Below, piece by piece: positions 1-59,484 of a stretch of 59,484 bases of DNA; the stretch's first letter is position 1; each line of letters starts with the position of its first letter. This DNA is from Candidatus Parcubacteria bacterium. GTDB lineage: Bacteria; Patescibacteriota; Minisyncoccia; Minisyncoccales; JAGLPU01. The notes below the pieces were generated by a model. It made no database searches. It worked only from the letters and a program-made list of their open reading frames with translations, and was not told the origin of the DNA. The translations under genes and the position numbers were made by a program. The stretch spans positions 1 through 59,484 of the forward strand of contig JAGLPU010000021.1 of NCBI GenBank assembly GCA_023137175.1. The letters run 5' to 3'.

Positions 1-2
1 GC

Positions 3-944
3 GGATTCAAAGCGATCTATGTTCCGGAAGGCTGTGTTAATAAAGCCAAGGAACTGTCCAAGATCCAAGTGATCTCTCAAGACAAGGAAGCAGATCTTGT
101 TTTAGGCCGTGATGTGGAAGAGGTGATCATTGAATCGCAAGAGTCAGAGAAAAAGGTTGTTGATCATCAAGGAAAGATCCCGGTCATTGTGAAGAACAAG
201 GACTGGACCATTATTCCTTTGGAAAACCTGATCTCCAAAACAAGCAATTTGATTCAATCTGTCCATGACTACAAGGAAGCCAAGCTGGCTTTGGAAACAC
301 TGGAGAAAGGAGCTGACGGCATTCTGCTGGAAACAGCAGACCTTAATGAAATTAAGAAAACAGGCCGTTTGATTGCCGAGACAGAGAATGAGAACTTAAG
401 CCTGGTGGAAGCGGAGATCGACAGGATAGAAGAAGTGGGGATAGGAGACCGAGTGATCATTGATACTTCCAGCATTTTAAAGCCGGGACAAGGTTTGCTG
501 GTGGGAGATTCTTCTTCAGCCATGTTCCTGGTCTATAACGAGAACGTGGAAACCCCTTACTGCGACCCTCGTCCTTTTAGAGTCAATGCCGGGGGAGTCC
601 ATGCGTATATCCGCATGTCGGAAGATAAAACCAAATACATTGGAGAATTAAAGAGCGGAGCAAAAGTATTGGTGGTGGATCAAAAGGGAAACACAGAACA
701 GGTGATCGTCGGCAGAGTAAAGATAGAGAAGCGGCCAATGCTGGTAGTCTTTGCCCATACAGCCGAGAGAAAGATCAGCCTGGTAATGCAGAATGCCGAA
801 ACCATCCGTTTAACGGATAAGGACGGACAGCCTATTTCCGTAACCAAGTTAAAGAAAGGGGACAAAGTAATGGCCTTTTTGCAGGAAGAGGGAGTAGGTA
901 GGCATTTCGGCCAAAAAATAGAAGAAACCATTTTAGAAAAATGA
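3..944 (+). CDS. aroB': 3-dehydroquinate synthase II (archaeal type), 5' truncated by window edge
   Basis: The open frame runs in from the window edge without a stop, so the gene starts upstream; the GTG at 69 is internal, not the start. The visible 313 residues match the archaeal DHQ synthase II family (MJ1249-like, about 360 aa). Visible features include the segment reading KGADGILLET, the HAYI stretch after RPFRVNAGG, and a C-terminal region ending in VGRHFG. In archaea this enzyme oxidatively deaminates and cyclises 2-amino-3,7-dideoxy-D-threo-hept-6-ulosonate to 3-dehydroquinate with NAD, replacing classical AroB. Its stop overlaps the aspartate kinase start (ATGA), so the two are probably translationally coupled. 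This fits, because that enzyme's precursor is built from aspartate semialdehyde. Family call is confident; function is by homology. Confidence 0.85.
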   Translation, partial: GFKAIYVPEGCVNKAKELSKIQVISQDKEADLVLGRDVEEVIIESQESEKKVVDHQGKIPVIVKNKDWTIIPLENLISKTSNLIQSVHDYKEAKLALETLEKGADGILLETADLNEIKKTGRLIAETENENLSLVEAEIDRIEEVGIGDRVIIDTSSILKPGQGLLVGDSSSAMFLVYNENVETPYCDPRPFRVNAGGVHAYIRMSEDKTKYIGELKSGAKVLVVDQKGNTEQVIVGRVKIEKRPMLVVFAHTAERKISLVMQNAETIRLTDKDGQPISVTKLKKGDKVMAFLQEEGVGRHFGQKIEETILEK

Positions 945-2254
945 TCATGAAAAACAAGATAATAGTCAACAAATTCGGCGGAGGGATAATGATCCCAGAG
1001 CATATCAATTTTGCTCAAGAGCATATCAAAGAGCAATTGAACAAAGGCTATCAACCGGTTGTTGTTGTTTCCGCTTTAAAAGGGATCACAGATGATCTAG
1101 TGTCTTTTCTTGCCTGTCCAGGCAGTATTGATCCTTTAATAAGCAAGATCAGAAAAAAACATCTGGGCATGATGAAGGAAACTCCTGAATTCACTGAAAT
1201 TCTGCAAAACCTAAAAGAAGATCTAACAGTGGTTGCCCGTTTCGGCGCCTTGGATATTGTTCAGGATAAAGTTCTTTCTTACGGAGAAAGATTGTCTTGT
1301 TTGTTCTTCTCTCTTTCCCTCCAAGCCAACGGCATTGAAGCCAAAGCGATCAAAGCGGAAGACATTCCCATTGTTACTGATAATGTTCGCTTGAATGCCA
1401 ATATTGATTATTCAGCAGCGAAAAAGAATGTTGAGAAAGCTTTAGAAGATATCAGCTTTGTGCCGGTGATCAGCGGATTCACTGGTAAGGACAATGAGGG
1501 GAATATAACAACATTGGGGAGAGGAGGCACGGATACGACCGCCTGTTTTGTTGGTGCTGCTTTAAAAGCGGAGAAAGTGATCCTTTGGAAAGATACCGAA
1601 GGAGTGTTATCAGCTGATCCGCGCATTGTTCCTCAAGCAATAACAGTCCCCTATATCAGCTACAAAGAAGCCAAGGAATCAGGCAAGATCATTCACAGCA
1701 AAGCTATACAGTATATAGAAGGTCATCAAGTGAACATGGAAATAGCCTATATCAAGGACTATCAGAAGCGCACCTTGGTCGGACCGCAGGATCCCCAAGC
1801 CAAAGGAGTGAAGATCATTGGTTTTAAAAAAGCCTTAACCCTAATGATCGTTACAGACGAGGGAATGGGTGAATATGGTTTCCTTTACGGTATTTCCCAG
1901 ATCTTTAACGAGTATGAGATCAATATGGTTCTGATCCGCAATACTCGTGACAGCCTTCATATTGTGGTAGAAGATAATAACGGGAATTTGGAGAAAAGCC
2001 TGAAAGAGTTAAAGGGAAAGGGTTATCTTGTTAATTCCCAGCCGGTTAATATGGTAACTTTAATAGGAGGTTTTGATTGGGGAACGGTAAGCGAATTCAA
2101 TGATGCTCTGATCAAGATATGTCCTCAGTCACAGATAGGAGCTTTCCCATATAAGGACTGTGTGCGTTTGGAAGCGGTGGTGAAGACCAATGAGATGGAA
2201 AAGGTGATGCTTAAATTTCATAAAATATTCATAGAAGATAATAAAAAAATATGA
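941..2254 (+). CDS. ask: Aspartate kinase
   Basis: Phosphorylates aspartate, the first step towards aspartate semialdehyde. The 437-aa product has an N-terminal kinase signature KFGGG (11-15, a variant of the usual KFGGT/S), SYGERLS (113-119), GRGGTDTT (193-200) and KDTEGVLSADPR (217-228). The C-terminal third, from about residue 290, resembles a pair of ACT regulatory domains. The ATG at 941 overlaps the upstream TGA; a second ATG at 947 is possible. It sits between DHQ synthase II and Asd with 4-nt overlaps on both sides, so the product most likely feeds aromatic synthesis as well as, or instead of, lysine/threonine. No lysine or threonine genes are seen here. Confidence 0.92.
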   Translation: MIMKNKIIVNKFGGGIMIPEHINFAQEHIKEQLNKGYQPVVVVSALKGITDDLVSFLACPGSIDPLISKIRKKHLGMMKETPEFTEILQNLKEDLTVVARFGALDIVQDKVLSYGERLSCLFFSLSLQANGIEAKAIKAEDIPIVTDNVRLNANIDYSAAKKNVEKALEDISFVPVISGFTGKDNEGNITTLGRGGTDTTACFVGAALKAEKVILWKDTEGVLSADPRIVPQAITVPYISYKEAKESGKIIHSKAIQYIEGHQVNMEIAYIKDYQKRTLVGPQDPQAKGVKIIGFKKALTLMIVTDEGMGEYGFLYGISQIFNEYEINMVLIRNTRDSLHIVVEDNNGNLEKSLKELKGKGYLVNSQPVNMVTLIGGFDWGTVSEFNDALIKICPQSQIGAFPYKDCVRLEAVVKTNEMEKVMLKFHKIFIEDNKKI

Positions 2255-3342
2255 AAAAATACAAAGTTGGCGTCTTAGGCGCAACCGGCGTAGTCGGACA
2301 AAACTATATTAAATTATTAAACAACCATCCTTGGTTTGAAGTTGCTTACGTGGCGGGCGCTCCGGACCAAGCCGGGAAAAAATATGAGGAAGCGGTCAAG
2401 GGCAATTGGCAGATGGATATTCCCATTCCCAAGAATATAGCCAGTTTAACAGTGGAAGCGGTCAGCGATGTTGCTAAGGCTCAAGGGAAATGTGATCTTG
2501 TCTTTTCCGCTTTTAACATGCCTAGCAACGAAATGATCAAAGACTACGAAAACCAATATGCTGACATCGGGATTCCGGTTGTTTCCAATACTTCCGCTCA
2601 TCGGTATAGCAAGGATGTCCCCATGCTGATCCCGGAGATCAATGCTAGTCATTTAGAAATGATAAAGATCCAGCAGGAAAATCATTCCCGGAACAAAGGC
2701 TTTGTCATTACTAAGCCGAATTGCAGCTTGCAGAGCTATATCATTCCGATTTACGCTTTAATGCGTGCCGGCTATGAAGTAAAGAAAATGATAATTACCA
2801 CCTTGCAGGCTGTTTCCGGGGGAGGATATCCCGGAGTGTCCAGCTTGGACGTTGTTGATAATGTTAATCCCTACATTGGCGGGGAAGAGGAGAAAACAGA
2901 ACTGGAACCTTTAAAGATATTGGGGAAGATTGAGAACAAAGAATTTGTGGACTTCAAAGAGCTGCAGATCTCCGCCCACTGCAACCGAGTGGCTGTTACT
3001 GACGGACACTTAGCCTGTGTCAGTGTTTTATTCGGAAACAAAAAGCCGAGCAAAGAAGAAGTTCTGGAAATCTGGCAGAATTTCAAATCAGAACCCCAGG
3101 AACTGGATCTGCCTTTTGCTCCCCAGCCCCCAATTCTTTACAATGAAGAGTCTAATCGTCCCCAGCCGAGAAAAGACCGCTACAATGGCAAAGGCATGGC
3201 CGCCACGGTCGGTCGATTAAGAGAGTGTAATGTTTTTGATTATCGATTTGCCTGCTTAAGTCATAATACGATAAGAGGCGCTGCTGGAGGAGCAATTCTG
3301 GGAGCGGAGCTGTTGGTCAAAAAAGGATACATAGTGCTATAA
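2251..3342 (+). CDS. asd: Aspartate-semialdehyde dehydrogenase (archaeal/fungal-type)
   Basis: Reduces aspartyl phosphate to aspartate semialdehyde with NADPH. The 363-aa protein shows the N-terminal Rossmann motif GATGVVGQ (10-17), the catalytic cysteine in KPNCS (Cys158), the SGGGYPGV loop (189-196), and R246/H253 in the segment NRVAVTDGH. Its length and motifs fit the archaeal/fungal branch rather than the E. coli branch. The start overlaps the aspartate kinase stop (ATGA). The final stop codon TAA lies inside the -10 box of the ridA promoter. Confidence 0.92.
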   Translation: MKKYKVGVLGATGVVGQNYIKLLNNHPWFEVAYVAGAPDQAGKKYEEAVKGNWQMDIPIPKNIASLTVEAVSDVAKAQGKCDLVFSAFNMPSNEMIKDYENQYADIGIPVVSNTSAHRYSKDVPMLIPEINASHLEMIKIQQENHSRNKGFVITKPNCSLQSYIIPIYALMRAGYEVKKMIITTLQAVSGGGYPGVSSLDVVDNVNPYIGGEEEKTELEPLKILGKIENKEFVDFKELQISAHCNRVAVTDGHLACVSVLFGNKKPSKEEVLEIWQNFKSEPQELDLPFAPQPPILYNEESNRPQPRKDRYNGKGMAATVGRLRECNVFDYRFACLSHNTIRGAAGGAILGAELLVKKGYIVL

Positions 3343-3343
3343 T
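3335..3343 (+). promoter_or_regulatory. Extended -10 promoter for ridA (leaderless position)
   Basis: TG-C-TATAAT is a perfect extended -10 element. The box ends 7 nt before the ridA ATG at 3350, so the transcript would begin at the start codon. It overlaps the last codons of asd. No good -35 box is seen; the nearest, TTGGTC at 3313, is 19 nt away. Confidence 0.6.
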
Positions 3344-3349
3344 ACAAAT

Positions 3350-3724
3350 ATGAAGAAGATAATATCTACAGACAAAGCTCCTCAGGCCATCGGCCCTTAT
3401 TCGCAAGCCATAGAAACAGGAAACCTTGTTTTCTGTTCCGGCCAGATCCCTTTAACTTCGGAAGGCAATTTAGTTGAGGAGGATATCAGCGAACAAACCA
3501 AGCAAGTAATGGAGAACTTAAAAGCGATTCTTCAGTCTGCCGGGTTGGAACTGGACAATATAGTGAAGGCCACTATTTATTTAACTGACATTAACAATTT
3601 TCAAACAGTTAATAAGATATACGGCCAATACTTTGAAACCGAACCGCCGGCCAGAGCAGTGATTCAAGCAGCCGCCTTACCCAAGGGAGTGGAAATAGAA
3701 ATAGAGGCCGTTGCTGCTCGGTAG
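3350..3724 (+). CDS. ridA: RidA family enamine/imine deaminase
   Basis: Hydrolyses reactive enamine/imine intermediates to keto acids and ammonia. The 124-aa length is standard. Visible are the N-terminal IGPYSQA motif (14-20), the conserved FCSGQIPL strand (28-35), and the active-site arginine R102 within ARAVIQAA, followed by VEIEIEAVA. It lies 7 nt after asd with its own extended -10 promoter. The DHQ synthase II reaction passes through an imine, so a RidA here may assist that route; this is inference, since RidA usually protects against 2-aminoacrylate. Confidence 0.92.
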   Translation: MKKIISTDKAPQAIGPYSQAIETGNLVFCSGQIPLTSEGNLVEEDISEQTKQVMENLKAILQSAGLELDNIVKATIYLTDINNFQTVNKIYGQYFETEPPARAVIQAAALPKGVEIEIEAVAAR

Positions 3725-3740
3725 CTTATTAATTTATAAT
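3711..3740 (+). promoter_or_regulatory. Sigma-70-like promoter, TTGCTG-N18-TATAAT
   Basis: TTGCTG at 3711-3716 and TATAAT at 3735-3740. The predicted start is near 3747, only about two bases before the ATG at 3749, another (near-)leaderless arrangement. Confidence 0.5.
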
Positions 3741-3748
3741 TCAATATT

Positions 3749-4150
3749 ATGGAAATTGTAATTTGTGGAAGTATGGCTTTTGCCAAAGAAATGCTTGAGA
3801 TCAAGCAGAAATTAGAAGAGCAAAATCATATTGTTATAGTTCCCACTAATACGGATAAATATGCCAATGGCACTATTGATGCTGAAAACAAATGGGAAAA
3901 AATAGAGCTTGATGTTATTTCCGCTTATTTTAAAAAGATCAAAAAAACTGATGCAATTTTGATTATCAACAAAGACAAGGATAACATCAAGAATTATGTT
4001 GGTGGAAATGGTCTAATTGAGATGGCTTTTGCTCATGTCTTGGATAAAAAAGTATTCTTGCTTAATCCTATCCCGCAAATGAGTTATTCTGATGAAATTG
4101 AAGCTATGAAGCCAATTGTTCTTAATAATGATTTAAGTAAAATTCAGTAA
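3749..4150 (+). CDS. Small Rossmann-like protein, nucleoside 2-deoxyribosyltransferase-like
   Basis: 133 aa, not assigned with certainty. It opens with a strand and CGSMAF motif, then alternates predicted helices and strands, and near the C-terminus reads GGNGLIEMAFAHVLDKKVFL. That pattern (glycine-rich N-terminal motif plus a late EMAFA helix) resembles nucleoside 2-deoxyribosyltransferase/TIR-like small Rossmann proteins that bind nucleotides. No catalytic role can be claimed. It starts a run of small enzymes (pyrophosphatase, MBL hydrolase, NUDIX) suggesting nucleotide housekeeping. Composition is strongly AT-rich, unlike the aromatic operon before it. Confidence 0.5.
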   Translation: MEIVICGSMAFAKEMLEIKQKLEEQNHIVIVPTNTDKYANGTIDAENKWEKIELDVISAYFKKIKKTDAILIINKDKDNIKNYVGGNGLIEMAFAHVLDKKVFLLNPIPQMSYSDEIEAMKPIVLNNDLSKIQ

Positions 4151-4219
4151 AAAAGAATTAGGCAAAATAATGCTTTTTAAACACAATATTATAATTATTC
4201 TTTAATTTATTTTCAACAT

Positions 4220-4564
4220 ATGAGTTATTCAACCCAATTTTTAGACAAAATAGTTACAGTTAAAATGGATAGGCCCATGGGAACACGGCATCCAGAATTT
4301 CCTAATCTCTATTATATCCAAAACTATGGATACATTCCTGGGGTTCCAGCTCCGGATGGAGATGATTTAGATGCATATGTGCTGGGAGCTCTTGGACCGC
4401 TTAAGGAATTCACCGGAAAATGTATTGCCGTGATACACAGAACCAATGACGAAGACGATAAGCTCATCGTGGTGCCAGAAGGAATTTCATATACGGACGA
4501 TCAAATAAGAGCGATGACAGAATTTCAAGAAAAGTATTTTGAATCATTTATTATTAGAAAATAA
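4220..4564 (+). CDS. ppa: Inorganic pyrophosphatase (short family I form)
   Basis: Hydrolyses pyrophosphate, pulling biosynthetic reactions forward. The 114-aa protein has a RPMGTRHPEF segment, the substrate-loop-like tyrosines in YYIQNYGYIPGVPAPDGDD, and the metal-binding signature DGDDLDAYVLG (47-57), which matches the family I pattern D-x-D-x-x-D. Typical bacterial PPases are about 170-180 aa, so this is a shortened version lacking parts of the N- and C-terminal shell, a form seen in reduced genomes. TATAAT at 4190-4195 could start an 18-nt leader. Confidence 0.75.
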   Translation: MSYSTQFLDKIVTVKMDRPMGTRHPEFPNLYYIQNYGYIPGVPAPDGDDLDAYVLGALGPLKEFTGKCIAVIHRTNDEDDKLIVVPEGISYTDDQIRAMTEFQEKYFESFIIRK

Positions 4565-4568
4565 GATT

Positions 4569-5231
4569 ATGAAAATTACCCGTTTTGCTCAATCATGTAT
4601 TTTAATTGAAACAAACAATAAAAGGATTCTTATTGATCCGGGATGTCTTCAATATGAAGAATCATATCCCGATAACGAATGGAATAACATTGATGTTCTT
4701 TTGGTCACTCATAAACATGAAGACCATTGTCATGTTGCTGCTATCAAGGAGATCGCGAAAGATCCAAAAACACAGTTCCATACAACTAAAGAAGTTGCTG
4801 AAGCTTACTCGGAACTTTCTCCAAAGATAATCAAAGTTGATGATGTTTTAACTTTTGGCGATATTGAAATTGAAGTAGTTAAAGCGGTGCATGGATTTTT
4901 ACCCTACCTGAAGGGCGGGAAAGAAATCAAGGAGAATATAGGCTATATTATAGACGATGGAGAAAAAAGAATATATTTTACCGGAGATACAATTTGTTTT
5001 GATAATGATTATAAATGTGATATATTAATAGCTCCTGTTTGCGGCCATGGGTTAGTTATGGATCCTTTTGCAGCTTCCTTTTTTGCCAAAGAAACAGGCG
5101 CACAATTAATTATTCCGGTGCATTATGACCATCCGAAACATCCTGCTGATTTCAAACAAGTAGAGAAAGACTTCAAAAACCAGGGTTTAAACTTTAAATT
5201 TTTAAAAATTAGAGAAAGTGTTGAAGTTTAA
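4569..5231 (+). CDS. Metallo-beta-lactamase fold hydrolase (UlaG/UPF0173-like)
   Basis: A 220-aa MBL-fold enzyme. The zinc-binding motif reads THKHEDHCH, with later ligands in YFTGDT and a terminal PVHYDHP motif. The short N-terminal strand IETNNKRILIDPG is characteristic of the UlaG-like (L-ascorbate-6-phosphate lactonase-like) branch. The ATG at 4569, just after the ppa stop, is chosen over an upstream TTG at 4539 that would overlap ppa by 26 nt and adds no conserved residues. Substrate unknown. It is followed 2 nt later by a NUDIX gene. Confidence 0.8.
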   Translation: MKITRFAQSCILIETNNKRILIDPGCLQYEESYPDNEWNNIDVLLVTHKHEDHCHVAAIKEIAKDPKTQFHTTKEVAEAYSELSPKIIKVDDVLTFGDIEIEVVKAVHGFLPYLKGGKEIKENIGYIIDDGEKRIYFTGDTICFDNDYKCDILIAPVCGHGLVMDPFAASFFAKETGAQLIIPVHYDHPKHPADFKQVEKDFKNQGLNFKFLKIRESVEV

Positions 5232-5233
5232 CT

Positions 5234-5644
5234 ATGGGCAATACGCCAAATTGTTTTTACAGGATAAACATTAAAGCTCTTGTCCTTGATAAAGAGAAAA
5301 GGTTCTTATTGACCAAAGAAGACAATGGTTTTTGGGAGCTTCCCGCCGGCGGCATGGAATTTAAGGAAAAACCTCAAGAATGCCCGAAGAGAGAAATTAT
5401 GGAAGAGATGGGAATTCAAACCACTTTTATTACCGAAAAACCGGCATACTTTCTGACTGCGGTAGGTATGAGCGGAATTTGGGTTTCAAATGTGATCTAT
5501 TTAACCCGTCTTAAAGATCTGAACTTTACTCCATCAAGAGAGTGTGTCGAAACAAAGTTTTTCACCAAAGAAGAGGCCGGCCAAAAAGATATTTATCGCA
5601 GCGTGCAAGAGTTTATTAAATTATATGATCCTAATGATCATTAA
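5234..5644 (+). CDS. NUDIX hydrolase
   Basis: A 136-aa hydrolase of nucleoside-diphosphate-linked substrates. The Nudix box is intact: G-x5-E-x7-REIMEEMG, around residues 37-59, preceded by FWELPAGGMEF. It sits 2 nt downstream of the MBL hydrolase and 9 nt upstream of a tRNA-binding protein, so it is probably part of one transcript. Substrate cannot be predicted; sanitation of oxidised nucleotides is common for this family. Confidence 0.85.
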   Translation: MGNTPNCFYRINIKALVLDKEKRFLLTKEDNGFWELPAGGMEFKEKPQECPKREIMEEMGIQTTFITEKPAYFLTAVGMSGIWVSNVIYLTRLKDLNFTPSRECVETKFFTKEEAGQKDIYRSVQEFIKLYDPNDH

Positions 5645-5653
5645 GCTAAATTT

Positions 5654-5980
5654 ATGACAATTATATTTGATGATTTTAAAAAACTTGAAATTAAAATTGG
5701 CAAAGTAATCTCTGCTGAAAAAGTTCCTGATGCAGATAAACTGATTAAGTTTGTTTTTGATCTGGGAATGGAAGAACGTCAAATTCTGGCCGGGATAGCA
5801 GAAGCTTTCCCAGACCCTTCCGTGTTAGTTGGTAAAGAAATGCCGATTTTGGTGAATATTGAGCCGAGAAAGATCAGAGGATATGAAAGCCAAGGAATGG
5901 TTATGGTGGCAATAGCTGATGATAAGCCGATTCTTTTACAACCGGAAACAGAAGTTCCTCCGGGAAGCGTTATTCGTTAA
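5654..5980 (+). CDS. Stand-alone tRNA-binding OB-fold protein (MetRS C-terminal/Trbp111-like)
   Basis: 108 aa, made of a single tRNA_bind OB domain. It has the motif FKKLEIKIGKVISAEKVPDADKL near the N-terminus, VNIEPRKIRGYESQGMVM in the middle and a C-terminal PPGSVIR. This is the domain fused to the C-terminus of many methionyl-tRNA synthetases; free versions act as dimeric tRNA-binding factors. A second, different stand-alone copy (CsaA) lies at 8085, so the window has two paralogous OB tRNA binders. Confidence 0.85.
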   Translation: MTIIFDDFKKLEIKIGKVISAEKVPDADKLIKFVFDLGMEERQILAGIAEAFPDPSVLVGKEMPILVNIEPRKIRGYESQGMVMVAIADDKPILLQPETEVPPGSVIR

Positions 5981-5993
5981 GAAGTTTTAAATT

Positions 5994-6635
5994 ATGATGC
6001 CAGACTACATTTTATTTGATTTGGATGGCACATTAACAGATTCAAAGCCTGGAGTTACAAAATCCATTCAATATTCATTATCAAAGTTTGGAATAGAAGT
6101 TGCTGATTTAGATGAGTTGACTAAGTTTATAGGACCATCATTCCGTGAATCGCTTATGGTATGGTATGGGTTTTCCGAAAAAGATTTAAAATTAGCAATT
6201 AAGTATTATCATGAACATTTTAAAGAAAAAGGAATGTTTGATAATTCTCCATATTCCAATATTGATAAAACGCTCACAGCGTTAAAGGAAAAAGGAAAGA
6301 AGCTCGCAGTGGCTACTTTAAAGCCGACAGTATTCGCGGATCAAATCTTGGACCATTTTGATTTATCTCATTATTTTGAGCATATAATCGGTTCCGATTT
6401 AAACGGCCAGTTTTTTGGCAAAAAGGAAATAATCGGCGAGTGCATAAAAAGGTTTAACGAACCTAACAAAGAAAAGTATATAATGGTAGGCGACACAAAA
6501 TATGATATTCTCGGAGCTAAAGAAGCGGGAATTAGTTCAGTTGGAGTTCTTTATGGTTATGGATTAAAAGAAGACCTGATCAATGCCGGCGCGGATTGTC
6601 TTGTATCAAGCCATGAGGATATATTAGAATTATAG
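5994..6635 (+). CDS. gph: HAD-superfamily phosphatase (phosphoglycolate phosphatase-like)
   Basis: A 213-aa HAD hydrolase. The catalytic motif I DLDGTLTDS contains the nucleophile and acid/base aspartates, motif II is in LAVATLKPT, and motif IV is MVGDTKYDILGAKEAG. A helical cap domain lies between motifs I and II, as in Gph/PGMB. Start is ATG 5994 or the adjacent ATG 5997. Likely dephosphorylates 2-phosphoglycolate or a related small sugar phosphate; the specific substrate is uncertain. Confidence 0.8.
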   Translation: MMPDYILFDLDGTLTDSKPGVTKSIQYSLSKFGIEVADLDELTKFIGPSFRESLMVWYGFSEKDLKLAIKYYHEHFKEKGMFDNSPYSNIDKTLTALKEKGKKLAVATLKPTVFADQILDHFDLSHYFEHIIGSDLNGQFFGKKEIIGECIKRFNEPNKEKYIMVGDTKYDILGAKEAGISSVGVLYGYGLKEDLINAGADCLVSSHEDILEL

Positions 6636-6671
6636 GGCAATAAAAACTTTAAATATCTATTAAAATATACA

Positions 6672-7751
6672 ATGGCCAACACTTTGGGAAAAAACTTTAA
6701 GATCACCACTTTCGGGGAAAGCCATGGAAAATGTGTCGGAGTGATCATTGAAGGCTGCCCAGCCGGACTGAAGCTTGATCTAAATGAGATCCAAAAAGAA
6801 GTTAATAAAAGAAAGCCCGGACAAAGTGCTTTAACCACTCAAAGGAAAGAACAAGACAGAGTTGAAGTTTTGTCAGGATCACTTAATGGAGTTACTACCG
6901 GCGCTCCTATTTGCTTGATGGTTTTTAATAAGGACATTGATTCCTCAAAATATGAAGTAATAAAAAGGCTGCCTCGGCCGGGTCATTCAGATATGCCCGC
7001 TTTTTTTAAGTATCATGGATCCAATGACTGGAGAGGAGGAGGCATATTTTCCGGAAGGCTGACTTTAAGCTATGTAATGGCCGGAGTCGTGGCCAAAGAG
7101 ATCTTAAAAAAAAGCAATATTGAGATCTTGGCCCAGACGATCCAGATAGGGAAAATAAAAGCAAGAGAAATGCCAGTCGAAGAGATTAGGGAGAACAAGG
7201 AAAAAACCTTGGTCAGATGCGCTGATCTGACAGCGGCCGAAAAAATGGAAGAATTGATCTTAGAAGTAAAAGAACAAGGAGATAGTGTGGGAGGTATTAT
7301 AGAATGTTTGGCTTTGAATGTGCCCGTAGGCTTTGGCGAGCCTATTTGCGACAGTTTGGAAAGCGAGCTGTCCAAAGCTATCTTTTCTATTCCAGCGATC
7401 AAGGGGATAGAGTTTGGCTTGGGATTTAAAATGGTTGAGCTTAAGGGTTCGAAAAATAACGATGAGTTTTCTTTAGAGAGGGAAAAGATTATTACCAAGA
7501 CCAACAACTGCGGGGGAATTCTCGGGGGGATCTTCAATGGCATGCCTATTGTCTTCAGGGTAGTGATCAAGTCGACTTCTTCTATTTCCCTGCCCCAGGA
7601 AACAATAAATTTAGAAACAAAGAGCAAAGAAATATTAAAAACTGAAGGAAGACACGATCCTTGCATAGTTTCCAGAGCAGTTCCGGTGGTGGAGTCGATC
7701 ACAGCCGTTGTCTTGGCTGATCTGGGAATGCAAGGAGGGTTTATAACATGA
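6672..7751 (+). CDS. aroC: Chorismate synthase
   Basis: Converts EPSP to chorismate, the last shikimate step, using reduced FMN. At 359 aa it is full length. Signature segments include the N-terminal TFGESHGKCVGVIIEGCPAG, RPGHSDMPAFFKY, a central GGRLTLSY-like SGRLTLSYVMAGVVAKEIL, and C-terminal RHDPCIVSRAVPVVES. Its last codon overlaps the start of the broken aroA (ATGA). The gene is visibly more GC-rich and GATC-rich than its neighbours on the 5' side, like the DHQS-ask-asd operon, suggesting the aromatic genes share a history. A TAAAAT box at 6661-6666 lies 6 nt before the ATG. Confidence 0.95.
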   Translation: MANTLGKNFKITTFGESHGKCVGVIIEGCPAGLKLDLNEIQKEVNKRKPGQSALTTQRKEQDRVEVLSGSLNGVTTGAPICLMVFNKDIDSSKYEVIKRLPRPGHSDMPAFFKYHGSNDWRGGGIFSGRLTLSYVMAGVVAKEILKKSNIEILAQTIQIGKIKAREMPVEEIRENKEKTLVRCADLTAAEKMEELILEVKEQGDSVGGIIECLALNVPVGFGEPICDSLESELSKAIFSIPAIKGIEFGLGFKMVELKGSKNNDEFSLEREKIITKTNNCGGILGGIFNGMPIVFRVVIKSTSSISLPQETINLETKSKEILKTEGRHDPCIVSRAVPVVESITAVVLADLGMQGGFIT

Positions 7752-8041
7752 TAGAAATTTTATCTTTATCTCATCAAGTACAAGCAAAAATAGAAGCTCC
7801 GCCATCAAAAAGCCACACCTTAAGAGTTCTTTTTACAGCCGGCCTTGGTGTCCAAGGCGGTTTACAACTCCGCGGAGCGGAAATAGAAGGCTACAACGAT
7901 CACAGGATAGCTATGGCTTTTAGCACTTTGGGACTGAAAGTTCCAGGAATGATAATAAAAGACGAAAAATGCGTGGAAAAGTCTTTTGTTAACTTTTATG
8001 AAGTTTTTCAAAAAATTGGCGGCCAGACAAAACCTTGTTGA
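7748..8041 (+). pseudogene. aroA: Internally deleted EPSP synthase remnant
   Basis: Only 97 aa against about 420-430 for the family. The first ~35 residues are the EPSPS N-terminus (AKIEAPPSKSHTLRVLFTAGL, the PEP/shikimate-binding lysine motif). The rest is the EPSPS C-terminus (RGAEIEGYNDHRIAMAF, the DHRIAMA signature, then KCVEKSF). Roughly 330 central residues, including most of both domains, are missing while the frame is kept. The join near 7842-7858 contains a perfect 7-bp inverted repeat (GCCTTGG-TGT-CCAAGGC). It cannot be active as EPSPS. It is translationally coupled to aroC. Alternatives are an assembly collapse or a retained small protein of new function. Confidence 0.8.
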
Positions 8042-8051
8042 ACCATGATGC

Positions 8052-8079
8052 TTGAATTTAAGGCGTAAAATGATAAGAT
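8052..8079 (+). promoter_or_regulatory. Promoter for csaA, TTGAAT-N16-TAAGAT with TG extension
   Basis: TTGAAT 8052-8057, TGA extension 8071-8073, TAAGAT 8074-8079. The ATG at 8085 is 6 nt beyond the -10, i.e. at the expected transcription start (leaderless). Confidence 0.55.
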
Positions 8080-8084
8080 AAATT

Positions 8085-8420
8085 ATGGAACAGATAACTT
8101 GGGATGATTTTGCTAGGGTGGATATTAGAGTGGGGACTGTGATTAAGATGGAAGACTTCCCCGAAGCCAGAAAACCGGCTTATAAGCTCTGGATAGATTT
8201 GGGCGAGCTGGGAATCAAGCAATCAAGCGCTCAAATTACAGAGTTATACTCTCAAGAAGACTTACTAAGTAAGCAGGTTATTTGCGTGGTCAATTTTCCG
8301 CCCAAACAGATTGCGAACTTTGTTTCAGAAGTTCTTACAACAGGCTTTGTTTTAAATAATAATAATGTTGTCTTGGCTGTACCGGAACAAAAAGTTCTAA
8401 ACGGCCTTAAGCTAACTTAA
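8085..8420 (+). CDS. csaA: tRNA-binding protein CsaA
   Basis: A 111-aa single OB-fold protein. It has the CsaA pattern: [32 protein letters not shown] at the N-terminus, the SSAQIT turn at about residues 46-51, [18 protein letters not shown] in the middle and LAVPEQKV at the end. CsaA binds tRNA as a dimer and has been described as an export-associated chaperone in Bacillus; the tRNA role is better supported by the fold. It starts a new transcription unit with its own promoter after the aroA remnant. Confidence 0.9.
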
Positions 8421-8425
8421 ATAAT

Positions 8426-9151
8426 ATGGAAGAAACAATTTATAAAAAAGAATATTCTATCAGTGAAATACTCTCTGAGGCTTGGAAAATATTCAAGGAG
8501 AATTTTAAGACAATTTTAATTGTTGTCCTACTGGTTTATATTCCAATTAATATTGTTCTATTATTTGTTCCGGAAGGAGAGTTTCTCGGAAGTTCTGAAA
8601 ACTATGCAAGAATCGTACAGATATTAGAGGGGCTTATTGGAATAATCGCGGTTATGGCAATTGCTTATATCGTGAAATCCAGAACAGATGGCAGACAAAT
8701 TGATTTTCAGCAAGCATTGGGAAAAGCGCTGTCAAAATGGACAACAGCAATAGGCACCAATATTATGATGGGCATATTTTTGCTGGGTCTGACTTTACTT
8801 TTAATAGTTCCAGGGATAATTTATGCTGTCTATTGGACATTTGTTTTGTATGCCGTGGTTTTATGCGATAAATCAGGGAAAAAGGCTTTAGACTACAGCA
8901 AGAGCATTGTTCAGGGCAGATGGTGGACAGTATTATGGTATTGCTTGGCTTTAAGTCTCTTGTCTTTTTTAGCTGGCATGTTGGTTGGCTTTTTATATAT
9001 ATTCTTATTGCCGGAACATTGGCTTTCTAATATGGCAGTAAATACTTCTATAGATATAGTTGCAGCCTATTTTGTAGTGGTTTTTACTGTATTCTTTTTA
9101 AATTTTGACGGCACTAAAGAAAAAGTTCTGGAAGCCGAAACATTAAAATAA
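8426..9151 (+). CDS. Multi-pass membrane protein of unknown function
   Basis: 241 aa, not recognised to family level. After a soluble, charged N-terminus (about 25 residues containing ILSEAWKIFKENFKT) there are about five or six hydrophobic segments: roughly 29-50, 67-86, 109-134 (rich in GIFLLGLTLLLIVPGIIYAVY), 138-150, 172-195 and 205-232. The IVPGIIYAVYWTFVLYAVV stretch is reminiscent of DUF975-like or glycerophosphodiesterase membrane-domain proteins, but this is only resemblance. It lies 6 nt after csaA and 10 nt before cysS. Confidence 0.6.
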   Translation: MEETIYKKEYSISEILSEAWKIFKENFKTILIVVLLVYIPINIVLLFVPEGEFLGSSENYARIVQILEGLIGIIAVMAIAYIVKSRTDGRQIDFQQALGKALSKWTTAIGTNIMMGIFLLGLTLLLIVPGIIYAVYWTFVLYAVVLCDKSGKKALDYSKSIVQGRWWTVLWYCLALSLLSFLAGMLVGFLYIFLLPEHWLSNMAVNTSIDIVAAYFVVVFTVFFLNFDGTKEKVLEAETLK

Positions 9152-9160
9152 ACTTCAATT

Positions 9161-10603
9161 ATGCTTCAACTATATAATACCTTAATCAGGAGAATAGAAC
9201 CCTTTAAACCGCTGGAAGACGGCAAAGTTGGCATGTATAGTTGCGGTCCGACAGTATATAACTATGTTCATTTAGGGAACTTAAGGGCTTATCTTTTCGT
9301 TGATTTGTTAAAAAGGTATTTGCGCTATTCCGGCTTTGAGGTAAAGCATGTGATGAATATCACTGATATTGACGACAAGACAATCAAGGGCAGCCAGGAA
9401 GCAGGAAAACCTTTAAAAGAATTCACTGAATTTTATTTTCAAGCCTTTTTGCAGGATTTAGAATCTTTAAACATGGTCAAGCCTGATGTGATAGCCAAAG
9501 CTACGGAGCACATAGAAGAGATAGTGAATATGATAAAAAGGCTGGAACAAAACGGGTATTCATATGAGATTAATAAGTCTACTTATTTTCGTATTGCTAA
9601 ATTTAAAAATTATGGGAAATTGGCTCGGCTGGAAAAACAATCTTTTAAAAGAGATGCTGAAGGAAGGAATATAAAAGACGAATACGGGAAAGAAGAAGCT
9701 AATGATTTTGCTTTATGGAAAGCTTGGGAACCGGAACACGGCGATATTTATTGGGACACGGAAATTGGCAAAGGCCATCCAGGATGGCACATAGAATGTT
9801 CAGCAATGTCAACAAAATATCTAGGAGAAACATTTGATATTCATACTGGCGGCATTGATTTAATCTTTCCCCACCATACTAATGAGATTGCCCAATCAGA
9901 AGGAGCAACTGGCAAGAAGTTTGTCAATTATTGGCTACATAACGGATTTCTAGTTGTAGATGGCCAGAAAATGTCCAAGTCTTTGCACAATTTCTATACT
10001 CTAAGAAACATACAGGAGAAAGGATATAATTCTCTATTAGTTAGATTGATTTTACTGAAAACTCATTACCGCCAGCAATTGAATTTTACTTTTCAAGGTT
10101 TTAACGAAGCAGAAACAATAGTGGCTAAGTTTTTAGACTTTTTGATTAATCTTGATTTTGTGGAAAATGAAAAAGGAAATGAGGTTCAGATAGGCAGCTT
10201 AATAGAAGAGAGCAGGAATGAATTTAAAAAAGGAATGGATGATGACTTGAATATCAGCGAAGCTCTGGCAGCTATCTTTAACTTTATTAATGAGATTAAC
10301 AAAGTAATTAAATCTTTAAACACCAAACAGGCGCAGAAAATCAAGGATTACATTCTGGAAATTGATTCTGTTTTAGGATTTATTAAATTGTTCTATCGAC
10401 AACACCAAGAAAGGCTTAAGGAGTTGACTAATGATTCAGCAGTAAAAGAATTATTAGCCAAAAGAGTTGAGGCAAGGAAGAATAAAGATTATGAATCAGC
10501 TGACAAGCTTAGGGAAGAATTATTGAAAAAAGGGATTATTGTTAATGATGTTCAAGGTGGATACAAAGTGAGGTTAATAAATGTTGTTGAGAATGCAAAT
10601 TAA
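9161..10603 (+). CDS. cysS: Cysteinyl-tRNA synthetase
   Basis: Charges tRNA-Cys. The 480-aa class I synthetase has zinc ligands at C28 (SCGPTVYN), C213, H238 and E242, the HIGH-like motif HLGN at 37-40 and KMSKS at 270-274. The C-terminal helical bundle ends with KNKDYESADKLREELLKKGI, typical of CysRS. Full length. The alpha/beta hydrolase gene that follows overlaps its 3' end by about 23 nt (or 11 nt, depending on start). Confidence 0.96.
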   Translation: MLQLYNTLIRRIEPFKPLEDGKVGMYSCGPTVYNYVHLGNLRAYLFVDLLKRYLRYSGFEVKHVMNITDIDDKTIKGSQEAGKPLKEFTEFYFQAFLQDLESLNMVKPDVIAKATEHIEEIVNMIKRLEQNGYSYEINKSTYFRIAKFKNYGKLARLEKQSFKRDAEGRNIKDEYGKEEANDFALWKAWEPEHGDIYWDTEIGKGHPGWHIECSAMSTKYLGETFDIHTGGIDLIFPHHTNEIAQSEGATGKKFVNYWLHNGFLVVDGQKMSKSLHNFYTLRNIQEKGYNSLLVRLILLKTHYRQQLNFTFQGFNEAETIVAKFLDFLINLDFVENEKGNEVQIGSLIEESRNEFKKGMDDDLNISEALAAIFNFINEINKVIKSLNTKQAQKIKDYILEIDSVLGFIKLFYRQHQERLKELTNDSAVKELLAKRVEARKNKDYESADKLREELLKKGIIVNDVQGGYKVRLINVVENAN

Positions 10604-11357
10604 GGAAACAAAAATTTCAATAATCAATAAATATGGGGAAAGGCTGGTTGGTTTGGAAACTTTGCCTTCAACTGAAAAAGAAAAATATCCCACAATTCTT
10701 TTGGTCCATGGTTTTGGCGTGACCAAAGAAGAAGCAGGAAATTTTAATAAACTTACCCAATGTCTTACAACAGCCAGTTCTTTGGTTTACCGGTTTGATT
10801 TGTCCGGTTGCGGAGAAAGCGAAGGGGATTATTCTCAAACATCTTTGTCAAAATTGAGATCTGATTTATCAGATATTTTAGATTTTGTTAAATCACAAGC
10901 TAAAGTTGATGAATCAAGAATAGGTATTTTAGGGCAGTCATTCGGGACCAGTGTCACAATTGCTTTAGAACCGAAAGTAAAATCTTTGGTTATGACAAGC
11001 TCAATATCTCATCCCAAAGTGATTTTAACAAAATTATTTGGGACAGGTTATAATCCGCATGGGACATCAAGCGTAAAAAGATCTGATGGGACTATCACAA
11101 AAATTGGGCCGCAGTTTTGGCCGGATTTTGATAATTATGATTTATTAGAATCAATTAAGAAAATTCATTGCCCTGTTCTTTTTATCCATGGCTCCCAAGA
11201 TAAGAAAGTTCCTATCTCTGAAGCAGGTGCGTATTTTCAAAGTGCTGATGAACCAAAAGAAAAAATAGTTATTGAAGGGATGGAGCATGGATGGAAACCC
11301 TACAGAGAGAGAGTTTATAAGTTAGCGGTTGATTGGTTTAAAAAACATTTAGCTTAG
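10581..11357 (+). CDS. Alpha/beta-hydrolase (serine esterase-like)
   Basis: A 258-aa alpha/beta hydrolase. The oxyanion region is ILLVHGFGVTKEE, the nucleophile elbow is GQSFGT (about residue 118), the acid lies in LFIHGSQDKKVP, and the histidine is in GMEHGW. This matches the dienelactone-hydrolase/BAAT-like esterase branch; substrate unknown. ATG 10581 overlaps cysS; ATG 10593 (Met5) is equally possible. It converges on comF with a 4-bp overlap of the coding ends and no terminator between them. Confidence 0.82.
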   Translation: MLLRMQIKETKISIINKYGERLVGLETLPSTEKEKYPTILLVHGFGVTKEEAGNFNKLTQCLTTASSLVYRFDLSGCGESEGDYSQTSLSKLRSDLSDILDFVKSQAKVDESRIGILGQSFGTSVTIALEPKVKSLVMTSSISHPKVILTKLFGTGYNPHGTSSVKRSDGTITKIGPQFWPDFDNYDLLESIKKIHCPVLFIHGSQDKKVPISEAGAYFQSADEPKEKIVIEGMEHGWKPYRERVYKLAVDWFKKHLA

Positions 11358-11989
11358 CCTCTAGCTATTACAAGACCGATAACTTGCTGAGTGCCTGCTT
11401 TTTTCAGAGCATCAGCGCATTCTTCCATAGTGTTTCCGGTAACATAGGTGTCGTTTACTAATAATATCTTTTTATTTTCCATTGGTTCGTTACAGAAGAA
11501 GATATTCTTATTTTTTCGCAAGGATTGGGAAAGCAATGGGATTTCTAGAAATTTCCTTAATTCTTCAGCTATTTCCTGCGCCGGGTTAAATCCTCTTCTT
11601 TTTATTTCTTTGACTTCTTGAGGAACAGGGATTAGCATGAAATCAGAAAAGTCAGGTTTTTTGCCTAATAAAAAGAAATGGGCTATAATTAAGGAGGTTA
11701 ACGGCTTCGCCAATTCTTTAATAAAAGGCTGATGTTTAAATTTGTGAATTAGTTTTTGGCAGAGCCTATTTTCCAAAGAAACAGCGTAGTAGAGACTGTC
11801 CAATTTTTTAGAAATACACTTAGAACATTTATCACCTTTACGCGGCTTTTGGCAAAGACAATACTGGCTTTCTGAAATTTCCAAACAAGATATGCAGTCT
11901 TGGCAGAGATGGCTTCCTTCTTGCCCGCAAACCAGACAAAAGCGGGGAAAAAGAAGATTTAGTATAAATTCTTTTATTTGTTTAAACAT
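11354..11989 (-). CDS. comF: ComF family phosphoribosyltransferase-like protein
   Basis: 211 aa. The N-terminus carries the ComF zinc ribbon (CLVCG...CQDC...CLCQ...CSKC) and the C-terminus a PRTase-like domain with PVP...KRRGFNPAQEIAE. The PRPP loop is degenerate, reading LLVNDTYVTGNT instead of the usual acidic-pair DD-x-TTG. ComF is needed for DNA uptake at the inner membrane in naturally competent bacteria. It is divergent from the pilM operon, so its position beside the type IV pilus locus supports a competence role. Start ATG at 11989. Confidence 0.85.
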   Translation of the reverse strand: MFKQIKEFILNLLFPRFCLVCGQEGSHLCQDCISCLEISESQYCLCQKPRKGDKCSKCISKKLDSLYYAVSLENRLCQKLIHKFKHQPFIKELAKPLTSLIIAHFFLLGKKPDFSDFMLIPVPQEVKEIKRRGFNPAQEIAEELRKFLEIPLLSQSLRKNKNIFFCNEPMENKKILLVNDTYVTGNTMEECADALKKAGTQQVIGLVIARG

Positions 11990-12024
11990 AGTTTATTCCC
12001 AATTGTTGTTTTCAGTTTTTATTG

Positions 12025-12030
12025 TATAAT
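12025..12030 (+). promoter_or_regulatory. -10 box for the type IV pilus operon
   Basis: A perfect TATAAT in the comF/pilM divergent gap, giving a predicted start near 12037 and a 24-nt leader to the pilM ATG at 12061. The -35 is poor. The same bases read TATTAT-like on the minus strand, so comF may share the site. Confidence 0.5.
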
Positions 12031-12060
12031 AAAAAGAAATAACAAAACAGGTTAAGTTTT

Positions 12061-13155
12061 ATGATTTGGTCTCCTTTTAAAGGTCTTTCTAAAAGATTTT
12101 TAGGAATAGATATTGGCACTTCTTCAATCAAAATTGTTGAAGTTTCTCGTTGGGGAAAAAAGAAAAAATTGGAAAATTATGGCGAGCTGAATTCAGCCAA
12201 TGTATATGAAGAGTCTTTTAGAACTTTTGAAAAAAATACTTTATTATTATCTGAAAAAGATGTCTCGCGGGGGATTAAGGCGATTATGGAAGAAGCAAAA
12301 ATAAGTACTAAAAAGGCTGTTTTATCTATCTCTGATTTTTCCACTTTTTATACTTCTTTTGAACTTCCTCCAGTCAGTAAAGAAGAACTTCCTAGAGCAA
12401 TTGAATTTGAAGCTCGTCGCTATATTCCTCTTCCCGTGTCAGAAGTTACTTTAGACTGGCAGATAACCGAAGGTAACTTTTCAGATAAGAAGAACAAGCT
12501 TAAGATATTATTGGTTGCTGTTCCTAATGAGATTATCAGACAGTACAAAAGCGTTGCCGCTCTTTGCGGTCTAGAGCTTGTAGCTCTGGAAGCAGAGGTA
12601 TTTGGCTTAGTAAGATCTTTGGCCGGAACTGAAAAAAAGACAATCTGCTTGGTGGATATTGGCTATCGCAGCACTACCGTCAGTATTGTTGATAAAGGAG
12701 TTTTAAAATTAAGCCATAGCTTTGACATTTCTGGAAATGATTTCACTCAACAAGTAGCTAAGTCTTTAGGCGTTGATTTTAAGGAGGCAGAGTTATTAAA
12801 ACAGAAGCATGGTTTATTACCTGATTCTGGGAAAAAAGTGGATGAAATTCTATATCCATTAGTTGATTTAATTTTAGCTGAACTAGAAAAGATTTTTAAT
12901 TTTATTTCTAAAAAAGAAGGAAAAAAAGTAGAAAAAGTTATTTTATCTGGCGGCTTATCTAGGCTGCCCGGTTTAAAAAACTATTTTTCAGTGCGGCTTA
13001 ACTCTAATCTTGAAAAAAATGAAGTGAGGAAAGAAGTAATTATTGGGAATCCTTTTACTAGTCTTTTTTATCCTCCAATTCTTGAAGAATCTTTAGAGAT
13101 TATGGGGCCCTCTTATGCTGTAGCAGTAGGCATGGCATTAAGGGGATTAAAATAG
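12061..13155 (+). CDS. pilM: Type IV pilus assembly protein PilM
   Basis: An actin-like cytoplasmic ATPase that links the PilB/PilC motor to the PilN-PilO inner-membrane ring. The 364-aa protein has the phosphate-1 motif FLGIDIGTSSIKIVE (14-28), a central ELPPVSKEELPRAIEFEARRYIPLP segment typical of PilM, the phosphate-2 region CLVDIGYRSTT, and the adenosine motif ILSGGLSRLPGL. First gene of a canonical pilM-N-O-P order. Starts after a TATAAT-led 24-nt leader. Confidence 0.92.
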   Translation: MIWSPFKGLSKRFLGIDIGTSSIKIVEVSRWGKKKKLENYGELNSANVYEESFRTFEKNTLLLSEKDVSRGIKAIMEEAKISTKKAVLSISDFSTFYTSFELPPVSKEELPRAIEFEARRYIPLPVSEVTLDWQITEGNFSDKKNKLKILLVAVPNEIIRQYKSVAALCGLELVALEAEVFGLVRSLAGTEKKTICLVDIGYRSTTVSIVDKGVLKLSHSFDISGNDFTQQVAKSLGVDFKEAELLKQKHGLLPDSGKKVDEILYPLVDLILAELEKIFNFISKKEGKKVEKVILSGGLSRLPGLKNYFSVRLNSNLEKNEVRKEVIIGNPFTSLFYPPILEESLEIMGPSYAVAVGMALRGLK

Positions 13156-13159
13156 GTTC

Positions 13160-13188
13160 TTGCATCTTAATTTTTTTCATTATATTAT
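13160..13188 (+). promoter_or_regulatory. Promoter before pilN, TTGCAT-N17-TATTAT
   Basis: TTGCAT 13160-13165 and TATTAT 13183-13188, exactly 17 nt apart. The pilN ATG at 13195 is the predicted +1, a leaderless start. It allows pilN onward to be transcribed separately from pilM. Confidence 0.55.
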
Positions 13189-13194
13189 TATAGT

Positions 13195-13749
13195 ATGGCA
13201 ATCCAAATCACTCCTCACAACAGAAGAACAACAGACAAAGCTTTATGGGTAACGATATTGTTTTATCTTTCTTTAGTTTTGTTTTTGGTTTCAGTGGGCA
13301 GTTATTTTGTTTTTGACCATTTCATTGCCAGTTATTCTAAAAACTTGGATGATATTAAAATGGAGATAAGGCAGGCAGGGACCATAGAAGAAAAAATAAA
13401 AGAAAAAGAAGTTTTAGAAACACAAGGACAAATTAAGGATTTTTCAAAATTGCTTGCCAACCATAGATTTATTTCCAGTTTTTTTACTAATTTTGAAGAA
13501 TGGTGTCATAATCGGGTTTGGTTCTCTAATATCAATTTGAGTATTAATGATTTTACTGTTGATCTTTCCGGAGAGACTGATAATTTCCAAACCTTGGGAC
13601 AACAGATGATTGTTTTAAAAAATCACGAATTAGTTGAGGGAGTCAGTCTATCAAATATTCAAATGAATTTAGACGGGAGAATTGATTTTAATCTAAGTAT
13701 TTCTTTTTATCCAAAAGTTTTTTCTTATAATTTTGAAACTGCAGAATAA
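13195..13749 (+). CDS. pilN: PilN-like pilus assembly protein
   Basis: 184 aa. Short cytoplasmic N-terminus, one transmembrane segment at about residues 18-42 (LWVTILFYLSLVLFLVSVG), a short coiled-coil region (about 50-85) rich in E/K, then a ferredoxin-like C-terminal domain. The family is recognised by architecture and by its position between pilM and a PilO-like gene, not by strong motifs. The usual PilN N-terminal INLLP motif that docks PilM is replaced here by IQITPHNRR, so the PilM contact may differ. Confidence 0.7.
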   Translation: MAIQITPHNRRTTDKALWVTILFYLSLVLFLVSVGSYFVFDHFIASYSKNLDDIKMEIRQAGTIEEKIKEKEVLETQGQIKDFSKLLANHRFISSFFTNFEEWCHNRVWFSNINLSINDFTVDLSGETDNFQTLGQQMIVLKNHELVEGVSLSNIQMNLDGRIDFNLSISFYPKVFSYNFETAE

Positions 13750-13753
13750 ATTT

Positions 13754-14398
13754 ATGAATCGTTTTATTTTTACCATTATTGCTATTTTGCTTTCCGCTGT
13801 TGTGGGTTTTGTTTTGGCATATCCTAAATATCAGATTTTCGAACAAAAAAAAGCAGAAGTTGAATCAAAAGAAACAGAATTGCAGAACATAGAAGAACAT
13901 TTTTCTCAAGTTAATGCTACTGTAGAACAGCTAAAAGATTACGAAGAAGAGTTAGTAAAGATTAATACTGCCTTACCCGCAGAGGCTTCTATTCCTACCT
14001 TGCTGGATTTTCTCAAAGCGACAGTTAAAAGCAGGGGCTTGCTTTTACAGAATTTAAGCACTGATTTTGTCACTTCTTTTAAAAAGGATGATAATAGTTT
14101 TAACGAAGAAAATATTGATATGGGTGTGGAAGAAGAGCTTTACATGGAAGAAGAAGAGTCTCTCATGGGAACGGAAGAATCCTCCACTCAAGGAGAAGAA
14201 AGTTCAGCAGAAGAAACCATTAAGGAAATAGAAATTAATCTTACAGTTTTTGGTTCTTATGAATTATTCAAGGCTTTACTGGCCGACTTGGAAGAATCTG
14301 CCCGTTTAATAGAAATAAGAGATATTTCCTTTTCATATTCTGCGATAGATAGGAACGGATATTTATTTAATTTAAATTTAAAAACTCATTCTTATTAA
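13754..14398 (+). CDS. pilO: PilO-like pilus assembly protein
   Basis: 214 aa. N-terminal transmembrane helix (residues 4-23), a coiled coil with repeated E/K heptads (about 30-75), and a C-terminal ferredoxin-like domain interrupted by an acidic, Ser/Glu-rich linker (about residues 115-160) that looks disordered. PilO normally dimerises with PilN in the inner membrane. Start chosen at ATG 13754 just after the pilN stop; an upstream TTG at 13733 would overlap pilN without adding conserved sequence. The acidic linker is longer than usual. Confidence 0.75.
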   Translation: MNRFIFTIIAILLSAVVGFVLAYPKYQIFEQKKAEVESKETELQNIEEHFSQVNATVEQLKDYEEELVKINTALPAEASIPTLLDFLKATVKSRGLLLQNLSTDFVTSFKKDDNSFNEENIDMGVEEELYMEEEESLMGTEESSTQGEESSAEETIKEIEINLTVFGSYELFKALLADLEESARLIEIRDISFSYSAIDRNGYLFNLNLKTHSY

Positions 14399-14402
14399 AA
14401 TT

Positions 14403-14798
14403 ATGGCTATTACTGTCTTAAAAGAAAAGAAAAAACAAAAGAAATTAGTTGTAATATTAGTAGCGCTGATTGTTTTAATAGTGATTGTCAACTACAAGAA
14501 TTTTTATTCCGAACCGGAAGTGGAACAGATTTCTTTTCAACAGGCAAACTTGCCTTCAAGAATAAATATAAATTTTAATGTTTTGAATTCTCCAATTCTT
14601 AAGATTCTTAAGTCTTTTGAGTTAATCGGCATAGAATTTGATTATAACGGAATAACAGAATCCGGTGAGATTGCGTCAGGCACCATAATCGGTACTTCTC
14701 CAGAGGATGTGCTCAGGCAGCTGGAAGAACTCGGACTTACTGATATTACTTTAGGAGAAATGGAAGTTGGCCGAAGAAATCCATTTATGCCTTATTAA
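14403..14798 (+). CDS. Small membrane-anchored pilus protein (PilP-like)
   Basis: 131 aa. A Lys-rich N-terminus, one transmembrane helix (about residues 15-32, VVILVALIVLIVIVNY), and a small periplasmic domain ending in GRRNPFMPY. That ending resembles the GR-x-NPF-x-P/PY motif near the start of PilP's globular part and its position after pilO is that of pilP. It is too short to be classical PilP plus HR domain, so the call rests on motif and synteny. Confidence 0.55.
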   Translation: MAITVLKEKKKQKKLVVILVALIVLIVIVNYKNFYSEPEVEQISFQQANLPSRININFNVLNSPILKILKSFELIGIEFDYNGITESGEIASGTIIGTSPEDVLRQLEELGLTDITLGEMEVGRRNPFMPY

Positions 14799-14800
14799 GC

Positions 14801-16525
14801 ATGAATTTAATTCAACAATTAATTAAAAAGAAAATAATAGATAACAAACAAGCTGTTTCTTTGGAAACAGAAGTTAAGTCTTCCGGAAAGACAGAAGAAC
14901 AGGTAATTTTGGAAAGAAAAGTTGTTTCAGAAAATTTTCTATTTAGGTTAAAAAGCGAAAGTTTAAAAATTCCCTTGAAAGAAGTTGCTTATAAAGAAAT
15001 TCCCTTGAAGATTCTGGAATTTATTCCTGAAGAATCGGCCAAGTATTATAAGATAGTTTCTTTGGCCATGGAAAATAAGATATTGGAAGTGGGAATGGTC
15101 TATCCGGAAAACATAAAAGCGAAAGAGGCCTTAAAATTTTTGGCTCGGCAGAATAAATTTTCCTATAAAACTTCTTTAATTACTTTAAGTGATTTCAATA
15201 AGCTTTTAAAGCAATACCGTAGCCTAAAGGGAGAAGTGAAGAGAGCTTTAGTGGAGTTGGAAGACGAACTTAAAGTGGAACCTGGTCCTGCTAAAGCTGT
15301 TGAGCTGGAAAGGTTGGTGGAAGATGCCCCTATCATTAAAGTTGTGGCGGTAATTTTAAAACATGCTGTTGAAGGGAAAGCTTCTGATATTCATATTGAA
15401 CCTACAAGAGACAAATTAAGAGTCAGATTCAGGTTAGATGGTATTTTACACTCCAGTATTCTCTTACCTCTAAGAATTCATCCGGCGGTTATAGCGCGGC
15501 TTAAAATAATTTCCAACCTGAGAATTGATGAAACAAGAGTTCCGCAAGACGGCCGTTTTTCAATTCGAGCAGGAGACAAGACTATTGATTTCAGAATTTC
15601 TACTTTTCCTACCACCTTAGGGGAAAAAGTAGCTATCAGGGTGCTTAATCCGGAAGAGGGCCTTAAAGATTTTGCCAGCTTGGGGCTGACAGGAAGAGAT
15701 CTCAGAGTATTGGAAAAAGTTGTTAAAAAACCCTGTGGTATGATTTTGGCCACCGGTCCGACCGGTTGCGGAAAGAGCACTACTTTGTATACGATTTTGC
15801 GCAAATTAAACAAGGAAGGGGTAAACATTGCCACTTTGGAGGATCCGGTAGAATACTATATAAACGGAGTTAATCAATCCCAAATAAAACCTGAAATCGG
15901 TTATACTTTTTCCCAGGGGCTTAGGTCTTTAGTTAGGCAGGATCCTGATATTATTATGGTAGGAGAGATTAGAGATGAAGAATCGGCTGCTCTGGCTATT
16001 CATGCCGCCTTAACCGGTCATCTTGTTCTTTCCACACTTCATACCACTAGCGCGATAGGAGTTATCCCCAGACTCGTTGACATGGAGGTAAAAAAGTTTT
16101 TGATTGCGCCCACACTAAGCGTGGTTATTGCTCAGAGGTTAGTAAGGAGTCTATGCCCTAATTGCAAGAAGAAAATAAAGCCTGGAAAAGAAGTCGCGGA
16201 TTTAATTTGGAAAGAGATTAAATCTTTGTCTCATGTTGCCAAAAAGGAGCTTTCCGATTTGCCCGTCGGTCCAGACAGCATCCATGTCTATGAGGCAAAG
16301 GGATGCAAAAAATGTAATTTCAAAGGGATAGTTGGCAGGTTGGGAATTTATGAAGTTTTAGAGATGACCGACAGCCTGGAAGCTCTTATCTCCCAAGATT
16401 TATCAGAAGCAAAGATTTTAGCGGAAGCAAAAAACCAAGGAATGACCACTATGAGGCAGGATGGCATGCTTAAAGTGCTAGCAGGCTTAACTTCTATAGA
16501 AGAAATATTAAGAGTGGCAGAATAA
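14801..16525 (+). CDS. pilB: Type IV pilus extension ATPase PilB
   Basis: Hexameric ATPase that powers pilus extension. The 574-aa protein has an N-terminal MshEN-like domain (1-140), the GspE N2 region with DIHIEPTRDKLRVRFRLDG, Walker A GPTGCGKST (about 320), the Asp box and Walker B in DPDIIMVGEIRDEE, and a C-terminal zinc-binding pair CPNC...CKKC. Starts 2 nt after the PilP-like gene. Complete, and distinguishable from PilT by the zinc site and N-terminal domain. Confidence 0.95.
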   Translation: MNLIQQLIKKKIIDNKQAVSLETEVKSSGKTEEQVILERKVVSENFLFRLKSESLKIPLKEVAYKEIPLKILEFIPEESAKYYKIVSLAMENKILEVGMVYPENIKAKEALKFLARQNKFSYKTSLITLSDFNKLLKQYRSLKGEVKRALVELEDELKVEPGPAKAVELERLVEDAPIIKVVAVILKHAVEGKASDIHIEPTRDKLRVRFRLDGILHSSILLPLRIHPAVIARLKIISNLRIDETRVPQDGRFSIRAGDKTIDFRISTFPTTLGEKVAIRVLNPEEGLKDFASLGLTGRDLRVLEKVVKKPCGMILATGPTGCGKSTTLYTILRKLNKEGVNIATLEDPVEYYINGVNQSQIKPEIGYTFSQGLRSLVRQDPDIIMVGEIRDEESAALAIHAALTGHLVLSTLHTTSAIGVIPRLVDMEVKKFLIAPTLSVVIAQRLVRSLCPNCKKKIKPGKEVADLIWKEIKSLSHVAKKELSDLPVGPDSIHVYEAKGCKKCNFKGIVGRLGIYEVLEMTDSLEALISQDLSEAKILAEAKNQGMTTMRQDGMLKVLAGLTSIEEILRVAE

Positions 16526-16548
16526 TAATTTATAATATCTTAACGATT

Positions 16549-16923
16549 ATGAAATCTATTTTACTTATTGAAGACGACCCTTTTCTAATAGATATTTACA
16601 GCACCAAATTAAAGGAGCTTAGTTTTAATGTTTCAGTCGCTAATAACGGAGATGAAGTTTTTGAAAAATTAGAGGAAGAAGAAATAGAGCTTTTCATTTT
16701 GGACATTGTTTTGCCTAATCTTGACGGCTGGACTATTTTAAAAAAAATTAAAGAGATAGAAAGATTTGAAAATATTCCAGTGGTTATTCTTTCCAATTTA
16801 GGGCAGAGGACTGATGTAGAAAAAGGATTAAAATTGGGAGCGACTAAATATCTTATTAAAGCGCATTATACACCAAGCATGGTTGTTGAAGAAATTAAAA
16901 AAGTATTAAAAAAAGATGAATAA
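16549..16923 (+). CDS. Stand-alone response-regulator receiver domain
   Basis: 124 aa, a bare CheY-like receiver with no output domain. Acidic pocket EDD (residues 8-10), phospho-acceptor Asp52 in FILDIVLPNLDG, the switch Ser in VVILSNLG and conserved Lys in YLIKAHYTP. It lies between pilB and pilT and overlaps the pilT start by 8 nt, so it is made together with the two motor ATPases. Likely a phosphorylation-controlled switch for pilus extension/retraction. No histidine kinase is in the window. A TATAAT at 16531-16536 could give an internal transcript. Confidence 0.9.
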   Translation: MKSILLIEDDPFLIDIYSTKLKELSFNVSVANNGDEVFEKLEEEEIELFILDIVLPNLDGWTILKKIKEIERFENIPVVILSNLGQRTDVEKGLKLGATKYLIKAHYTPSMVVEEIKKVLKKDE

Positions 16924-17983
16924 TTATAGAAAAAAAATGGATGAGCTGCTTAGTTTTACTGTGCAGGAGAAAGCCTCTGACCTGCATCTTTCAGTCGGGC
17001 ATTGTCCTGTTTTAAGGATAGCCGGCCGGCTAGTGCCATTAATTAAAGAAAAAAAACTTGATTCTGAGACGGCCAAAGGGCTTGCTTTTGCGCTGATGAA
17101 TGAATCACAGCAACAAAAGTTGTTTGCAGATAAGGAGCTTGATTTTTCTTATTATTTTGATAATCAAGCTAGATTTAGAGTAAATATTTATTTTCAAAAA
17201 GGAAACATTAGTGTTGCCCTTCGGTTGATACCGTCAAAGGTGCCGACTATTGAAGAATTAAATCTTCCGTCTGCTTTGCACGAATTTGCCACCCATAGAC
17301 AAGGATTTATTTTAGTCACCGGTCCTTCAGGACAAGGAAAATCCACTACTTTGGCCGCTATGGTTGACGAAATAAATCGTTCTCGGGCAGAGCGCATAAT
17401 CACCATTGAAGACCCGATTGAATATGTTTTTGAAGATGACCGCTCTATTATTGACCAAAGAGAAGTTTATCAGGATACTCCTTCGTTTTCCAGCGCCTTG
17501 AAAGCCACTTTTCGCCAGGATCCGAATGTCATCATGATAGGAGAGATGAGGGATCAGGAAACTATCAGCACTGCCATTACTGCTGCGGAAACAGGACACT
17601 TGGTTTTTGCCACTCTGCATACTAATTCAGCCGCCCAGACCATCCACCGAATTGTAGACACTTTTCCTTCTGAGCAGCAGGGGCAGATAAGAGCCCAATT
17701 AGCCGGTTCTCTTTTGGGCATTATCTCTCAGCGGCTGGTTCCCAGAATCAAGGGAGGACTGATTCCGGTATGCGAAATATTGATTCGTACTCCGGCAGTG
17801 GCTAATTTAATCAGAGAGAATAAGGTTTATGAAATACCTTTAATAATCCAAACATCAGCGGAATTAGGAATGATTTCTTTAAATAAAGCGTTGGCTAACC
17901 TTGTCAGGGCTAAAGAAATTTCTTTGGAAAAAGCCCTCAGTTGTTCTGCAACTCCAGCTGAGTTAGGGAGATTAGTCAGATAA
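16916..17983 (+). CDS. pilT: Type IV pilus retraction ATPase PilT
   Basis: Powers pilus retraction, needed for twitching and DNA uptake. The 355-aa protein has ASDLHLSVG near the N-terminus, Walker A GPSGQGKST (136-144), Walker B in DPNVIMIGEMRDQET and the AIRNLIRE-like motif as AVANLIRENK, which separates PilT from PilB. The start overlaps the receiver gene by 8 nt; Met8 (16937) is an alternative. No C-terminal zinc site, as expected. Confidence 0.94.
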   Translation: MNNYRKKMDELLSFTVQEKASDLHLSVGHCPVLRIAGRLVPLIKEKKLDSETAKGLAFALMNESQQQKLFADKELDFSYYFDNQARFRVNIYFQKGNISVALRLIPSKVPTIEELNLPSALHEFATHRQGFILVTGPSGQGKSTTLAAMVDEINRSRAERIITIEDPIEYVFEDDRSIIDQREVYQDTPSFSSALKATFRQDPNVIMIGEMRDQETISTAITAAETGHLVFATLHTNSAAQTIHRIVDTFPSEQQGQIRAQLAGSLLGIISQRLVPRIKGGLIPVCEILIRTPAVANLIRENKVYEIPLIIQTSAELGMISLNKALANLVRAKEISLEKALSCSATPAELGRLVR

Positions 17984-17996
17984 AACTCAAGAAAAT

Positions 17997-19202
17997 ATGA
18001 AATTTAACTACCAAGCAAGAGACAAAGACGGCGAAGAGCAATCTGGAACAGTGGAAGCCTCTTCCGAGGAAGCGGCTCTTGAGGTTTTACAAGAGCACAA
18101 ACTTTATATTACTTTTTTGGAAGAACAAGAGGATATTTCTTTAATTTTTAAAAATATTGGAATTTTTGGCGGAATTTCACAAAAAGATATAGTGATGTTT
18201 TCCCGTCAGCTGTCTATAATGATAGAATCTAAAATTCTTCCAGCTCAGGCGTTGAGGACTCTAGCCAAGTCAATATCAAAAGCTGAATTTCAGGAAAAGA
18301 TTATTAGGATTGCCGAAGAAGTGGAAAGTGGAACTCCTCTTTCCAAGGCTTTTGCGCTTTATCCGAAGATCTTTTCTAATTTTTATGTAAACATGGTCAA
18401 ATCAGGAGAAGTTACGGGGAAGCTTTCAAGCGTGTTAAACCGGGTAGCTGACCACTTGGAAAGAGAATATCAGCTTAATATGAAGCTGAAAACAGCTATG
18501 ATTTATCCTTCTTTTATCTTATTTGTTTTTGTGGCGATATTTTTTGTAATGATGATCTATATTTTCCCTCAATTAGCAGGTGTGCTGGTAGAGGCAGAAG
18601 TGGATCTGCCGCCAACAACTCAGATAATGATGGCTATCTCTGATTTTATGATAGCTTGGTGGTGGGCGATAATAGTTTCTTTTATTGTTTCTTCGATAGC
18701 AATAGTGAAATATGCGAAAACAGCAGAGGGTAGAGAAGCTATTGACTCTTTTTTTCTGAAAGTTCCTTTGGTCAAAAACTTCTTAAAAAGCGTTTATCTT
18801 TCCCGTTTTGCTGAGAACCTTTCTACTTTGGTTGTGGCCGGCATACCGATCGCCAAAGCCTTGGATGTTGCGGCGGAAGTTATAGATAATTCTATTTACG
18901 GAGAGATTATTTTAGCTACTAAAGAAAATGTGATAAAAGGCAAAAGCATGAGTTCTGTTCTAGAAGAATATCCAGAGTTTGTTTCGCCTCTTTTTGCTCA
19001 AATGATGAAAGTTGGAGAAGAAACCGGAACAATGGATACTACTTTAATGAAAATTGTGGATTTTTATAAAGGTGAAATTGATGCTTTTATGGACGGACTG
19101 TTAAGTATTATTGAGCCGATTTTGATTGTTGCTTTAGGTGGAGGAGTGGGCATTTTAGTCGTTTCTGTTTATATTCCTCTTTACCAGATTGGAGGAATGT
19201 AA
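17997..19202 (+). CDS. pilC: Pilus inner-membrane platform protein PilC
   Basis: 401 aa. N-terminal GspF signature KFNYQARDKDGEEQSGTVEA, then two repeated GspF cytoplasmic domains (about 65-190 and 270-390) separated by transmembrane segments at about 167-195, 215-235 and 372-395. Each domain shows the FSRQLSIMIES / LSRFAENLSTLVVAGIP motif. Organises the motor beneath the pilus. Complete; precedes the major pilin. Confidence 0.94.
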   Translation: MKFNYQARDKDGEEQSGTVEASSEEAALEVLQEHKLYITFLEEQEDISLIFKNIGIFGGISQKDIVMFSRQLSIMIESKILPAQALRTLAKSISKAEFQEKIIRIAEEVESGTPLSKAFALYPKIFSNFYVNMVKSGEVTGKLSSVLNRVADHLEREYQLNMKLKTAMIYPSFILFVFVAIFFVMMIYIFPQLAGVLVEAEVDLPPTTQIMMAISDFMIAWWWAIIVSFIVSSIAIVKYAKTAEGREAIDSFFLKVPLVKNFLKSVYLSRFAENLSTLVVAGIPIAKALDVAAEVIDNSIYGEIILATKENVIKGKSMSSVLEEYPEFVSPLFAQMMKVGEETGTMDTTLMKIVDFYKGEIDAFMDGLLSIIEPILIVALGGGVGILVVSVYIPLYQIGGM

Positions 19203-19234
19203 AATGAGTTTTCCACAGCTTGTTTGCTCAAATA

Positions 19235-19243
19235 TGTTATAAT
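19235..19243 (+). promoter_or_regulatory. Extended -10 promoter of the major pilin
   Basis: TG-T-TATAAT. Predicted start near 19250 gives a 54-nt, very AT-rich leader to the pilin ATG. With the strong terminator downstream this makes the pilin a separately controlled, probably highly expressed unit. Confidence 0.6.
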
Positions 19244-19303
19244 AAAAGAGTAAAAATATTAAAGGTCGAAAAGACAAATAATTATTTATATTTTAAATTA
19301 AAA

Positions 19304-19732
19304 ATGAAAACTTTAATTAAATCAAAAGGTTTTACTTTAATTGAATTGTTGGTGGTTATCGCTATTATCGGTATTTTAGCCGGTATTGTATTGGTTTCTT
19401 TGTCAGGAGCCAGAAACACTGCTAAAGACGGAAGGGTTATAGCTGACATGAATCAAATCCGCAGCCAGGCGCAAATTGTAGAATTAGAAGATGACGATTG
19501 GGCAGATGTTTGCGCAGATACTGATATAACGACGCTTATAGCTGATATTGGTGATCAAGTAGACGGTTCTGCCACTTGTGTTGATGACGTACTTGGAACT
19601 GGATATTGCGTATATGTCGCATTAAATGAATCAGGCCAGTATTATTGTGTGGACAGTACTTTGAAATCAGTTAAAACCGGGACTAATCCCGCAACGGCTC
19701 ACTGTAATGCCACGACTTGGTCTTGTCCGTAA
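19304..19732 (+). CDS. pilA: Major type IV pilin (prepilin)
   Basis: 142 aa. Type III signal peptide cleaved after Gly in KSKG|FTLIELLVVIAIIGI: the G(-1), F(+1) and E(+5) are all present, followed by a hydrophobic helix to about residue 30. The C-terminal half has two cysteine pairs (VCAD...TCVDDV and GYCVYVA...YYCVDS), plausibly forming disulfide-bonded D-regions, and ends ...CNATTWSCP. ATG 19304 is chosen because an upstream ATG at 19220 would give an unrelated charged extension before the signal peptide. It is flanked by its own promoter and a 13-bp-stem terminator. Confidence 0.9.
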   Translation: MKTLIKSKGFTLIELLVVIAIIGILAGIVLVSLSGARNTAKDGRVIADMNQIRSQAQIVELEDDDWADVCADTDITTLIADIGDQVDGSATCVDDVLGTGYCVYVALNESGQYYCVDSTLKSVKTGTNPATAHCNATTWSCP

Positions 19733-19751
19733 TCCAAACATTTTCGATCGT

Positions 19752-19784
19752 AAAAAGCAGAGAGTGATCTCTCTGCTTTTTTTG
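19752..19784 (+). terminator. Strong intrinsic terminator after the major pilin
   Basis: A perfect 13-bp stem (AAAAAGCAGAGAG / CTCTCTGCTTTTT) with a TGAT loop and a T-run. Separates the pilin from pilD. Confidence 0.93.
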
Positions 19785-19810
19785 CGGAAATAGCGTTTTT
19801 TTGATATAAT
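19782..19810 (+). promoter_or_regulatory. Leaderless promoter for pilD, TTGCGG-N17-TATAAT
   Basis: TTGCGG 19782-19787 starts inside the terminator T-run; TATAAT 19805-19810 is 17 nt away. The ATG at 19817 is exactly the predicted +1. Confidence 0.65.
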
Positions 19811-19816
19811 AAAAAA

Positions 19817-20575
19817 ATGTCAGACATATTTTTATATCCAGCGTTTTTTATCTTAGGAACAATCATTGGAAGCTTTTTAAACTGTTTGGTTTGCCGTCTT
19901 CATAATAATGAAGATTTTTTAGTTAAAAGATCTTATTGTCCTCATTGCAAGCATCCATTGTCTTGGCAGGACTTAATTCCTATTTTCAGCTTTTTATTTT
20001 TAAAAGCAAAATGCCGGTATTGCAAAATGCCGATTTCTTCACAATATTTTTTAGCAGAATTGGCTACAGGAGCTTTATTCGTGCTTGCCTTAACGCAGCA
20101 TTCCTATTTTTTGCTTCTCGCTTTCTGTTTTTTGATTGTTATTTTTATTTACGATTTTAAATATTATATTATTCCGGATAAAGTAATTTTCCCGGCGATA
20201 ATCATTTCATTCTTTTACCAGCTGGTTTCAAATCTTCAGTCAATTGATATTTTCTATTCCGCTGTTATAAGCGCTCTGGCAGCGGCTGGTTTTTTTCTGG
20301 CAATTTTTCTTATTTCCAGGGGGCGCTGGATTGGTTTTGGGGACGTTAAACTAGCTCTTTTTATGGGCTTGCTGCTAAATTTTCCTAATATTCTGATAGC
20401 CCTATTCCTAGGTTTTTTTATTGGTGCTATAATAGGAACAGTGCTCATCGTTTTAAATAAGAAAGGTTTAAAGTCAGAAGTGCCATTTGGCCCATTTTTA
20501 GTGACTGGAACCTTGATTAGCATTTTTTGGGGTGAAAAGATTTTTAATTGGTATTTAACTTTGCTGTATAAATAA
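19817..20575 (+). CDS. pilD: Prepilin peptidase PilD
   Basis: Integral-membrane aspartyl protease that cleaves and N-methylates prepilins. 252 aa with about eight transmembrane helices. Visible are the N-terminal GTIIGSFLNC motif, a cytoplasmic zinc-binding pair CPHC...CRYC (about 42-75), and the two catalytic aspartates in IYDFKYYIIPD and GFGDVKLALFMG. Starts a new, apparently leaderless transcript that continues into the minor pilins. Confidence 0.94.
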   Translation: MSDIFLYPAFFILGTIIGSFLNCLVCRLHNNEDFLVKRSYCPHCKHPLSWQDLIPIFSFLFLKAKCRYCKMPISSQYFLAELATGALFVLALTQHSYFLLLAFCFLIVIFIYDFKYYIIPDKVIFPAIIISFFYQLVSNLQSIDIFYSAVISALAAAGFFLAIFLISRGRWIGFGDVKLALFMGLLLNFPNILIALFLGFFIGAIIGTVLIVLNKKGLKSEVPFGPFLVTGTLISIFWGEKIFNWYLTLLYK

Positions 20576-20579
20576 TTTT

Positions 20580-21140
20580 ATGCACAAATTTTTTGATAAT
20601 AAAGGTTTTGCTTTGATAGAACTTTTGGTGGCGATGGCTATTATTGTTATTTTGTCATTTACAATTCTTTTTGATTTTGATACAGGACAAAAAAAATTGG
20701 CATTGCAAAGAGATGCTTATAAGTTAGCGCAGGATATAAAGAGAGCGCAGGAAATGGCAATGTCAGGGATAGAAATAGATTGTGATGATGGTCTTCCTTT
20801 TGTTCCTGCTGTTGGGTATGGCATTCATTTTAAAAAGTCGGCGTACAAAGACGCCGACGGTCAATTTTATATTTTATTTGCCGAATGCAGCGGCAATGAA
20901 CAGTATAACAGCGGAACAGACATAGAGGTAGAGAAAATTTATTTAATAAAGGGAATTGAAATAACAAAATTAAAACCCTCTGATGATTTTGGTATTTTCT
21001 TTCAACCGCCTGATCCAGTTACTTATATCAGCAATTTCGAAACAGGCCAAACAGCAGAGATTGAAATTTCCTGCGAAGATGATACTTCTATTACTAGAAG
21101 CATTATTGTCAATAACGCTGGACTAGTAGAGGTAAAATAA
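20580..21140 (+). CDS. Minor prepilin (GspH/FimT-like)
   Basis: 186 aa. Type III signal NKG|FALIELLVAMAIIVIL with E(+5) retained. The body continues DTGQKKLALQRDAYKLAQDIKRAQEMAM, the helix pattern of GspH/FimT minor pseudopilins. First of four small pilin-like genes after pilD, all closely spaced; such minor pilins prime assembly or carry adhesive/DNA-binding functions. Confidence 0.82.
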   Translation: MHKFFDNKGFALIELLVAMAIIVILSFTILFDFDTGQKKLALQRDAYKLAQDIKRAQEMAMSGIEIDCDDGLPFVPAVGYGIHFKKSAYKDADGQFYILFAECSGNEQYNSGTDIEVEKIYLIKGIEITKLKPSDDFGIFFQPPDPVTYISNFETGQTAEIEISCEDDTSITRSIIVNNAGLVEVK

Positions 21141-21142
21141 TT

Positions 21143-21640
21143 ATGAAAAATGAATTATTGAAAAATAATAAAGGTTTTTCTTTACTGGAAATGGTATTCA
21201 CTGTTTTTATTTTAACGGTGGGCATAGTCGGGATTTATGGAGCTGTGACAAGGTCTATGTCTCAAAATTCGTATATCTCTTCCCGCTTAATAGCAAGCTA
21301 TCTTGCCCAGGAAGGGATTGAGATTACCAGAAATATCAGGGATGGAAACTGGCTGGATGGAGAACCATGGACAACTGGACTTGATTCTTGTAATGCTGGC
21401 TGCGAAGCTGATTTTAATGAAACTTTAGCAATGAGCGCTTATACAGGTAATTTTTTATACATTGACGATACTGACGGAATTTATAAATATATCAGCGCTC
21501 CTTCAGAGAATGACATTAAAACTAAATTTCAAAGAAAAATTATTACCTCACCTGCAGTGGATTCTATGATTGTTAAAGTGGAAGTTATTTGGGAAGGCGA
21601 ATCTTTTTTCGTCCAAGAAGTATTATATGATTGGAAATAA
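21143..21640 (+). CDS. Minor prepilin (PilV/GspI-like)
   Basis: 165 aa. Type III signal NKG|FSLLEMVFTVFILTVGIVG with E(+5). The sequence YLAQEGIEITRNIRDGNW following the helix is characteristic of PilV/GspI-like minor pilins. Starts 2 nt after the previous gene; its end overlaps the next minor pilin by 14 nt. Confidence 0.85.
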   Translation: MKNELLKNNKGFSLLEMVFTVFILTVGIVGIYGAVTRSMSQNSYISSRLIASYLAQEGIEITRNIRDGNWLDGEPWTTGLDSCNAGCEADFNETLAMSAYTGNFLYIDDTDGIYKYISAPSENDIKTKFQRKIITSPAVDSMIVKVEVIWEGESFFVQEVLYDWK

Positions 21641-22205
21641 CATAAAAAATAAAAAAGGCTTTATTTTAATTGAAATGTTAGTAGCGCTAGCAGTGTTTAT
21701 GATTGTTGTTGTCAGCATCACCAGCCTTTCTGTTTCGGCTATTCGCAACCAAAAAATAATTTTAAAAAGCCAAGAGCTTTTTAGCCAGACTAGCTACACT
21801 CTTGAATATATGAGCCGCGCCTTGAGGATGGCGCAGAAAGACTTGCAGGGAAATTGTTTGGTTTTTCCGGCGACTAACGATAGTTACCAAAACCCTTTAG
21901 GTGATTCTTCTATTGTTAGGTTCTTAAATTATCAAGGGGAATGCCAGGAATTTTATTTAGATAGTGGAGAATTAAAGGAAAGAAAATCATCAGATCATGA
22001 TTGGACACATTTCGCCACTGGCGTAGCTTTAACTTCAGACCATATGACAATTCATTCTCTTAATTTTCACCTTATAGGGGCATCCCATGCTGATAACCTT
22101 CAGCCGAGAGTAACCATGTCGTTGGACATTCAAGTTAATAGTATCTCCGATGCTCCGCGATTTAAAATTCAAACTACAATTTCACAAAGAAACTTAGACT
22201 TATGA
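21627..22205 (+). CDS. Minor prepilin (PilW/GspJ-like)
   Basis: 192 aa from ATG 21627. Type III signal NKKG|FILIEMLVALAVFMIVV with E(+5), then SQTSYTLEYMSRALRMAQKD, typical of GspJ/PilW. An in-frame start at 21570 would place about 19 extra residues, read from within the upstream gene, ahead of the leader; ATG 21627 puts the signal at the usual distance. Overlaps its neighbours on both sides (14 nt and 4 nt). Confidence 0.85.
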   Translation: MIGNNIKNKKGFILIEMLVALAVFMIVVVSITSLSVSAIRNQKIILKSQELFSQTSYTLEYMSRALRMAQKDLQGNCLVFPATNDSYQNPLGDSSIVRFLNYQGECQEFYLDSGELKERKSSDHDWTHFATGVALTSDHMTIHSLNFHLIGASHADNLQPRVTMSLDIQVNSISDAPRFKIQTTISQRNLDL

Positions 22206-22552
22206 TAAAATTTAAAGATTCACAAAAAGGCATTTCTCTTTATCTCGCTCTCCTTATTTTAAGCCTTAATTTATCTATAGTTTTAGGAATAACTATTATT
22301 TTGATAAATGAAATGAAGAGAACTCAAAAGTTAGGATATTCAGTAGTTGCTTTTTATGCCGCTGATACCGGCATAGAAGAAGCAATAGATGACAGAGACA
22401 ATCATCCAACCTCTTACTCTGGTTCTTTTAATCTAAGTGGCAATGTTGCTTCTTATGAAGTATCTGTTACAGACATGGGAGGTGGTAATTTTTCTATAAA
22501 ATCTGTTGGCAGTTATGAAGGAACCAAGAGAGCGATTAGCGCAACTTATTGA
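22202..22552 (+). CDS. Minor pilin-like protein (PilX/GspK-like)
   Basis: 116 aa. The leader reads QKG|ISLYLALLILSLNLSIVLGI: the processing glycine is present but the +1 residue is Ile and E(+5) is absent, as in PilX/GspK-like tip pilins. After the helix comes VAFYAADTGIEEAIDDR, matching the PilX N-terminal motif (AxxAADxGIE). Overlaps ligA by one base (TGATG). Probably the tip or last-incorporated minor pilin. Confidence 0.75.
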   Translation: MIKFKDSQKGISLYLALLILSLNLSIVLGITIILINEMKRTQKLGYSVVAFYAADTGIEEAIDDRDNHPTSYSGSFNLSGNVASYEVSVTDMGGGNFSIKSVGSYEGTKRAISATY

Positions 22553-24600
22553 TGAAGAAGCAAGAAATTAAAAATCGTATAGAAAAACTTAAAAAGGTGA
22601 TTAATCATCACCGTTATTTATATCATGTTCTTAATCGTCAAGAAATTTCTGACGAAGCTTTGGATTCATTAAAACATGAGCTTTATCAATTAGAGCAACA
22701 ATATCCGGAATTTATTAATGCGGATTCGCCCACTCAAAGAGTTGGAGGAGAGCCGCAGAAACAATTCGAAAAAGTGAAGCATGAAGCTCCTATGCTTTCC
22801 ATTGAGGATGTTTTTTCGGAAAAAGAACTTATTGACTGGCAAAAATATTTAACTCGGCTGGCTCCTGCTGCTGAATTTGATTATTTTTGTGAACTTAAGG
22901 TTGACGGTTTTGCCGTTACCTTAATTTATAGGGATGGGGTTTTTGTTTGCGGAGCTACCAGAGGAAATGGGAAAATAGGAGAGAATGTTACACAAAATTT
23001 AAAAACCATAGAAAGCATTCCTTTAAAGCTTGAGCTGCGCGAAAATTTGCCAAAAGAGATTGGGCGTCTTGAAAAAAATATTCAAGCATTGATTAACAAG
23101 GGAGAAATTGAAATCAGAGGGGAAGTCTATATGGCTAAAAAAGATTTTAATAAATTTAATAAAGAGAGGTTGAAAAAAGACCTGCCTATTTACGCTAATC
23201 CGCGCAATTTAGCGGCCGGCTCTATCCGCCAGCTTGATACTAAACTAACAGCTGTCCGTCCCTTAAGGTTTTTAGCCTATGATATTATCACTGATTTTGG
23301 CCAAAAAAAACATTCGCAAGAACATCAAGTTCTGCCTTTTTTAGGTTTTAATGCTGATTTAGGCAAAGTATGCGCTGATTCTAAGGAAATAATAAGCTTC
23401 TGGCAAGAAGCGGAGAAAAAAAGAGACAAGATTGCTTTTCAGGTTGACGGGGTTGTAGTAAATATAGACAAGAATGCTGTTTTTGAAAAACTGGGGAAAG
23501 TAGGCAAAAGTTTTAGAGCAGCCAGAGCTTTTAAATTTACGCCGAAGCAAGCTGTTACTAAAATTGAAAATATTAAAATCCAGATTGGCAGAACAGGTGC
23601 TATTACTCCTATTGCATGCCTTAAGCAGGTGAAGATAGAAGGAGTGACTATTTCGCGGGCTACTCTTCATAATGAAGATGAGATAAAAAGATTGGGCACG
23701 ATGATTGGAGACACGGTGATAGTGGAACGGGCTGGAGATGTAATTCCTGCAGTGTTGAAAGTATTGCCTGAGTTAAGAAGCGGGCAGGAAAAGAAATTTA
23801 AAATGCCTGTTCAATGCCCTAGTTGTGGAACAAAGCTTGTTCGTCCGCAAGGAGAAGTGGTATGGCGATGTGGCAACAAAAGCTGTTTAGCCCGCAAAAA
23901 GCAATCTCTGCATCATTTTGTTTCCAAAAAAGCGTTTGATATTTCCGGACTGGGGCCAAAGGTTATTAACCAGTTGCTGGCAAATAACTTGATATCCAAT
24001 CCTGTTGACCTTTTTATGTTAAAAGAAGGGGATTTGTCGTCCTTAGAGAGGTTTGCGGATAAGTCTGCCCAGAATTTAGTTACAGCGATAGAAGACAGCA
24101 AAAAAGTCAGCTTACAGCGCTTTATTTACGCTTTAGGCATTCGCCATATCGGCGAGGAAACAGCCATAGACCTAGCTAATTATTTCGGTTCAATTAAAAA
24201 ATTAATCAATGCTTCTCAAGAAGAGATGGACTGTTTGCCGGACATTGGCCCGGAAACTTCTAAAAGTCTTTATAGTTGGCTTAATACAGTCAGAAATGTT
24301 GAATTAATTAATGATTTACAAAAACACGGGGTGGAAATTATTAATCCCTCAAGAGCTATAATTAAAGCTCAAAAATTAAAAGGCAAAAGTTTTGTTTTCA
24401 CTGGTTTCTTGGATTCGATGACCAGAGATCAGGCGAAAGAAAAGGTTAGGTTGCTAGGCGGCAGTGTGCCTGAATCTGTGTCTGCAAAAACAGATTTCGT
24501 TGTGGCTAATAAAGATTCCGGTTCTGCTAAATTCAGCAAGGCCAAAAAACTGGGAGTTAAACTCATTAACGAGCAGGAGTTTTTAAAAATGATTAAATAG
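22552..24600 (+). CDS. ligA: NAD-dependent DNA ligase
   Basis: Seals nicks in replication and repair. 682 aa from ATG 22552. Domains in order: Ia (1-70, YHVLNRQEISDEALDSL), adenylation domain with the AMP-accepting Lys116 in KVDG, OB fold (about 325-400), a four-cysteine zinc finger (CPSCGTK...CGNKSCLAR), HhH repeats (about 450-590) and C-terminal BRCT (605-682, GKSFVFTGFLDSMTR). Complete. The start is coupled to the pilX-like stop, linking it physically to the pilus transcript. Confidence 0.97.
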   Translation: MKKQEIKNRIEKLKKVINHHRYLYHVLNRQEISDEALDSLKHELYQLEQQYPEFINADSPTQRVGGEPQKQFEKVKHEAPMLSIEDVFSEKELIDWQKYLTRLAPAAEFDYFCELKVDGFAVTLIYRDGVFVCGATRGNGKIGENVTQNLKTIESIPLKLELRENLPKEIGRLEKNIQALINKGEIEIRGEVYMAKKDFNKFNKERLKKDLPIYANPRNLAAGSIRQLDTKLTAVRPLRFLAYDIITDFGQKKHSQEHQVLPFLGFNADLGKVCADSKEIISFWQEAEKKRDKIAFQVDGVVVNIDKNAVFEKLGKVGKSFRAARAFKFTPKQAVTKIENIKIQIGRTGAITPIACLKQVKIEGVTISRATLHNEDEIKRLGTMIGDTVIVERAGDVIPAVLKVLPELRSGQEKKFKMPVQCPSCGTKLVRPQGEVVWRCGNKSCLARKKQSLHHFVSKKAFDISGLGPKVINQLLANNLISNPVDLFMLKEGDLSSLERFADKSAQNLVTAIEDSKKVSLQRFIYALGIRHIGEETAIDLANYFGSIKKLINASQEEMDCLPDIGPETSKSLYSWLNTVRNVELINDLQKHGVEIINPSRAIIKAQKLKGKSFVFTGFLDSMTRDQAKEKVRLLGGSVPESVSAKTDFVVANKDSGSAKFSKAKKLGVKLINEQEFLKMIK

Positions 24601-25704
24601 ATGGAACTTTTAAAACATTTTCAAAAACTAGACTGGATTTTAATTGCTATTGCAGGAGCTTTAGTCGCTTTTGGGTTGTTGCTGATATACAGCTGTTCTT
24701 TAGGCAGCGGAGATTTTTTAAATTTTCAAAAACAGATTATTTTTTTCAGCATTGGAATTTTTTTGATGTTTTTAGCCTCTTTTGTTGATTTTCGTTCTTT
24801 TAAAAATGAACCGTATCTGATTTTGGCCGCCTATTTTTTCTGTCTGCTCTCTCTAGCTGGTTTGTTTTTTTTCGGACCGGAAATTAGAGGGGTTAAAGGA
24901 TGGTATAAGCTGGGGCCTGTTTCCATAGACCCCATAGAATTCACTAAGCTTATTTTAATAATTCTCTTGGCCAAATATTTTTCTCTTCGGCACATAGAAA
25001 TGTACAGGGTTCGGCATATTTTACTTTCCGGACTTTATGTTTTTTTGCCAGCCGCTTTAATATTTTTTCAACCGGACATGGGTTCGGTAATGGTATTGGT
25101 TTTTTTATGGATAGGAGTTTTGCTTATTTCCGGAATCAAGCTGCGACATTTTTTAGTTTTACTTTTATGCGGCTTAATACTTTTTGCCTTTAGCTGGATG
25201 TTTTTGTTGAAAGACTACCAAAAAGAAAGAATTATTAGTTTTGTTCAGCCCCAATTTGAACCATTAGGGATCGGCTGGAGCCAGACACAGGCGAAAATTG
25301 CCATTGGCAACGGCGGGCTCTTGGGCCAGGGTATTGGAAAGGGATCACAGACCCAGTACGGATTCTTGTCAGAACCGCAAACCGATTTTATTTTTTCCGC
25401 CATTGCGGAAGAAACAGGATTGGCAGGGGTAACGGTTTTATTAACCTTGTTCTTGCTCTTTATGTGGCGAATACTCAGAATTGCAGCCAAAGTACGGTCT
25501 AATTTTTCCCGGCTTTTTATTTCCGGCTTTGCCGTTCTTTTGGCTGCACAGATTTTTATTAACATTGGTATGAACTTGGGACTTCTACCTATTATCGGTA
25601 TACCCATGCCTTTTGTAAGCTATGGTGGTTCCGGTATGATAATGTTTTTTATTGCTTTGGGTATTTTACAGAACATCAAAACAGAGGTTGACAGGACAAG
25701 CTAA
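24601..25704 (+). CDS. rodA: Rod shape-determining SEDS glycosyltransferase RodA
   Basis: SEDS-family peptidoglycan polymerase, 367 aa with about ten transmembrane helices. Diagnostic motifs are GVKGWYKLGPVSIDP(I)EF(TK), the catalytic-loop FQPDMGSVMV and C-terminal LSEPQTDFIFSAIAEETG. RodA is preferred over FtsW because of the short N-terminus and the DFIFSAIAEE motif. ATG follows the ligA stop directly. A consensus promoter for the next RNA lies over its last codons. Confidence 0.9.
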   Translation: MELLKHFQKLDWILIAIAGALVAFGLLLIYSCSLGSGDFLNFQKQIIFFSIGIFLMFLASFVDFRSFKNEPYLILAAYFFCLLSLAGLFFFGPEIRGVKGWYKLGPVSIDPIEFTKLILIILLAKYFSLRHIEMYRVRHILLSGLYVFLPAALIFFQPDMGSVMVLVFLWIGVLLISGIKLRHFLVLLLCGLILFAFSWMFLLKDYQKERIISFVQPQFEPLGIGWSQTQAKIAIGNGGLLGQGIGKGSQTQYGFLSEPQTDFIFSAIAEETGLAGVTVLLTLFLLFMWRILRIAAKVRSNFSRLFISGFAVLLAAQIFINIGMNLGLLPIIGIPMPFVSYGGSGMIMFFIALGILQNIKTEVDRTS

Positions 25705-25716
25705 ATTTGTTATTCT
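25688..25716 (+). promoter_or_regulatory. Consensus sigma-70 promoter, TTGACA-N17-TATTCT
   Basis: TTGACA 25688-25693, TATTCT 25711-25716. It overlaps the 3' end of rodA and does not precede an ORF. Predicted start about 25723, at the 5' end of the candidate small RNA. Confidence 0.7.
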
Positions 25717-25722
25717 AATTTC

Positions 25723-25792
25723 AGTGAGTGCGAGAGTGCAAACTCCGCATAATTCTTTGTTGGCGAAGAACCTTGCTTAAGCGAGGTTTTTT
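25723..25792 (+). ncRNA. Candidate ~70-nt small RNA between rodA and murB
   Basis: Bounded by a consensus promoter and an intrinsic terminator, with no start codon followed by a usable frame. Three consecutive hairpins are visible. Hairpin 1, 25729-25749: TGCG/CGCA plus GAG/CTC with one bulged A. Hairpin 2, 25753-25770: TTCTTTG/CGAAGAA with one G-U and a TTGG loop. Hairpin 3 is the terminator stem. The 5'-terminal GTGAGTGC (25724-25731) is perfectly complementary to GCACTCAC (25837-25844) in the murB leader. Not recognised as a known RNA family. Confidence 0.6.
25769..25792 (+). terminator. Intrinsic terminator of the candidate sRNA
   Basis: Stem AACCTTGC / GCGAGGTT (8 bp, one G-U), loop TTAA, followed by TTTT and a second T-run to 25801. 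Confidence 0.85.
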
Positions 25793-25819
25793 GCTTTTTT
25801 TATTTCAATAATGTAAAAT
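25791..25819 (+). promoter_or_regulatory. Promoter of murB, TTGCTT-N17-TAAAAT
   Basis: TTGCTT 25791-25796 lies in the terminator tail of the sRNA; TAAAAT 25814-25819. Predicted +1 is G25826, giving a 61-nt murB leader. Confidence 0.6.
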
Positions 25820-25825
25820 ATAGTT

Positions 25826-25886
25826 GGCCTCGACAGCACTCACATAAACATTGAATTGGAGTTCGCTTCGGGGCCATTTTTATAAA
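25826..25886 (+). promoter_or_regulatory. Structured murB 5' leader
   Basis: The leader begins GGCCTCG (25826-25832), which can pair with CGGGGCC (25869-25875, one G-U) followed by ATTTTT. Alternatively a small hairpin GGAG-UUCG-CUUC (25858-25869) can form with a UUCG tetraloop. Exposed GCACTCAC and GGAGTT segments are each complementary to parts of the upstream candidate sRNA. Looks like an attenuator or RNA target site; not proven. Confidence 0.4.
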
Positions 25887-26762
25887 ATGAAGGAAAATAT
25901 TAATCAAGAATTATCTGGAGTGCGAAAGGATGTTTCTTTAGCCGATTACACTACTTTTAAAATTGGCGGATTGGCCAAGTATTTTTTTGAAGCGAAAACC
26001 AAAGAAGATATAGTCAAAGCAATCAAGGCAGCAATAAAATGTAATCTGCCTTTTTTTATTTTAAGCAGAGGAAGCAATCTTTTGATTTCCGATAAAGGCT
26101 ATCAGGGGTTAATAATCAGAATTGCTAATCAGGAATTCAACAATCTTCAGTGCGGAGCCGGCATGGATTTAAGCAAGCTGGTAAATTTTGCCAAGGAGAA
26201 TGAATTAACAGGAATGGAATGGGCTGCCGGCATTCCTGGAACAATCGGCGGAGCAATTTGCGGTAACGCAGGAGCTTTTGAATATTCAATAGCCGATGTT
26301 CTGGCTCAAGCGGAAGTCCTTGATGTTAAAGAAGAGGAAATAAAGGTTTTTCAAAATAAAGATTGCCAATTCAGCTATCGTAGCAGTATTTTTAAAAAGA
26401 ATCCTCAATTAGTAATTTTGTCAGCCGGTTTTAAATTAAAGCAAGGAAGAAAAGAAAATATTGTTCAAAAAATGCAAGAGCATTTGGAACATAGGGCTAA
26501 GACACAGCCGACTGGTTTCCCTTGCGCCGGCTCTATTTTTAAAAATTCTACTGATTTTTCCGCTGGACAGATGATTGAGCGATGCGGGCTTAAGGGGAAA
26601 AAAATTGGCAAAGTTGAAGTTTCTCAAAAACATGCCAATTTTATTATCAATACGGGCGGTGGAACAGCCAAGGAGGTTGTTACTTTAATAAATTTAATTA
26701 AACAGGAAGTTAAAAAAAAGACAGGGACAACCCTGGAAGAAGAAATACAATATCTTGGTTGA
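25887..26762 (+). CDS. murB: UDP-N-acetylenolpyruvoylglucosamine reductase
   Basis: Reduces UDP-GlcNAc-enolpyruvate to UDP-MurNAc with NADPH/FAD. 291 aa from ATG 25887 (an upstream TTG at 25851 lies in the structured leader and is rejected). FAD-binding ILSRGSNLLISDKG, the GIPGTIGGAICGNAGAF loop, FSYRSSIFK, the catalytic Ser in FPCAGSIFKN and a C-terminal HANFIINTGGGTA are all present. Type II-like, since the MurB C-terminal insert is short. With RodA and MurJ it supports a complete peptidoglycan pathway. Confidence 0.95.
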   Translation: MKENINQELSGVRKDVSLADYTTFKIGGLAKYFFEAKTKEDIVKAIKAAIKCNLPFFILSRGSNLLISDKGYQGLIIRIANQEFNNLQCGAGMDLSKLVNFAKENELTGMEWAAGIPGTIGGAICGNAGAFEYSIADVLAQAEVLDVKEEEIKVFQNKDCQFSYRSSIFKKNPQLVILSAGFKLKQGRKENIVQKMQEHLEHRAKTQPTGFPCAGSIFKNSTDFSAGQMIERCGLKGKKIGKVEVSQKHANFIINTGGGTAKEVVTLINLIKQEVKKKTGTTLEEEIQYLG

Positions 26763-26794
26763 CTTTTCTTTTAAAAATGAAATAATTAAATAAT

Positions 26795-27163
26795 ATGAAA
26801 ATAATCATAAAAACAGAGAAAATAGAATTAACTCCTGCTATTAAGGAGTTTATTGAAGAGAAAATCGGCGGCTTGGAAAAGTTCGTTACTTTGCTGCAAG
26901 AAGAGGAAAAAGATTATTTTGAAGGAAGAAAACCAAAAATAGAAGCTTTGGTTGAGGTGGGGAAGACTACTTTACATCACAAGAAAGGCCCTTTCTTTAG
27001 AGCGGAGTGCCAGATAGTGCATCTTAAAAAAAGCATTAGGGCTACAGCGAAATCAGAAGATTTAAGGCAGGCAATAGTGGAAGTAAAAGACGAACTGCAA
27101 ATACAGTTAAAAAAGTATAAGGAGAAGCCAAAGGCAAAGGCAAGAAAAAGTATTTCAAAATAG
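26795..27163 (+). CDS. hpf: Ribosome hibernation promoting factor (short HPF / RaiA family)
   Basis: 122 aa with the beta-alpha-beta-beta-beta-alpha fold of ribosome-associated inhibitor A: ELTPAIKEFIEEKIGGLEKF at the N-terminus, the EALVEVGKTTLHHKKGPFFRAECQI central strands and DLRQAIVEVKDELQIQLKKYKEK as the second helix, ending in a basic tail. No C-terminal dimerisation domain, so it is the short type. Binds the 30S decoding centre in stationary phase. TTGACT at 26759 may be its -35, but the -10 is unclear. Confidence 0.9.
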   Translation: MKIIIKTEKIELTPAIKEFIEEKIGGLEKFVTLLQEEEKDYFEGRKPKIEALVEVGKTTLHHKKGPFFRAECQIVHLKKSIRATAKSEDLRQAIVEVKDELQIQLKKYKEKPKAKARKSISK

Positions 27164-27214
27164 AATATCTTGTTTTAAACAGCGCTATTTACTTGTGCTA
27201 TTTTAACATTAAAT

Positions 27215-29668
27215 ATGGGAAATTTTAGTTCAATTTTTAGTAAATTTTTCAGTGGCGGCGAAGACAAACATCTGAAAAAAATTCAGCCGTTAGTAGAAGA
27301 AATAAACAGCCTCGAATCAAAATTCGAGGGTTTTTCTGATGGAGAGCTGAAAGGAAAAGCAACTGAATTTAAAGAAAGGATTGTAAACGGGGAATCCCTT
27401 GACATCCTTCTATCAGAAGCCTTTGCCGTTGTTAGAGAAGCGGCTAAGAGAACCTTACAGCAGCGACACTATGATGTTCAATTAATAGGAGGAATAATTT
27501 TGCATCAAGGAAGAATAGCTGAAATGAAAACAGGAGAAGGAAAAACTCTATCTTCCACCCTAGCTGTTTATCTTAATGCCTTAGAACAGAAAGGAGTTCA
27601 TGTGATTACAGTGAATGATTATTTAACCAAAAGAGATATGGTTTGGATGGGACAGGTTTATCACTTGCTAGGGCTGTCTATCGGCTGCATAGTTCATGAC
27701 GCAGCCTATATTTATGATCCAACACTGGATAAAGAAAATGATGAAGCCAGAGATTTAACAGGCGGCTTTAAAGTTATTGAAAGCTATTTAAAACCGGTTT
27801 CCAGGAAAGAAGCATATCAAGCGGATGTCACCTATGGAACGAATAATGAATTTGGCTTTGATTATTTGCGGGACAATATGGTCTATGACGCGGAAGCTCG
27901 AACTCAAAGAGAATTTAATTATGCCGTTGTTGATGAGATAGACTCAATTTTAATTGACGAAGCCCGAACTCCTTTGATTATTTCCGCCCCGGATACTGAG
28001 GCGACCAAGACTTACGGCGAGTTTGCCAAAATCATTCCCCATTTAAAAGAAGATGCTGATTATAGTATTGACGAAAAACTAAAAGCAGTCACTTTGACGG
28101 AAGAGGGTGTTGAAAAAGTGGAGAAAATTTTAGGAATGGAGAATATTTATGAAGAGAAAGGAATAAAATATTTACACCATCTTGAACAAGCTTTGCGCGC
28201 TCAGGCGCTTTTTAAAAAAGATAAGGATTATACGGTAAGAGAGGGACAGATTATTATTGTTGATGAATTTACCGGTCGTTTATTGCCGGGTCGTCGCTAT
28301 TCCGGAGGTCTTCATCAGGCGATTGAAGCTAAGGAAGGGGCAAAGGTCCAGCCGGAGTCAATGACTTTGGCTTCAATCACTTTTCAGAATTATTTCAGAA
28401 TGTATAAAAAGCTTGCCGGTATGACTGGAACTGCGCTTACTTCTGCTGAAGAGTTTGATAAAGTTTACGGACTGGAAGTGACAGCTATCCCCACTAATAA
28501 ACCAATGTTGCGTGAAGATTTGTCAGACAGGGTTTATAAAACAAGGGATGGCAAGTTTAAAGCGGTGGTCGCGGCAATCAAAGAAAGACATGAAAAGGAC
28601 CAACCGATTTTGGTGGGAACAGTTTCCATTGAGAGAAACGAATATTTAGGCAAGCTATTAGAAAGAGAAGGAATCCCCCATAAGATTTTAAACGCCAAGC
28701 GCCACGAACAAGAGGGAGAAATTATTGCCCAAGCAGGTAAAAAAGGAGCAGTGACAATTGCCACCAATATGGCCGGCCGGGGAGTGGATATAACCCTGGG
28801 AGGCAATCCTGCTCAAGACATGGAAGAGATTGCAAAAATAGGAGGGCTTCATATTATTGGCACTGAAAGGCATGAAGCTAGGAGGATTGATAATCAGCTG
28901 CGGGGACGAGCCGGCCGTCAGGGAGATCCTGGTTCTTCTCAGTTTTTTATTTCTTTGGAAGACGATTTGCTACGGATATTTGGCGGAGACAAGATAAAAT
29001 CTTTAATGGAGATGTTGAAAATTCCAGAGGACGAGCCAATTGAAGTTAAATTAATTTCAGGCGCTATTGAATCAGCTCAGTCAAAAATTGAGGGAATGAA
29101 TTTTGATCTAAGAAAGCACCTTTTGGATTATGATGATGTTTTGAACAAGCATCGAGAAGTAGTTTATAAAAAAAGAGCGGAAGTTTTAGAAAAATTTGAA
29201 CAAGGCAGGTTAAAAGCATATGTTATGGAACTTGCGGAGAAACAAGGGCAAAACAAAGAGGATTATGAAAAAAAAGAAGCGGAAATAGGAACAGAAAATA
29301 TGAGAAGAATAGAAAAGATTGTTTGTTTGCGGACATTGGATTTTTTCTGGATGGATCACTTGGAAGCTATGGACCATTTAAGGGACTCAGTACGTTTAAG
29401 GGCTTATGGTCAGCAAGATCCTTTAATTGAGTATAAAAATGAAGGGCATAGAATGTTTCGCAATTTCTTAGATACTGTTGAATCAGCCATTGTCAAAAAT
29501 ATTTTTGCCGCTAATCTGCCGTCTCAGCCATCTGTGCCGATGTTCAGCGAACCATCAACTTCAGCTAGCTCTAAAACTCCGTTGGACAAAAAAGCTGGCA
29601 GAAATGATCCATGCCCATGTGGAAGCGGTAAGAAATATAAAAAATGCTGCTATCCCAAATATGGATAA
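27215..29668 (+). CDS. secA: Preprotein translocase ATPase SecA
   Basis: Drives post-translational export through SecYEG. 817 aa. Walker A in [11 protein letters not shown] (about 100-110), DEAD-type Walker [12 protein letters not shown], preprotein crosslinking domain (about 225-370), GTVSIE, motif VI in [13 protein letters not shown], helical scaffold/wing region, and a C-terminal zinc finger [18 protein letters not shown] that binds SecB or ribosomes. Complete. secD and secF follow directly, forming an export cluster. Confidence 0.97.
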
Positions 29669-29697
29669 TTGACAATTAAGCTTTTTGAGCCTATATT
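29669..29697 (+). promoter_or_regulatory. Leaderless promoter for secD, TTGACA-N17-TATATT
   Basis: Perfect TTGACA at 29669-29674, 17-nt spacer, TATATT 29692-29697; the secD ATG at 29704 is the exact predicted +1. The best example in the window of the leaderless arrangement. Confidence 0.7.
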
Positions 29698-29703
29698 AAA
29701 CCA

Positions 29704-31422
29704 ATGGTAAAAACGAGAATTTACTTAACTATTGTCTTTATTTTCCTTCTGGCTTTTCTCGCCGGCAATTTTGTAGAGCCTAAATGTTTCAACCAAACAG
29801 CCGATAATCTAAACTCCAAACTTTCATGGCAAGTGCCTCATTTCTGGTCCCTGCCTTTTAAATTCGGTTTGGATTTACAGGGAGGTGTCCGATTAATTTA
29901 TCAAGCAGATTTGTCTGATATTTCGGAAGGAGATAGAGACTCGGCTATGGAAGGAGTGCGTGATGTTATCGAAAGGAGAATAAATACTTTTGGTGTTTCT
30001 GAACCGCGTATAACAACCAGTAAAGCTGGGGAAAACTGGCGTTTAGTAGTAGAGCTTCCGAATGTAAAAGATGTTAGCCAAGCTTTAGAATGGATTGGAG
30101 AGACCCCTTTATTGGAATTTAAAGAAGAAAACACTTTGCCAGAGCTTACTCCTGAACAGGAAAATCAAATGGAAGCAGATAATGCAGTTATTAAAGTCGA
30201 AGCCAAACGGATTTTGGCTGAGGTGCTGAAAGAGGGTGCGGATTTTGCTTCTTTAGCCAGAGAATACTCTGAAGATACTGTTTCTCAAGAGAAAGACGGA
30301 GATTTGGGCTGGTTTTCCAAAGGAACAATGGTGCCACAGTTTGAAAAAGCTGTTTTTGACGAACTGAAAACAGGAGAAATCACGAAAGACTTAGTGGAAA
30401 CTGTTTATGGCTACCATATTATTAAAAAAACAGATGTTCGGGAAAACGAAGTTAAAGCCAGCCATATTTTAATTAGAATAAAAACCAAATTTGATTATCT
30501 GGATTTATCGCAATGGACGCCTTGGAAATATACAGGGCTGGGCGGAGAACATTTGCAAACAGCTCGTTTGGAATTTGAGCCGACTTCAGGGGCTCCGACA
30601 ATAGCTTTAGAATTTAAAAAAGAAGGGACGCAAATGTTCGCTGAAATTACAAAAAGAAATGTGGACAAACCTTTAGCCATTTTTTTGGATGGAATGTCAA
30701 TTGTTGACACTACTGGCGATGGAGAGATTACTTTTGAGGATATTTATGCTCCGACAATTCAAGAGCCGATAACCAGCGGCAAGGCGGTGATAAGCGGCAA
30801 TATGGACATTGTTCGGGCAAAAGAAATTGTCAGGAGGTTGAAGGCTGGTGCTTTGCCGGTTGATATCGGCGAACCGATTTATCAGAAAACCGTTGGTCCG
30901 AGCCTGGGAGCGATTTCTTTGGAAAAATCATTAGTGGCCGGCATATATGGATTTTTGGCAGTAATTCTGTTTATGATTGTGTTTTATCGCTTGCCGGGAG
31001 TATTGGCGTCAATTTCTTTGCTGGTTTATGCAGTTTTGCTCTTGGCTCTTTTCAAGCTAATTCCCGTCACCCTGACTTTGGCCGGTATGGGAGGAGTTAT
31101 TTTATCTATTGGTATGGCGGTTGACGCTAATGTTCTTATATTTTCCCGTATGAGAGAAGAACTAAAAGATGGAAATTCTTTTTCTTATTCTGTTGAAGAG
31201 GGTTTTAGAAGAGCATGGTCTTCAATTTGCGACGGCAATCTTACTACTTTATTGGTAGCGTTTATTTTGTTCAGCTTTGGTACTAGCTTTGTTCAAGGTT
31301 TTGCTTTAACTTTAAGTATTGGAATTTTATTAAGCATGTTTTCAGCGATTTTTATCACTAAAAACTTTTTAAGAGTTTTTACTGGAACAATATTTGAAAA
31401 CTGGAAATGGCTTTGGCGCTAA
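29704..31422 (+). CDS. secD: Protein translocase subunit SecD with parvulin-like insertion
   Basis: 572 aa. SecD landmarks: N-terminal TM (6-21), FGLDLQGGVRL (54-64), RRINTFGVSEP (91-101), IGETPLLEFK (131-140), TGLGGEHL (277-284), and five C-terminal TMs with the GMAVDANVLIFSRMREE motif. Between about 145 and 262 sits an insertion resembling a PpiC/SurA parvulin prolyl isomerase: GADFASLAREYSED, GDLGWFSKGTMVPQFEKAVF, and VYGYHIIKKTD. The parvulin first strand (KASHILIR) appears after, not before, this core (251-258), suggesting a permuted or half-duplicated domain. SecD pulls exported chains from the translocon; the insertion could act on emerging proteins. Confidence 0.93.
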   Translation: MVKTRIYLTIVFIFLLAFLAGNFVEPKCFNQTADNLNSKLSWQVPHFWSLPFKFGLDLQGGVRLIYQADLSDISEGDRDSAMEGVRDVIERRINTFGVSEPRITTSKAGENWRLVVELPNVKDVSQALEWIGETPLLEFKEENTLPELTPEQENQMEADNAVIKVEAKRILAEVLKEGADFASLAREYSEDTVSQEKDGDLGWFSKGTMVPQFEKAVFDELKTGEITKDLVETVYGYHIIKKTDVRENEVKASHILIRIKTKFDYLDLSQWTPWKYTGLGGEHLQTARLEFEPTSGAPTIALEFKKEGTQMFAEITKRNVDKPLAIFLDGMSIVDTTGDGEITFEDIYAPTIQEPITSGKAVISGNMDIVRAKEIVRRLKAGALPVDIGEPIYQKTVGPSLGAISLEKSLVAGIYGFLAVILFMIVFYRLPGVLASISLLVYAVLLLALFKLIPVTLTLAGMGGVILSIGMAVDANVLIFSRMREELKDGNSFSYSVEEGFRRAWSSICDGNLTTLLVAFILFSFGTSFVQGFALTLSIGILLSMFSAIFITKNFLRVFTGTIFENWKWLWR

Positions 31423-31434
31423 AACTTATTTAAT

Positions 31435-32331
31435 ATGGATTTTTTAAAATATCGCAAAATATATTTCTTCTTTTCAGGAACACTGGTCTTAACAAGCTTG
31501 ATCTGTCTGTCTGTTTTTGGTTTGAATTTTGGTATTGAATTTAAGGGAGGCAGCGTTTTGGAAATAGAGTACCAAGACGCTAGGCCTAATACCAACCTTA
31601 TTAAGGAGAAGCTTTCTGATTTTGATTTTAAAGATTTATCTCTCCGGCAAGTGGGTGAGTCAGGAGTTATCTTAAGCGTTGGAGAAAAAAATATCAATCA
31701 GCAGGTTTGCGATGAAATTATTCAGAAATTGGCAGAGTTGGGAGAAATTGATCAGGAGACCAAACCGGCTTTTGAAGCTATCAGCTCGGTGATTGGGAGA
31801 GAACTTACCCAAAAGACAGGAATGATAATAGCCTTTTCCTTATTGGCAATAATTCTGTATATTTCTTTTGCTTTCAGGAAAGTTTCTAGGCCAATGGCCA
31901 GCTGGCAATATGGAGTAGTCACTTTAGTCGCTCTTTTCCATGATGTGTTGATTCCTTTGGGAATTTTCTCAATTTTAGGCAAATTTTACGGTATCCAAAT
32001 AACCATTCCGGTTATTACCGCTTTGCTTACTGTTTTTGGATATTCTGTTAATAATACAGTGGTGGTCTTTGACAGAATCAGAGAAAATCTTTTCAAAAAA
32101 ACAAACTTCACTTTTGAAGAAACAGTAAATGTTGCTTTGCGGCAAACCTTAACTCGTTCAATCAACACTTCCTTGACTACTTTGTTTGTTTTAATAGCTA
32201 TTTTCTTTTTTGGTGGAGAAACTCTTAAGTATTTTTCTTTAGCTTTGATCATGGGAATTATTGCAGGAACTTATTCTTCAATGTTTTTAATAAATTCTGT
32301 TTTAGTCAGCTGGGAAAAAAGAAAAGCTTGA
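31435..32331 (+). CDS. secF: Protein translocase subunit SecF
   Basis: 298 aa. N-terminal TM, GIEFKGGSVLEIEY (25-38, the SecF counterpart of the SecD DLQGG motif), a short periplasmic domain, then five TMs with the VFDRIRENL signature (about 210-218). Starts 12 nt after secD, so they are co-transcribed. No insertion domain is present here, unlike SecD. Confidence 0.95.
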   Translation: MDFLKYRKIYFFFSGTLVLTSLICLSVFGLNFGIEFKGGSVLEIEYQDARPNTNLIKEKLSDFDFKDLSLRQVGESGVILSVGEKNINQQVCDEIIQKLAELGEIDQETKPAFEAISSVIGRELTQKTGMIIAFSLLAIILYISFAFRKVSRPMASWQYGVVTLVALFHDVLIPLGIFSILGKFYGIQITIPVITALLTVFGYSVNNTVVVFDRIRENLFKKTNFTFEETVNVALRQTLTRSINTSLTTLFVLIAIFFFGGETLKYFSLALIMGIIAGTYSSMFLINSVLVSWEKRKA

Positions 32332-32356
32332 CAGTATCTTTAAATTGTTATATAAA
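32328..32356 (+). promoter_or_regulatory. Promoter of the sigma/HARE gene, TTGACA-N17-TATAAA
   Basis: TTGACA 32328-32333 overlaps the secF stop; TATAAA 32351-32356. Predicted start about 32363, two bases before the ATG at 32365. Using the overlapping TAAAAT (32353-32358) the start would coincide with the ATG. Confidence 0.65.
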
Positions 32357-32364
32357 ATAATAAC

Positions 32365-33396
32365 ATGTTTAATTATCCAAATATTTGCAAAAATTTAGTA
32401 AAAGATTTACCTCCTAGGTCAAAGGATGTTGTTGTTTGCCGTTTTGGTTTGGAGACAGGAAAAAAGGAAACTTTGGAAGCAATCGGCAAAAAATACGGCA
32501 TCACCCGGGAAAGGGTGCGTCAAATACAAGAAGACGGGTTGAAGAAAGCAAGTGCTAAGATTAAAAGCAACAACTCTTCTTACCAGAAGATTTTTAAGAA
32601 TTTTACTGATTATCTTGAAAAAGAAGGCAGCTTAAAAAGAGAAGACAAGCTCTTGGAACAACTGGGAGGAGAAAAACACTCTAACCATGTTTTCTTTTTG
32701 TTGGTCCTAGGAGATGGTTTTAAAAGAGTAAAAGGAGAACAGAATTTTTATCCTTTTTGGACAACTGATAATAATTCAGCAAGTTTGGCCAAAAAAATTG
32801 GCGATTTTTTCGTTAAAAAATTCAAAAAAGAAAACAAACCTCTCTGCCTCGGAGAGATTTTTAAAATTTATCAGCATGAAGTTTTGCCGCAGACGAAAAA
32901 AACATTAAGCGCTCCGGTTTTATTATCTTTTATTGAAGTTTCCCGACAGGTTGCCCAGGCGCCTAATGAACGGCTTGGCTTAGATTTTTGGCCGGAAGTC
33001 AACCCAAAGGGAGTTAGAGACAAGGCTTATCTAATACTTAAAGAAGAGAACAGACCTTTGTATTTTAAAGAGGTGACTGACCTTATTAATGACGCTAAAG
33101 GAATAAAAGGAACTGTTCTTCCTCAGACCGTGCACAATGAATTGATTCGTGACGATAGGTTTGTTTTAGTCGGCCGGGGAGTTTACGCCTTAAAAGAATG
33201 GGGATATGAGCCTGGTGTAGTTAAAGATGTTATTTTGAAAATTTTAAGGGAGCGGGAAAAACCAATGACCAGAGAGGAATTAGTTGCCAAAGTTTTAGAA
33301 CAGCGGCAAGTAAAAGAAAATACCATTATTTTAAATTTACAAAACAAAAAACACTTTTTAAGGAACGACCAAGGAGAATATTTTATAAAAATTTAG
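32365..33396 (+). CDS. Sigma-70 region 4 / HARE-HTH transcription regulator
   Basis: 343 aa. The N-terminal 70 residues are a sigma-70 region 4 helix-turn-helix: LPPRSKDVVVCRFGL, ETLEAIGKKYGITRERVRQIQEDGL (-35 recognition helix). Region 2 (the -10 reader) is absent, so it is not a complete sigma factor. The rest contains winged-helix modules; around 210-270 (AYLILKEENRPLYFKEVTDLI... DDRFVLVGRGVYALKEWG) it matches the HARE-HTH fold also found in RNA polymerase delta subunit. A second similar wHTH is at about 285-343. Probably an RNA polymerase-associated or DNA-binding regulator. Transcribed from its own near-leaderless promoter. Confidence 0.75.
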   Translation: MFNYPNICKNLVKDLPPRSKDVVVCRFGLETGKKETLEAIGKKYGITRERVRQIQEDGLKKASAKIKSNNSSYQKIFKNFTDYLEKEGSLKREDKLLEQLGGEKHSNHVFFLLVLGDGFKRVKGEQNFYPFWTTDNNSASLAKKIGDFFVKKFKKENKPLCLGEIFKIYQHEVLPQTKKTLSAPVLLSFIEVSRQVAQAPNERLGLDFWPEVNPKGVRDKAYLILKEENRPLYFKEVTDLINDAKGIKGTVLPQTVHNELIRDDRFVLVGRGVYALKEWGYEPGVVKDVILKILREREKPMTREELVAKVLEQRQVKENTIILNLQNKKHFLRNDQGEYFIKI

Positions 33397-33411
33397 TATA
33401 CTCATTATATA

Positions 33412-34719
33412 ATGGAGGAGGAATTTTTAATAATTTTTAATGTCTTAAGAGATTTCGTTAAGGCGTGGTGGTGGGTGCCGTTGCCTTTTATTCTTTATCG
33501 TTCTTTTGAATTCCTTTATCTTTGGTGGAGGCAGGAAGTTTTTGACAGCAAAATTGAACGCATCCTTTTGGAAATAAAACCTCCCATAGAAGTATTAAAA
33601 CCGTTACGGGCTATGGAAGCGGTTTTTTCTGGTTTATGGCATATTTATGATCCGCCGAATCCGCGGGAAAAATGGCTGGAAGGAAAATTTCTGCTAACTT
33701 TGTCACTAGAAATTGTTTCCATCGAAGGCGAAATACATTTTTATATCAGAGTGCCTAAAAATTTGCGCAATATGGTTGAAGCTTCTATCTATTCTCAGTA
33801 CCCGGATGTTGAGATTTCAATTGTTGACGATTATATTAAAAATGTTCCCAAAACCATGCCTAACAAGGAGTGGGAGCTTTGGGGCTGTGATTATGAGCTA
33901 ATGAAGAATGAAATTTATCCTATTAAGACTTATAGCAGTTTTTTCGAAACCAGCCCGGAGGCCAGCAAAGAAGAAAAAAGAATTGACCCATTATCTCCCC
34001 TGTTGGAAGGAATGTCAAAATTAGGTCCGGGAGAACAATTATGGGTTCAAATTATGGCTAAGCCGCTTGTGCCGTCAGTGGACTATGATTTTCCCAAGCT
34101 AGGCCGGGACGCAGTAAATAAATTAATAAAGAGGCCAGCAGAGTCAGGAAAGCCATCTATAATGATTAATAAAGATGACTTGATAGGAGCGACTGATTTA
34201 TTGGTTTTCGGCGAAAAAATGGAACAAAAAAAATCCGAGACAAGAGAGTTCATCCCTCCGGAAATGAAGCTTACTCCCGGAGAGAGGGAGATAGTAACGA
34301 AAATTGAAGAAAAGGTCAGTAAAACCTCTTTTATGTCTAATATTAGATTTATTTATCTGGCCAAAAAAGAGTCTTTTTTTGGCGCGCATAAAGCATGGGT
34401 TATGGGTTTTTTCGATCAATTTAATACCACTCATTTGAATGCTATGAAGCCTTGGAAAAAAACCATTACCAAGGTTCACACAGTATTGACATGGTTTTTG
34501 GACGCAAGAAGAGTTTATGTTAGGAAGAGAAGACTTTTAAGGAGATATATGGGGCGAGATACTCCTTTATTCCCTGAATCAGGAGGAACCTATGTTTTAA
34601 ATATTGAAGAGCTGGCCACTTTGTATCATTTTCCGGGGAGAACTGTTTCCTATGCTCCGGGAGTTAAAAGAGTTGAGGCTAAAAAAGGAAAGGCTCCTTT
34701 CAGCTTGCCTGTTGAATAG
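33412..34719 (+). CDS. Large membrane-associated protein paired with TraG-like ATPase, unknown function
   Basis: 435 aa, no catalytic motif recognised. The N-terminus has a hydrophobic, Trp-rich segment (about 10-40, AWWWVPLPFILYRSFEFLYLWW) that could anchor it to the membrane. The body contains LWHIYDPPNPREKW, LTLSLEIVSIEGEIHFYIRVP (a conserved beta-rich block around 95-125) and a late HTVLTWFLDARRVYVRKRRLLRRYMGR basic stretch. It ends 27 nt before a HerA/TraG-like ATPase; this gene pair is recurrent in candidate-phyla genomes, suggesting one machine. TATACT at 33397 may be its -10. Confidence 0.5.
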   Translation: MEEEFLIIFNVLRDFVKAWWWVPLPFILYRSFEFLYLWWRQEVFDSKIERILLEIKPPIEVLKPLRAMEAVFSGLWHIYDPPNPREKWLEGKFLLTLSLEIVSIEGEIHFYIRVPKNLRNMVEASIYSQYPDVEISIVDDYIKNVPKTMPNKEWELWGCDYELMKNEIYPIKTYSSFFETSPEASKEEKRIDPLSPLLEGMSKLGPGEQLWVQIMAKPLVPSVDYDFPKLGRDAVNKLIKRPAESGKPSIMINKDDLIGATDLLVFGEKMEQKKSETREFIPPEMKLTPGEREIVTKIEEKVSKTSFMSNIRFIYLAKKESFFGAHKAWVMGFFDQFNTTHLNAMKPWKKTITKVHTVLTWFLDARRVYVRKRRLLRRYMGRDTPLFPESGGTYVLNIEELATLYHFPGRTVSYAPGVKRVEAKKGKAPFSLPVE

Positions 34720-34740
34720 CTTCTCCACATACCCTATAAT
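34712..34740 (+). promoter_or_regulatory. Leaderless promoter of the TraG-like ATPase, TTGAAT-N17-TATAAT
   Basis: TTGAAT 34712-34717 overlaps the stop of the upstream gene; TATAAT 34735-34740; ATG 34747 is the predicted +1. Confidence 0.65.
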
Positions 34741-34746
34741 AAAGTC

Positions 34747-36441
34747 ATGGGTGAAATCAATTTTTTTGCGAAAACGGATTTTCGCAACCAAATGAAAAAA
34801 TTCGGCATTAAAACCGACGATAGACGGCGGCATGTTTATGTTGTGGGAAAGACAGGCATGGGGAAAACAGCCATGTTGGAAAATATGGCTATTCAAGATA
34901 TTCAGCAGGGAAATGGCATAGGTTTTGTTGATCCTCACGGAGAAGCGGCGGAAAGGCTGCTTGATTTTGTTCCTTCTAATAGAATTAATGATGTTATTTA
35001 TTTTAATCCGGCAGATATTAATTTTCCTATTGCTTTTAATATTATGGAAAAAGTGGATTCGGAGTACAGGCATTTGGTGGCTAGCGGACTAATGGGAGTA
35101 TTTAAAAAGATCTGGCCCGATGTTTGGTCGGCGCGGATGGAATATATTTTACATAATTCCATTTTGGCTTTACTTGAATATCCGGATGCAACCTTATTGG
35201 GTGTCAACAGAGTCTTGTCAGACGTTGATTATCGGAAAAAAGTTATTGATAAGATTACTGATCCTATTGTTAAGAGTTTTTGGGTTACTGAATTTTCCCG
35301 TTATTCTCAAAAATACGAAGTAGAAGCAACGGCTGCTATCCAAAATAAAATCGGTCAGTTTATTTCTACTCCTCTTATCAGAAATATTATCGGGCAGGTT
35401 AAATCTTCTCTTGATATGAGGGAGATTATGGACAAGAAAAAAATCTTGATTCTGAATCTTTCCAAGGGAAGAATAGGAGAAGATGCCTCTCGTTTATTAG
35501 GCTGTCTTTTGATTACTAAATTACAATTAGCGGTGATGTCGCGGGTAGATATACCAGAAGAGGAAAGAAAAGATTTTTTTCTTTATGTCGACGAATTTCA
35601 GAATTTTGCCACAGAATCATTCGTCAGTATTTTATCCGAAGCAAGAAAATACAGGCTGTCTTTGATTTTGGGCCACCAATACATTACTCAAATGGAAGAA
35701 GGGGTTAGGGACGCGGTTTTTGGAAATGTCGGAACACTGATTTCTTTCCGGGTGGGAGCTGATGACGCGGAATTTTTAGAGAAAGAGTTTTCCCCTGAAT
35801 TTTGGGCTCGGGATATTGTCAATTTGGCCAAATACAATATTTATTTGAAATTAATGATTAACGGTATAGCCGGTAATGCTTTTTCCGCCCAGACGCTTCC
35901 TCCAACCGTTGCTCTTGAAAAGTCAAACAAAGATAAAATTATTAAAGTTTCTCAAGAGAGGTATGGAGTTCCCCTAAAGATTGTTGAAGAAAAAATCAGC
36001 AGATGGACAGAGTTGGCAAAAGCGCCTCCGGTTGTTAGTTCGGAATCTAAACAGCTTTATGATGCTAAATGTAGTAGATGCGGCAAGGACATTAAGGTTA
36101 TTTTCGCTCCTGACGGCGTTCGTCCTGTTTATTGTAAACCTTGCTTAGGTGAAATAGAAAAAGAAAAAGTAACAAAAATAGATAAAAAGATTGTACAGAA
36201 TGAGAAAAGTCTGCTTAATAAAGTTGAACAGCCGAAAGAGGAAAGAATGTCTTTAAAAGAAGCATTAAGGGAAGTTCCTGTTCCATTTTCAGCACGCAGA
36301 GAGCTTCAAACAGAAAGGCCAAAAAGGAAAGAGGTTAATCTTGGAGAACTAAAAGAAGTGTTGAAAGAGTCTGTTCAAAAACCAAAAGAAGAAGTAAAAA
36401 AAGGAGTAATTAAGCCCGGAGAAACTATTAAATTTGAATAA
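34747..36441 (+). CDS. TraG/HerA-like DNA-translocating ATPase (type IV secretion-type)
   Basis: 564 aa. Walker A GKTGMGKT (34-41), GFVDPHGEAAERLLDFVP immediately after it, Walker B FFLYVDEFQNF (about 280-290), and the sensor region LILGHQYITQMEE: the pattern of VirD4/TraG coupling proteins and HerA/FtsK DNA pumps. C-terminal to the ATPase is a CxxC...CxxC zinc ribbon (CSRCGKD, CKPC, about 433-462), then a charged, low-complexity tail. No TM segment, unlike VirD4; the upstream membrane-associated protein may supply the anchor. No other conjugation genes are nearby, so it is probably a chromosomal DNA- or protein-transfer device. Confidence 0.75.
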   Translation: MGEINFFAKTDFRNQMKKFGIKTDDRRRHVYVVGKTGMGKTAMLENMAIQDIQQGNGIGFVDPHGEAAERLLDFVPSNRINDVIYFNPADINFPIAFNIMEKVDSEYRHLVASGLMGVFKKIWPDVWSARMEYILHNSILALLEYPDATLLGVNRVLSDVDYRKKVIDKITDPIVKSFWVTEFSRYSQKYEVEATAAIQNKIGQFISTPLIRNIIGQVKSSLDMREIMDKKKILILNLSKGRIGEDASRLLGCLLITKLQLAVMSRVDIPEEERKDFFLYVDEFQNFATESFVSILSEARKYRLSLILGHQYITQMEEGVRDAVFGNVGTLISFRVGADDAEFLEKEFSPEFWARDIVNLAKYNIYLKLMINGIAGNAFSAQTLPPTVALEKSNKDKIIKVSQERYGVPLKIVEEKISRWTELAKAPPVVSSESKQLYDAKCSRCGKDIKVIFAPDGVRPVYCKPCLGEIEKEKVTKIDKKIVQNEKSLLNKVEQPKEERMSLKEALREVPVPFSARRELQTERPKRKEVNLGELKEVLKESVQKPKEEVKKGVIKPGETIKFE

Positions 36442-36442
36442 T

Positions 36443-37585
36443 ATGAAAACTGTCAAAGATTTTGATATTGAGGACAAACGTGTGGTAATGAGATGTGATT
36501 TCAATGTGCCCTTGGGAAACAAGGGCATTTTAGATGATTTTAGAGTTAGAAAGACTTTGCCCACAATTCAATATTTAAGCGAGCATAAAGCTAAAGTTAT
36601 TTTAATCAGTCATTTAGGAAGGCCCGAAGGCAGGGAAATGAAATTTAGCCTAAAGCCGGTAGCCGAAAGATTGGAAGAATTATTAGGTAGGCAAATAGAA
36701 TTTTTGAATGATTGCATCGGAGATGAAATAGACCGAAAAATAGCAGATATGAAGCCTGGAGAAATAGTGCTTTTGGAAAACTTAAGATTCTATAAAGAAG
36801 AGAAAGAGGCTGATCCGTCTTTCATTAAAAAATTGGCTGAATTAGGAGATATTTTTATCCAAGATGCTTTTGGAGTCAGTCATAGGGCTCACGCTTCCGT
36901 TACTGGTGTTCCTGAACACCTGCCCTCTGGCATCGGGTTCTTAGTGGAAGAAGAATTGAAAATTCTTTCCAAGGTCATAGATAACCCGGAGCGGCCTTTG
37001 GCAGCAATAATCGGCGGGGCGAAAATCAACACCAAAGTTAAACTGATTGAACGTTTTCTGCGAGATGTTGATAATTTGCTTTTGGGAGGAAAAACAGCTA
37101 ATATTGTTTTGGACGCTAAAGGTATCTCTGTCGGCAGGTCAGCGCCTGCCCCTGATATTGCCCAATTGGTTGAGAATCTTGATTTTACCAGTCCTAAATT
37201 GCATCTGCCGGTAGATGTTATTGCGGTTAACGACAGTGCTCGTCAGGCTTTTTGCGGAGACATAAAAGAAGAAGAACTAGTTTTAGATATTGGTCCGGAG
37301 ACAATTGACGATTTTTCTAAAATAATCAGCCAAGCGAAAACAATTATTTGGAACGGGCCTTTGGGAAAATTTGAAGACGAAGAATATTCCCAGGGCACCA
37401 GGAAAATAATTGAAGCGATATTGGCCAGTCCGGCTTTTTCCGTAGTCGGCGGCGGAGAGACAGCTGAATTAGTTAATCGTTTAGGATTGGCTGACAAGTT
37501 CGGCTATGTTTCCACCGGCGGCGGAGCGATGCTGAAGTTTTTAAGTGGAGAAAAACTACCTGGAATTGAGGCAATTGAAAATTAA
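36443..37585 (+). CDS. pgk: Phosphoglycerate kinase
   Basis: 380 aa from ATG 36443. MRCDFNVPLG near the N-terminus, LISHLGRPEG, LLENLRFYKEEK, the hinge and ADP-binding part GGAKINTKVKLIERFL, and the C-terminal GGGETAELV (nucleotide-binding) and VSTGGGAMLKFLSGEKLPGI. Reversible step of glycolysis/gluconeogenesis between GapA (46.6 kb) and phosphoglycerate mutase (not here). Full length. Confidence 0.96.
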   Translation: MKTVKDFDIEDKRVVMRCDFNVPLGNKGILDDFRVRKTLPTIQYLSEHKAKVILISHLGRPEGREMKFSLKPVAERLEELLGRQIEFLNDCIGDEIDRKIADMKPGEIVLLENLRFYKEEKEADPSFIKKLAELGDIFIQDAFGVSHRAHASVTGVPEHLPSGIGFLVEEELKILSKVIDNPERPLAAIIGGAKINTKVKLIERFLRDVDNLLLGGKTANIVLDAKGISVGRSAPAPDIAQLVENLDFTSPKLHLPVDVIAVNDSARQAFCGDIKEEELVLDIGPETIDDFSKIISQAKTIIWNGPLGKFEDEEYSQGTRKIIEAILASPAFSVVGGGETAELVNRLGLADKFGYVSTGGGAMLKFLSGEKLPGIEAIEN

Positions 37586-37591
37586 TATTAT

Positions 37592-38737
37592 ATGGAAATT
37601 AAAAACTTTAAAAAAGCTGCTAACAGAATAAAACAAGCGGTTAAAGAAAAAGAAAGAATCATTCTTTATGGAGATGCTGATTTGGACGGCATAGCTTCAG
37701 TTATTATTTTAAAAGAGACGATAAAAAATTTAGGGGGAGAAGTGGATACTGTTTATTTTCCAGATAGGGAAAGCGAGGGATACGGGCTTAATAAGACTGC
37801 TCTAAAGATTTTAAAGCCGAAAGCTCCCGCTTTATTGGTTACTTTAGACCTAGGGATAGGAAATGTTAAAGAAGTTCTTATAGCCAAGGAACTGAGATTT
37901 GAAGTAATAATCATTGACCACCATCAGGTTTTGGAAAAAGTCCCGCAGGCTTCAATAATTATTGACCCAAAGCAAAAAGAAGATAAATATCCTTTTAAGG
38001 AATTTGCCAATGCAGGTATTGTTTATAAGTTTTCACAGTTGCTCTTAGGCAAGAAAATGAGTGCTAGCTTAAATAATAATTTTCTGGAACTTACAGCTTT
38101 GGCCACTATCGCCGATATGATGGTGGAAGATGACGAGAACAAGGGTTTTATAGAAGAAGGATTGAAAATCCTTAGATACACTTTCCGGCCGTCTTTACGG
38201 ATTCTTTGGGACATGAGCAGTGTCAATTCTGTTTCAGACCGTCAAATTGCCCAGAACATGATAGGAATATTAAATGCTGGCAGAACCATAAATCATTTAA
38301 ATGAAGCATATTCGTTCCTGATATCTACTTCTTTAGAAGAAGCAAAAGAACAAGCAGTAGAATTGAAGGCAAGAAATCTGGAGAAAAAACTTAGGATAAA
38401 AGAAATCACCGCAGAAGTAGAAGAAGTTATTGCCGAATCTGAAGGACCTATTGTTTTTGAAGGTGGGCCTGACTGGCATCTAATTTTAATTGGTTCAGTC
38501 GCTTCAAGAATTTGCGATAAATTTGACAAGCCGACCTTTATTTTTAAAAAAACAGAAAAAGAAAGTCCCGGGACAGTAAGGGTACCTAAAGGCATAAACG
38601 CGGTAGAGGCGATGGCAAGCTGTAAGCACCTTCTTGAAACTTTTGGCGGTCATCCCGCGGCTGCCGGGTTTAGGGTAAAAAAGGAGAATATAGCTAAATT
38701 TAAAGAGGGCTTAATTAAATATTTTAAAAATCTATGA
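37592..38737 (+). CDS. DHH-family phosphoesterase, RecJ-like
   Basis: 381 aa. DHH domain: motif I YGDADLDGIASVIIL, motif III VTLDLGIGN and the signature IDHHQVLEK, then a DHHA1 domain ending in GGHPAAAGF. Classical RecJ is about 550-580 aa, so this lacks the OB fold and probably part of the linker. Likely a single-strand-specific 5'-3' exonuclease or nanoRNase-like phosphodiesterase. Operon mate of pgk and rnhA; rnhA starts 4 nt within its end. Confidence 0.75.
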   Translation: MEIKNFKKAANRIKQAVKEKERIILYGDADLDGIASVIILKETIKNLGGEVDTVYFPDRESEGYGLNKTALKILKPKAPALLVTLDLGIGNVKEVLIAKELRFEVIIIDHHQVLEKVPQASIIIDPKQKEDKYPFKEFANAGIVYKFSQLLLGKKMSASLNNNFLELTALATIADMMVEDDENKGFIEEGLKILRYTFRPSLRILWDMSSVNSVSDRQIAQNMIGILNAGRTINHLNEAYSFLISTSLEEAKEQAVELKARNLEKKLRIKEITAEVEEVIAESEGPIVFEGGPDWHLILIGSVASRICDKFDKPTFIFKKTEKESPGTVRVPKGINAVEAMASCKHLLETFGGHPAAAGFRVKKENIAKFKEGLIKYFKNL

Positions 38738-39174
38738 AGAAATTTATTATTTGTACGGATGGCGGGTCAAGGGGCAACCCAGGACCTTCAGCAATAGGAG
38801 TTGTTTTTTACAACGAAAAAGAGGAAATTCTTAAAAGATGTTCTCAATGTTTGGGCAAAGCCACTAACAATCAAGCAGAGTATCAAGCAGTGATATTCGC
38901 TTTAAAAAAATTCAAGGCCTTGTTCGGAAAAGCTACGGCTCAAAGCGCTGAAATAGAAATGCGTTCAGATTCAGAACTTTTAGTAAATCAGCTAAACGCA
39001 AAATACAAAATTCTGGATGAAAAAATTCAGCCTTTGTTTTTAGAAATTTGGAATTTAAGAATTGATTTTAAAAAAATAGAGTTTATTCATATTCCTAGAG
39101 AAAGAAATAAGGAAGCAGACAAGCTGGTTAATGAAGCTTTAGATAATGAAGGAAACGCGCAAAGCCTATTTTAA
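38734..39174 (+). CDS. rnhA: Ribonuclease HI
   Basis: Removes RNA from RNA-DNA hybrids. The 146-aa protein has the catalytic first strand CTDGGSRGNPGPSAIG (Asp8), Glu in NNQAEYQAVI (catalytic helix), Asp in EMRSDSELLVNQL, and the C-terminal IPRERNKEADKLVNEA. All four carboxylates are in place. The basic protrusion of the E. coli enzyme is shortened. Overlaps the RecJ-like gene by 4 nt (ATGA). Its end abuts the terminator of the convergent rnpB. Confidence 0.93.
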   Translation: MKKFIICTDGGSRGNPGPSAIGVVFYNEKEEILKRCSQCLGKATNNQAEYQAVIFALKKFKALFGKATAQSAEIEMRSDSELLVNQLNAKYKILDEKIQPLFLEIWNLRIDFKKIEFIHIPRERNKEADKLVNEALDNEGNAQSLF

Positions 39175-39198
39175 ACAAAACCCCCGCTGAAGCGGGGG
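39173..39198 (-). terminator. Intrinsic terminator of rnpB
   Basis: On the minus strand CCCCCGC-TTCA-GCGGGGG followed by TTTTGTTT. A perfect 7-bp GC stem. It overlaps the rnhA stop on the opposite strand and could also stall plus-strand transcripts. Confidence 0.9.
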
Positions 39199-39200
39199 AA

Positions 39201-39538
39201 GTTTTAGTAGGTCTATAAGCCGAATTTTGTATCTTTCTTTGTAGAAAGATTAGCGATTATCTATCTAAGCGAGCATAAGCTCTTGCACCAGATAGGGTTT
39301 ACCACGCCAAAACGTTACCGTCTGACGAAAGAAATTTTATTTTCTTACTTTTCACCTTAGCCTCAAATATCAGTTTTGCCTTTAGGGCGAAGCTTGACTT
39401 GATTGGCTGTTTAGTCTCTGTGGCACTTTCCCTAAGATCACTCTCGGTCGCAATTAACGACTACCTACTTCCCTTATCAAAGGGGGTGTCCGGACTTTCC
39501 TCCCCGCAAAACGGGGCAATCACCCAACCTACTAAAAC
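39201..39538 (-). ncRNA. rnpB: RNase P RNA
   Basis: Catalytic RNA that matures tRNA 5' ends. On the minus strand the 5' P1 strand GTTTTAGTAGG pairs with the 3' CCTACTAAAAC. The universal CRI segment GAGGAAAGTCCGGAC follows the P2 stem (around 39484-39503), and the 3' end carries the conserved AAATTCGGCTTATAGACC. A central GGTAAACCC-type CR segment and a 5' GGGTGATTGCC are present. Length about 338 nt, bacterial type A. It has its own TTGACA promoter and a GC terminator. Confidence 0.95.
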
Positions 39539-39543
39539 AATTC

Positions 39544-39572
39544 ATTTTATAATTTTAAAAAACTTTTGTCAA
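39544..39572 (-). promoter_or_regulatory. rnpB promoter, TTGACA-N17-TAAAAT (minus strand)
   Basis: Read on the minus strand: TTGACA at 39572-39567, TAAAAT at 39549-39544, predicted start about 39537-39538, which is exactly the 5' end of the P1 helix. The agreement with the independently defined RNA end validates reading these promoter motifs in this genome. Confidence 0.8.
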
Positions 39573-39597
39573 ATTTTGCAATTTAGATTAAGATAAA

Positions 39598-39776
39598 GTG
39601 AGATGGTTGTAAAATTTTTCGTTGCTAGATTTTAGATTTTTAAGCAAAATGAGGAAAGCAAGTAAAAAGGCTTGAAGCGTAGTAATAGCTACGGTCAAAA
39701 TCTTTTTAGGCAGCTTGACGAAGTTGCAGTTAGAAATATAAAATTGCAGCAGAAAAAGTTTTGCAAGCATTTGACC
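39598..39776 (+). repeat. Structured repeat element, copy A (upstream of murJ)
   Basis: About 179 nt, roughly 70-75% identical by eye to 44335-44511. The ends can pair (TGGTTGTAAAA with TTTTGCAAGCA, one mismatch). Internal hairpins: TTTT/AAAA at 39638-39649, and CGTAG-TAATAG-CTACG at 39678-39693 nested inside AAAAAG.../...CTTTTT (39664-39707). TTGACG-N16-TATAAA at 39715-39742 is a promoter-like pair conserved with copy B and could drive murJ, whose ATG is 3 nt after the element. Strand of function is inferred. Confidence 0.7.
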
Positions 39777-39779
39777 AAA

Positions 39780-41432
39780 ATGATAAAACGACTTTTAAAT
39801 TCTCAAACGAAGACTATCGCCGCTTCAGCCATAGTTTTGGCGGTAGCCACTTTACTAAGCCGAATTTTGGGGTTAGTAAGGGACAGGTTATTGGCCGGCC
39901 GTTTTGGAGCGGGAACCGAGCTTGATGTTTATTTTGCTTCATTCCAAATTCCTGATTTGATTTATAATATTTTATTCACTGGCAGCATCGTGGTTTGTTT
40001 TTTGCCTCTGTTTTCTGAATATTATTTGAAAAATAAAGAGGAGAGCTGGCGCATGATGAATCACGTCCTGAATATCTTTTTATTCTTGCTCCTTTCTCTC
40101 TTGGGCCTTTTTTTTATTCTTGCTCCTTGGTTAGTTGAATATTTAGTTCCCGGTTTTACTGCAGAGAATAAAGCTATGGTGACTACTTTGACGCGGATAA
40201 TGTTTTTAAGTCCTTTATTCTTGGGACTTTCTTCTATTTTTTCCGGAGTGTTGCATTATTTTAATCGATTCCTGGCTTATTCTTTGGCTCCGATTTTCTA
40301 TAACCTTGGCATTATTTTCGGCATCTTGTTTCTAGCTCCTCAGTGGGGGATCTTAGGAGTGAGTTTGGGAGTGGTTTTGGGAGCTTTCTGCCATATGCTC
40401 ATTCAAATACCTTCGGCAATAAAGTCCGGTTTTAGGTATAAGATGCTTTTTGATTTTAAATATCCGGCTGTTAAAAAAATGTTTTTATTGGCTATTCCGC
40501 GTACTATTGCAGCAGCAGCTTCCCAAATAAATTTTATTGTTATCACTATAATTGCTTCTACCTTGGCTGTTGGCTCATTGACTGTTTTTAATTTTGCTAA
40601 TAATTTGCGCTATCTTCCTGTTGGACTGATTGGCATTTCTTTTGCCACTGTTTCTTTCCCTTTCCTTTCGAAAGCCTGGGCGAGCAATCAAAAAAAAGCT
40701 TTTATCAACAGTTTTTCTTCCATTTTCCGGCAAATTCTTTTTTGGGTCGTTCCAATAAGCTTGCTGATGTTCATATTAAGAGCTCAGTTTATCAGGCTCG
40801 TATTGGGAACAGGAGAATTTGGCTGGCTGGAAACAAGATTGACCGCGGCTTGCTTAGGAATATATTGTCTGGGAATTTTTGCTCAGGCCTTAATCCCAAC
40901 TATTCTGCGGATGTTTTTCAGCCTGCAAGACACTAAAACCCCAACCGTTATTGCTGTCGCGACAATATTTTTAAATATTATTTTTTCCATTGTTTTTGTT
41001 TCCTCATTAGGTTTTTCCAACTGGTTCAGCAATTTCATGAGAGATATTTTAAAGCTGGAAGAAATTCAAGATATCGCGGTAGTTGGATTGCCTTTGGCTT
41101 TTACTCTGATTATGCTTTGCCAGTTTGTTTTATTATTAATCTTTCTTTATAAAAAGATTGGCGATATTGACCTTAAGCGGATTATTAATTCATTTTTCAA
41201 AATAATTATCGCTGCTGTCTTTATGATTCCAACAACCTATGTTTCTCTTTATATTTTTGCCGAAGTTTTAGACACTAAAACTTTTTTAGGTTTATTCCTG
41301 CAAGCGGGAATTGCCGGAACATTGGGGATGTTATTTTATCTTTTTGTTTCTTTTTTATTAAAATCTTCAGAGCTGGCAGCAGCCAAAACTTCAATTTTTA
41401 GAGAATTTAGGAGTCAATTTTTTGACAAATAA
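39780..41432 (+). CDS. murJ: Lipid II flippase MurJ
   Basis: Flips the peptidoglycan precursor lipid II across the membrane. 550 aa from ATG 39780 (a longer frame from 39672 runs through the repeat element and is rejected). About 14 transmembrane helices. Typical segments: TLLSRILGLVRDRLLAGRFGAGTELDVYFAS at the N-terminus, NFANNLRYLPVGLIGISFATVSFPFLSK and PTILRMFFSLQDTKTPT. Membership of the MOP superfamily is clear. Its last codons contain the -35 box of the first small-peptide unit. Confidence 0.93.
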   Translation: MIKRLLNSQTKTIAASAIVLAVATLLSRILGLVRDRLLAGRFGAGTELDVYFASFQIPDLIYNILFTGSIVVCFLPLFSEYYLKNKEESWRMMNHVLNIFLFLLLSLLGLFFILAPWLVEYLVPGFTAENKAMVTTLTRIMFLSPLFLGLSSIFSGVLHYFNRFLAYSLAPIFYNLGIIFGILFLAPQWGILGVSLGVVLGAFCHMLIQIPSAIKSGFRYKMLFDFKYPAVKKMFLLAIPRTIAAAASQINFIVITIIASTLAVGSLTVFNFANNLRYLPVGLIGISFATVSFPFLSKAWASNQKKAFINSFSSIFRQILFWVVPISLLMFILRAQFIRLVLGTGEFGWLETRLTAACLGIYCLGIFAQALIPTILRMFFSLQDTKTPTVIAVATIFLNIIFSIVFVSSLGFSNWFSNFMRDILKLEEIQDIAVVGLPLAFTLIMLCQFVLLLIFLYKKIGDIDLKRIINSFFKIIIAAVFMIPTTYVSLYIFAEVLDTKTFLGLFLQAGIAGTLGMLFYLFVSFLLKSSELAAAKTSIFREFRSQFFDK

Positions 41433-41449
41433 GGAAATCCTGCTATTGT
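41422..41449 (+). promoter_or_regulatory. Promoter of small-peptide unit 1, TTGACA-N16-TATTGT with TGC extension
   Basis: TTGACA 41422-41427, TGC 41441-41443, TATTGT 41444-41449. Nearly the same sequence recurs at 41711-41738. Predicted start about 41456. Confidence 0.7.
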
Positions 41450-41455
41450 AGTGGT

Positions 41456-41513
41456 AAAAGAGGTTTGGTTAAATTAGCCAAACTAGTGATCTTTAAAAAA
41501 GAGGTGGGTGAAA
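41456..41513 (+). promoter_or_regulatory. Conserved leader of unit 1: hairpin plus Shine-Dalgarno
   Basis: Hairpin 41462-41484 (10 bp, GTTTGGTTA / TAGCCAAAC core, loop AAT), then GATCTTT, an A-run and AAAGAGGT (SD) 8 nt before ATG 41514. A classical SD is exceptional in this window. The hairpin covaries with unit 2. Confidence 0.7.
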
Positions 41514-41714
41514 ATGAAAATTCCAAAAGTAATGACAATAATAACATTTGCAGAAATTATAATTCGGCTATGTCTTCATATCGCAATCAGTTGGTGCAAA
41601 AGATTTAGCTTAGGAATATTGGTAATAACGATATTTGTTGCTGTGGATATTATTGATAAATTGTTTTATCCCAAAGAAAAACATAATAGCGCCAATGGCG
41701 CTTTTTCTTTTTGA
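41514..41714 (+). CDS. Small hydrophobic protein of unit 1, unknown
   Basis: 66 aa. N-terminal MKIPKVMTII, one or two hydrophobic segments (about 7-26 and 31-50, GILVITIFVAVDIIDKLF), then a short polar tail. ATG 41514 is set by the SD at 41500-41505; the in-frame GTG at 41508 is too close to it. The last codons read through the terminator stem, and the stop TGA is within the TTGACA of the next promoter, so the gene is packed as tightly as possible. No homologue recognised. Could be a membrane micropeptide. Confidence 0.6.
   Translation: MKIPKVMTIITFAEIIIRLCLHIAISWCKRFSLGILVITIFVAVDIIDKLFYPKEKHNSANGAFSF
41688..41711 (+). terminator. Terminator of unit 1
   Basis: AGCGCC-AAT-GGCGCT then TTTTCTTTTT. 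It lies inside the 3' coding end of the 66-aa frame, so either the frame's last residues are encoded by the terminator or the mRNA ends before the stop in some molecules. Confidence 0.8.
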
Positions 41715-41738
41715 CAAATAACAAAATTCTGCTATTAT
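41711..41738 (+). promoter_or_regulatory. Promoter of small-peptide unit 2, TTGACA-N16-TATTAT with TGC extension
   Basis: TTGACA 41711-41716, TGC 41730-41732, TATTAT 41733-41738; same spacing as unit 1. Predicted start about 41745. Confidence 0.7.
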
Positions 41739-41744
41739 AATTTT

Positions 41745-41803
41745 AAAAGAAGCTTAGCTAAACTAGTTAAGCTGATGGATCTTTGAAAAAGAGGTAAGTG
41801 AAG
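41745..41803 (+). promoter_or_regulatory. Conserved leader of unit 2: hairpin plus Shine-Dalgarno
   Basis: Hairpin 41751-41773 (10 bp, AGCTTAGCTA / TAGTTAAGCT, loop AAC), GATCTTT, A-run and AAAGAGGT, 8 nt before GTG 41804. Compared column by column with unit 1, two base pairs change on both sides (T-A to C-G, G-C to A-T) and two more stay pairable. Confidence 0.7.
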
Positions 41804-41860
41804 GTGATAAGCACAACAGTCACAATATTGTATAGAGCTGCGCATTCCTCATGGCATTAA
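41804..41860 (+). CDS. 18-codon leader peptide of unit 2
   Basis: GTG start correctly spaced from a Shine-Dalgarno; reads MISTTVTILYRAAHSSWH then TAA. It overlaps a second frame starting at ATG 41851. Either a true short upstream ORF whose translation couples to the next frame, or the first part of a ~53-aa gene broken by a frameshift. Confidence 0.4.
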   Translation: MISTTVTILYRAAHSSWH

Positions 41861-41961
41861 TGGTCGCCACAGTTCTTTCTGGTGGCGTAGAGGCGAAAGA
41901 AATTGTCTCAGTTGCTCTAGTTTCTGGGATAGCATGGTTAATGGCAGGTAGCGACGAATAA
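41851..41961 (+). CDS. 36-aa hydrophobic peptide of unit 2
   Basis: ATG 41851 to TAA 41961, in the -1 frame relative to the 18-codon peptide and overlapping it by 10 nt. Sequence MALMVATVLSGG...IVSVALVSGIAWLMAG: small, glycine/alanine-rich and hydrophobic, enough for one TM helix. No own SD. Functional state uncertain. Confidence 0.4.
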   Translation: MALMVATVLSGGVEAKEIVSVALVSGIAWLMAGSDE

Positions 41962-41966
41962 TTAAT

Positions 41967-41998
41967 ATGAGCATTTTCAGAATGCTCATTTCTTTTTT
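41967..41998 (+). terminator. Terminator of unit 2
   Basis: ATGAGCATT-TTCAG-AATGCTCAT, a perfect 9-bp stem, followed by TTCTTTTTT. Confidence 0.9.
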
Positions 41999-42023
41999 AC
42001 GCAAAAAATGATAGAAAGATAGC

Positions 42024-42063
42024 ACAAGATGGTTACAAAATTCTTTCGTTGCGAAATTTTAAC
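42024..42063 (+). repeat. 5' fragment of the structured repeat (upstream of lepA)
   Basis: About 36-40 nt matching the first part of copy B (GATGGTT, then TTTCGTTGCGAAATTTTA), followed 11 nt later by the lepA ATG. Only the first hairpin (TTTCG-TTG-CGAAA) remains. Confidence 0.65.
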
Positions 42064-42074
42064 TATTTCTATTT

Positions 42075-43844
42075 ATGAAGATTAGAAATTTCAGCATTAT
42101 TAGTCATATTGATCACGGCAAGTCAACTTTAGCTGACCGGTTCTTGGAATTGACCAGTGCTATTGAAAAGAGAAAGATGCAGCCACAGTTTCTGGATATG
42201 ATGGATTTGGAAAGAGAAAAAGGAATAACCATAAAGATGCAGCCAATCCGGCTGAATTATGTTTTCAACGGTCAGCCATATATTTTGAATTTGATAGATA
42301 CTCCCGGTCATGTGGATTTTGGCTATGAAGTTTCCCGAGCCTTGGCCGCGGTGGAAGGAGCCGTTTTATTGGTTGACGCCAGTCAGGGAATCCAGGCTCA
42401 AACTTTGGCTAACTTAGAACTGGCTCAGAAACAAAACTTGGTGATTATTCCGGTGATAAATAAAATTGATTTGAGCCATGCCAGGGTGGAAGAAACTATT
42501 AAAGAACTGGCTGATGTTTTGGGTGTGGAAGAAAGCGAGGTGATAAAGATATCAGCCAAAAACAGTATTAATATTGAAGAAGTTCTTAAAGCAGTTGTGG
42601 AAAAGATTCCTGGTCCACCAGATAATTCAGATAAATCTTTCCGCGCCTTAATATTTGATTCTAAATATGATTCGTATAAGGGAGTGACAGCTTTTGTCAG
42701 AGCGGTTGACGGCAGAATTAAAACCGGAGAAAAGATTTATTTAATGGCTGAAAAAACAGAAGGAGAAGTAAAAGAAGTGGGATTTTTCATTCCAGAACTT
42801 TCTCCTTCTTCAGAATTAAAGTGCGGGGAAATAGGCTATATCGCTACAGGGATAAAGCAGCCAGACAAAGTAAAAATAGGAGACACTATCACTAATTCGG
42901 CTAAAGAGGCCTTGCTTGGATACGAAGAATCAAAGCCAATGGTTTTTCTTAGCATTTATCCGGAAGATACCGACGATCACAAAAATTTAAAAGAAGCTCT
43001 GGAAAAGATAAAGCTTACAGATGCCGCTTTTGATTTTAAGCCGGAAATGAAGACAGGACTGGGTCGTGGATTTCAGTGCGGATTTTTAGGTTTGCTACAT
43101 GCTGAAATTTTAACCGAGAGGATAAGAAGAGAATTTGATTTAAGCCTGGTTTTGTCCACTCCTTCAATTCTTTATAAAGCGGTTACCGGAGATAACAAGG
43201 AGACCTTGGTTTATACTCCCCAAGATTTTCCGGATCCTTCGGCCATCAAAGAGAGTTTTGAACTTTGGGTTAATCTTCAAATATTGACCCCGCAAGAATA
43301 TCTCAGTCAGGTGTTGGAGCTGTCAAAGCTTATTTCCGCCAAATATTTAGACACTCAATGGGTTGGGGGTAAAGCAAAGCTAATATTGGAAGCTCCTTTA
43401 AGGGAAATAATAGACCGTAATTTTTATGATAAGCTGAAAAGCGTTTCTCAGGGATTTGCTTCTATGAACTATGATATTTTGGACTGGAGAAAAGTTGAAC
43501 TGGTAAAGCTGGATATTTTGATTCTAGGAAAGAAAGAAGAATCCTTTGCTCGAATTGTTCCTAAAGAAAAAGCTCTGCCAGAAGGCAGAGATATGGTTAA
43601 AAAATTAAAGAAATTAATTCCTGATCAACTTTTTGCGGTTCCTGTCCAAGCGGCAGTGGGAGGAAAAGTAATCGCCAGAGAAACGATCAGCGCCAAGAGA
43701 AAAGATGTTACTGGTTATTTGTATGGAGGAGATGTTACCAGAAAGAATAAACTACTGGAAAAGCAAAAAAAAGGCAAGGCCGAGCTTAAAGCGAAAGGGA
43801 AGATCAGAATTCCTCCCGATGTCTATTTGAAAATTTTGAGCTAG
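42075..43844 (+). CDS. lepA: Elongation factor 4 (LepA)
   Basis: Ribosome-associated translational GTPase promoting back-translocation or assembly. 589 aa. G1 HIDHGKST, G2 region RE(KGITIK), G3 DTPGHVDF, G4 NKIDL, G5 SAK; then domains II, III, the EF-G-like domain V and the LepA-specific C-terminal domain (GRDMVKKLKKLIPDQLFAVPVQAAVGGKVIARETISAKRKDVT). Complete. No SD; preceded by a repeat fragment. Confidence 0.97.
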   Translation: MKIRNFSIISHIDHGKSTLADRFLELTSAIEKRKMQPQFLDMMDLEREKGITIKMQPIRLNYVFNGQPYILNLIDTPGHVDFGYEVSRALAAVEGAVLLVDASQGIQAQTLANLELAQKQNLVIIPVINKIDLSHARVEETIKELADVLGVEESEVIKISAKNSINIEEVLKAVVEKIPGPPDNSDKSFRALIFDSKYDSYKGVTAFVRAVDGRIKTGEKIYLMAEKTEGEVKEVGFFIPELSPSSELKCGEIGYIATGIKQPDKVKIGDTITNSAKEALLGYEESKPMVFLSIYPEDTDDHKNLKEALEKIKLTDAAFDFKPEMKTGLGRGFQCGFLGLLHAEILTERIRREFDLSLVLSTPSILYKAVTGDNKETLVYTPQDFPDPSAIKESFELWVNLQILTPQEYLSQVLELSKLISAKYLDTQWVGGKAKLILEAPLREIIDRNFYDKLKSVSQGFASMNYDILDWRKVELVKLDILILGKKEESFARIVPKEKALPEGRDMVKKLKKLIPDQLFAVPVQAAVGGKVIARETISAKRKDVTGYLYGGDVTRKNKLLEKQKKGKAELKAKGKIRIPPDVYLKILS

Positions 43845-43945
43845 ATAAAGCCAATCATTAAAAAACCAATCATTCCCAAGATTACAAAAAATATTAAGAT
43901 AATCCAGATAATTCTAAAAATAGTTTTCTTTTTAATCTTTTTCAT
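43841..43945 (-). CDS. Possible 34-aa membrane micropeptide antisense to the lepA-divIC gap
   Basis: Minus-strand ATG 43945 to TAG 43841: MKKIKKKTIFRI followed by a single long hydrophobic helix (IIWIILIFFVILGMIGFLMIG). Upstream on the minus strand is an extended -10 (TGC-TATCAT) whose end is 6 nt before the ATG, as in other leaderless starts here, with TTGCGT 16 nt further. The K-rich N-terminus and one TM are plausible for a real small membrane protein, but an AT-rich gap can create this by chance. Confidence 0.4.
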   Translation of the reverse strand: MKKIKKKTIFRIIWIILIFFVILGMIGFLMIGFI

Positions 43946-43951
43946 TAATAT

Positions 43952-44335
43952 ATGATAGCAAAATACAAGAAAAACGCAAAATATTCTTTCCAAACTATTT
44001 TCTCTTTTTCTTTTATTGGTGTTCTGGCATTGATTATATTAATGTTTCTTCTCACTTCTAATTCAAAGCTGAGCGAAAGAAAAGAAGAACTTAGCTCTCG
44101 GATTAGTTCCTTGTCTGAAGAGATACAGGTTTTAGAAAAAGAAAACCAGGAATTGAAAGCAGGAATTTTCCAGATTTCTCAAGACAGTTATTTAGAGAAG
44201 AAAGCGCGGGAGCAGTTTAACCTTAAAAAGCCAGGGGAAGAGGTGGTGGCTTTTATTAAAGAGGAAAGCGAGAAAGAAGAAGTAGAGGAGAAAGAAAACT
44301 TTTGGCAGAAACTCCTGAAAAAAATAAAGTTTTAG
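43952..44335 (+). CDS. FtsB/DivIC-like septum formation protein
   Basis: 127 aa. Short basic cytoplasmic N-terminus, one TM (about 18-38), then a periplasmic coiled coil (about 40-80) with heptads LSSRISSLSEEIQVLEKENQELKAG, and the DivIC/FtsB motif DSYLEKKAREQFNLKKPGEEVV. Acts in the FtsL-FtsB(DivIC)-FtsQ division complex. The tail is acidic/basic and variable. Its stop codon is the first base of repeat copy B. Confidence 0.85.
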   Translation: MIAKYKKNAKYSFQTIFSFSFIGVLALIILMFLLTSNSKLSERKEELSSRISSLSEEIQVLEKENQELKAGIFQISQDSYLEKKAREQFNLKKPGEEVVAFIKEESEKEEVEEKENFWQKLLKKIKF

Positions 44336-44511
44336 TGAGATGGTTCTAAATCTTTTCGTTGCGAAATTTTAGATTCTCGAGCGAGACAAGGAAAGTAAGT
44401 GAAAAGATTTGAGGCGTGATAGAGTCACAAAGAAAATCTTTTTAAGCAACTTAACGAAATCGTAGCTTAAAATATAAAATTGTAGCAAAAATAGTTTTAT
44501 AACCAGTTCAC
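44335..44511 (+). repeat. Structured repeat element, copy B (upstream of tRNA-Gly)
   Basis: 177 nt. Terminal inverted segments GTGAGATGGTTCTAAA and TTTATAACCAGTTCAC pair except at three positions. Internal hairpins: TCTCG-AG-CGAGA (44375-44386), GTGA-TAGAG-TCAC (44416-44428) nested in a perfect 9-bp stem AAAAGATTT / AAATCTTTT (44402-44442). TTAACG-N16-TATAAA at 44451-44478 is in the same place as the promoter-like pair of copy A. Ends 4 nt before tRNA-Gly. Confidence 0.7.
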
Positions 44512-44515
44512 AAAT

Positions 44516-44587
44516 GCGAGTGTCGTATAATGGCTATTACATAACCTTCCCAAGGTTGAGACGAGGGTTCGATTCCCTTCACTCGCT
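44516..44587 (+). tRNA. tRNA-Gly (anticodon CCC)
   Basis: Acceptor stem GCGAGTG / CACTCGC, D arm with AATGGCTAT loop, anticodon stem TAACC / GGTTG with loop TTCCCAA (anticodon CCC), T arm GAGGG-TTCGATT-CCCTT. Discriminator T; no encoded CCA. Confidence 0.93.
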
Positions 44588-44594
44588 TAATGGT

Positions 44595-44666
44595 GCCAGC
44601 ATGGCTCAGGGGTAGAGCAACTCTTTCGTAAAGAGGAGGTCGGGAGTTCGAATCTCTCTGCTGGCT
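44595..44666 (+). tRNA. tRNA-Thr (anticodon CGT)
   Basis: Acceptor GCCAGCA / TGCTGGC, D stem GCTC/GAGC, anticodon loop TTCGTAA (CGT), T arm GGGAG-TTCGAAT-CTCTC. Seven bases after tRNA-Gly, so they form one transcript. No encoded CCA. Confidence 0.94.
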
Positions 44667-44751
44667 TAATTATCCACTATTTAAAGAGTTGCAATTTTGA
44701 AGAGAATATAATATAAATAATTATAATTATTAATTAATATAGTCATAAAAT

Positions 44752-45519
44752 ATGGTTGTTAAAAATATTATGGATTTTTTAAAGAAAAATATAGCATCTT
44801 TGGTAATTATTATGGCTGGAGTTATCGCTATTTTTGCGGTAAGTTATATTCACAGCACTAACGCGCTTCCTTTGCCAGAAAACAATATTATTTCAACTAA
44901 TTTTATTGTTCTGTCTGCAGATGAAGTAGGGGAAAGAACAATTGCCTATATTAACGAATATCTTTTACAAAGTCCATCGACAGCTTCTTTAATAGGTATA
45001 GTGGAAGAAAATAAAGTATATAAATTAAAAGTTAAGATAGATAGCAATGAATTTGATTTATATGCCAGTTTAGATGGAGGATTGTTATTTCCGGAAGTAA
45101 TCAAACTGGAAGAAAAAACCAAAGAAGAAACTACTATCGGTAATTTTACTGCCGGTGAAAATCAAATTTGTGAAGAGAACGGTAAGCCAATTATTTATTT
45201 CTTCGGCTCTCCTGGCTGTCCTCACTGCGTCTGGGAGCATCCAATAGTGGAAAAAGCAGTTGCCCAGTTTGGAGATGAAATAGCTTTTCATAACAATATG
45301 GACGCCACTAAAGATATGGATGTGTTTTCCCAGTACAGCACTGGCGGTGTGCCGACAACGGTCCTGGGGTGCAAATATTGGAGAGTCGGTTCCGGGCAAA
45401 GCAATGGAGAGGAAGAAGAAGCTAGGATTTTGACAGCTTTAATTTGTAAATTAACGAATAATCAACCAGAAGGGGTTTGTAGCGGCGTTCAGGATTTAAT
45501 TAGCCAAATAGAATCCTAA
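44752..45519 (+). CDS. Membrane-anchored thioredoxin-fold protein
   Basis: 255 aa. N-terminal signal anchor (about residues 14-34, IASLVIIMAGVIAIFAVSYI), a poorly conserved domain (about 45-120), then a thioredoxin-like domain with the redox motif CPHC in FFGSPGCPHCVWEHP and a cis-Pro loop GGVPTTVLG. Two further Cys (GCKYW and VCSG) could form a second disulfide. Faces the cell exterior, probably oxidising or reducing exported proteins such as the Cys-rich pilin. No SD; AT-rich upstream. Confidence 0.75.
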   Translation: MVVKNIMDFLKKNIASLVIIMAGVIAIFAVSYIHSTNALPLPENNIISTNFIVLSADEVGERTIAYINEYLLQSPSTASLIGIVEENKVYKLKVKIDSNEFDLYASLDGGLLFPEVIKLEEKTKEETTIGNFTAGENQICEENGKPIIYFFGSPGCPHCVWEHPIVEKAVAQFGDEIAFHNNMDATKDMDVFSQYSTGGVPTTVLGCKYWRVGSGQSNGEEEEARILTALICKLTNNQPEGVCSGVQDLISQIES

Positions 45520-45520
45520 T

Positions 45521-46390
45521 ATGAAGTATTTTGTGGGAATTGATATTGGTGCGACCAAAATTATTTTTCTTTTGTTGGCAAATAACAAAATTGTCAAAAA
45601 AAAGAAGATTCCCACTCCTAAAACCAAAATTGCTTTTTTTTCAGCTTTGAAAGAAAATTTAGTTTTAGAAACCAAGCCTATCGCCGGAGTCGGCATAGGA
45701 GTTCCAGCTCTTTTAGACATTAAAAGAGAATTAGTTTTAAATTCACCAAATTTACCTTATCTTAATAATTGTCCCTTGCCACAGCTTGTTAAGGGATTTT
45801 TGTTTAAAAAATCAGCTGTTGCCATGGATAATGATGCTAACTGTTTTGCTCTGGCAGAGGCTTGTTTGGGAGCAGGACAAGAAGCTGAAGTTGTTTGCGG
45901 TATAACTCTGGGAAGCGGAATAGGGGCTGGGATAGTCTTAAACCGTAAAATTTATCATGGTGCTTATGGCTCTGGAGGAGAAGTGGGTCATATGAGCATT
46001 AAGTTTGACGGCTATAAGTGTTCCTGCGGAAGTTTTGGTTGTTTTGAAGAGTATGCTTCTGAAAAATTTTTCAAAAGAAGAAAAATCAGTTCAAAAGAAT
46101 TGGAGGTTGAAGCAAGCGCAGGAGATAAAAAAGCCTTGCAGCTTTTTTCCGATTACGGCAAATACTTAGGAATAGGGTTGGCCAATATAGTTAATGTTTT
46201 AGATCCGAAAATTATTGTTCTGGGAGGAGGAACTTCCAAGACTAGTAAGTTTTTTATGAAGTCAACTCAAGAGGAATGCTCTAAGAGAATTATTTCCCCT
46301 TTAGCTAAAAAATATGTTAGAATAAAAAAGGCTAAGCTTGGAGAATTTTCCGGAGCAGTCGGCGCAGCTTTACTATTAATTAAAAAATAA
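45521..46390 (+). CDS. ROK-family sugar kinase (glucokinase-like)
   Basis: 289 aa. ASKHA ATPase with N-terminal GIDIGATKI phosphate loop, the active Asp in MDNDANCFALAE, GSGIGAGIV, and the ROK zinc signature HMSIKF...CSCGSFGCFEEYAS. The histidine ligand is in GEVGH. Most likely phosphorylates glucose or an N-acylated amino sugar. Starts 1 nt after the thioredoxin-fold gene. Sugar specificity not predictable from sequence alone. Confidence 0.85.
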   Translation: MKYFVGIDIGATKIIFLLLANNKIVKKKKIPTPKTKIAFFSALKENLVLETKPIAGVGIGVPALLDIKRELVLNSPNLPYLNNCPLPQLVKGFLFKKSAVAMDNDANCFALAEACLGAGQEAEVVCGITLGSGIGAGIVLNRKIYHGAYGSGGEVGHMSIKFDGYKCSCGSFGCFEEYASEKFFKRRKISSKELEVEASAGDKKALQLFSDYGKYLGIGLANIVNVLDPKIIVLGGGTSKTSKFFMKSTQEECSKRIISPLAKKYVRIKKAKLGEFSGAVGAALLLIKK

Positions 46391-46398
46391 AAGAAACT

Positions 46399-46635
46399 AT
46401 GGAAGTAAAAGTATTCAGCACGCCAGTTTGTCCCTATTGTTATACTTTAAAAGAATTTTTAAAACAGCATAATATAGAATTTGAAGATATTGATGTTTCT
46501 CAAAACGAAGAGGAGCAGAAAAGAATGGTGGAAAAATCAGGGCAAATGGCGGTTCCTGTAGTGGAAATTGACGGAGAAATGATAATTGGTTTCGATAGGA
46601 AAAAGCTTTGTGAACTATTAAATATTGAAGAATAA
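46399..46635 (+). CDS. Glutaredoxin-like protein
   Basis: 78 aa. Redox motif CPYC near the N-terminus (VFSTPVCPYCYTLKEFL), the cis-Pro TVP-type motif as MAVPVVEIDG, and C-terminal GFDRKKLCELL. Matches the NrdH/YruB-type glutaredoxin family. Sits between the ROK kinase and gapA, so it may be simply co-expressed; possible partner of thiol enzymes such as GapA (inference). Confidence 0.88.
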   Translation: MEVKVFSTPVCPYCYTLKEFLKQHNIEFEDIDVSQNEEEQKRMVEKSGQMAVPVVEIDGEMIIGFDRKKLCELLNIEE

Positions 46636-46638
46636 AAT

Positions 46639-47646
46639 ATGACTAAAATTGCAATCAATGGATTCGGCCGAATTGGCCGCTTAGTGTTCAAACAAATAAT
46701 TGACCGCCATCCTAATTTGGAAGTGGTGGCGATTAATGACCTTACCGATTCTAAAACATTGGCCCATCTACTGAAATATGATTCTTTGTTTGGGATTTAC
46801 GGAAAAAATGTTGCGTCTACGAAAAACAGTATTTCAGTTGATGATAATGAGATAAAAATATTCGCTGAGAAAGATCCGGCTGAGTTGCCTTGGAAAGAAT
46901 TGGAGATAGATGTTGTTTTGGAATGCACGGGTTTTTTCAGAACAATTGAAGGAGCAAAAAAACACATTGACGCAGGCGCTAAGAAAGTAATTATTTCAGC
47001 TCCGGGCAAAGGAGAGGGTGTTCCTTCTTATTTATTAGGGATAAACGAAGAAGAGCTTGATTTAACTAAAACAGATATTATGGATATGGGCTCTTGCACC
47101 ACCAATTGTCTAGCTCCGGTAGCGAAAGTGTTGGACGAGAAATTTAAAATAGCGAGAGGATTTATGACTACTATTCATAGCTATACCAGTGACCAGCGGC
47201 TTTTAGATGCTCCGCATAAAGATTTGCGCAGAGCTAGGGCGGCAGCAGTAAACATTATCCCTACTACTACCGGAGCGGCCAAGGCTATCGGCAAAGCTCT
47301 GCCACAGCTGGAAGGGAAACTGGACGGGATTGCTTTGCGTGTTCCCACTGCCACTGTTTCCATAGTGGATTTGGTTTGCGAAGTGGAAAAACAGACTAGC
47401 ACTGAAGAGGTAAACAACGCTTTTATCAAAGCTTCTCAAGAGAAATATTTCCAGGGAATTTTTGCGGTTGAAGAAACTCCTTTAGTTTCTTCCGATTATG
47501 TTGGCAATTCTTTTTCTTCTATTGTAGACGCTCCCTTAACAATGGTTAAAGATAATTTAGTTAAAGTTGTTGCTTGGTATGATAATGAATGCGGCTACGC
47601 AACCCGTATGGCGGAATTTGCCGAACTAATAGGCGAGAAGCTTTAA
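46639..47646 (+). CDS. gapA: Glyceraldehyde-3-phosphate dehydrogenase
   Basis: 335 aa. N-terminal NGFGRIGRLVFKQI, catalytic Cys in GSCTTNCLAPVAKV, His in TIHSYTSDQRLLDAPHKDLRRARAAA and C-terminal VAWYDNECGYATRM. NAD(P)-dependent, full length. Acts with Pgk (36.4 kb) and begins the gluconeogenic run that continues with Acs, Pps, Fbp and aldolase, but is separated from them by a strong terminator. Confidence 0.97.
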   Translation: MTKIAINGFGRIGRLVFKQIIDRHPNLEVVAINDLTDSKTLAHLLKYDSLFGIYGKNVASTKNSISVDDNEIKIFAEKDPAELPWKELEIDVVLECTGFFRTIEGAKKHIDAGAKKVIISAPGKGEGVPSYLLGINEEELDLTKTDIMDMGSCTTNCLAPVAKVLDEKFKIARGFMTTIHSYTSDQRLLDAPHKDLRRARAAAVNIIPTTTGAAKAIGKALPQLEGKLDGIALRVPTATVSIVDLVCEVEKQTSTEEVNNAFIKASQEKYFQGIFAVEETPLVSSDYVGNSFSSIVDAPLTMVKDNLVKVVAWYDNECGYATRMAEFAELIGEKL

Positions 47647-47671
47647 TCACCGTTGATAAAAGAATTACAAT

Positions 47672-47704
47672 AAAACTGACAGAGGCTGGGCCTCTGTCAG
47701 TTTT
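47672..47704 (+). terminator. Strong terminator after gapA
   Basis: A perfect 15-bp stem AAAACTGACAGAGGC / GCCTCTGTCAGTTTT, loop TGG, followed by a GTTTG and TTTT tail. Isolates gapA from acs. Confidence 0.95.
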
Positions 47705-47731
47705 GTTTGTTTTCATGAAATTTGTTATACT
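47703..47731 (+). promoter_or_regulatory. Promoter of the acs operon, TTGTTT-N17-TATACT with TGT extension
   Basis: TTGTTT 47703-47708 begins in the terminator tail, TG-T 47723-47725, TATACT 47726-47731. Predicted start about 47738, giving a 57-nt leader. Confidence 0.65.
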
Positions 47732-47753
47732 ATTTAGAAGAATAAACAATAAT

Positions 47754-47784
47754 AGTTTGTGCTAAACTTGGTTTAGAGCAAACT
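47754..47784 (+). promoter_or_regulatory. Hairpin in the acs 5' leader
   Basis: AGTTTG-TG-CTAAAC / TTG / GTTTAG-AG-CAAACT: two 6-bp helices around a 2x2 internal loop with a TTG loop. The only long leader hairpin before a metabolic operon here; could be a protein- or ligand-responsive element, or the operator of a repressor if read as DNA (it is a dyad). Confidence 0.45.
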
Positions 47785-47794
47785 CTAATAAATA

Positions 47795-49738
47795 ATGGCT
47801 AAAAAAATTCCGGCAAAGTTGATAAAAAAAGGAAACTCGTATTTCCCCGGAGCTGAGACTAAGAAAAAAGCTTGGCTAAAAGATAATTCTATTTATAAAG
47901 AAAGCCCTCTTAAATTTTGGGAAAAACAAGCTAAAGAGCTTTTTTGGTTTAAGAAATGGCAGAAGGTTTTTTCTCATAAACCGCCCTACTTCAAATGGTT
48001 CGTCAACGGAAAAACCAATATTACTGCGAGTATTTTTGAAGAAAATACCTTGGGTTTTAATAAAATCAAGAACAAAGTTGCTTTAATTTGGGAGCCGGAA
48101 CCTTTGGAAGAAAAACCAAGGATAATAACCTATTACGAACTTTTAAAAGAAGTTAACCGCTTTGCCAATGTTCTTAAAAGAATGGGAGTTAAAAAAGGCG
48201 ATAAAGTGGGAATTTATCTTCCGATGATTCCGGAAGCAATGATATCTATGCTGGCTTGTGCCAGAATCGGAGCAATTCATGCGGTTGTTTTTTCCGCTTT
48301 CAGTCCGACAGCCTTGAAGTTGCGCTTACAAGACACTCAGACAAAAGTTTTAATTACTGCTGACGGTTACTACCGAAAAGGAAAGATTGTTAATTTAAAG
48401 CAAAACGCGGATAAAGGGGTTGAAGGAACAAATGTTAAAAAAATAGTGGTTGTTCAACGCGCCAAGAATGAAATTTCAATGAAAAAGAATAGAGATTATT
48501 TTTGGCATGATTTGACTCAAAAAGAAAGCGATTCTTGTGAGCCAATAATAATGGACGCTGAAGATTTGTTATTCATACTCTATACCAGCGGTAGTACTGG
48601 GAAGCCCAAAGGAACGGTTCAAGCTTGCGGAGGATATGCAGTTCAGGCATATGCCACGGCCAAATACATTTTTGATTTGAAAGAAGATGATATTTTCTGG
48701 TCAACCGCTGATGTGGGATGGGTTACTGGACATACTTATAGTTGCTACGGACCGTTACTTAACGGCGCCACTTTTGTTATTTTTGAAGGCTTGCCAAGTT
48801 GGCCGAGCCCTGATCGCTGGGCTCAGACAATTGAGAAATACGGAGCAACGATTTTTTACACCGCTCCCACGGCAGTCAGAATGTTCATTAAAACATTAGG
48901 CAGTCTTAATAAGTATAAATTTGATAGCTTGCGAATTATCGGTTCAGTGGGAGAGCCGATTGACGAATCATCCTGGAATTGGTTTTTTGAAGAGGTTGGT
49001 AAAGGAAAATGTTCTTTGGTTGATACTTGGTGGCAGACTGAAACAGGAGGTATTATAATGACTTCTTTGCCAGGCATCGGTCCGTTTAAGCCTTGCTTTA
49101 CCGGTTTGCCTTTCCCTGGAGTGAAAGTTGATATTTTAGACGACGAAGGCAAGTCTCTGCCTCCCAATAAAGAGGGGAATTTAGTGATTTTGCCTCCTTT
49201 TAATCCCGGCTTATTGCGCGGAGTTTATAAAAATCCAGAAAGATATGTAAAAACTTATTGGTCACAGTTTGGTAAAAAGATCTATTTTACCAGTGATACC
49301 GCCTATAAAGATAAAAAAGGCTTAATCAGGATTGTGGGCCGATCTGATGATGTGATTAAGGTCGCCGGACATCGTTTGACCACTGGCGAGCTGGAAGACG
49401 CCATAAATCAATTAAAAGATATTACTGAAAGTGCGGTAATTGGAATTCCAGACAAGATTAAAGGGCAGGCGCCGATTGCTTTTATAATTTCCGGGACGAA
49501 AAAATCTCTAGCAGTTTTGGAAACGGAAATTAAAACACAAGTGAGGAAAGAAATAGGGCCGATTGCTTCTTTAAAGAAAGTTTATCTGGTTGCTGATTTA
49601 CCCAAAACAAGAAGCGGTAAAATAATGCGTCGGATTTTAAGGAAATTATTCTCTGGCGAGAATTTGGGAGACCTCTCCACCTTAGCCAATGCGGAAAGCG
49701 TGGAAGCAATTAAAAAAGTAATTAAAACGCAGAAATAA
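47795..49738 (+). CDS. acs: Acetyl-CoA synthetase (AMP-forming)
   Basis: Activates acetate to acetyl-CoA with ATP. 647 aa. Acyl-adenylate signature LYTSGSTGKPKGTVQ, A5 motif VDTWWQTETGG, hinge Asp in GRSDDVIKVAGHRL and catalytic Lys in KTRSGKIMRRILRKLF. Length and N-terminus fit true Acs rather than a generic acyl-CoA ligase; propionate is possible. First gene after a promoter and leader hairpin, followed by pps 1 nt later, so acetate or acetyl-CoA status may control the operon. Confidence 0.92.
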   Translation: MAKKIPAKLIKKGNSYFPGAETKKKAWLKDNSIYKESPLKFWEKQAKELFWFKKWQKVFSHKPPYFKWFVNGKTNITASIFEENTLGFNKIKNKVALIWEPEPLEEKPRIITYYELLKEVNRFANVLKRMGVKKGDKVGIYLPMIPEAMISMLACARIGAIHAVVFSAFSPTALKLRLQDTQTKVLITADGYYRKGKIVNLKQNADKGVEGTNVKKIVVVQRAKNEISMKKNRDYFWHDLTQKESDSCEPIIMDAEDLLFILYTSGSTGKPKGTVQACGGYAVQAYATAKYIFDLKEDDIFWSTADVGWVTGHTYSCYGPLLNGATFVIFEGLPSWPSPDRWAQTIEKYGATIFYTAPTAVRMFIKTLGSLNKYKFDSLRIIGSVGEPIDESSWNWFFEEVGKGKCSLVDTWWQTETGGIIMTSLPGIGPFKPCFTGLPFPGVKVDILDDEGKSLPPNKEGNLVILPPFNPGLLRGVYKNPERYVKTYWSQFGKKIYFTSDTAYKDKKGLIRIVGRSDDVIKVAGHRLTTGELEDAINQLKDITESAVIGIPDKIKGQAPIAFIISGTKKSLAVLETEIKTQVRKEIGPIASLKKVYLVADLPKTRSGKIMRRILRKLFSGENLGDLSTLANAESVEAIKKVIKTQK

Positions 49739-49739
49739 A

Positions 49740-52115
49740 ATGAAAAAAAACATTCTATGGTTTTCAGAAGTTTGCTCTAAAGATGTTCCATTAGTTGGAG
49801 GCAAGAACGCTTCTTTGGGAGAGATGTATTCTGAATTAATAAGAAAAGGAATTAATATTCCCAATGGTTTTATTTTAACTGCTGACGCTTATTGGTATTT
49901 TTTAAAAGCGAATAAAATAGATGCAAAACTGAAAGAGATTTTTAAAAAATTCAAACCGGGAGATATCAAAAACCTTCAGAAGACAGGTTTGGCTGCGCGC
50001 AAACTGGTTTTGGGAGCTAAGTTTCCCGCAGACATGGAAAAAGACATCAGGGAAAATTATCGCCGAATGTCTAAAGAATATAAACAAAAAAATGTTGATG
50101 TCTCTGTTCGTTCTTCGGCTACGGCCGAGGATTTGCCCGATGCCAGTTTCGCGGGTCAGCACGAAACTTATCTTAATGTTTTTGGAGAAAAAAACTTGTT
50201 GCAAACAGTTAAAAAATGTATTGCTTCTTTATTTACTGACAGGGCAATTTCTTACCGGGAGGGAAAAGGATTCAAGCATATGGAAGTTGCTCTTTCAGTT
50301 GGTGTTCAAAAAATGATTAGAAGCGATTTGTCTTCTTCCGGGATAATGTTCACTTTGGATACGGAAACCGGTTTTCGCGAGGCGGTTTTGATCAATTCCA
50401 TCTGGGGGATTGGCGAGATGATTGTCCAGGGGAGAATTACGCCAGATGAATTTTTTGTTTTCAAGCCGACCTTAAAGCAGGGATATAAGTCCATCTTTTT
50501 AAAGAATTTAGGCAGAAAAAACAAAAAATATATTTACGATAAAAATAGCGGGATTAAAGAAGTTGCGGTCAAACCGAAAGACCAATTAAGGTTTTCTTTG
50601 GAAGATAAGGACATTCTGACTTTGGCTAAATGGGGCTGCCAGATTGAAAAGCATTATGGACGGCCTCAAGATATTGAATGGGCAAAAGACGGTCAGACTG
50701 GCCAGTTGTTTATTGTTCAGGCCAGGCCGGAAACAATTCATGCTTTGAATATCAAGTCCTATGAGGAGTATAAGATAAAAACCAAAAACAAGCCAATTCT
50801 AACCGGTATTGCCATTGGCGAGAAAATTGGACAAGGGAAAGTAAGAGTTATCCCTGATGTTGCTAAAATTGCTGATTTTAAGCCGGGAGAAATTTTAGTG
50901 ACTAAAATTACTGATCCTGATTGGGTTCCAATAATGCGTCAGGCGGCGGCAATTATTACCAATGAGGGAGGAAAGACTTGCCATTCGGCCATAGTTGCCA
51001 GAGAATTGGGCATACCTTGCATAGTGGGAACAAAAAATGCCACCAGTATCTTGAAGACAGGGCAGATTGTAACGGCCGATTGTACTCAAGGCCTTTATGG
51101 TAGAGTTTATCAGGACAAAATTCCTTTTGAAGTCAAGAAGTATGATTTGAAAAAAATTCCCAAGCTCAAGACTAAAATAATGATTAATATTGCCGCGCCG
51201 GAAATTGCCTTTAAAACTTCTTTTTTGCCCAATGATGGAGTTGGATTGGCCAGAGAGGAGTTTATTATCGCTGAAAAAATTAGAATTCATCCTTTGGCCT
51301 TGTATCATTATGATAAGTTATTGGATTTTGGGCCGAGGATTAAGGTAGGGCCGATTATTAAAGAAATTAAAGAAATTACCATAGAACACCAAAACAAAAG
51401 AGATTATTTTGTTAAAGAATTGGCCGAGGGAGTCGCTCAGATTGCGGCGGCTTTTTATCCCAAGAAAGTTATTGTCAGACTTTCGGATTTCAAAACCAAT
51501 GAGTATAAAAATTTAATCGGCGGAGAATTGTTTGAAAAAGAGGAAGCAAATCCAATGATGGGCTTTAGGGGAGCTTGCCGTTATTTAGATAAAGGATATC
51601 AGCCGGCTTTTAAAATGGAATGTCAGGCAATAAAAAGAGTCAGAGAAATTTTTGGTTTGATCAATGTTGCCGTTATGATTCCTTTTTGCCGGACAGTGGC
51701 GGAAGGGAAGCAGGTTTTACATTTGATGAAAGAATTCGGCCTAACTAAAGGGGAAAATGGATTAGAAGTTGTTGTAATGTGCGAAATTCCTGCTAATGTG
51801 ATTTTAGCTGACGAGTTTTTGGATATTTTTGACGGGATGAGCATTGGTTCCAACGATTTGACTCAGCTTTCTTTAGGCTTAGACAGAGATAACGCCAATA
51901 TCGCTTATATCGGCGATGAACGCAACGAAGCAGTCAAAAAAATGATTGCCGAGGTTATTAAAGTCTGCAAAAGAAGAAAGAAATATATTGGCATTTGCGG
52001 AGAAGCCCCTTCAACTTATAAGGAGTTTGCCAAGTTTTTAGCGGACCAAGGTATTGAGTCGATGTCCTTGAATCCAGCGACAGTAATTAAAACTATTTTA
52101 AATTTAGCTGAATAA
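49740..52115 (+). CDS. ppsA: Phosphoenolpyruvate synthase
   Basis: Converts pyruvate plus ATP to PEP, AMP and Pi, the bypass of pyruvate kinase in gluconeogenesis. 791 aa: N-terminal ATP-grasp domain (VRSSATAEDLPDASFAGQHETYLN), the phosphohistidine domain with catalytic His in GGKTCHSAIVARELGIP, and C-terminal TIM barrel with GSNDLTQLSLGLDRD and the active Cys in GICGEAPS. Complete. Links the acs product route with fbp and aldolase downstream. Confidence 0.95.
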   Translation: MKKNILWFSEVCSKDVPLVGGKNASLGEMYSELIRKGINIPNGFILTADAYWYFLKANKIDAKLKEIFKKFKPGDIKNLQKTGLAARKLVLGAKFPADMEKDIRENYRRMSKEYKQKNVDVSVRSSATAEDLPDASFAGQHETYLNVFGEKNLLQTVKKCIASLFTDRAISYREGKGFKHMEVALSVGVQKMIRSDLSSSGIMFTLDTETGFREAVLINSIWGIGEMIVQGRITPDEFFVFKPTLKQGYKSIFLKNLGRKNKKYIYDKNSGIKEVAVKPKDQLRFSLEDKDILTLAKWGCQIEKHYGRPQDIEWAKDGQTGQLFIVQARPETIHALNIKSYEEYKIKTKNKPILTGIAIGEKIGQGKVRVIPDVAKIADFKPGEILVTKITDPDWVPIMRQAAAIITNEGGKTCHSAIVARELGIPCIVGTKNATSILKTGQIVTADCTQGLYGRVYQDKIPFEVKKYDLKKIPKLKTKIMINIAAPEIAFKTSFLPNDGVGLAREEFIIAEKIRIHPLALYHYDKLLDFGPRIKVGPIIKEIKEITIEHQNKRDYFVKELAEGVAQIAAAFYPKKVIVRLSDFKTNEYKNLIGGELFEKEEANPMMGFRGACRYLDKGYQPAFKMECQAIKRVREIFGLINVAVMIPFCRTVAEGKQVLHLMKEFGLTKGENGLEVVVMCEIPANVILADEFLDIFDGMSIGSNDLTQLSLGLDRDNANIAYIGDERNEAVKKMIAEVIKVCKRRKKYIGICGEAPSTYKEFAKFLADQGIESMSLNPATVIKTILNLAE

Positions 52116-52119
52116 ATTT

Positions 52120-52998
52120 ATGGCCAAAACTTTAAAAGAGCACTTAGAAACAACAGACAGCGAGCTTGCTTTTTTGATTATTAAAATAGGCGAGATTGCG
52201 AATATTATTAGCAGTGAGCTTCCTTATCGTCGGGGCAAGGCAGACACTAAGAATGTTTTTGGTGAAGTTCAGTTAGTCGCCGATAAATGGGCGGATGAAT
52301 GCTTGATTGATGAATTAAGAAAGACGGGAATAGTTAAAACAATAGTGTCGGAAGAGCATCCGGATATAGTGGAAATTAATAAGCAGGGAAGATATAATGT
52401 TACTTTAGATCCTTTGGACGGTTCTTCAAATATTGAGACCAATAATTCAGTGGGAATAATAGTGGGGATATATAAGGAAGATTTGCCAACTCAGGGAAAG
52501 CATCAAGTAGCCGCCATGTATATTCTATACGGTCCGACAACAACTTTGGTTTATACGACCTTAAACGGCGTTCATGAATTTTTGTGGACCAAAGAAGGAT
52601 TTGTATTGAGGGAGGAAAACATTAAGATCCCGGAGCCAGGCCGATTATACAGCATTGGCGGATTGCGCAAAGATTGGTTGCCAAAATTCAAGGAGTATAT
52701 TGAAGGATTAGAGAATAAAGGTTCTAAACTGCGCTATGGAGGTTCGTTTGTGGGAGACTTTAACCAGGTGCTCCATTACGGAGGAATATTTTCTTATCCG
52801 GCCTTAACCAGCAAACCGCAAGGAAAATTAAGGCTGCTAGTTGAGGCTTTTCCTATGTCTTTGATAATTGAACAGGCCGGCGGTGCTTCAAGCAACGGAG
52901 AGAAATCAATTTTAGAAATTGAGCCGAAAAACTTGAACCAAAGAACTCCGGTTTATGTGGGCAATCAGAATTTAGTAGATAAAATAGAAAAACTATAA
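52120..52998 (+). CDS. fbp: Fructose-1,6-bisphosphatase class 1
   Basis: 292 aa. Metal-binding motif EEHPD (residue ~80), DPLDGSSNIETN, and LVEAFPMSLIIEQAGGASSNG. Hydrolyses FBP to F6P, the committed step of gluconeogenesis. Somewhat shorter than E. coli Fbp (332 aa); N-terminal regulatory region reduced. Between ppsA and aldolase, 4 nt after ppsA. Confidence 0.92.
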   Translation: MAKTLKEHLETTDSELAFLIIKIGEIANIISSELPYRRGKADTKNVFGEVQLVADKWADECLIDELRKTGIVKTIVSEEHPDIVEINKQGRYNVTLDPLDGSSNIETNNSVGIIVGIYKEDLPTQGKHQVAAMYILYGPTTTLVYTTLNGVHEFLWTKEGFVLREENIKIPEPGRLYSIGGLRKDWLPKFKEYIEGLENKGSKLRYGGSFVGDFNQVLHYGGIFSYPALTSKPQGKLRLLVEAFPMSLIIEQAGGASSNGEKSILEIEPKNLNQRTPVYVGNQNLVDKIEKL

Positions 52999-53015
52999 TT
53001 AAAATAAATAAAAAT

Positions 53016-53924
53016 ATGAAAAAAACAGACATTAAAGTTCCCTTAGATGTTCCTAAAAAATTTAAGGCGAAATATATTAAAAACTATTTAGATATTACCC
53101 GAAATTCGGGAAGGTTAATGCTTTTTGCCGGTGACCAAAAATTAGAGCATCTTAATAATGATTTTTACGGCAAAGGGATTCATGTTGATGACGCAAATCC
53201 CGAGCACCTTTTTAGAATTGCCGGCAAGGCAAAGATTGGAGTGTTCGCCACTCAGTTGGGGCTTGTCGCCAAATATGGAGAAGATTATAAGAAGGTTCCG
53301 TATTTAGTGAAGCTTAACTCTAAAACGAATCTGGTGAAAACGGCTCAGCAGGATCCCTATAATGACAATATAACCGAAGTTGAACAGGTAGTTGAGTTTC
53401 AAAAAAACTCAGGATTAAAAATTTTGGCCGTGGGTTTTACTATTTATCTCGGCAGCGAATACGAAAGAGAAATGTTGAAAAAAGCGGCACAGGCGGTTTA
53501 TCAAGCTCATCAATATGGATTACTAACAGTCCTTTGGATTTATCCGCGAGGAAAAGCTGTTGCTGACGAGAAAGATCCGCATTTAATTGCTGGAGCTACT
53601 GGAGCGGCAGTATGTTTAGGAGCTGACTTTGTTAAAGTTAATTATTCCAAACAGGCAGGGAAAGAATCAAAAGAAATTTTTAAAGAAGCGGTTGCCGCCG
53701 CTGGCAGAACCGGCGTCGTTTGTGCCGGCGGTTCTTCTACTGATGTGGAATCTTTTCTACAGCGGCTTTGCGATCAGATTCAGAGCGGCGCTTGCGGAAA
53801 TGCTACCGGAAGAAACATCCATCAAAAAAGCTTGGCCGAAGCAGTCAGGATGTGTAATGCAATTTACGCTATAACCGTAGAAAATAAAACTATTAAACAG
53901 GCTTTGCAGATTTATCAGAAATAA
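53016..53924 (+). CDS. fbaB: Class I fructose-bisphosphate aldolase (DhnA/archaeal type)
   Basis: 302 aa. Beta/alpha barrel of the DhnA family: phosphate-binding and Schiff-base regions LMLFAGDQKLEH, VLWIYPRGKAV, the catalytic Lys207 in GADFVKVNYS and VCAGGSST. It forms/cleaves FBP, completing the gluconeogenic run. Its archaeal relatives include ADH synthase, which makes the substrate of DHQ synthase II, and a side reaction of this aldolase yields 6-deoxy-5-ketofructose-1-phosphate in Methanocaldococcus. So it could serve the aromatic module at 1-3.3 kb too (inference). FBP aldolase preferred because of the fbp neighbour. Confidence 0.8.
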   Translation: MKKTDIKVPLDVPKKFKAKYIKNYLDITRNSGRLMLFAGDQKLEHLNNDFYGKGIHVDDANPEHLFRIAGKAKIGVFATQLGLVAKYGEDYKKVPYLVKLNSKTNLVKTAQQDPYNDNITEVEQVVEFQKNSGLKILAVGFTIYLGSEYEREMLKKAAQAVYQAHQYGLLTVLWIYPRGKAVADEKDPHLIAGATGAAVCLGADFVKVNYSKQAGKESKEIFKEAVAAAGRTGVVCAGGSSTDVESFLQRLCDQIQSGACGNATGRNIHQKSLAEAVRMCNAIYAITVENKTIKQALQIYQK

Positions 53925-53925
53925 C

Positions 53926-53953
53926 TTGCTTTTTTTAGAGAAAATGGTAAACT
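53926..53953 (+). promoter_or_regulatory. Promoter of rplY, TTGCTT-N16-TAAACT with TGG extension
   Basis: TTGCTT 53926-53931, TGG 53945-53947, TAAACT 53948-53953; predicted start about 53960, 26-nt leader. Confidence 0.5.
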
Positions 53954-53985
53954 CTTAATATTCAAATTAATCAAATATAAACATT

Positions 53986-54642
53986 ATGTCAGTTCTTGTA
54001 GCAAAAATTAGAGATAAAAAGGAAACTCCATCGGCTCTAAGGAAGAAGGGTTTTTTGCCTATTGTTTTATATGGAGTAGGGACGGAAAATTTGTCTTTGA
54101 AAGTTGACTTAAAAGAGTTTAAAAAGATTTATCAGAAAGCAGGGGAAAGTTCTTTAATTCCTTTACAGATCGAAGGAGGAAAAGAAGAATCATTAATTTT
54201 GATTCACGACATTCAACATCATCCATTGACAGATGAAATTATACATGTCGACCTGTACAAGCCGAATTTGAAAAAAGAAACAGAGGCTGCTGTTCCTTTG
54301 GAGTTTATCGGAGAATCGCCTGCAGTTAAAAACCTTGAAGGAACTTTAGTTAAAAATATCCAAGAAATTGAAGTTAAGGCCTTGCCACAAAATCTTCCTC
54401 ATGAGATTAAAGTAAACATAGAAAAATTAGAGACATTTGAAGACAATATTTTGATTAAAGACTTAGATATTCCCAAGGAAGTAGAGGTTTTAAAAGAGGA
54501 AAATGAAATTGTGGCTTCAGTCACTCCTCCAGCAAAAGTAGATGAAGAGCTCGAAAAACCGATTGAAGAAAAGGTAGAAGAAGTGGAAAAGGTAGAAGAA
54601 AAGAAAGAAGAAGTGGAACCGGAAGGAGATAAAGAAAAATAA
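53986..54642 (+). CDS. rplY: 50S ribosomal protein L25/CTC
   Basis: Binds 5S rRNA. 218 aa: N-terminal L25 domain (VAKIRDKKETPSALRKKGFLPIVLYG, 5S-binding loop) and C-terminal TL5 domain, then an acidic Glu/Lys-rich tail (about 185-218). Long CTC form. Starts a new transcript after the aldolase. Confidence 0.93.
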   Translation: MSVLVAKIRDKKETPSALRKKGFLPIVLYGVGTENLSLKVDLKEFKKIYQKAGESSLIPLQIEGGKEESLILIHDIQHHPLTDEIIHVDLYKPNLKKETEAAVPLEFIGESPAVKNLEGTLVKNIQEIEVKALPQNLPHEIKVNIEKLETFEDNILIKDLDIPKEVEVLKEENEIVASVTPPAKVDEELEKPIEEKVEEVEKVEEKKEEVEPEGDKEK

Positions 54643-54651
54643 TTAAAACAT

Positions 54652-56139
54652 ATGTTTTTCCGCGCTTCAAAATTAATTTTCTTATTCGTTGTATTGCCGG
54701 CTTTAATTTTGCCGGCTTTTTTTCTTTTTGCTCAAGAAGATTTAGAAAATACTTGCGCCTTGGATAATATTGAAAAGCAGGAAAATATTTTATCCAGAGA
54801 AGATTATCAAAAATTATTGGAAAAATGCCAAGATTATTATGAAGAAGAAAGTATTAGGATTGAAAAGGATTTAACTAAAACCAGCCAGGAAAAGAAAACT
54901 CTGCAAAACCAAATTTATACTTTGGGCAACAAAATTAAAAACTTAGATTATCAAATTTATCAAAGTAGTTTAATGATTGAAGACTTAAGCTTACAGATTG
55001 AAGATACGGAAGTTTCTATTGATAAAACTTCTTTAGGGATTGAGGATTCTAAAGAGAAACTGGGTAATATTTTAAGAACAATCCACAAAGAAGACCAGAA
55101 ATCAATCGTAGAGGTATTTTTCGAGGAAGATAAACTTTCTGATTTTTTTAACGATTTAGTGGCTTTAGAGGCGTTAAATATTGAAAGTAAAGAGTTATTG
55201 GAAAATGTAAAAGATTTAAAATATTATTTAGAGAACCAAAAAGTTTCTTTGGATGGCGAAAAAATAGGATTGGAAAAAACAGTAAGCATTAACAGTATTC
55301 AGAAAAAGGAAAATGCCAATGTAAAAAAAGAGCATGAGGGTCTACTTAAAATGACAGAAGCTGAGTATCAAAAATCTCTTGTAGAGAAAGAGGAAGCAGA
55401 AATTGCGGCAGCTGAGATTGCGGCCCGGATTTTCAAGTTAGTAGGAGTTCCTGACGCGCCGACTTTTGGTGAAGCTATCAGCATTGCCAAGCTTGTCACT
55501 GACAGGGTCGAAATTCGTCCTGCTTTTTTGCTAGCTATAATCAGCCAGGAGTCTGCTCTTGGAAGGAATGTAGGTCAGTGTTATATAACTGATGCAGAAA
55601 GAGGCGGTGGTATTTATAAAAGCGGCAAGCCGGTAGACCGGATTATACACTATATCCGTGATTTACCGCCTTTTCTAGAAATAACGGAAAAACTAGGAAT
55701 GGATTTTACAAAAACCCCTGTTTCTTGCTGGATTCCAAATTGCATAAATAATTCGTCTTTTTGCGGAGCCTCGGTAGATAACAGCGGAAACATCAATTGT
55801 TACAAGAGCGGATATGTGCCTTTTGGCTTTGGCGGAGCAATGGGTCCGGCACAGTTTATTCCCAGCACTTGGGTATTATTTGAAGACAGAGTCAAATCCT
55901 ATACAGGTAGCGATATTCCCAATCCTTGGAATATAAAAGACGCTTTTACTGCTTCCGCTTTATATTTATATGATCTTGGCGCTTCTGCCCAAACTAGAAC
56001 ATCAGAAGCTAACGCAGCTTCCAGATATTATGGAGGTTCAAGTAGTTATGCCCGACAAGTGGCTAACCGAGCCGATTGTATACAGGCTTTTATTGATAAA
56101 GGAACTATGTCTTCCTATTGCAATGGATTGATATTCTAA
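54652..56139 (+). CDS. Secreted coiled-coil lytic transglycosylase
   Basis: 495 aa. Signal peptide (1-28, FLFVVLPALILPAFFLFAQ). Residues about 40-250 are a long coiled coil of EnvC/NlpD-activator type (TLQNQIYTLGNKIKNLDYQIYQS...). Residues about 265-490 form a lysozyme-like domain with catalytic Glu in LLAIISQESALGRN and the GAMGPAQFIPSTW motif of MltB/SLT enzymes. Four extra Cys between 365 and 385 probably form disulfides. Likely cuts peptidoglycan glycan strands during growth or pilus passage, with the coiled coil regulating it. Confidence 0.85.
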   Translation: MFFRASKLIFLFVVLPALILPAFFLFAQEDLENTCALDNIEKQENILSREDYQKLLEKCQDYYEEESIRIEKDLTKTSQEKKTLQNQIYTLGNKIKNLDYQIYQSSLMIEDLSLQIEDTEVSIDKTSLGIEDSKEKLGNILRTIHKEDQKSIVEVFFEEDKLSDFFNDLVALEALNIESKELLENVKDLKYYLENQKVSLDGEKIGLEKTVSINSIQKKENANVKKEHEGLLKMTEAEYQKSLVEKEEAEIAAAEIAARIFKLVGVPDAPTFGEAISIAKLVTDRVEIRPAFLLAIISQESALGRNVGQCYITDAERGGGIYKSGKPVDRIIHYIRDLPPFLEITEKLGMDFTKTPVSCWIPNCINNSSFCGASVDNSGNINCYKSGYVPFGFGGAMGPAQFIPSTWVLFEDRVKSYTGSDIPNPWNIKDAFTASALYLYDLGASAQTRTSEANAASRYYGGSSSYARQVANRADCIQAFIDKGTMSSYCNGLIF

Positions 56140-56145
56140 TGAAAA

Positions 56146-56171
56146 ACGCTGTAATCCAGCGTCCTTTTTTT
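56146..56171. terminator. Bidirectional terminator between transglycosylase and prfA
   Basis: Stem ACGCTG / CAGCGT with loop TAATC; T-run on the plus strand (CCTTTTTTT) and TTTTC on the minus strand, serving both convergent genes. Confidence 0.75.
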
Positions 56172-57234
56172 ATTCTGCTAATCCTTTTTTCAAGCTCGTA
56201 ACAATCTGGTCCATTTCTCCGGCCATGATTTTTTCAATATTGTGCCAGTTTTTTTTGATGCGATGGTCCGTAATTCTGTCCTGGGGGAAATTATAGGTTC
56301 TTATTTTCTCTGATCTTGTTCCCCAGCCGACTTGAGCTTTTCTATTTCCGGCACTTTTTTCTTCCTCTTCAGTCCGTTTTTTTTCCAGTAATCGTGCCTC
56401 TAAAATGGCCATGGCGTTTTCTTTGTTTGCCAGTTGATTCCTGGCTGTTTGGGAAGCTACAACCATTCCTGTTGGCAAATGAGTAATTCTGATGGCTGTT
56501 TCTCTTTTATTAACATTTTGGCCTCCCGGTCCGGAAGATCTAAAAATATCAATTCTTAAATCTGCCGAGCTTATTTTTATTTCCGTTTTTTTAGGTCGGA
56601 GCATAATTGCTACAGTTGCTGTGGAAGTATGAATTCTGCCATTTTTTTCAGTTTCCGGTATCCGCTGGACTCGATGGACTCCTCCTTCGTATTTAAGAGA
56701 AGCAAAGACGTCATCTCCTTTGATCTCAAAGCTTATTTCCTTGGTTCCTCCAATTTCGTTACGAGAAGAATTCAAGACCTTTTCTTTCCAGCCTTTGATT
56801 TGAGCATAGCGGGAATACATCCGATAAAGATTGGCCGCAAATAAGGCGGCCTCATCTCCTCCTGTTCCGGCTCTAATCTCCATAATTATTGTATTGTTTT
56901 GTTTTTCTGGACTTACCTCTTCAACTGATTCTTCTGGATTTAATTCTTTTTCCAGTTCTGTTTCCATATTCTTTTGCTTGATTAGCAGGGAATTTAATTC
57001 TTCCTGGGCCAGGCTGGAAAATTCTGCATCTTCATTGGCACTTAAGATTGCTCTATTTTCTTCAATTTGATTTTTAATATCTTCAATTTCTTTTTCTTTT
57101 TCTATGGTTTTTTCCAAAGAAGTTTTTCTTTTGGAAAGTTCTTCAAATTTTTCCCAATCAGAAATAAGCTCAGGATCACTGAGCTTATTTAATATTTCCT
57201 GATATTCTTTTTTAAGTTCACTAACGCTAGGCAT
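56170..57234 (-). CDS. prfA: Peptide chain release factor 1
   Basis: Reads UAA/UAG stops. 354 aa. GGQ loop in SSGPGGQNVNKRETAIR, N-terminal helical domain, tripeptide region in domain 2 and C-terminal TYNFPQDRITDHRI. The presence of RF1 together with many TGA stops implies RF2 is also encoded and that TGA is not recoded. Start ATG 57234; rpmE stop overlaps it by 1 nt. Confidence 0.95.
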   Translation of the reverse strand: MPSVSELKKEYQEILNKLSDPELISDWEKFEELSKRKTSLEKTIEKEKEIEDIKNQIEENRAILSANEDAEFSSLAQEELNSLLIKQKNMETELEKELNPEESVEEVSPEKQNNTIIMEIRAGTGGDEAALFAANLYRMYSRYAQIKGWKEKVLNSSRNEIGGTKEISFEIKGDDVFASLKYEGGVHRVQRIPETEKNGRIHTSTATVAIMLRPKKTEIKISSADLRIDIFRSSGPGGQNVNKRETAIRITHLPTGMVVASQTARNQLANKENAMAILEARLLEKKRTEEEEKSAGNRKAQVGWGTRSEKIRTYNFPQDRITDHRIKKNWHNIEKIMAGEMDQIVTSLKKGLAE

Positions 57235-57479
57235 TATTTTTTACTCTTTTCTCTTGTTTTTTTAGCTTTAACGCCTTGCTTTTTTTCCAGCCTCTTTTTG
57301 AATTTATCCACTCTTCCCATAGTGTCCATAATTTTTGTCTTACCCGTATAAAAAGGATGGCATTGAGAACACACTTCAGTTTCAATGAATTCTTTAGTGG
57401 AACCAATGTCAAAAGTGTTCCCGCAAGCGCATTTAGCAGTTGCCTTGCTATAGTATTTAGGATGAATATCTTTTTTCAT
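57234..57479 (-). CDS. rpmE: 50S ribosomal protein L31
   Basis: 81 aa. [10 protein letters not shown] at the N-terminus and four zinc-ligand cysteines (CAC...CSQCH), i.e. the C+ form, with [20 protein letters not shown] and a basic C-terminal extension about 15 residues longer than typical. Co-transcribed with prfA on the minus strand. Divergent from rpsB. Confidence 0.93.
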
Positions 57480-57486
57480 ATTTCTA

Positions 57487-57515
57487 ATACTATCAAAAAT
57501 ATTTTAAAAAATCAA
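57487..57515 (-). promoter_or_regulatory. rpmE promoter, TTGATT-N17-TAGTAT (minus strand)
   Basis: On the minus strand TTGATT at 57515-57510, TAGTAT at 57492-57487, and the ATG at 57479 is 8 nt beyond the -10: a near-leaderless start. Confidence 0.5.
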
Positions 57516-57524
57516 GACTTACAC

Positions 57525-57552
57525 TTGATTATTTTTTTTTATATGATATATT
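57525..57552 (+). promoter_or_regulatory. rpsB promoter, TTGATT-N16-TATATT with TGA extension
   Basis: TTGATT 57525-57530, TGA 57544-57546, TATATT 57547-57552. Predicted start about 57559, 3 nt before ATG 57562. Back-to-back with the rpmE promoter. Confidence 0.6.
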
Positions 57553-57561
57553 AGATTTATT

Positions 57562-58401
57562 ATGATAACAATTAAAGAGACAAAAGAAAAAGAGCTTGCC
57601 AAAAAAAGCTCTAGCATAACTTGTGATTTTGGCATTGATTTAGATGAAATGCTGAAAGCAGGAGTTCATTTCGGGCACCGTGCTTCCCAAATTCATCCCA
57701 AAATGAAACCATATATATATGGAACAAGAAGTGCTGTCCATATTATTAGCCTGGAAGCAACCGCAGAAAAATTTGAAGAGGCTTTAAGATTTATCGAAAA
57801 GCTTATCGCTGACGAGAAAAATTTGATTTTAGTAGGAACCAAAATTCAAATTAAAAATCTAGCGAAAGGCTTTGCTGAAGAATGTGGTTTTTCTTATGTG
57901 ACGGAAAGATGGATTGGAGGGACTTTTACTAATTTTGAAACCATCAAGAAAAGAGTGGAATATTTTAAAGATTTAGAAAAGAAAAAAGCAGAAGGAGGTT
58001 TAGAAAAGTACAAAAAGAAAGAGAAAATTAAAATAGATAAAGAGTTACAAAAACTTAAGACAAAGTTTGGAGGAATTAAAGATTTAGAAAAACTCCCGAA
58101 CGCTATTTTTGTTTTAGATGTTAAAAAAGATATTTTAGCTGTCAAGGAAGCTAAAATAAAAGGAGTGAAAGTTATAGGAATAATTGACACTAATGTAGAT
58201 CCTGGCTTAGTGGATTATCCTATTCCGGCGAATGACGATGCTCTTAGCTCAATAAAATATATTTTGGAAAAAGCCAAAGAAATTGTATTAAAGGCTAAAC
58301 AAGGAGTCAAAAAACCAGCCGAAGATAATAAGAAAGAAAAGCAAGCTGTCTCAGAGAAAAATGATTCAGGAACAGAGCAAGAAATTCTTAAAGAAAAATA
58401 A
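57562..58401 (+). CDS. rpsB: 30S ribosomal protein S2
   Basis: 279 aa. MLKAGVHFGHRASQIHPKMKPYIYG, WIGGTFTNF...IKKRVE, LPNAIFVLDVKKD and GIIDTNVDPGLVDYPIPANDDA are all standard S2 blocks. A short N-terminal extension (about 20 residues) and a charged C-terminal tail are extra. Operon with tsf. Confidence 0.96.
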   Translation: MITIKETKEKELAKKSSSITCDFGIDLDEMLKAGVHFGHRASQIHPKMKPYIYGTRSAVHIISLEATAEKFEEALRFIEKLIADEKNLILVGTKIQIKNLAKGFAEECGFSYVTERWIGGTFTNFETIKKRVEYFKDLEKKKAEGGLEKYKKKEKIKIDKELQKLKTKFGGIKDLEKLPNAIFVLDVKKDILAVKEAKIKGVKVIGIIDTNVDPGLVDYPIPANDDALSSIKYILEKAKEIVLKAKQGVKKPAEDNKKEKQAVSEKNDSGTEQEILKEK

Positions 58402-58405
58402 TATT

Positions 58406-58990
58406 ATGGCGAACATCGAACAAATAAAACAACTGCGTGAAGAAACTGATGTTTCTTTTATGCAGTGCAAAAAAGCTATTGAAGAAACAAATGGAGATAT
58501 TGAAGCTGCTAAGGAAATTTTGCGCAAGTGGGGTTCTCAATTGGCTCAAAAGAAATCAGATAGAGAAGTAGATCAAGGCATTATTGTAACTTATATTCAC
58601 CCTAACGGGAAAATTGGAGTAATGATGGAGTTGCTTTGCGAATCAGATTTTGTGGCAAAATCAGAAGGATTCAAAGAACTGGCACATGAAGTCTGCTTAC
58701 AGATTGCGGCCGCTAAACCTTTATATTTAAAAGAGGAAGACATCCCTGCTGAAGTTTTAGAAAAGGAGAAATGTATATACCAAGAACAAATGAAAGATAA
58801 AGATAAACCTAAAGAAATCCTTGAGCAAATTATTGCTGGCAAGATAAATAAATACGAAAAAAGAATTTCGCTTCTGTCGCAAGCATGGATTAAAGACGAA
58901 AGCAAAACAATTCAAGGATTAATTGAAGAATCCATCACCAAGCTAAAAGAGAATATTTTAGTTAAAAAATTCACTAGGTACGAAATATAA
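58406..58990 (+). CDS. tsf: Elongation factor Ts
   Basis: Nucleotide exchange factor for EF-Tu. 194 aa from ATG 58406: UBA-like N-terminal domain IKQLREETDVSFMQCKKAIEETNGDIEAAKEILRKWG, then the core with CESDFVAKSEGFKELAHEVCLQIAA. This is the short, chloroplast/Thermus-like form lacking the second core repeat. A longer frame from 58361 overlaps rpsB and is rejected. Confidence 0.94.
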   Translation: MANIEQIKQLREETDVSFMQCKKAIEETNGDIEAAKEILRKWGSQLAQKKSDREVDQGIIVTYIHPNGKIGVMMELLCESDFVAKSEGFKELAHEVCLQIAAAKPLYLKEEDIPAEVLEKEKCIYQEQMKDKDKPKEILEQIIAGKINKYEKRISLLSQAWIKDESKTIQGLIEESITKLKENILVKKFTRYEI

Positions 58991-58997
58991 TTTGATT

Positions 58998-59375
58998 ATG
59001 ATTGAATTAATTGCAATAATTATTTTAATTTGTAGTTTAGGAATTTTGACGGCGTTATCAATTTGGAAAATTCCAGTATTGGCCCAATTGTCTTTTGATG
59101 GAGATATTTGCGATCAAGATATTTTTACCAGAGCTAAATCAAAAGTTAAAGAATTAGTGCCGTCTAAATCTTTTAATCATAAAAATTTCTTACAAAAAAT
59201 TCTTTTACATGTTCGTATTTTGAGCTTAAAAACTGAAAATAAAACAAATAATTTAATACAAAGATTATCTCAGCAAGATAGGATTAATGGTAAGGATAAT
59301 TATTGGGAGGAGTTGAAAAAGACTAGTAAGTCGATAAAGAGGAAGAGAGTTAGAGTTAAAAAAAGTGCTGAATAA
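58998..59375 (+). CDS. Small single-TM protein, unknown
   Basis: 125 aa from ATG 58998. N-terminal hydrophobic helix (about 3-22, IAIIILICSLGILTALSIW), then a short segment (SFDGDICDQDIFTRAKSKVKELVP) and a basic C-terminus (KSIKRKRVRVKK) that would lie in the cytoplasm if the N-terminus faces out. No family recognised. 7 nt after tsf and just before tRNA-Thr. Confidence 0.45.
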   Translation: MIELIAIIILICSLGILTALSIWKIPVLAQLSFDGDICDQDIFTRAKSKVKELVPSKSFNHKNFLQKILLHVRILSLKTENKTNNLIQRLSQQDRINGKDNYWEELKKTSKSIKRKRVRVKKSAE

Positions 59376-59379
59376 TTTT

Positions 59380-59451
59380 TGCCAGCGTAGCTCAGTGGTA
59401 GAGCAACTGTTTTGTAAACAGTCGGTCGTTGGTTCGAGTCCGACCGCTGGC
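59380..59451 (+). tRNA. tRNA-Thr (anticodon TGT)
   Basis: Acceptor GCCAGCG / CGCTGGC, D stem GCTC/GAGC, anticodon stem ACTGT/ACAGT with loop TTTGTAA (TGT), T arm with GTTCGAGTC. No encoded CCA. The second Thr isoacceptor of the window, with CGT at 44595. TTGACA at 59459-59464 near the window edge probably starts a promoter for the next gene. Confidence 0.96.
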
Positions 59452-59484
59452 TCATTGCTTGACAAGAATTTTAATAAAGGATAG

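Follow-up and report, generated by a model that had tools for sequence, protein, structure and literature searches.

The window, by which we mean the whole 59,484-nt stretch analysed here, belongs to a reduced genome that, going by its small size and the initial annotation, is probably Patescibacterial. It contains two units, U1 and U2, that lie head to tail (starting at 41422 and 41711) between two genes that, following the initial annotation, we take to be murJ-like and lepA. Upstream of the murJ-like gene, the minus strand encodes RNase P RNA of class A (39200-39535, 158 bits). Each unit consists, from 5' to 3', of a promoter, a triloop hairpin with a stem of 10 bp, a GATCTTTNAAAA-type element, a Shine-Dalgarno (SD) sequence, an open reading frame (ORF) and an intrinsic terminator. 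The tandem arrangement described in the initial annotation is thus present as claimed, and its hairpin coordinates are exact, as are the changes it reported between the two stems. The features are as follows.

41422..41449, plus strand: U1 promoter, with TTGACA at 41422-41427 and a TG-extended TATTGT at 41444-41449
41462..41484, plus strand: U1 leader hairpin, 10 bp with a triloop, boxB-like by position
41488..41499, plus strand: U1 boxA-like element, GATCTTTAAAAA
41500..41505, plus strand: U1 SD sequence AGAGGT, abutting the boxA-like element
41514..41714, plus strand: U1 ORF, 66 aa, hydrophobic, with an ATG start (in-frame GTG at 41508), crossing its own terminator
41688..41712, plus strand: U1 intrinsic terminator
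41711..41738, plus strand: U2 promoter, with TTGACA at 41711-41716 and TATTAT at 41733-41738
41751..41773, plus strand: U2 leader hairpin, 10 bp with a triloop
41778..41789, plus strand: U2 boxA-like element, GATCTTTGAAAA
41790..41795, plus strand: U2 SD sequence AGAGGT
41804..41860, plus strand: U2 SD-linked ORF, with a GTG start and only 18 codons
41851..41961, plus strand: overlapping hydrophobic ORF in U2, 36 aa, in a different frame from the SD-linked ORF
41967..41997, plus strand: U2 intrinsic terminator, which over 39 bases shares 90% identity with that of a third paralogue, U3 (contig C24)

The T-run of the U1 terminator continues into the −35 element of U2, and in both units the start codon lies 8 nt past GAGGT. 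The promoter elements TTGACA and TATT(G/A)T had been read correctly, but the accompanying spacer of N16-TGC had not, since the 16-nt spacer already includes the TGC and is therefore N13-TGC. Over blocks of 66 and 43 nt the U1 and U2 leaders share 77% identity, and they have folding energies of −13.9 kcal/mol (U1) and −15.3 kcal/mol (U2), corresponding to z scores of −3.4 and −2.9. A covariance model built from U1, U2 and two relatives scores the two leaders at 107-114 bits and the rest of the window at 17 bits or less. The resemblance between the U1 and U2 leaders is far beyond chance. For comparison of SD usage, a loose test found SD sequences at 40 of 363 ORFs of at least 120 aa, spurious ORFs included, in 358 kb of the genome to which the window belongs.

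Further copies were sought in relatives with covariance models, as the initial annotation had proposed. The first model (R1) was dropped, as it contained spurious promoter pairs; R2 was built from four leaders and R3 from twelve. Members turned up in genomes G045 (three copies), G060, G065, G088, G096, G119, G037 and G081, which represent six further families within the order. The genes behind these hairpins differ, except for a TPR-like pair in G065 and G088. The G037 and G081 leaders were outside the R3 training set, yet were recovered with promoter, boxA-like element and SD. A class-level scan of 384 genomes returned only the window's own genome and one coding chance match below 0.001, so that, at this sensitivity, no member of the hairpin family is seen outside the order. 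R3 matches below about 26 bits, as well as the class-level match in G438, were set aside as chance-like, many of them lying in coding sequence (for example, dnaX-like genes). DNA similarity searches of 147 relatives found, besides the copies in the same genome, only an orthologue in the same genus, the other matches being short, chance or coding by their look. No Rfam family reached its gathering score for the leaders, and the matches were weak, such as SraG on the other strand (23 bits, cut-off 50).

In an alignment of 14 leaders, 95.4% of stem cells are paired, and pairing falls to 44-50% when the partner is slid by one column. Double-change cells number 21, compared with 6.5 in shuffled alignments, and none of 500 shuffles reached as high a count. 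Among mismatch cells, G-U outnumbers A-C by 21 to 4, as expected of an RNA hairpin and not of a DNA palindrome. The RNA hairpin is under selection.

BoxA is the binding site of NusB/S10 and is normally used in rRNA synthesis. Behind the stem, the hairpin members share GATCTTTNAAAA or near variants of it, and GATCTTTNAAAA is a conserved element in its own right; the more general element, GHWCNTTNANAA, agrees with boxA. In the same 358 kb of the window's own genome, GHTCNTTNAAAA has 10 intergenic copies, nine of which are followed by an SD sequence, a start codon and an ORF, and TTGACA is found in the printed upstream stretches of all nine. Control motifs (reversed and complement-tail) have no intergenic copies there. 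Across six genomes, sampled partially with contigs picked by size, an SD and start follow 43 of 91 intergenic copies of GHWCNTTNANAA, compared with 0-20% for its single-position variants: 10/188 with the G changed (Fisher P 5e-16), 32/281 with the C changed (P 4e-12), and 2/46, 3/40, 11/73, 0/40 and 12/59 for the others. The association also holds within the samples of G045, G008 and G019, in G008 mainly through GTACTTTGAAAA and similar sequences; it is absent from the samples of G065 and G007, and G007 encodes NusB but has no boxA-SD leader in 220 kb. A significant upstream hairpin accompanies just 12 of 43 boxA-SD leaders.

In the six genomes the SD mostly begins between −1 and 10 nt past the element, and in U1, U2, U3 and the leader from G001 the distance is −1 to +1 nt, a closeness as in suhB-type sites, in which boxA is near the SD and no more than 50 bp from the start codon. 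In Escherichia coli suhB, 6 nt separate boxA from the SD, and the consensus is GYTCTTTAANA (PMC5725501). Two leaders of the window's own genome, C31 (GCTCTTTAAAAA) and C32 (GTTCTTTAAAAA), match this gamma-proteobacterial consensus exactly, whereas U1 departs from it by an A at position 2, and U2 by an A at position 2 and a G at position 8. A different arrangement is seen downstream of an 87-aa ORF in G081 (C57, L138), where a promoter is followed by GTTCCTTAAAAAC and then by a long hairpin and SD, with boxA first, as in lambda nut.

The element is also found ahead of rRNA genes. GHWCHTTNMMAAT occurs in 7 of 13 rRNA leaders of relatives compared with 0.06 in shuffles, a descriptive figure, since the motif had been read from the same leaders beforehand. 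GATCTTTGAAAAT lies 144 nt ahead of the 16S gene in G008, GTACTTTAAAATT lies directly behind the promoter and ahead of 16S in G065, and several of the rRNA-leader elements of the order stand behind a hairpin. With the mRNA-derived pattern, most single rRNA leaders are non-significant. The window's own assembly (G000, 779 kb) contains no 16S rRNA gene, a common gap of metagenome assemblies, so that its own rRNA boxA cannot be read. It does encode NusB (C16:5874-6263, E 1.3e-35), which was detected in 12 of 14 genomes; in G065 and G145 the leader is present and NusB is undetectable. Co-loss of the two, suggested by G065, which is without NusB and nearly without boxA-SD leaders, was dropped because the G065 rRNA leader keeps a boxA-like element. 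In a sampled half of the window's own genome, a crude motif search gave no match for Rho, which says little. In G099 (C7, L048 1501-1615), a nusA-like gene has a leader with promoter, hairpin and AAAAAGAGGT and no clear boxA, possibly a case of separate Nus autoregulation.

The coding parts of the units are less orderly. In U1, no stop codon in frame precedes the terminator. The TGA that closes the ORF (41712-41714) comes only where the T-run ends, and normally terminated U1 mRNA may therefore be non-stop. Small hydrophobic peptides had been proposed for both units. This description holds for the U1 ORF, but not for U2, where the SD-linked ORF has 18 codons and the hydrophobic 36-aa ORF is out of frame with it, being either a coupled cistron or the 3' part of a frameshifted gene. 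The coding parts of U1 and U2 look degenerate, through either decay or assembly frameshifts, with their leaders intact. On contig C24 (L005) of the same genome, the U3 leader precedes a 134-aa protein, for which AlphaFold predicts two helices and a small beta domain at low confidence (pLDDT 62.6), a model too poor for a fold search. Pfam gave no usable match for the products of U1, U2 or U3, and a scan of genome contigs with the U3 protein found the known relative only. The one other genome of the genus that was analysed carries a U3 orthologue with the same downstream gene. The two proteins are 47% identical with a dN/dS of about 0.9-1.15, and the leaders are 85% identical; the adjoining gene is 91% identical to its counterpart, with a dN/dS of 0.06. 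Together with the covariation across 14 leaders, this contrast bears out the proposal that selection acts on the leader RNA. G045b, from a relative more distant than the same-genus genome, has the same leader type ahead of a protein related to that of U3 (23% identical, with the common pattern GYP..SI and IP.GL.VGD).

The suggestion of a mobile leader that captures small ORFs agrees with what is seen elsewhere, in that leaders have been copied between unrelated ORFs. The clearest case is on contig C13 of the same genome (L182), where two leaders 767 nt apart, C13a (11958-12071) and C13b (12725-12838), differ by about one base. They match from the T-run of the preceding terminator as far as the ATG, and with the start codon the identity stops; the two genes that follow have no relation to each other, one encoding a 202-aa protein and the other a protein that by eye is NUDIX-like. 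Such near-identity ahead of unrelated genes indicates that the leader was copied as a unit from promoter to start codon. The copying of leaders independently of coding sequence is thus supported. Further tandem units lie on G081:C57 and G045:C5. In the latter (L225 9867 and 10257), the leaders have the same boxA-like GAACCTTAAAAA, and the small proteins behind them share the N-terminus MINIELHG and then diverge. Leaders of this kind also precede adenylosuccinate-lyase-like, NUDIX-like, TPR-like and zinc-ribbon proteins.

This range of genes bears on what the units are for. A dedicated membrane-micropeptide cassette, as initially suggested, is unsupported. The related suggestion, a type I toxin-like pair of micropeptides under regulatory leaders, draws on the tandem small hydrophobic ORFs. 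Against it, leaders of this kind also stand before large soluble proteins, the U1 ORF runs into its terminator with no stop in frame, the SD-linked ORF of U2 has just 18 codons, and no antisense gene was noticed in passing; we consider it extremely improbable. Almost as improbable is a role for the inverted repeat at the DNA level, as the operator of a dimeric repressor that acts where transcription starts. The palindrome does lie near and behind the −10 element, but its stem sequence varies widely with pairing retained, and its mismatches are of the G-U rather than the A-C kind.

Two further explanations work at the RNA level. The leader could be a self-contained switch that sequesters the SD, as an anti-SD hairpin or RNA thermometer, with no Nus factor involved: GATCTTT would pair with AGAGGT, and the upstream hairpin would insulate or stabilise the structure. 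U1, U2, U3 and G001 form a second hairpin of 4-6 bp over the SD, the pairing probability between element and SD is 0.6-0.9 in the U family, and such an anti-SD hairpin could explain part of the conservation there, much as the U-rich stretch of fourU-type thermometers and other anti-SD leaders covers the SD. Sequestration is likewise seen in C13c, but it is absent from C13a (pairing probability 0.02) and C32 (0.00) and is not general to the members. Furthermore, G045c, G065 and G088 have elements of the GATCTTTNNAAATT type with no complementary SD beside them, the same element occurs in rRNA leaders, and the second hairpin has zero double changes, all of which makes the switch quite unlikely as the general explanation. 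Alternatively, boxA could act positively, with a Nus complex shielding the short units from Rho or pausing and the closeness of the SD being incidental. The order of hairpin then boxA, as in rRNA leaders, and the position directly behind promoters are what antitermination would predict, yet in most leaders boxA and the SD are no more than 10 nt apart, which in suhB is the layout that causes repression, and units that are short, monocistronic and equipped with intrinsic terminators would gain little from it. We therefore regard antitermination as unlikely, if worth keeping in mind.

The match of GATCTTTNAAAA to boxA, a signal that the order's rRNA leaders also carry, points instead to Nus-factor control, and the U1 and U2 leaders are probably, by analogy, Nus-factor leaders of the E. 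coli suhB type, in wider use and with a boxB-like hairpin. The nascent leader would fold the hairpin and leave boxA (GHWCNTTNANAA) exposed; NusB-S10 would then bind boxA and presumably join the RNA polymerase complex. With the SD in most cases no further than about 10 nt from boxA, the complex would, once bound, most likely obstruct loading of the 30S subunit, as happens at suhB in E. coli. During rRNA synthesis NusB/S10 may be drawn away and the gene expressed, although both the direction of control and the ribosome link are inferred. The leader is copied from gene to gene, U1 and U2 being a tandem pair of copies whose small ORFs are decaying or evolving fast.

In rRNA leaders, a hairpin (boxB) precedes boxA. 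The units resemble such antitermination leaders (boxB-boxA-boxC) in having a hairpin and then boxA soon past a strong promoter, with a motif common to the rRNA leaders of the order, and differ in continuing into an SD, a short ORF and an intrinsic terminator, not into rRNA. Lambda nut sites likewise combine boxA and a hairpin in the leader, in the reverse order, boxA preceding boxB. PMC10250234 lists both boxB and boxA as elements of rRNA leaders. In suhB, NusB/E binding represses translation, Rho termination then follows, and a consensus search has found 0-7 suhB-like sites per gamma-proteobacterial genome, ParE-like toxin genes among them (PMC5725501). The present leaders share with the suhB 5' UTR a boxA-type element directly upstream of the SD, a promoter of their own and, in some members, GYTCTTTAANA. 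Unlike it, many have a conserved hairpin before boxA, and their targets are unrelated and mostly without a known family. Their number also differs, with 13 SD-linked matches to a looser motif in 46% of one genome, compared with those 0-7 sites under a strict motif. The combination of hairpin, boxA and abutting SD, in a distant lineage and ahead of many unrelated genes, would thus fit a new arrangement relative to suhB and rRNA leaders. Our literature search on boxA or antitermination in CPR/Patescibacteria found nothing relevant.

That similar leaders recur in related species, ahead of many genes with no relation to one another, suggests that in these species ordinary genes are controlled by ribosome-synthesis factors. 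More tentatively, there may be an order-wide regulon of stand-alone accessory genes tied to ribosome synthesis through boxA-SD leaders, which new ORFs would join by acquiring a copied Nus-responsive front end running from promoter to start codon. To our knowledge, almost nothing is established about gene control in these reduced bacteria, and the boxA-SD leader offers a concrete, mutable element together with a candidate regulator, NusB-S10. If this reading is true, accessory genes would be linked to ribosome synthesis, leaders would move between genes as modules, and mRNA control by Nus factors, so far a matter of a few gamma-proteobacterial genes, would take in a larger number of genes in a lineage distant from these.
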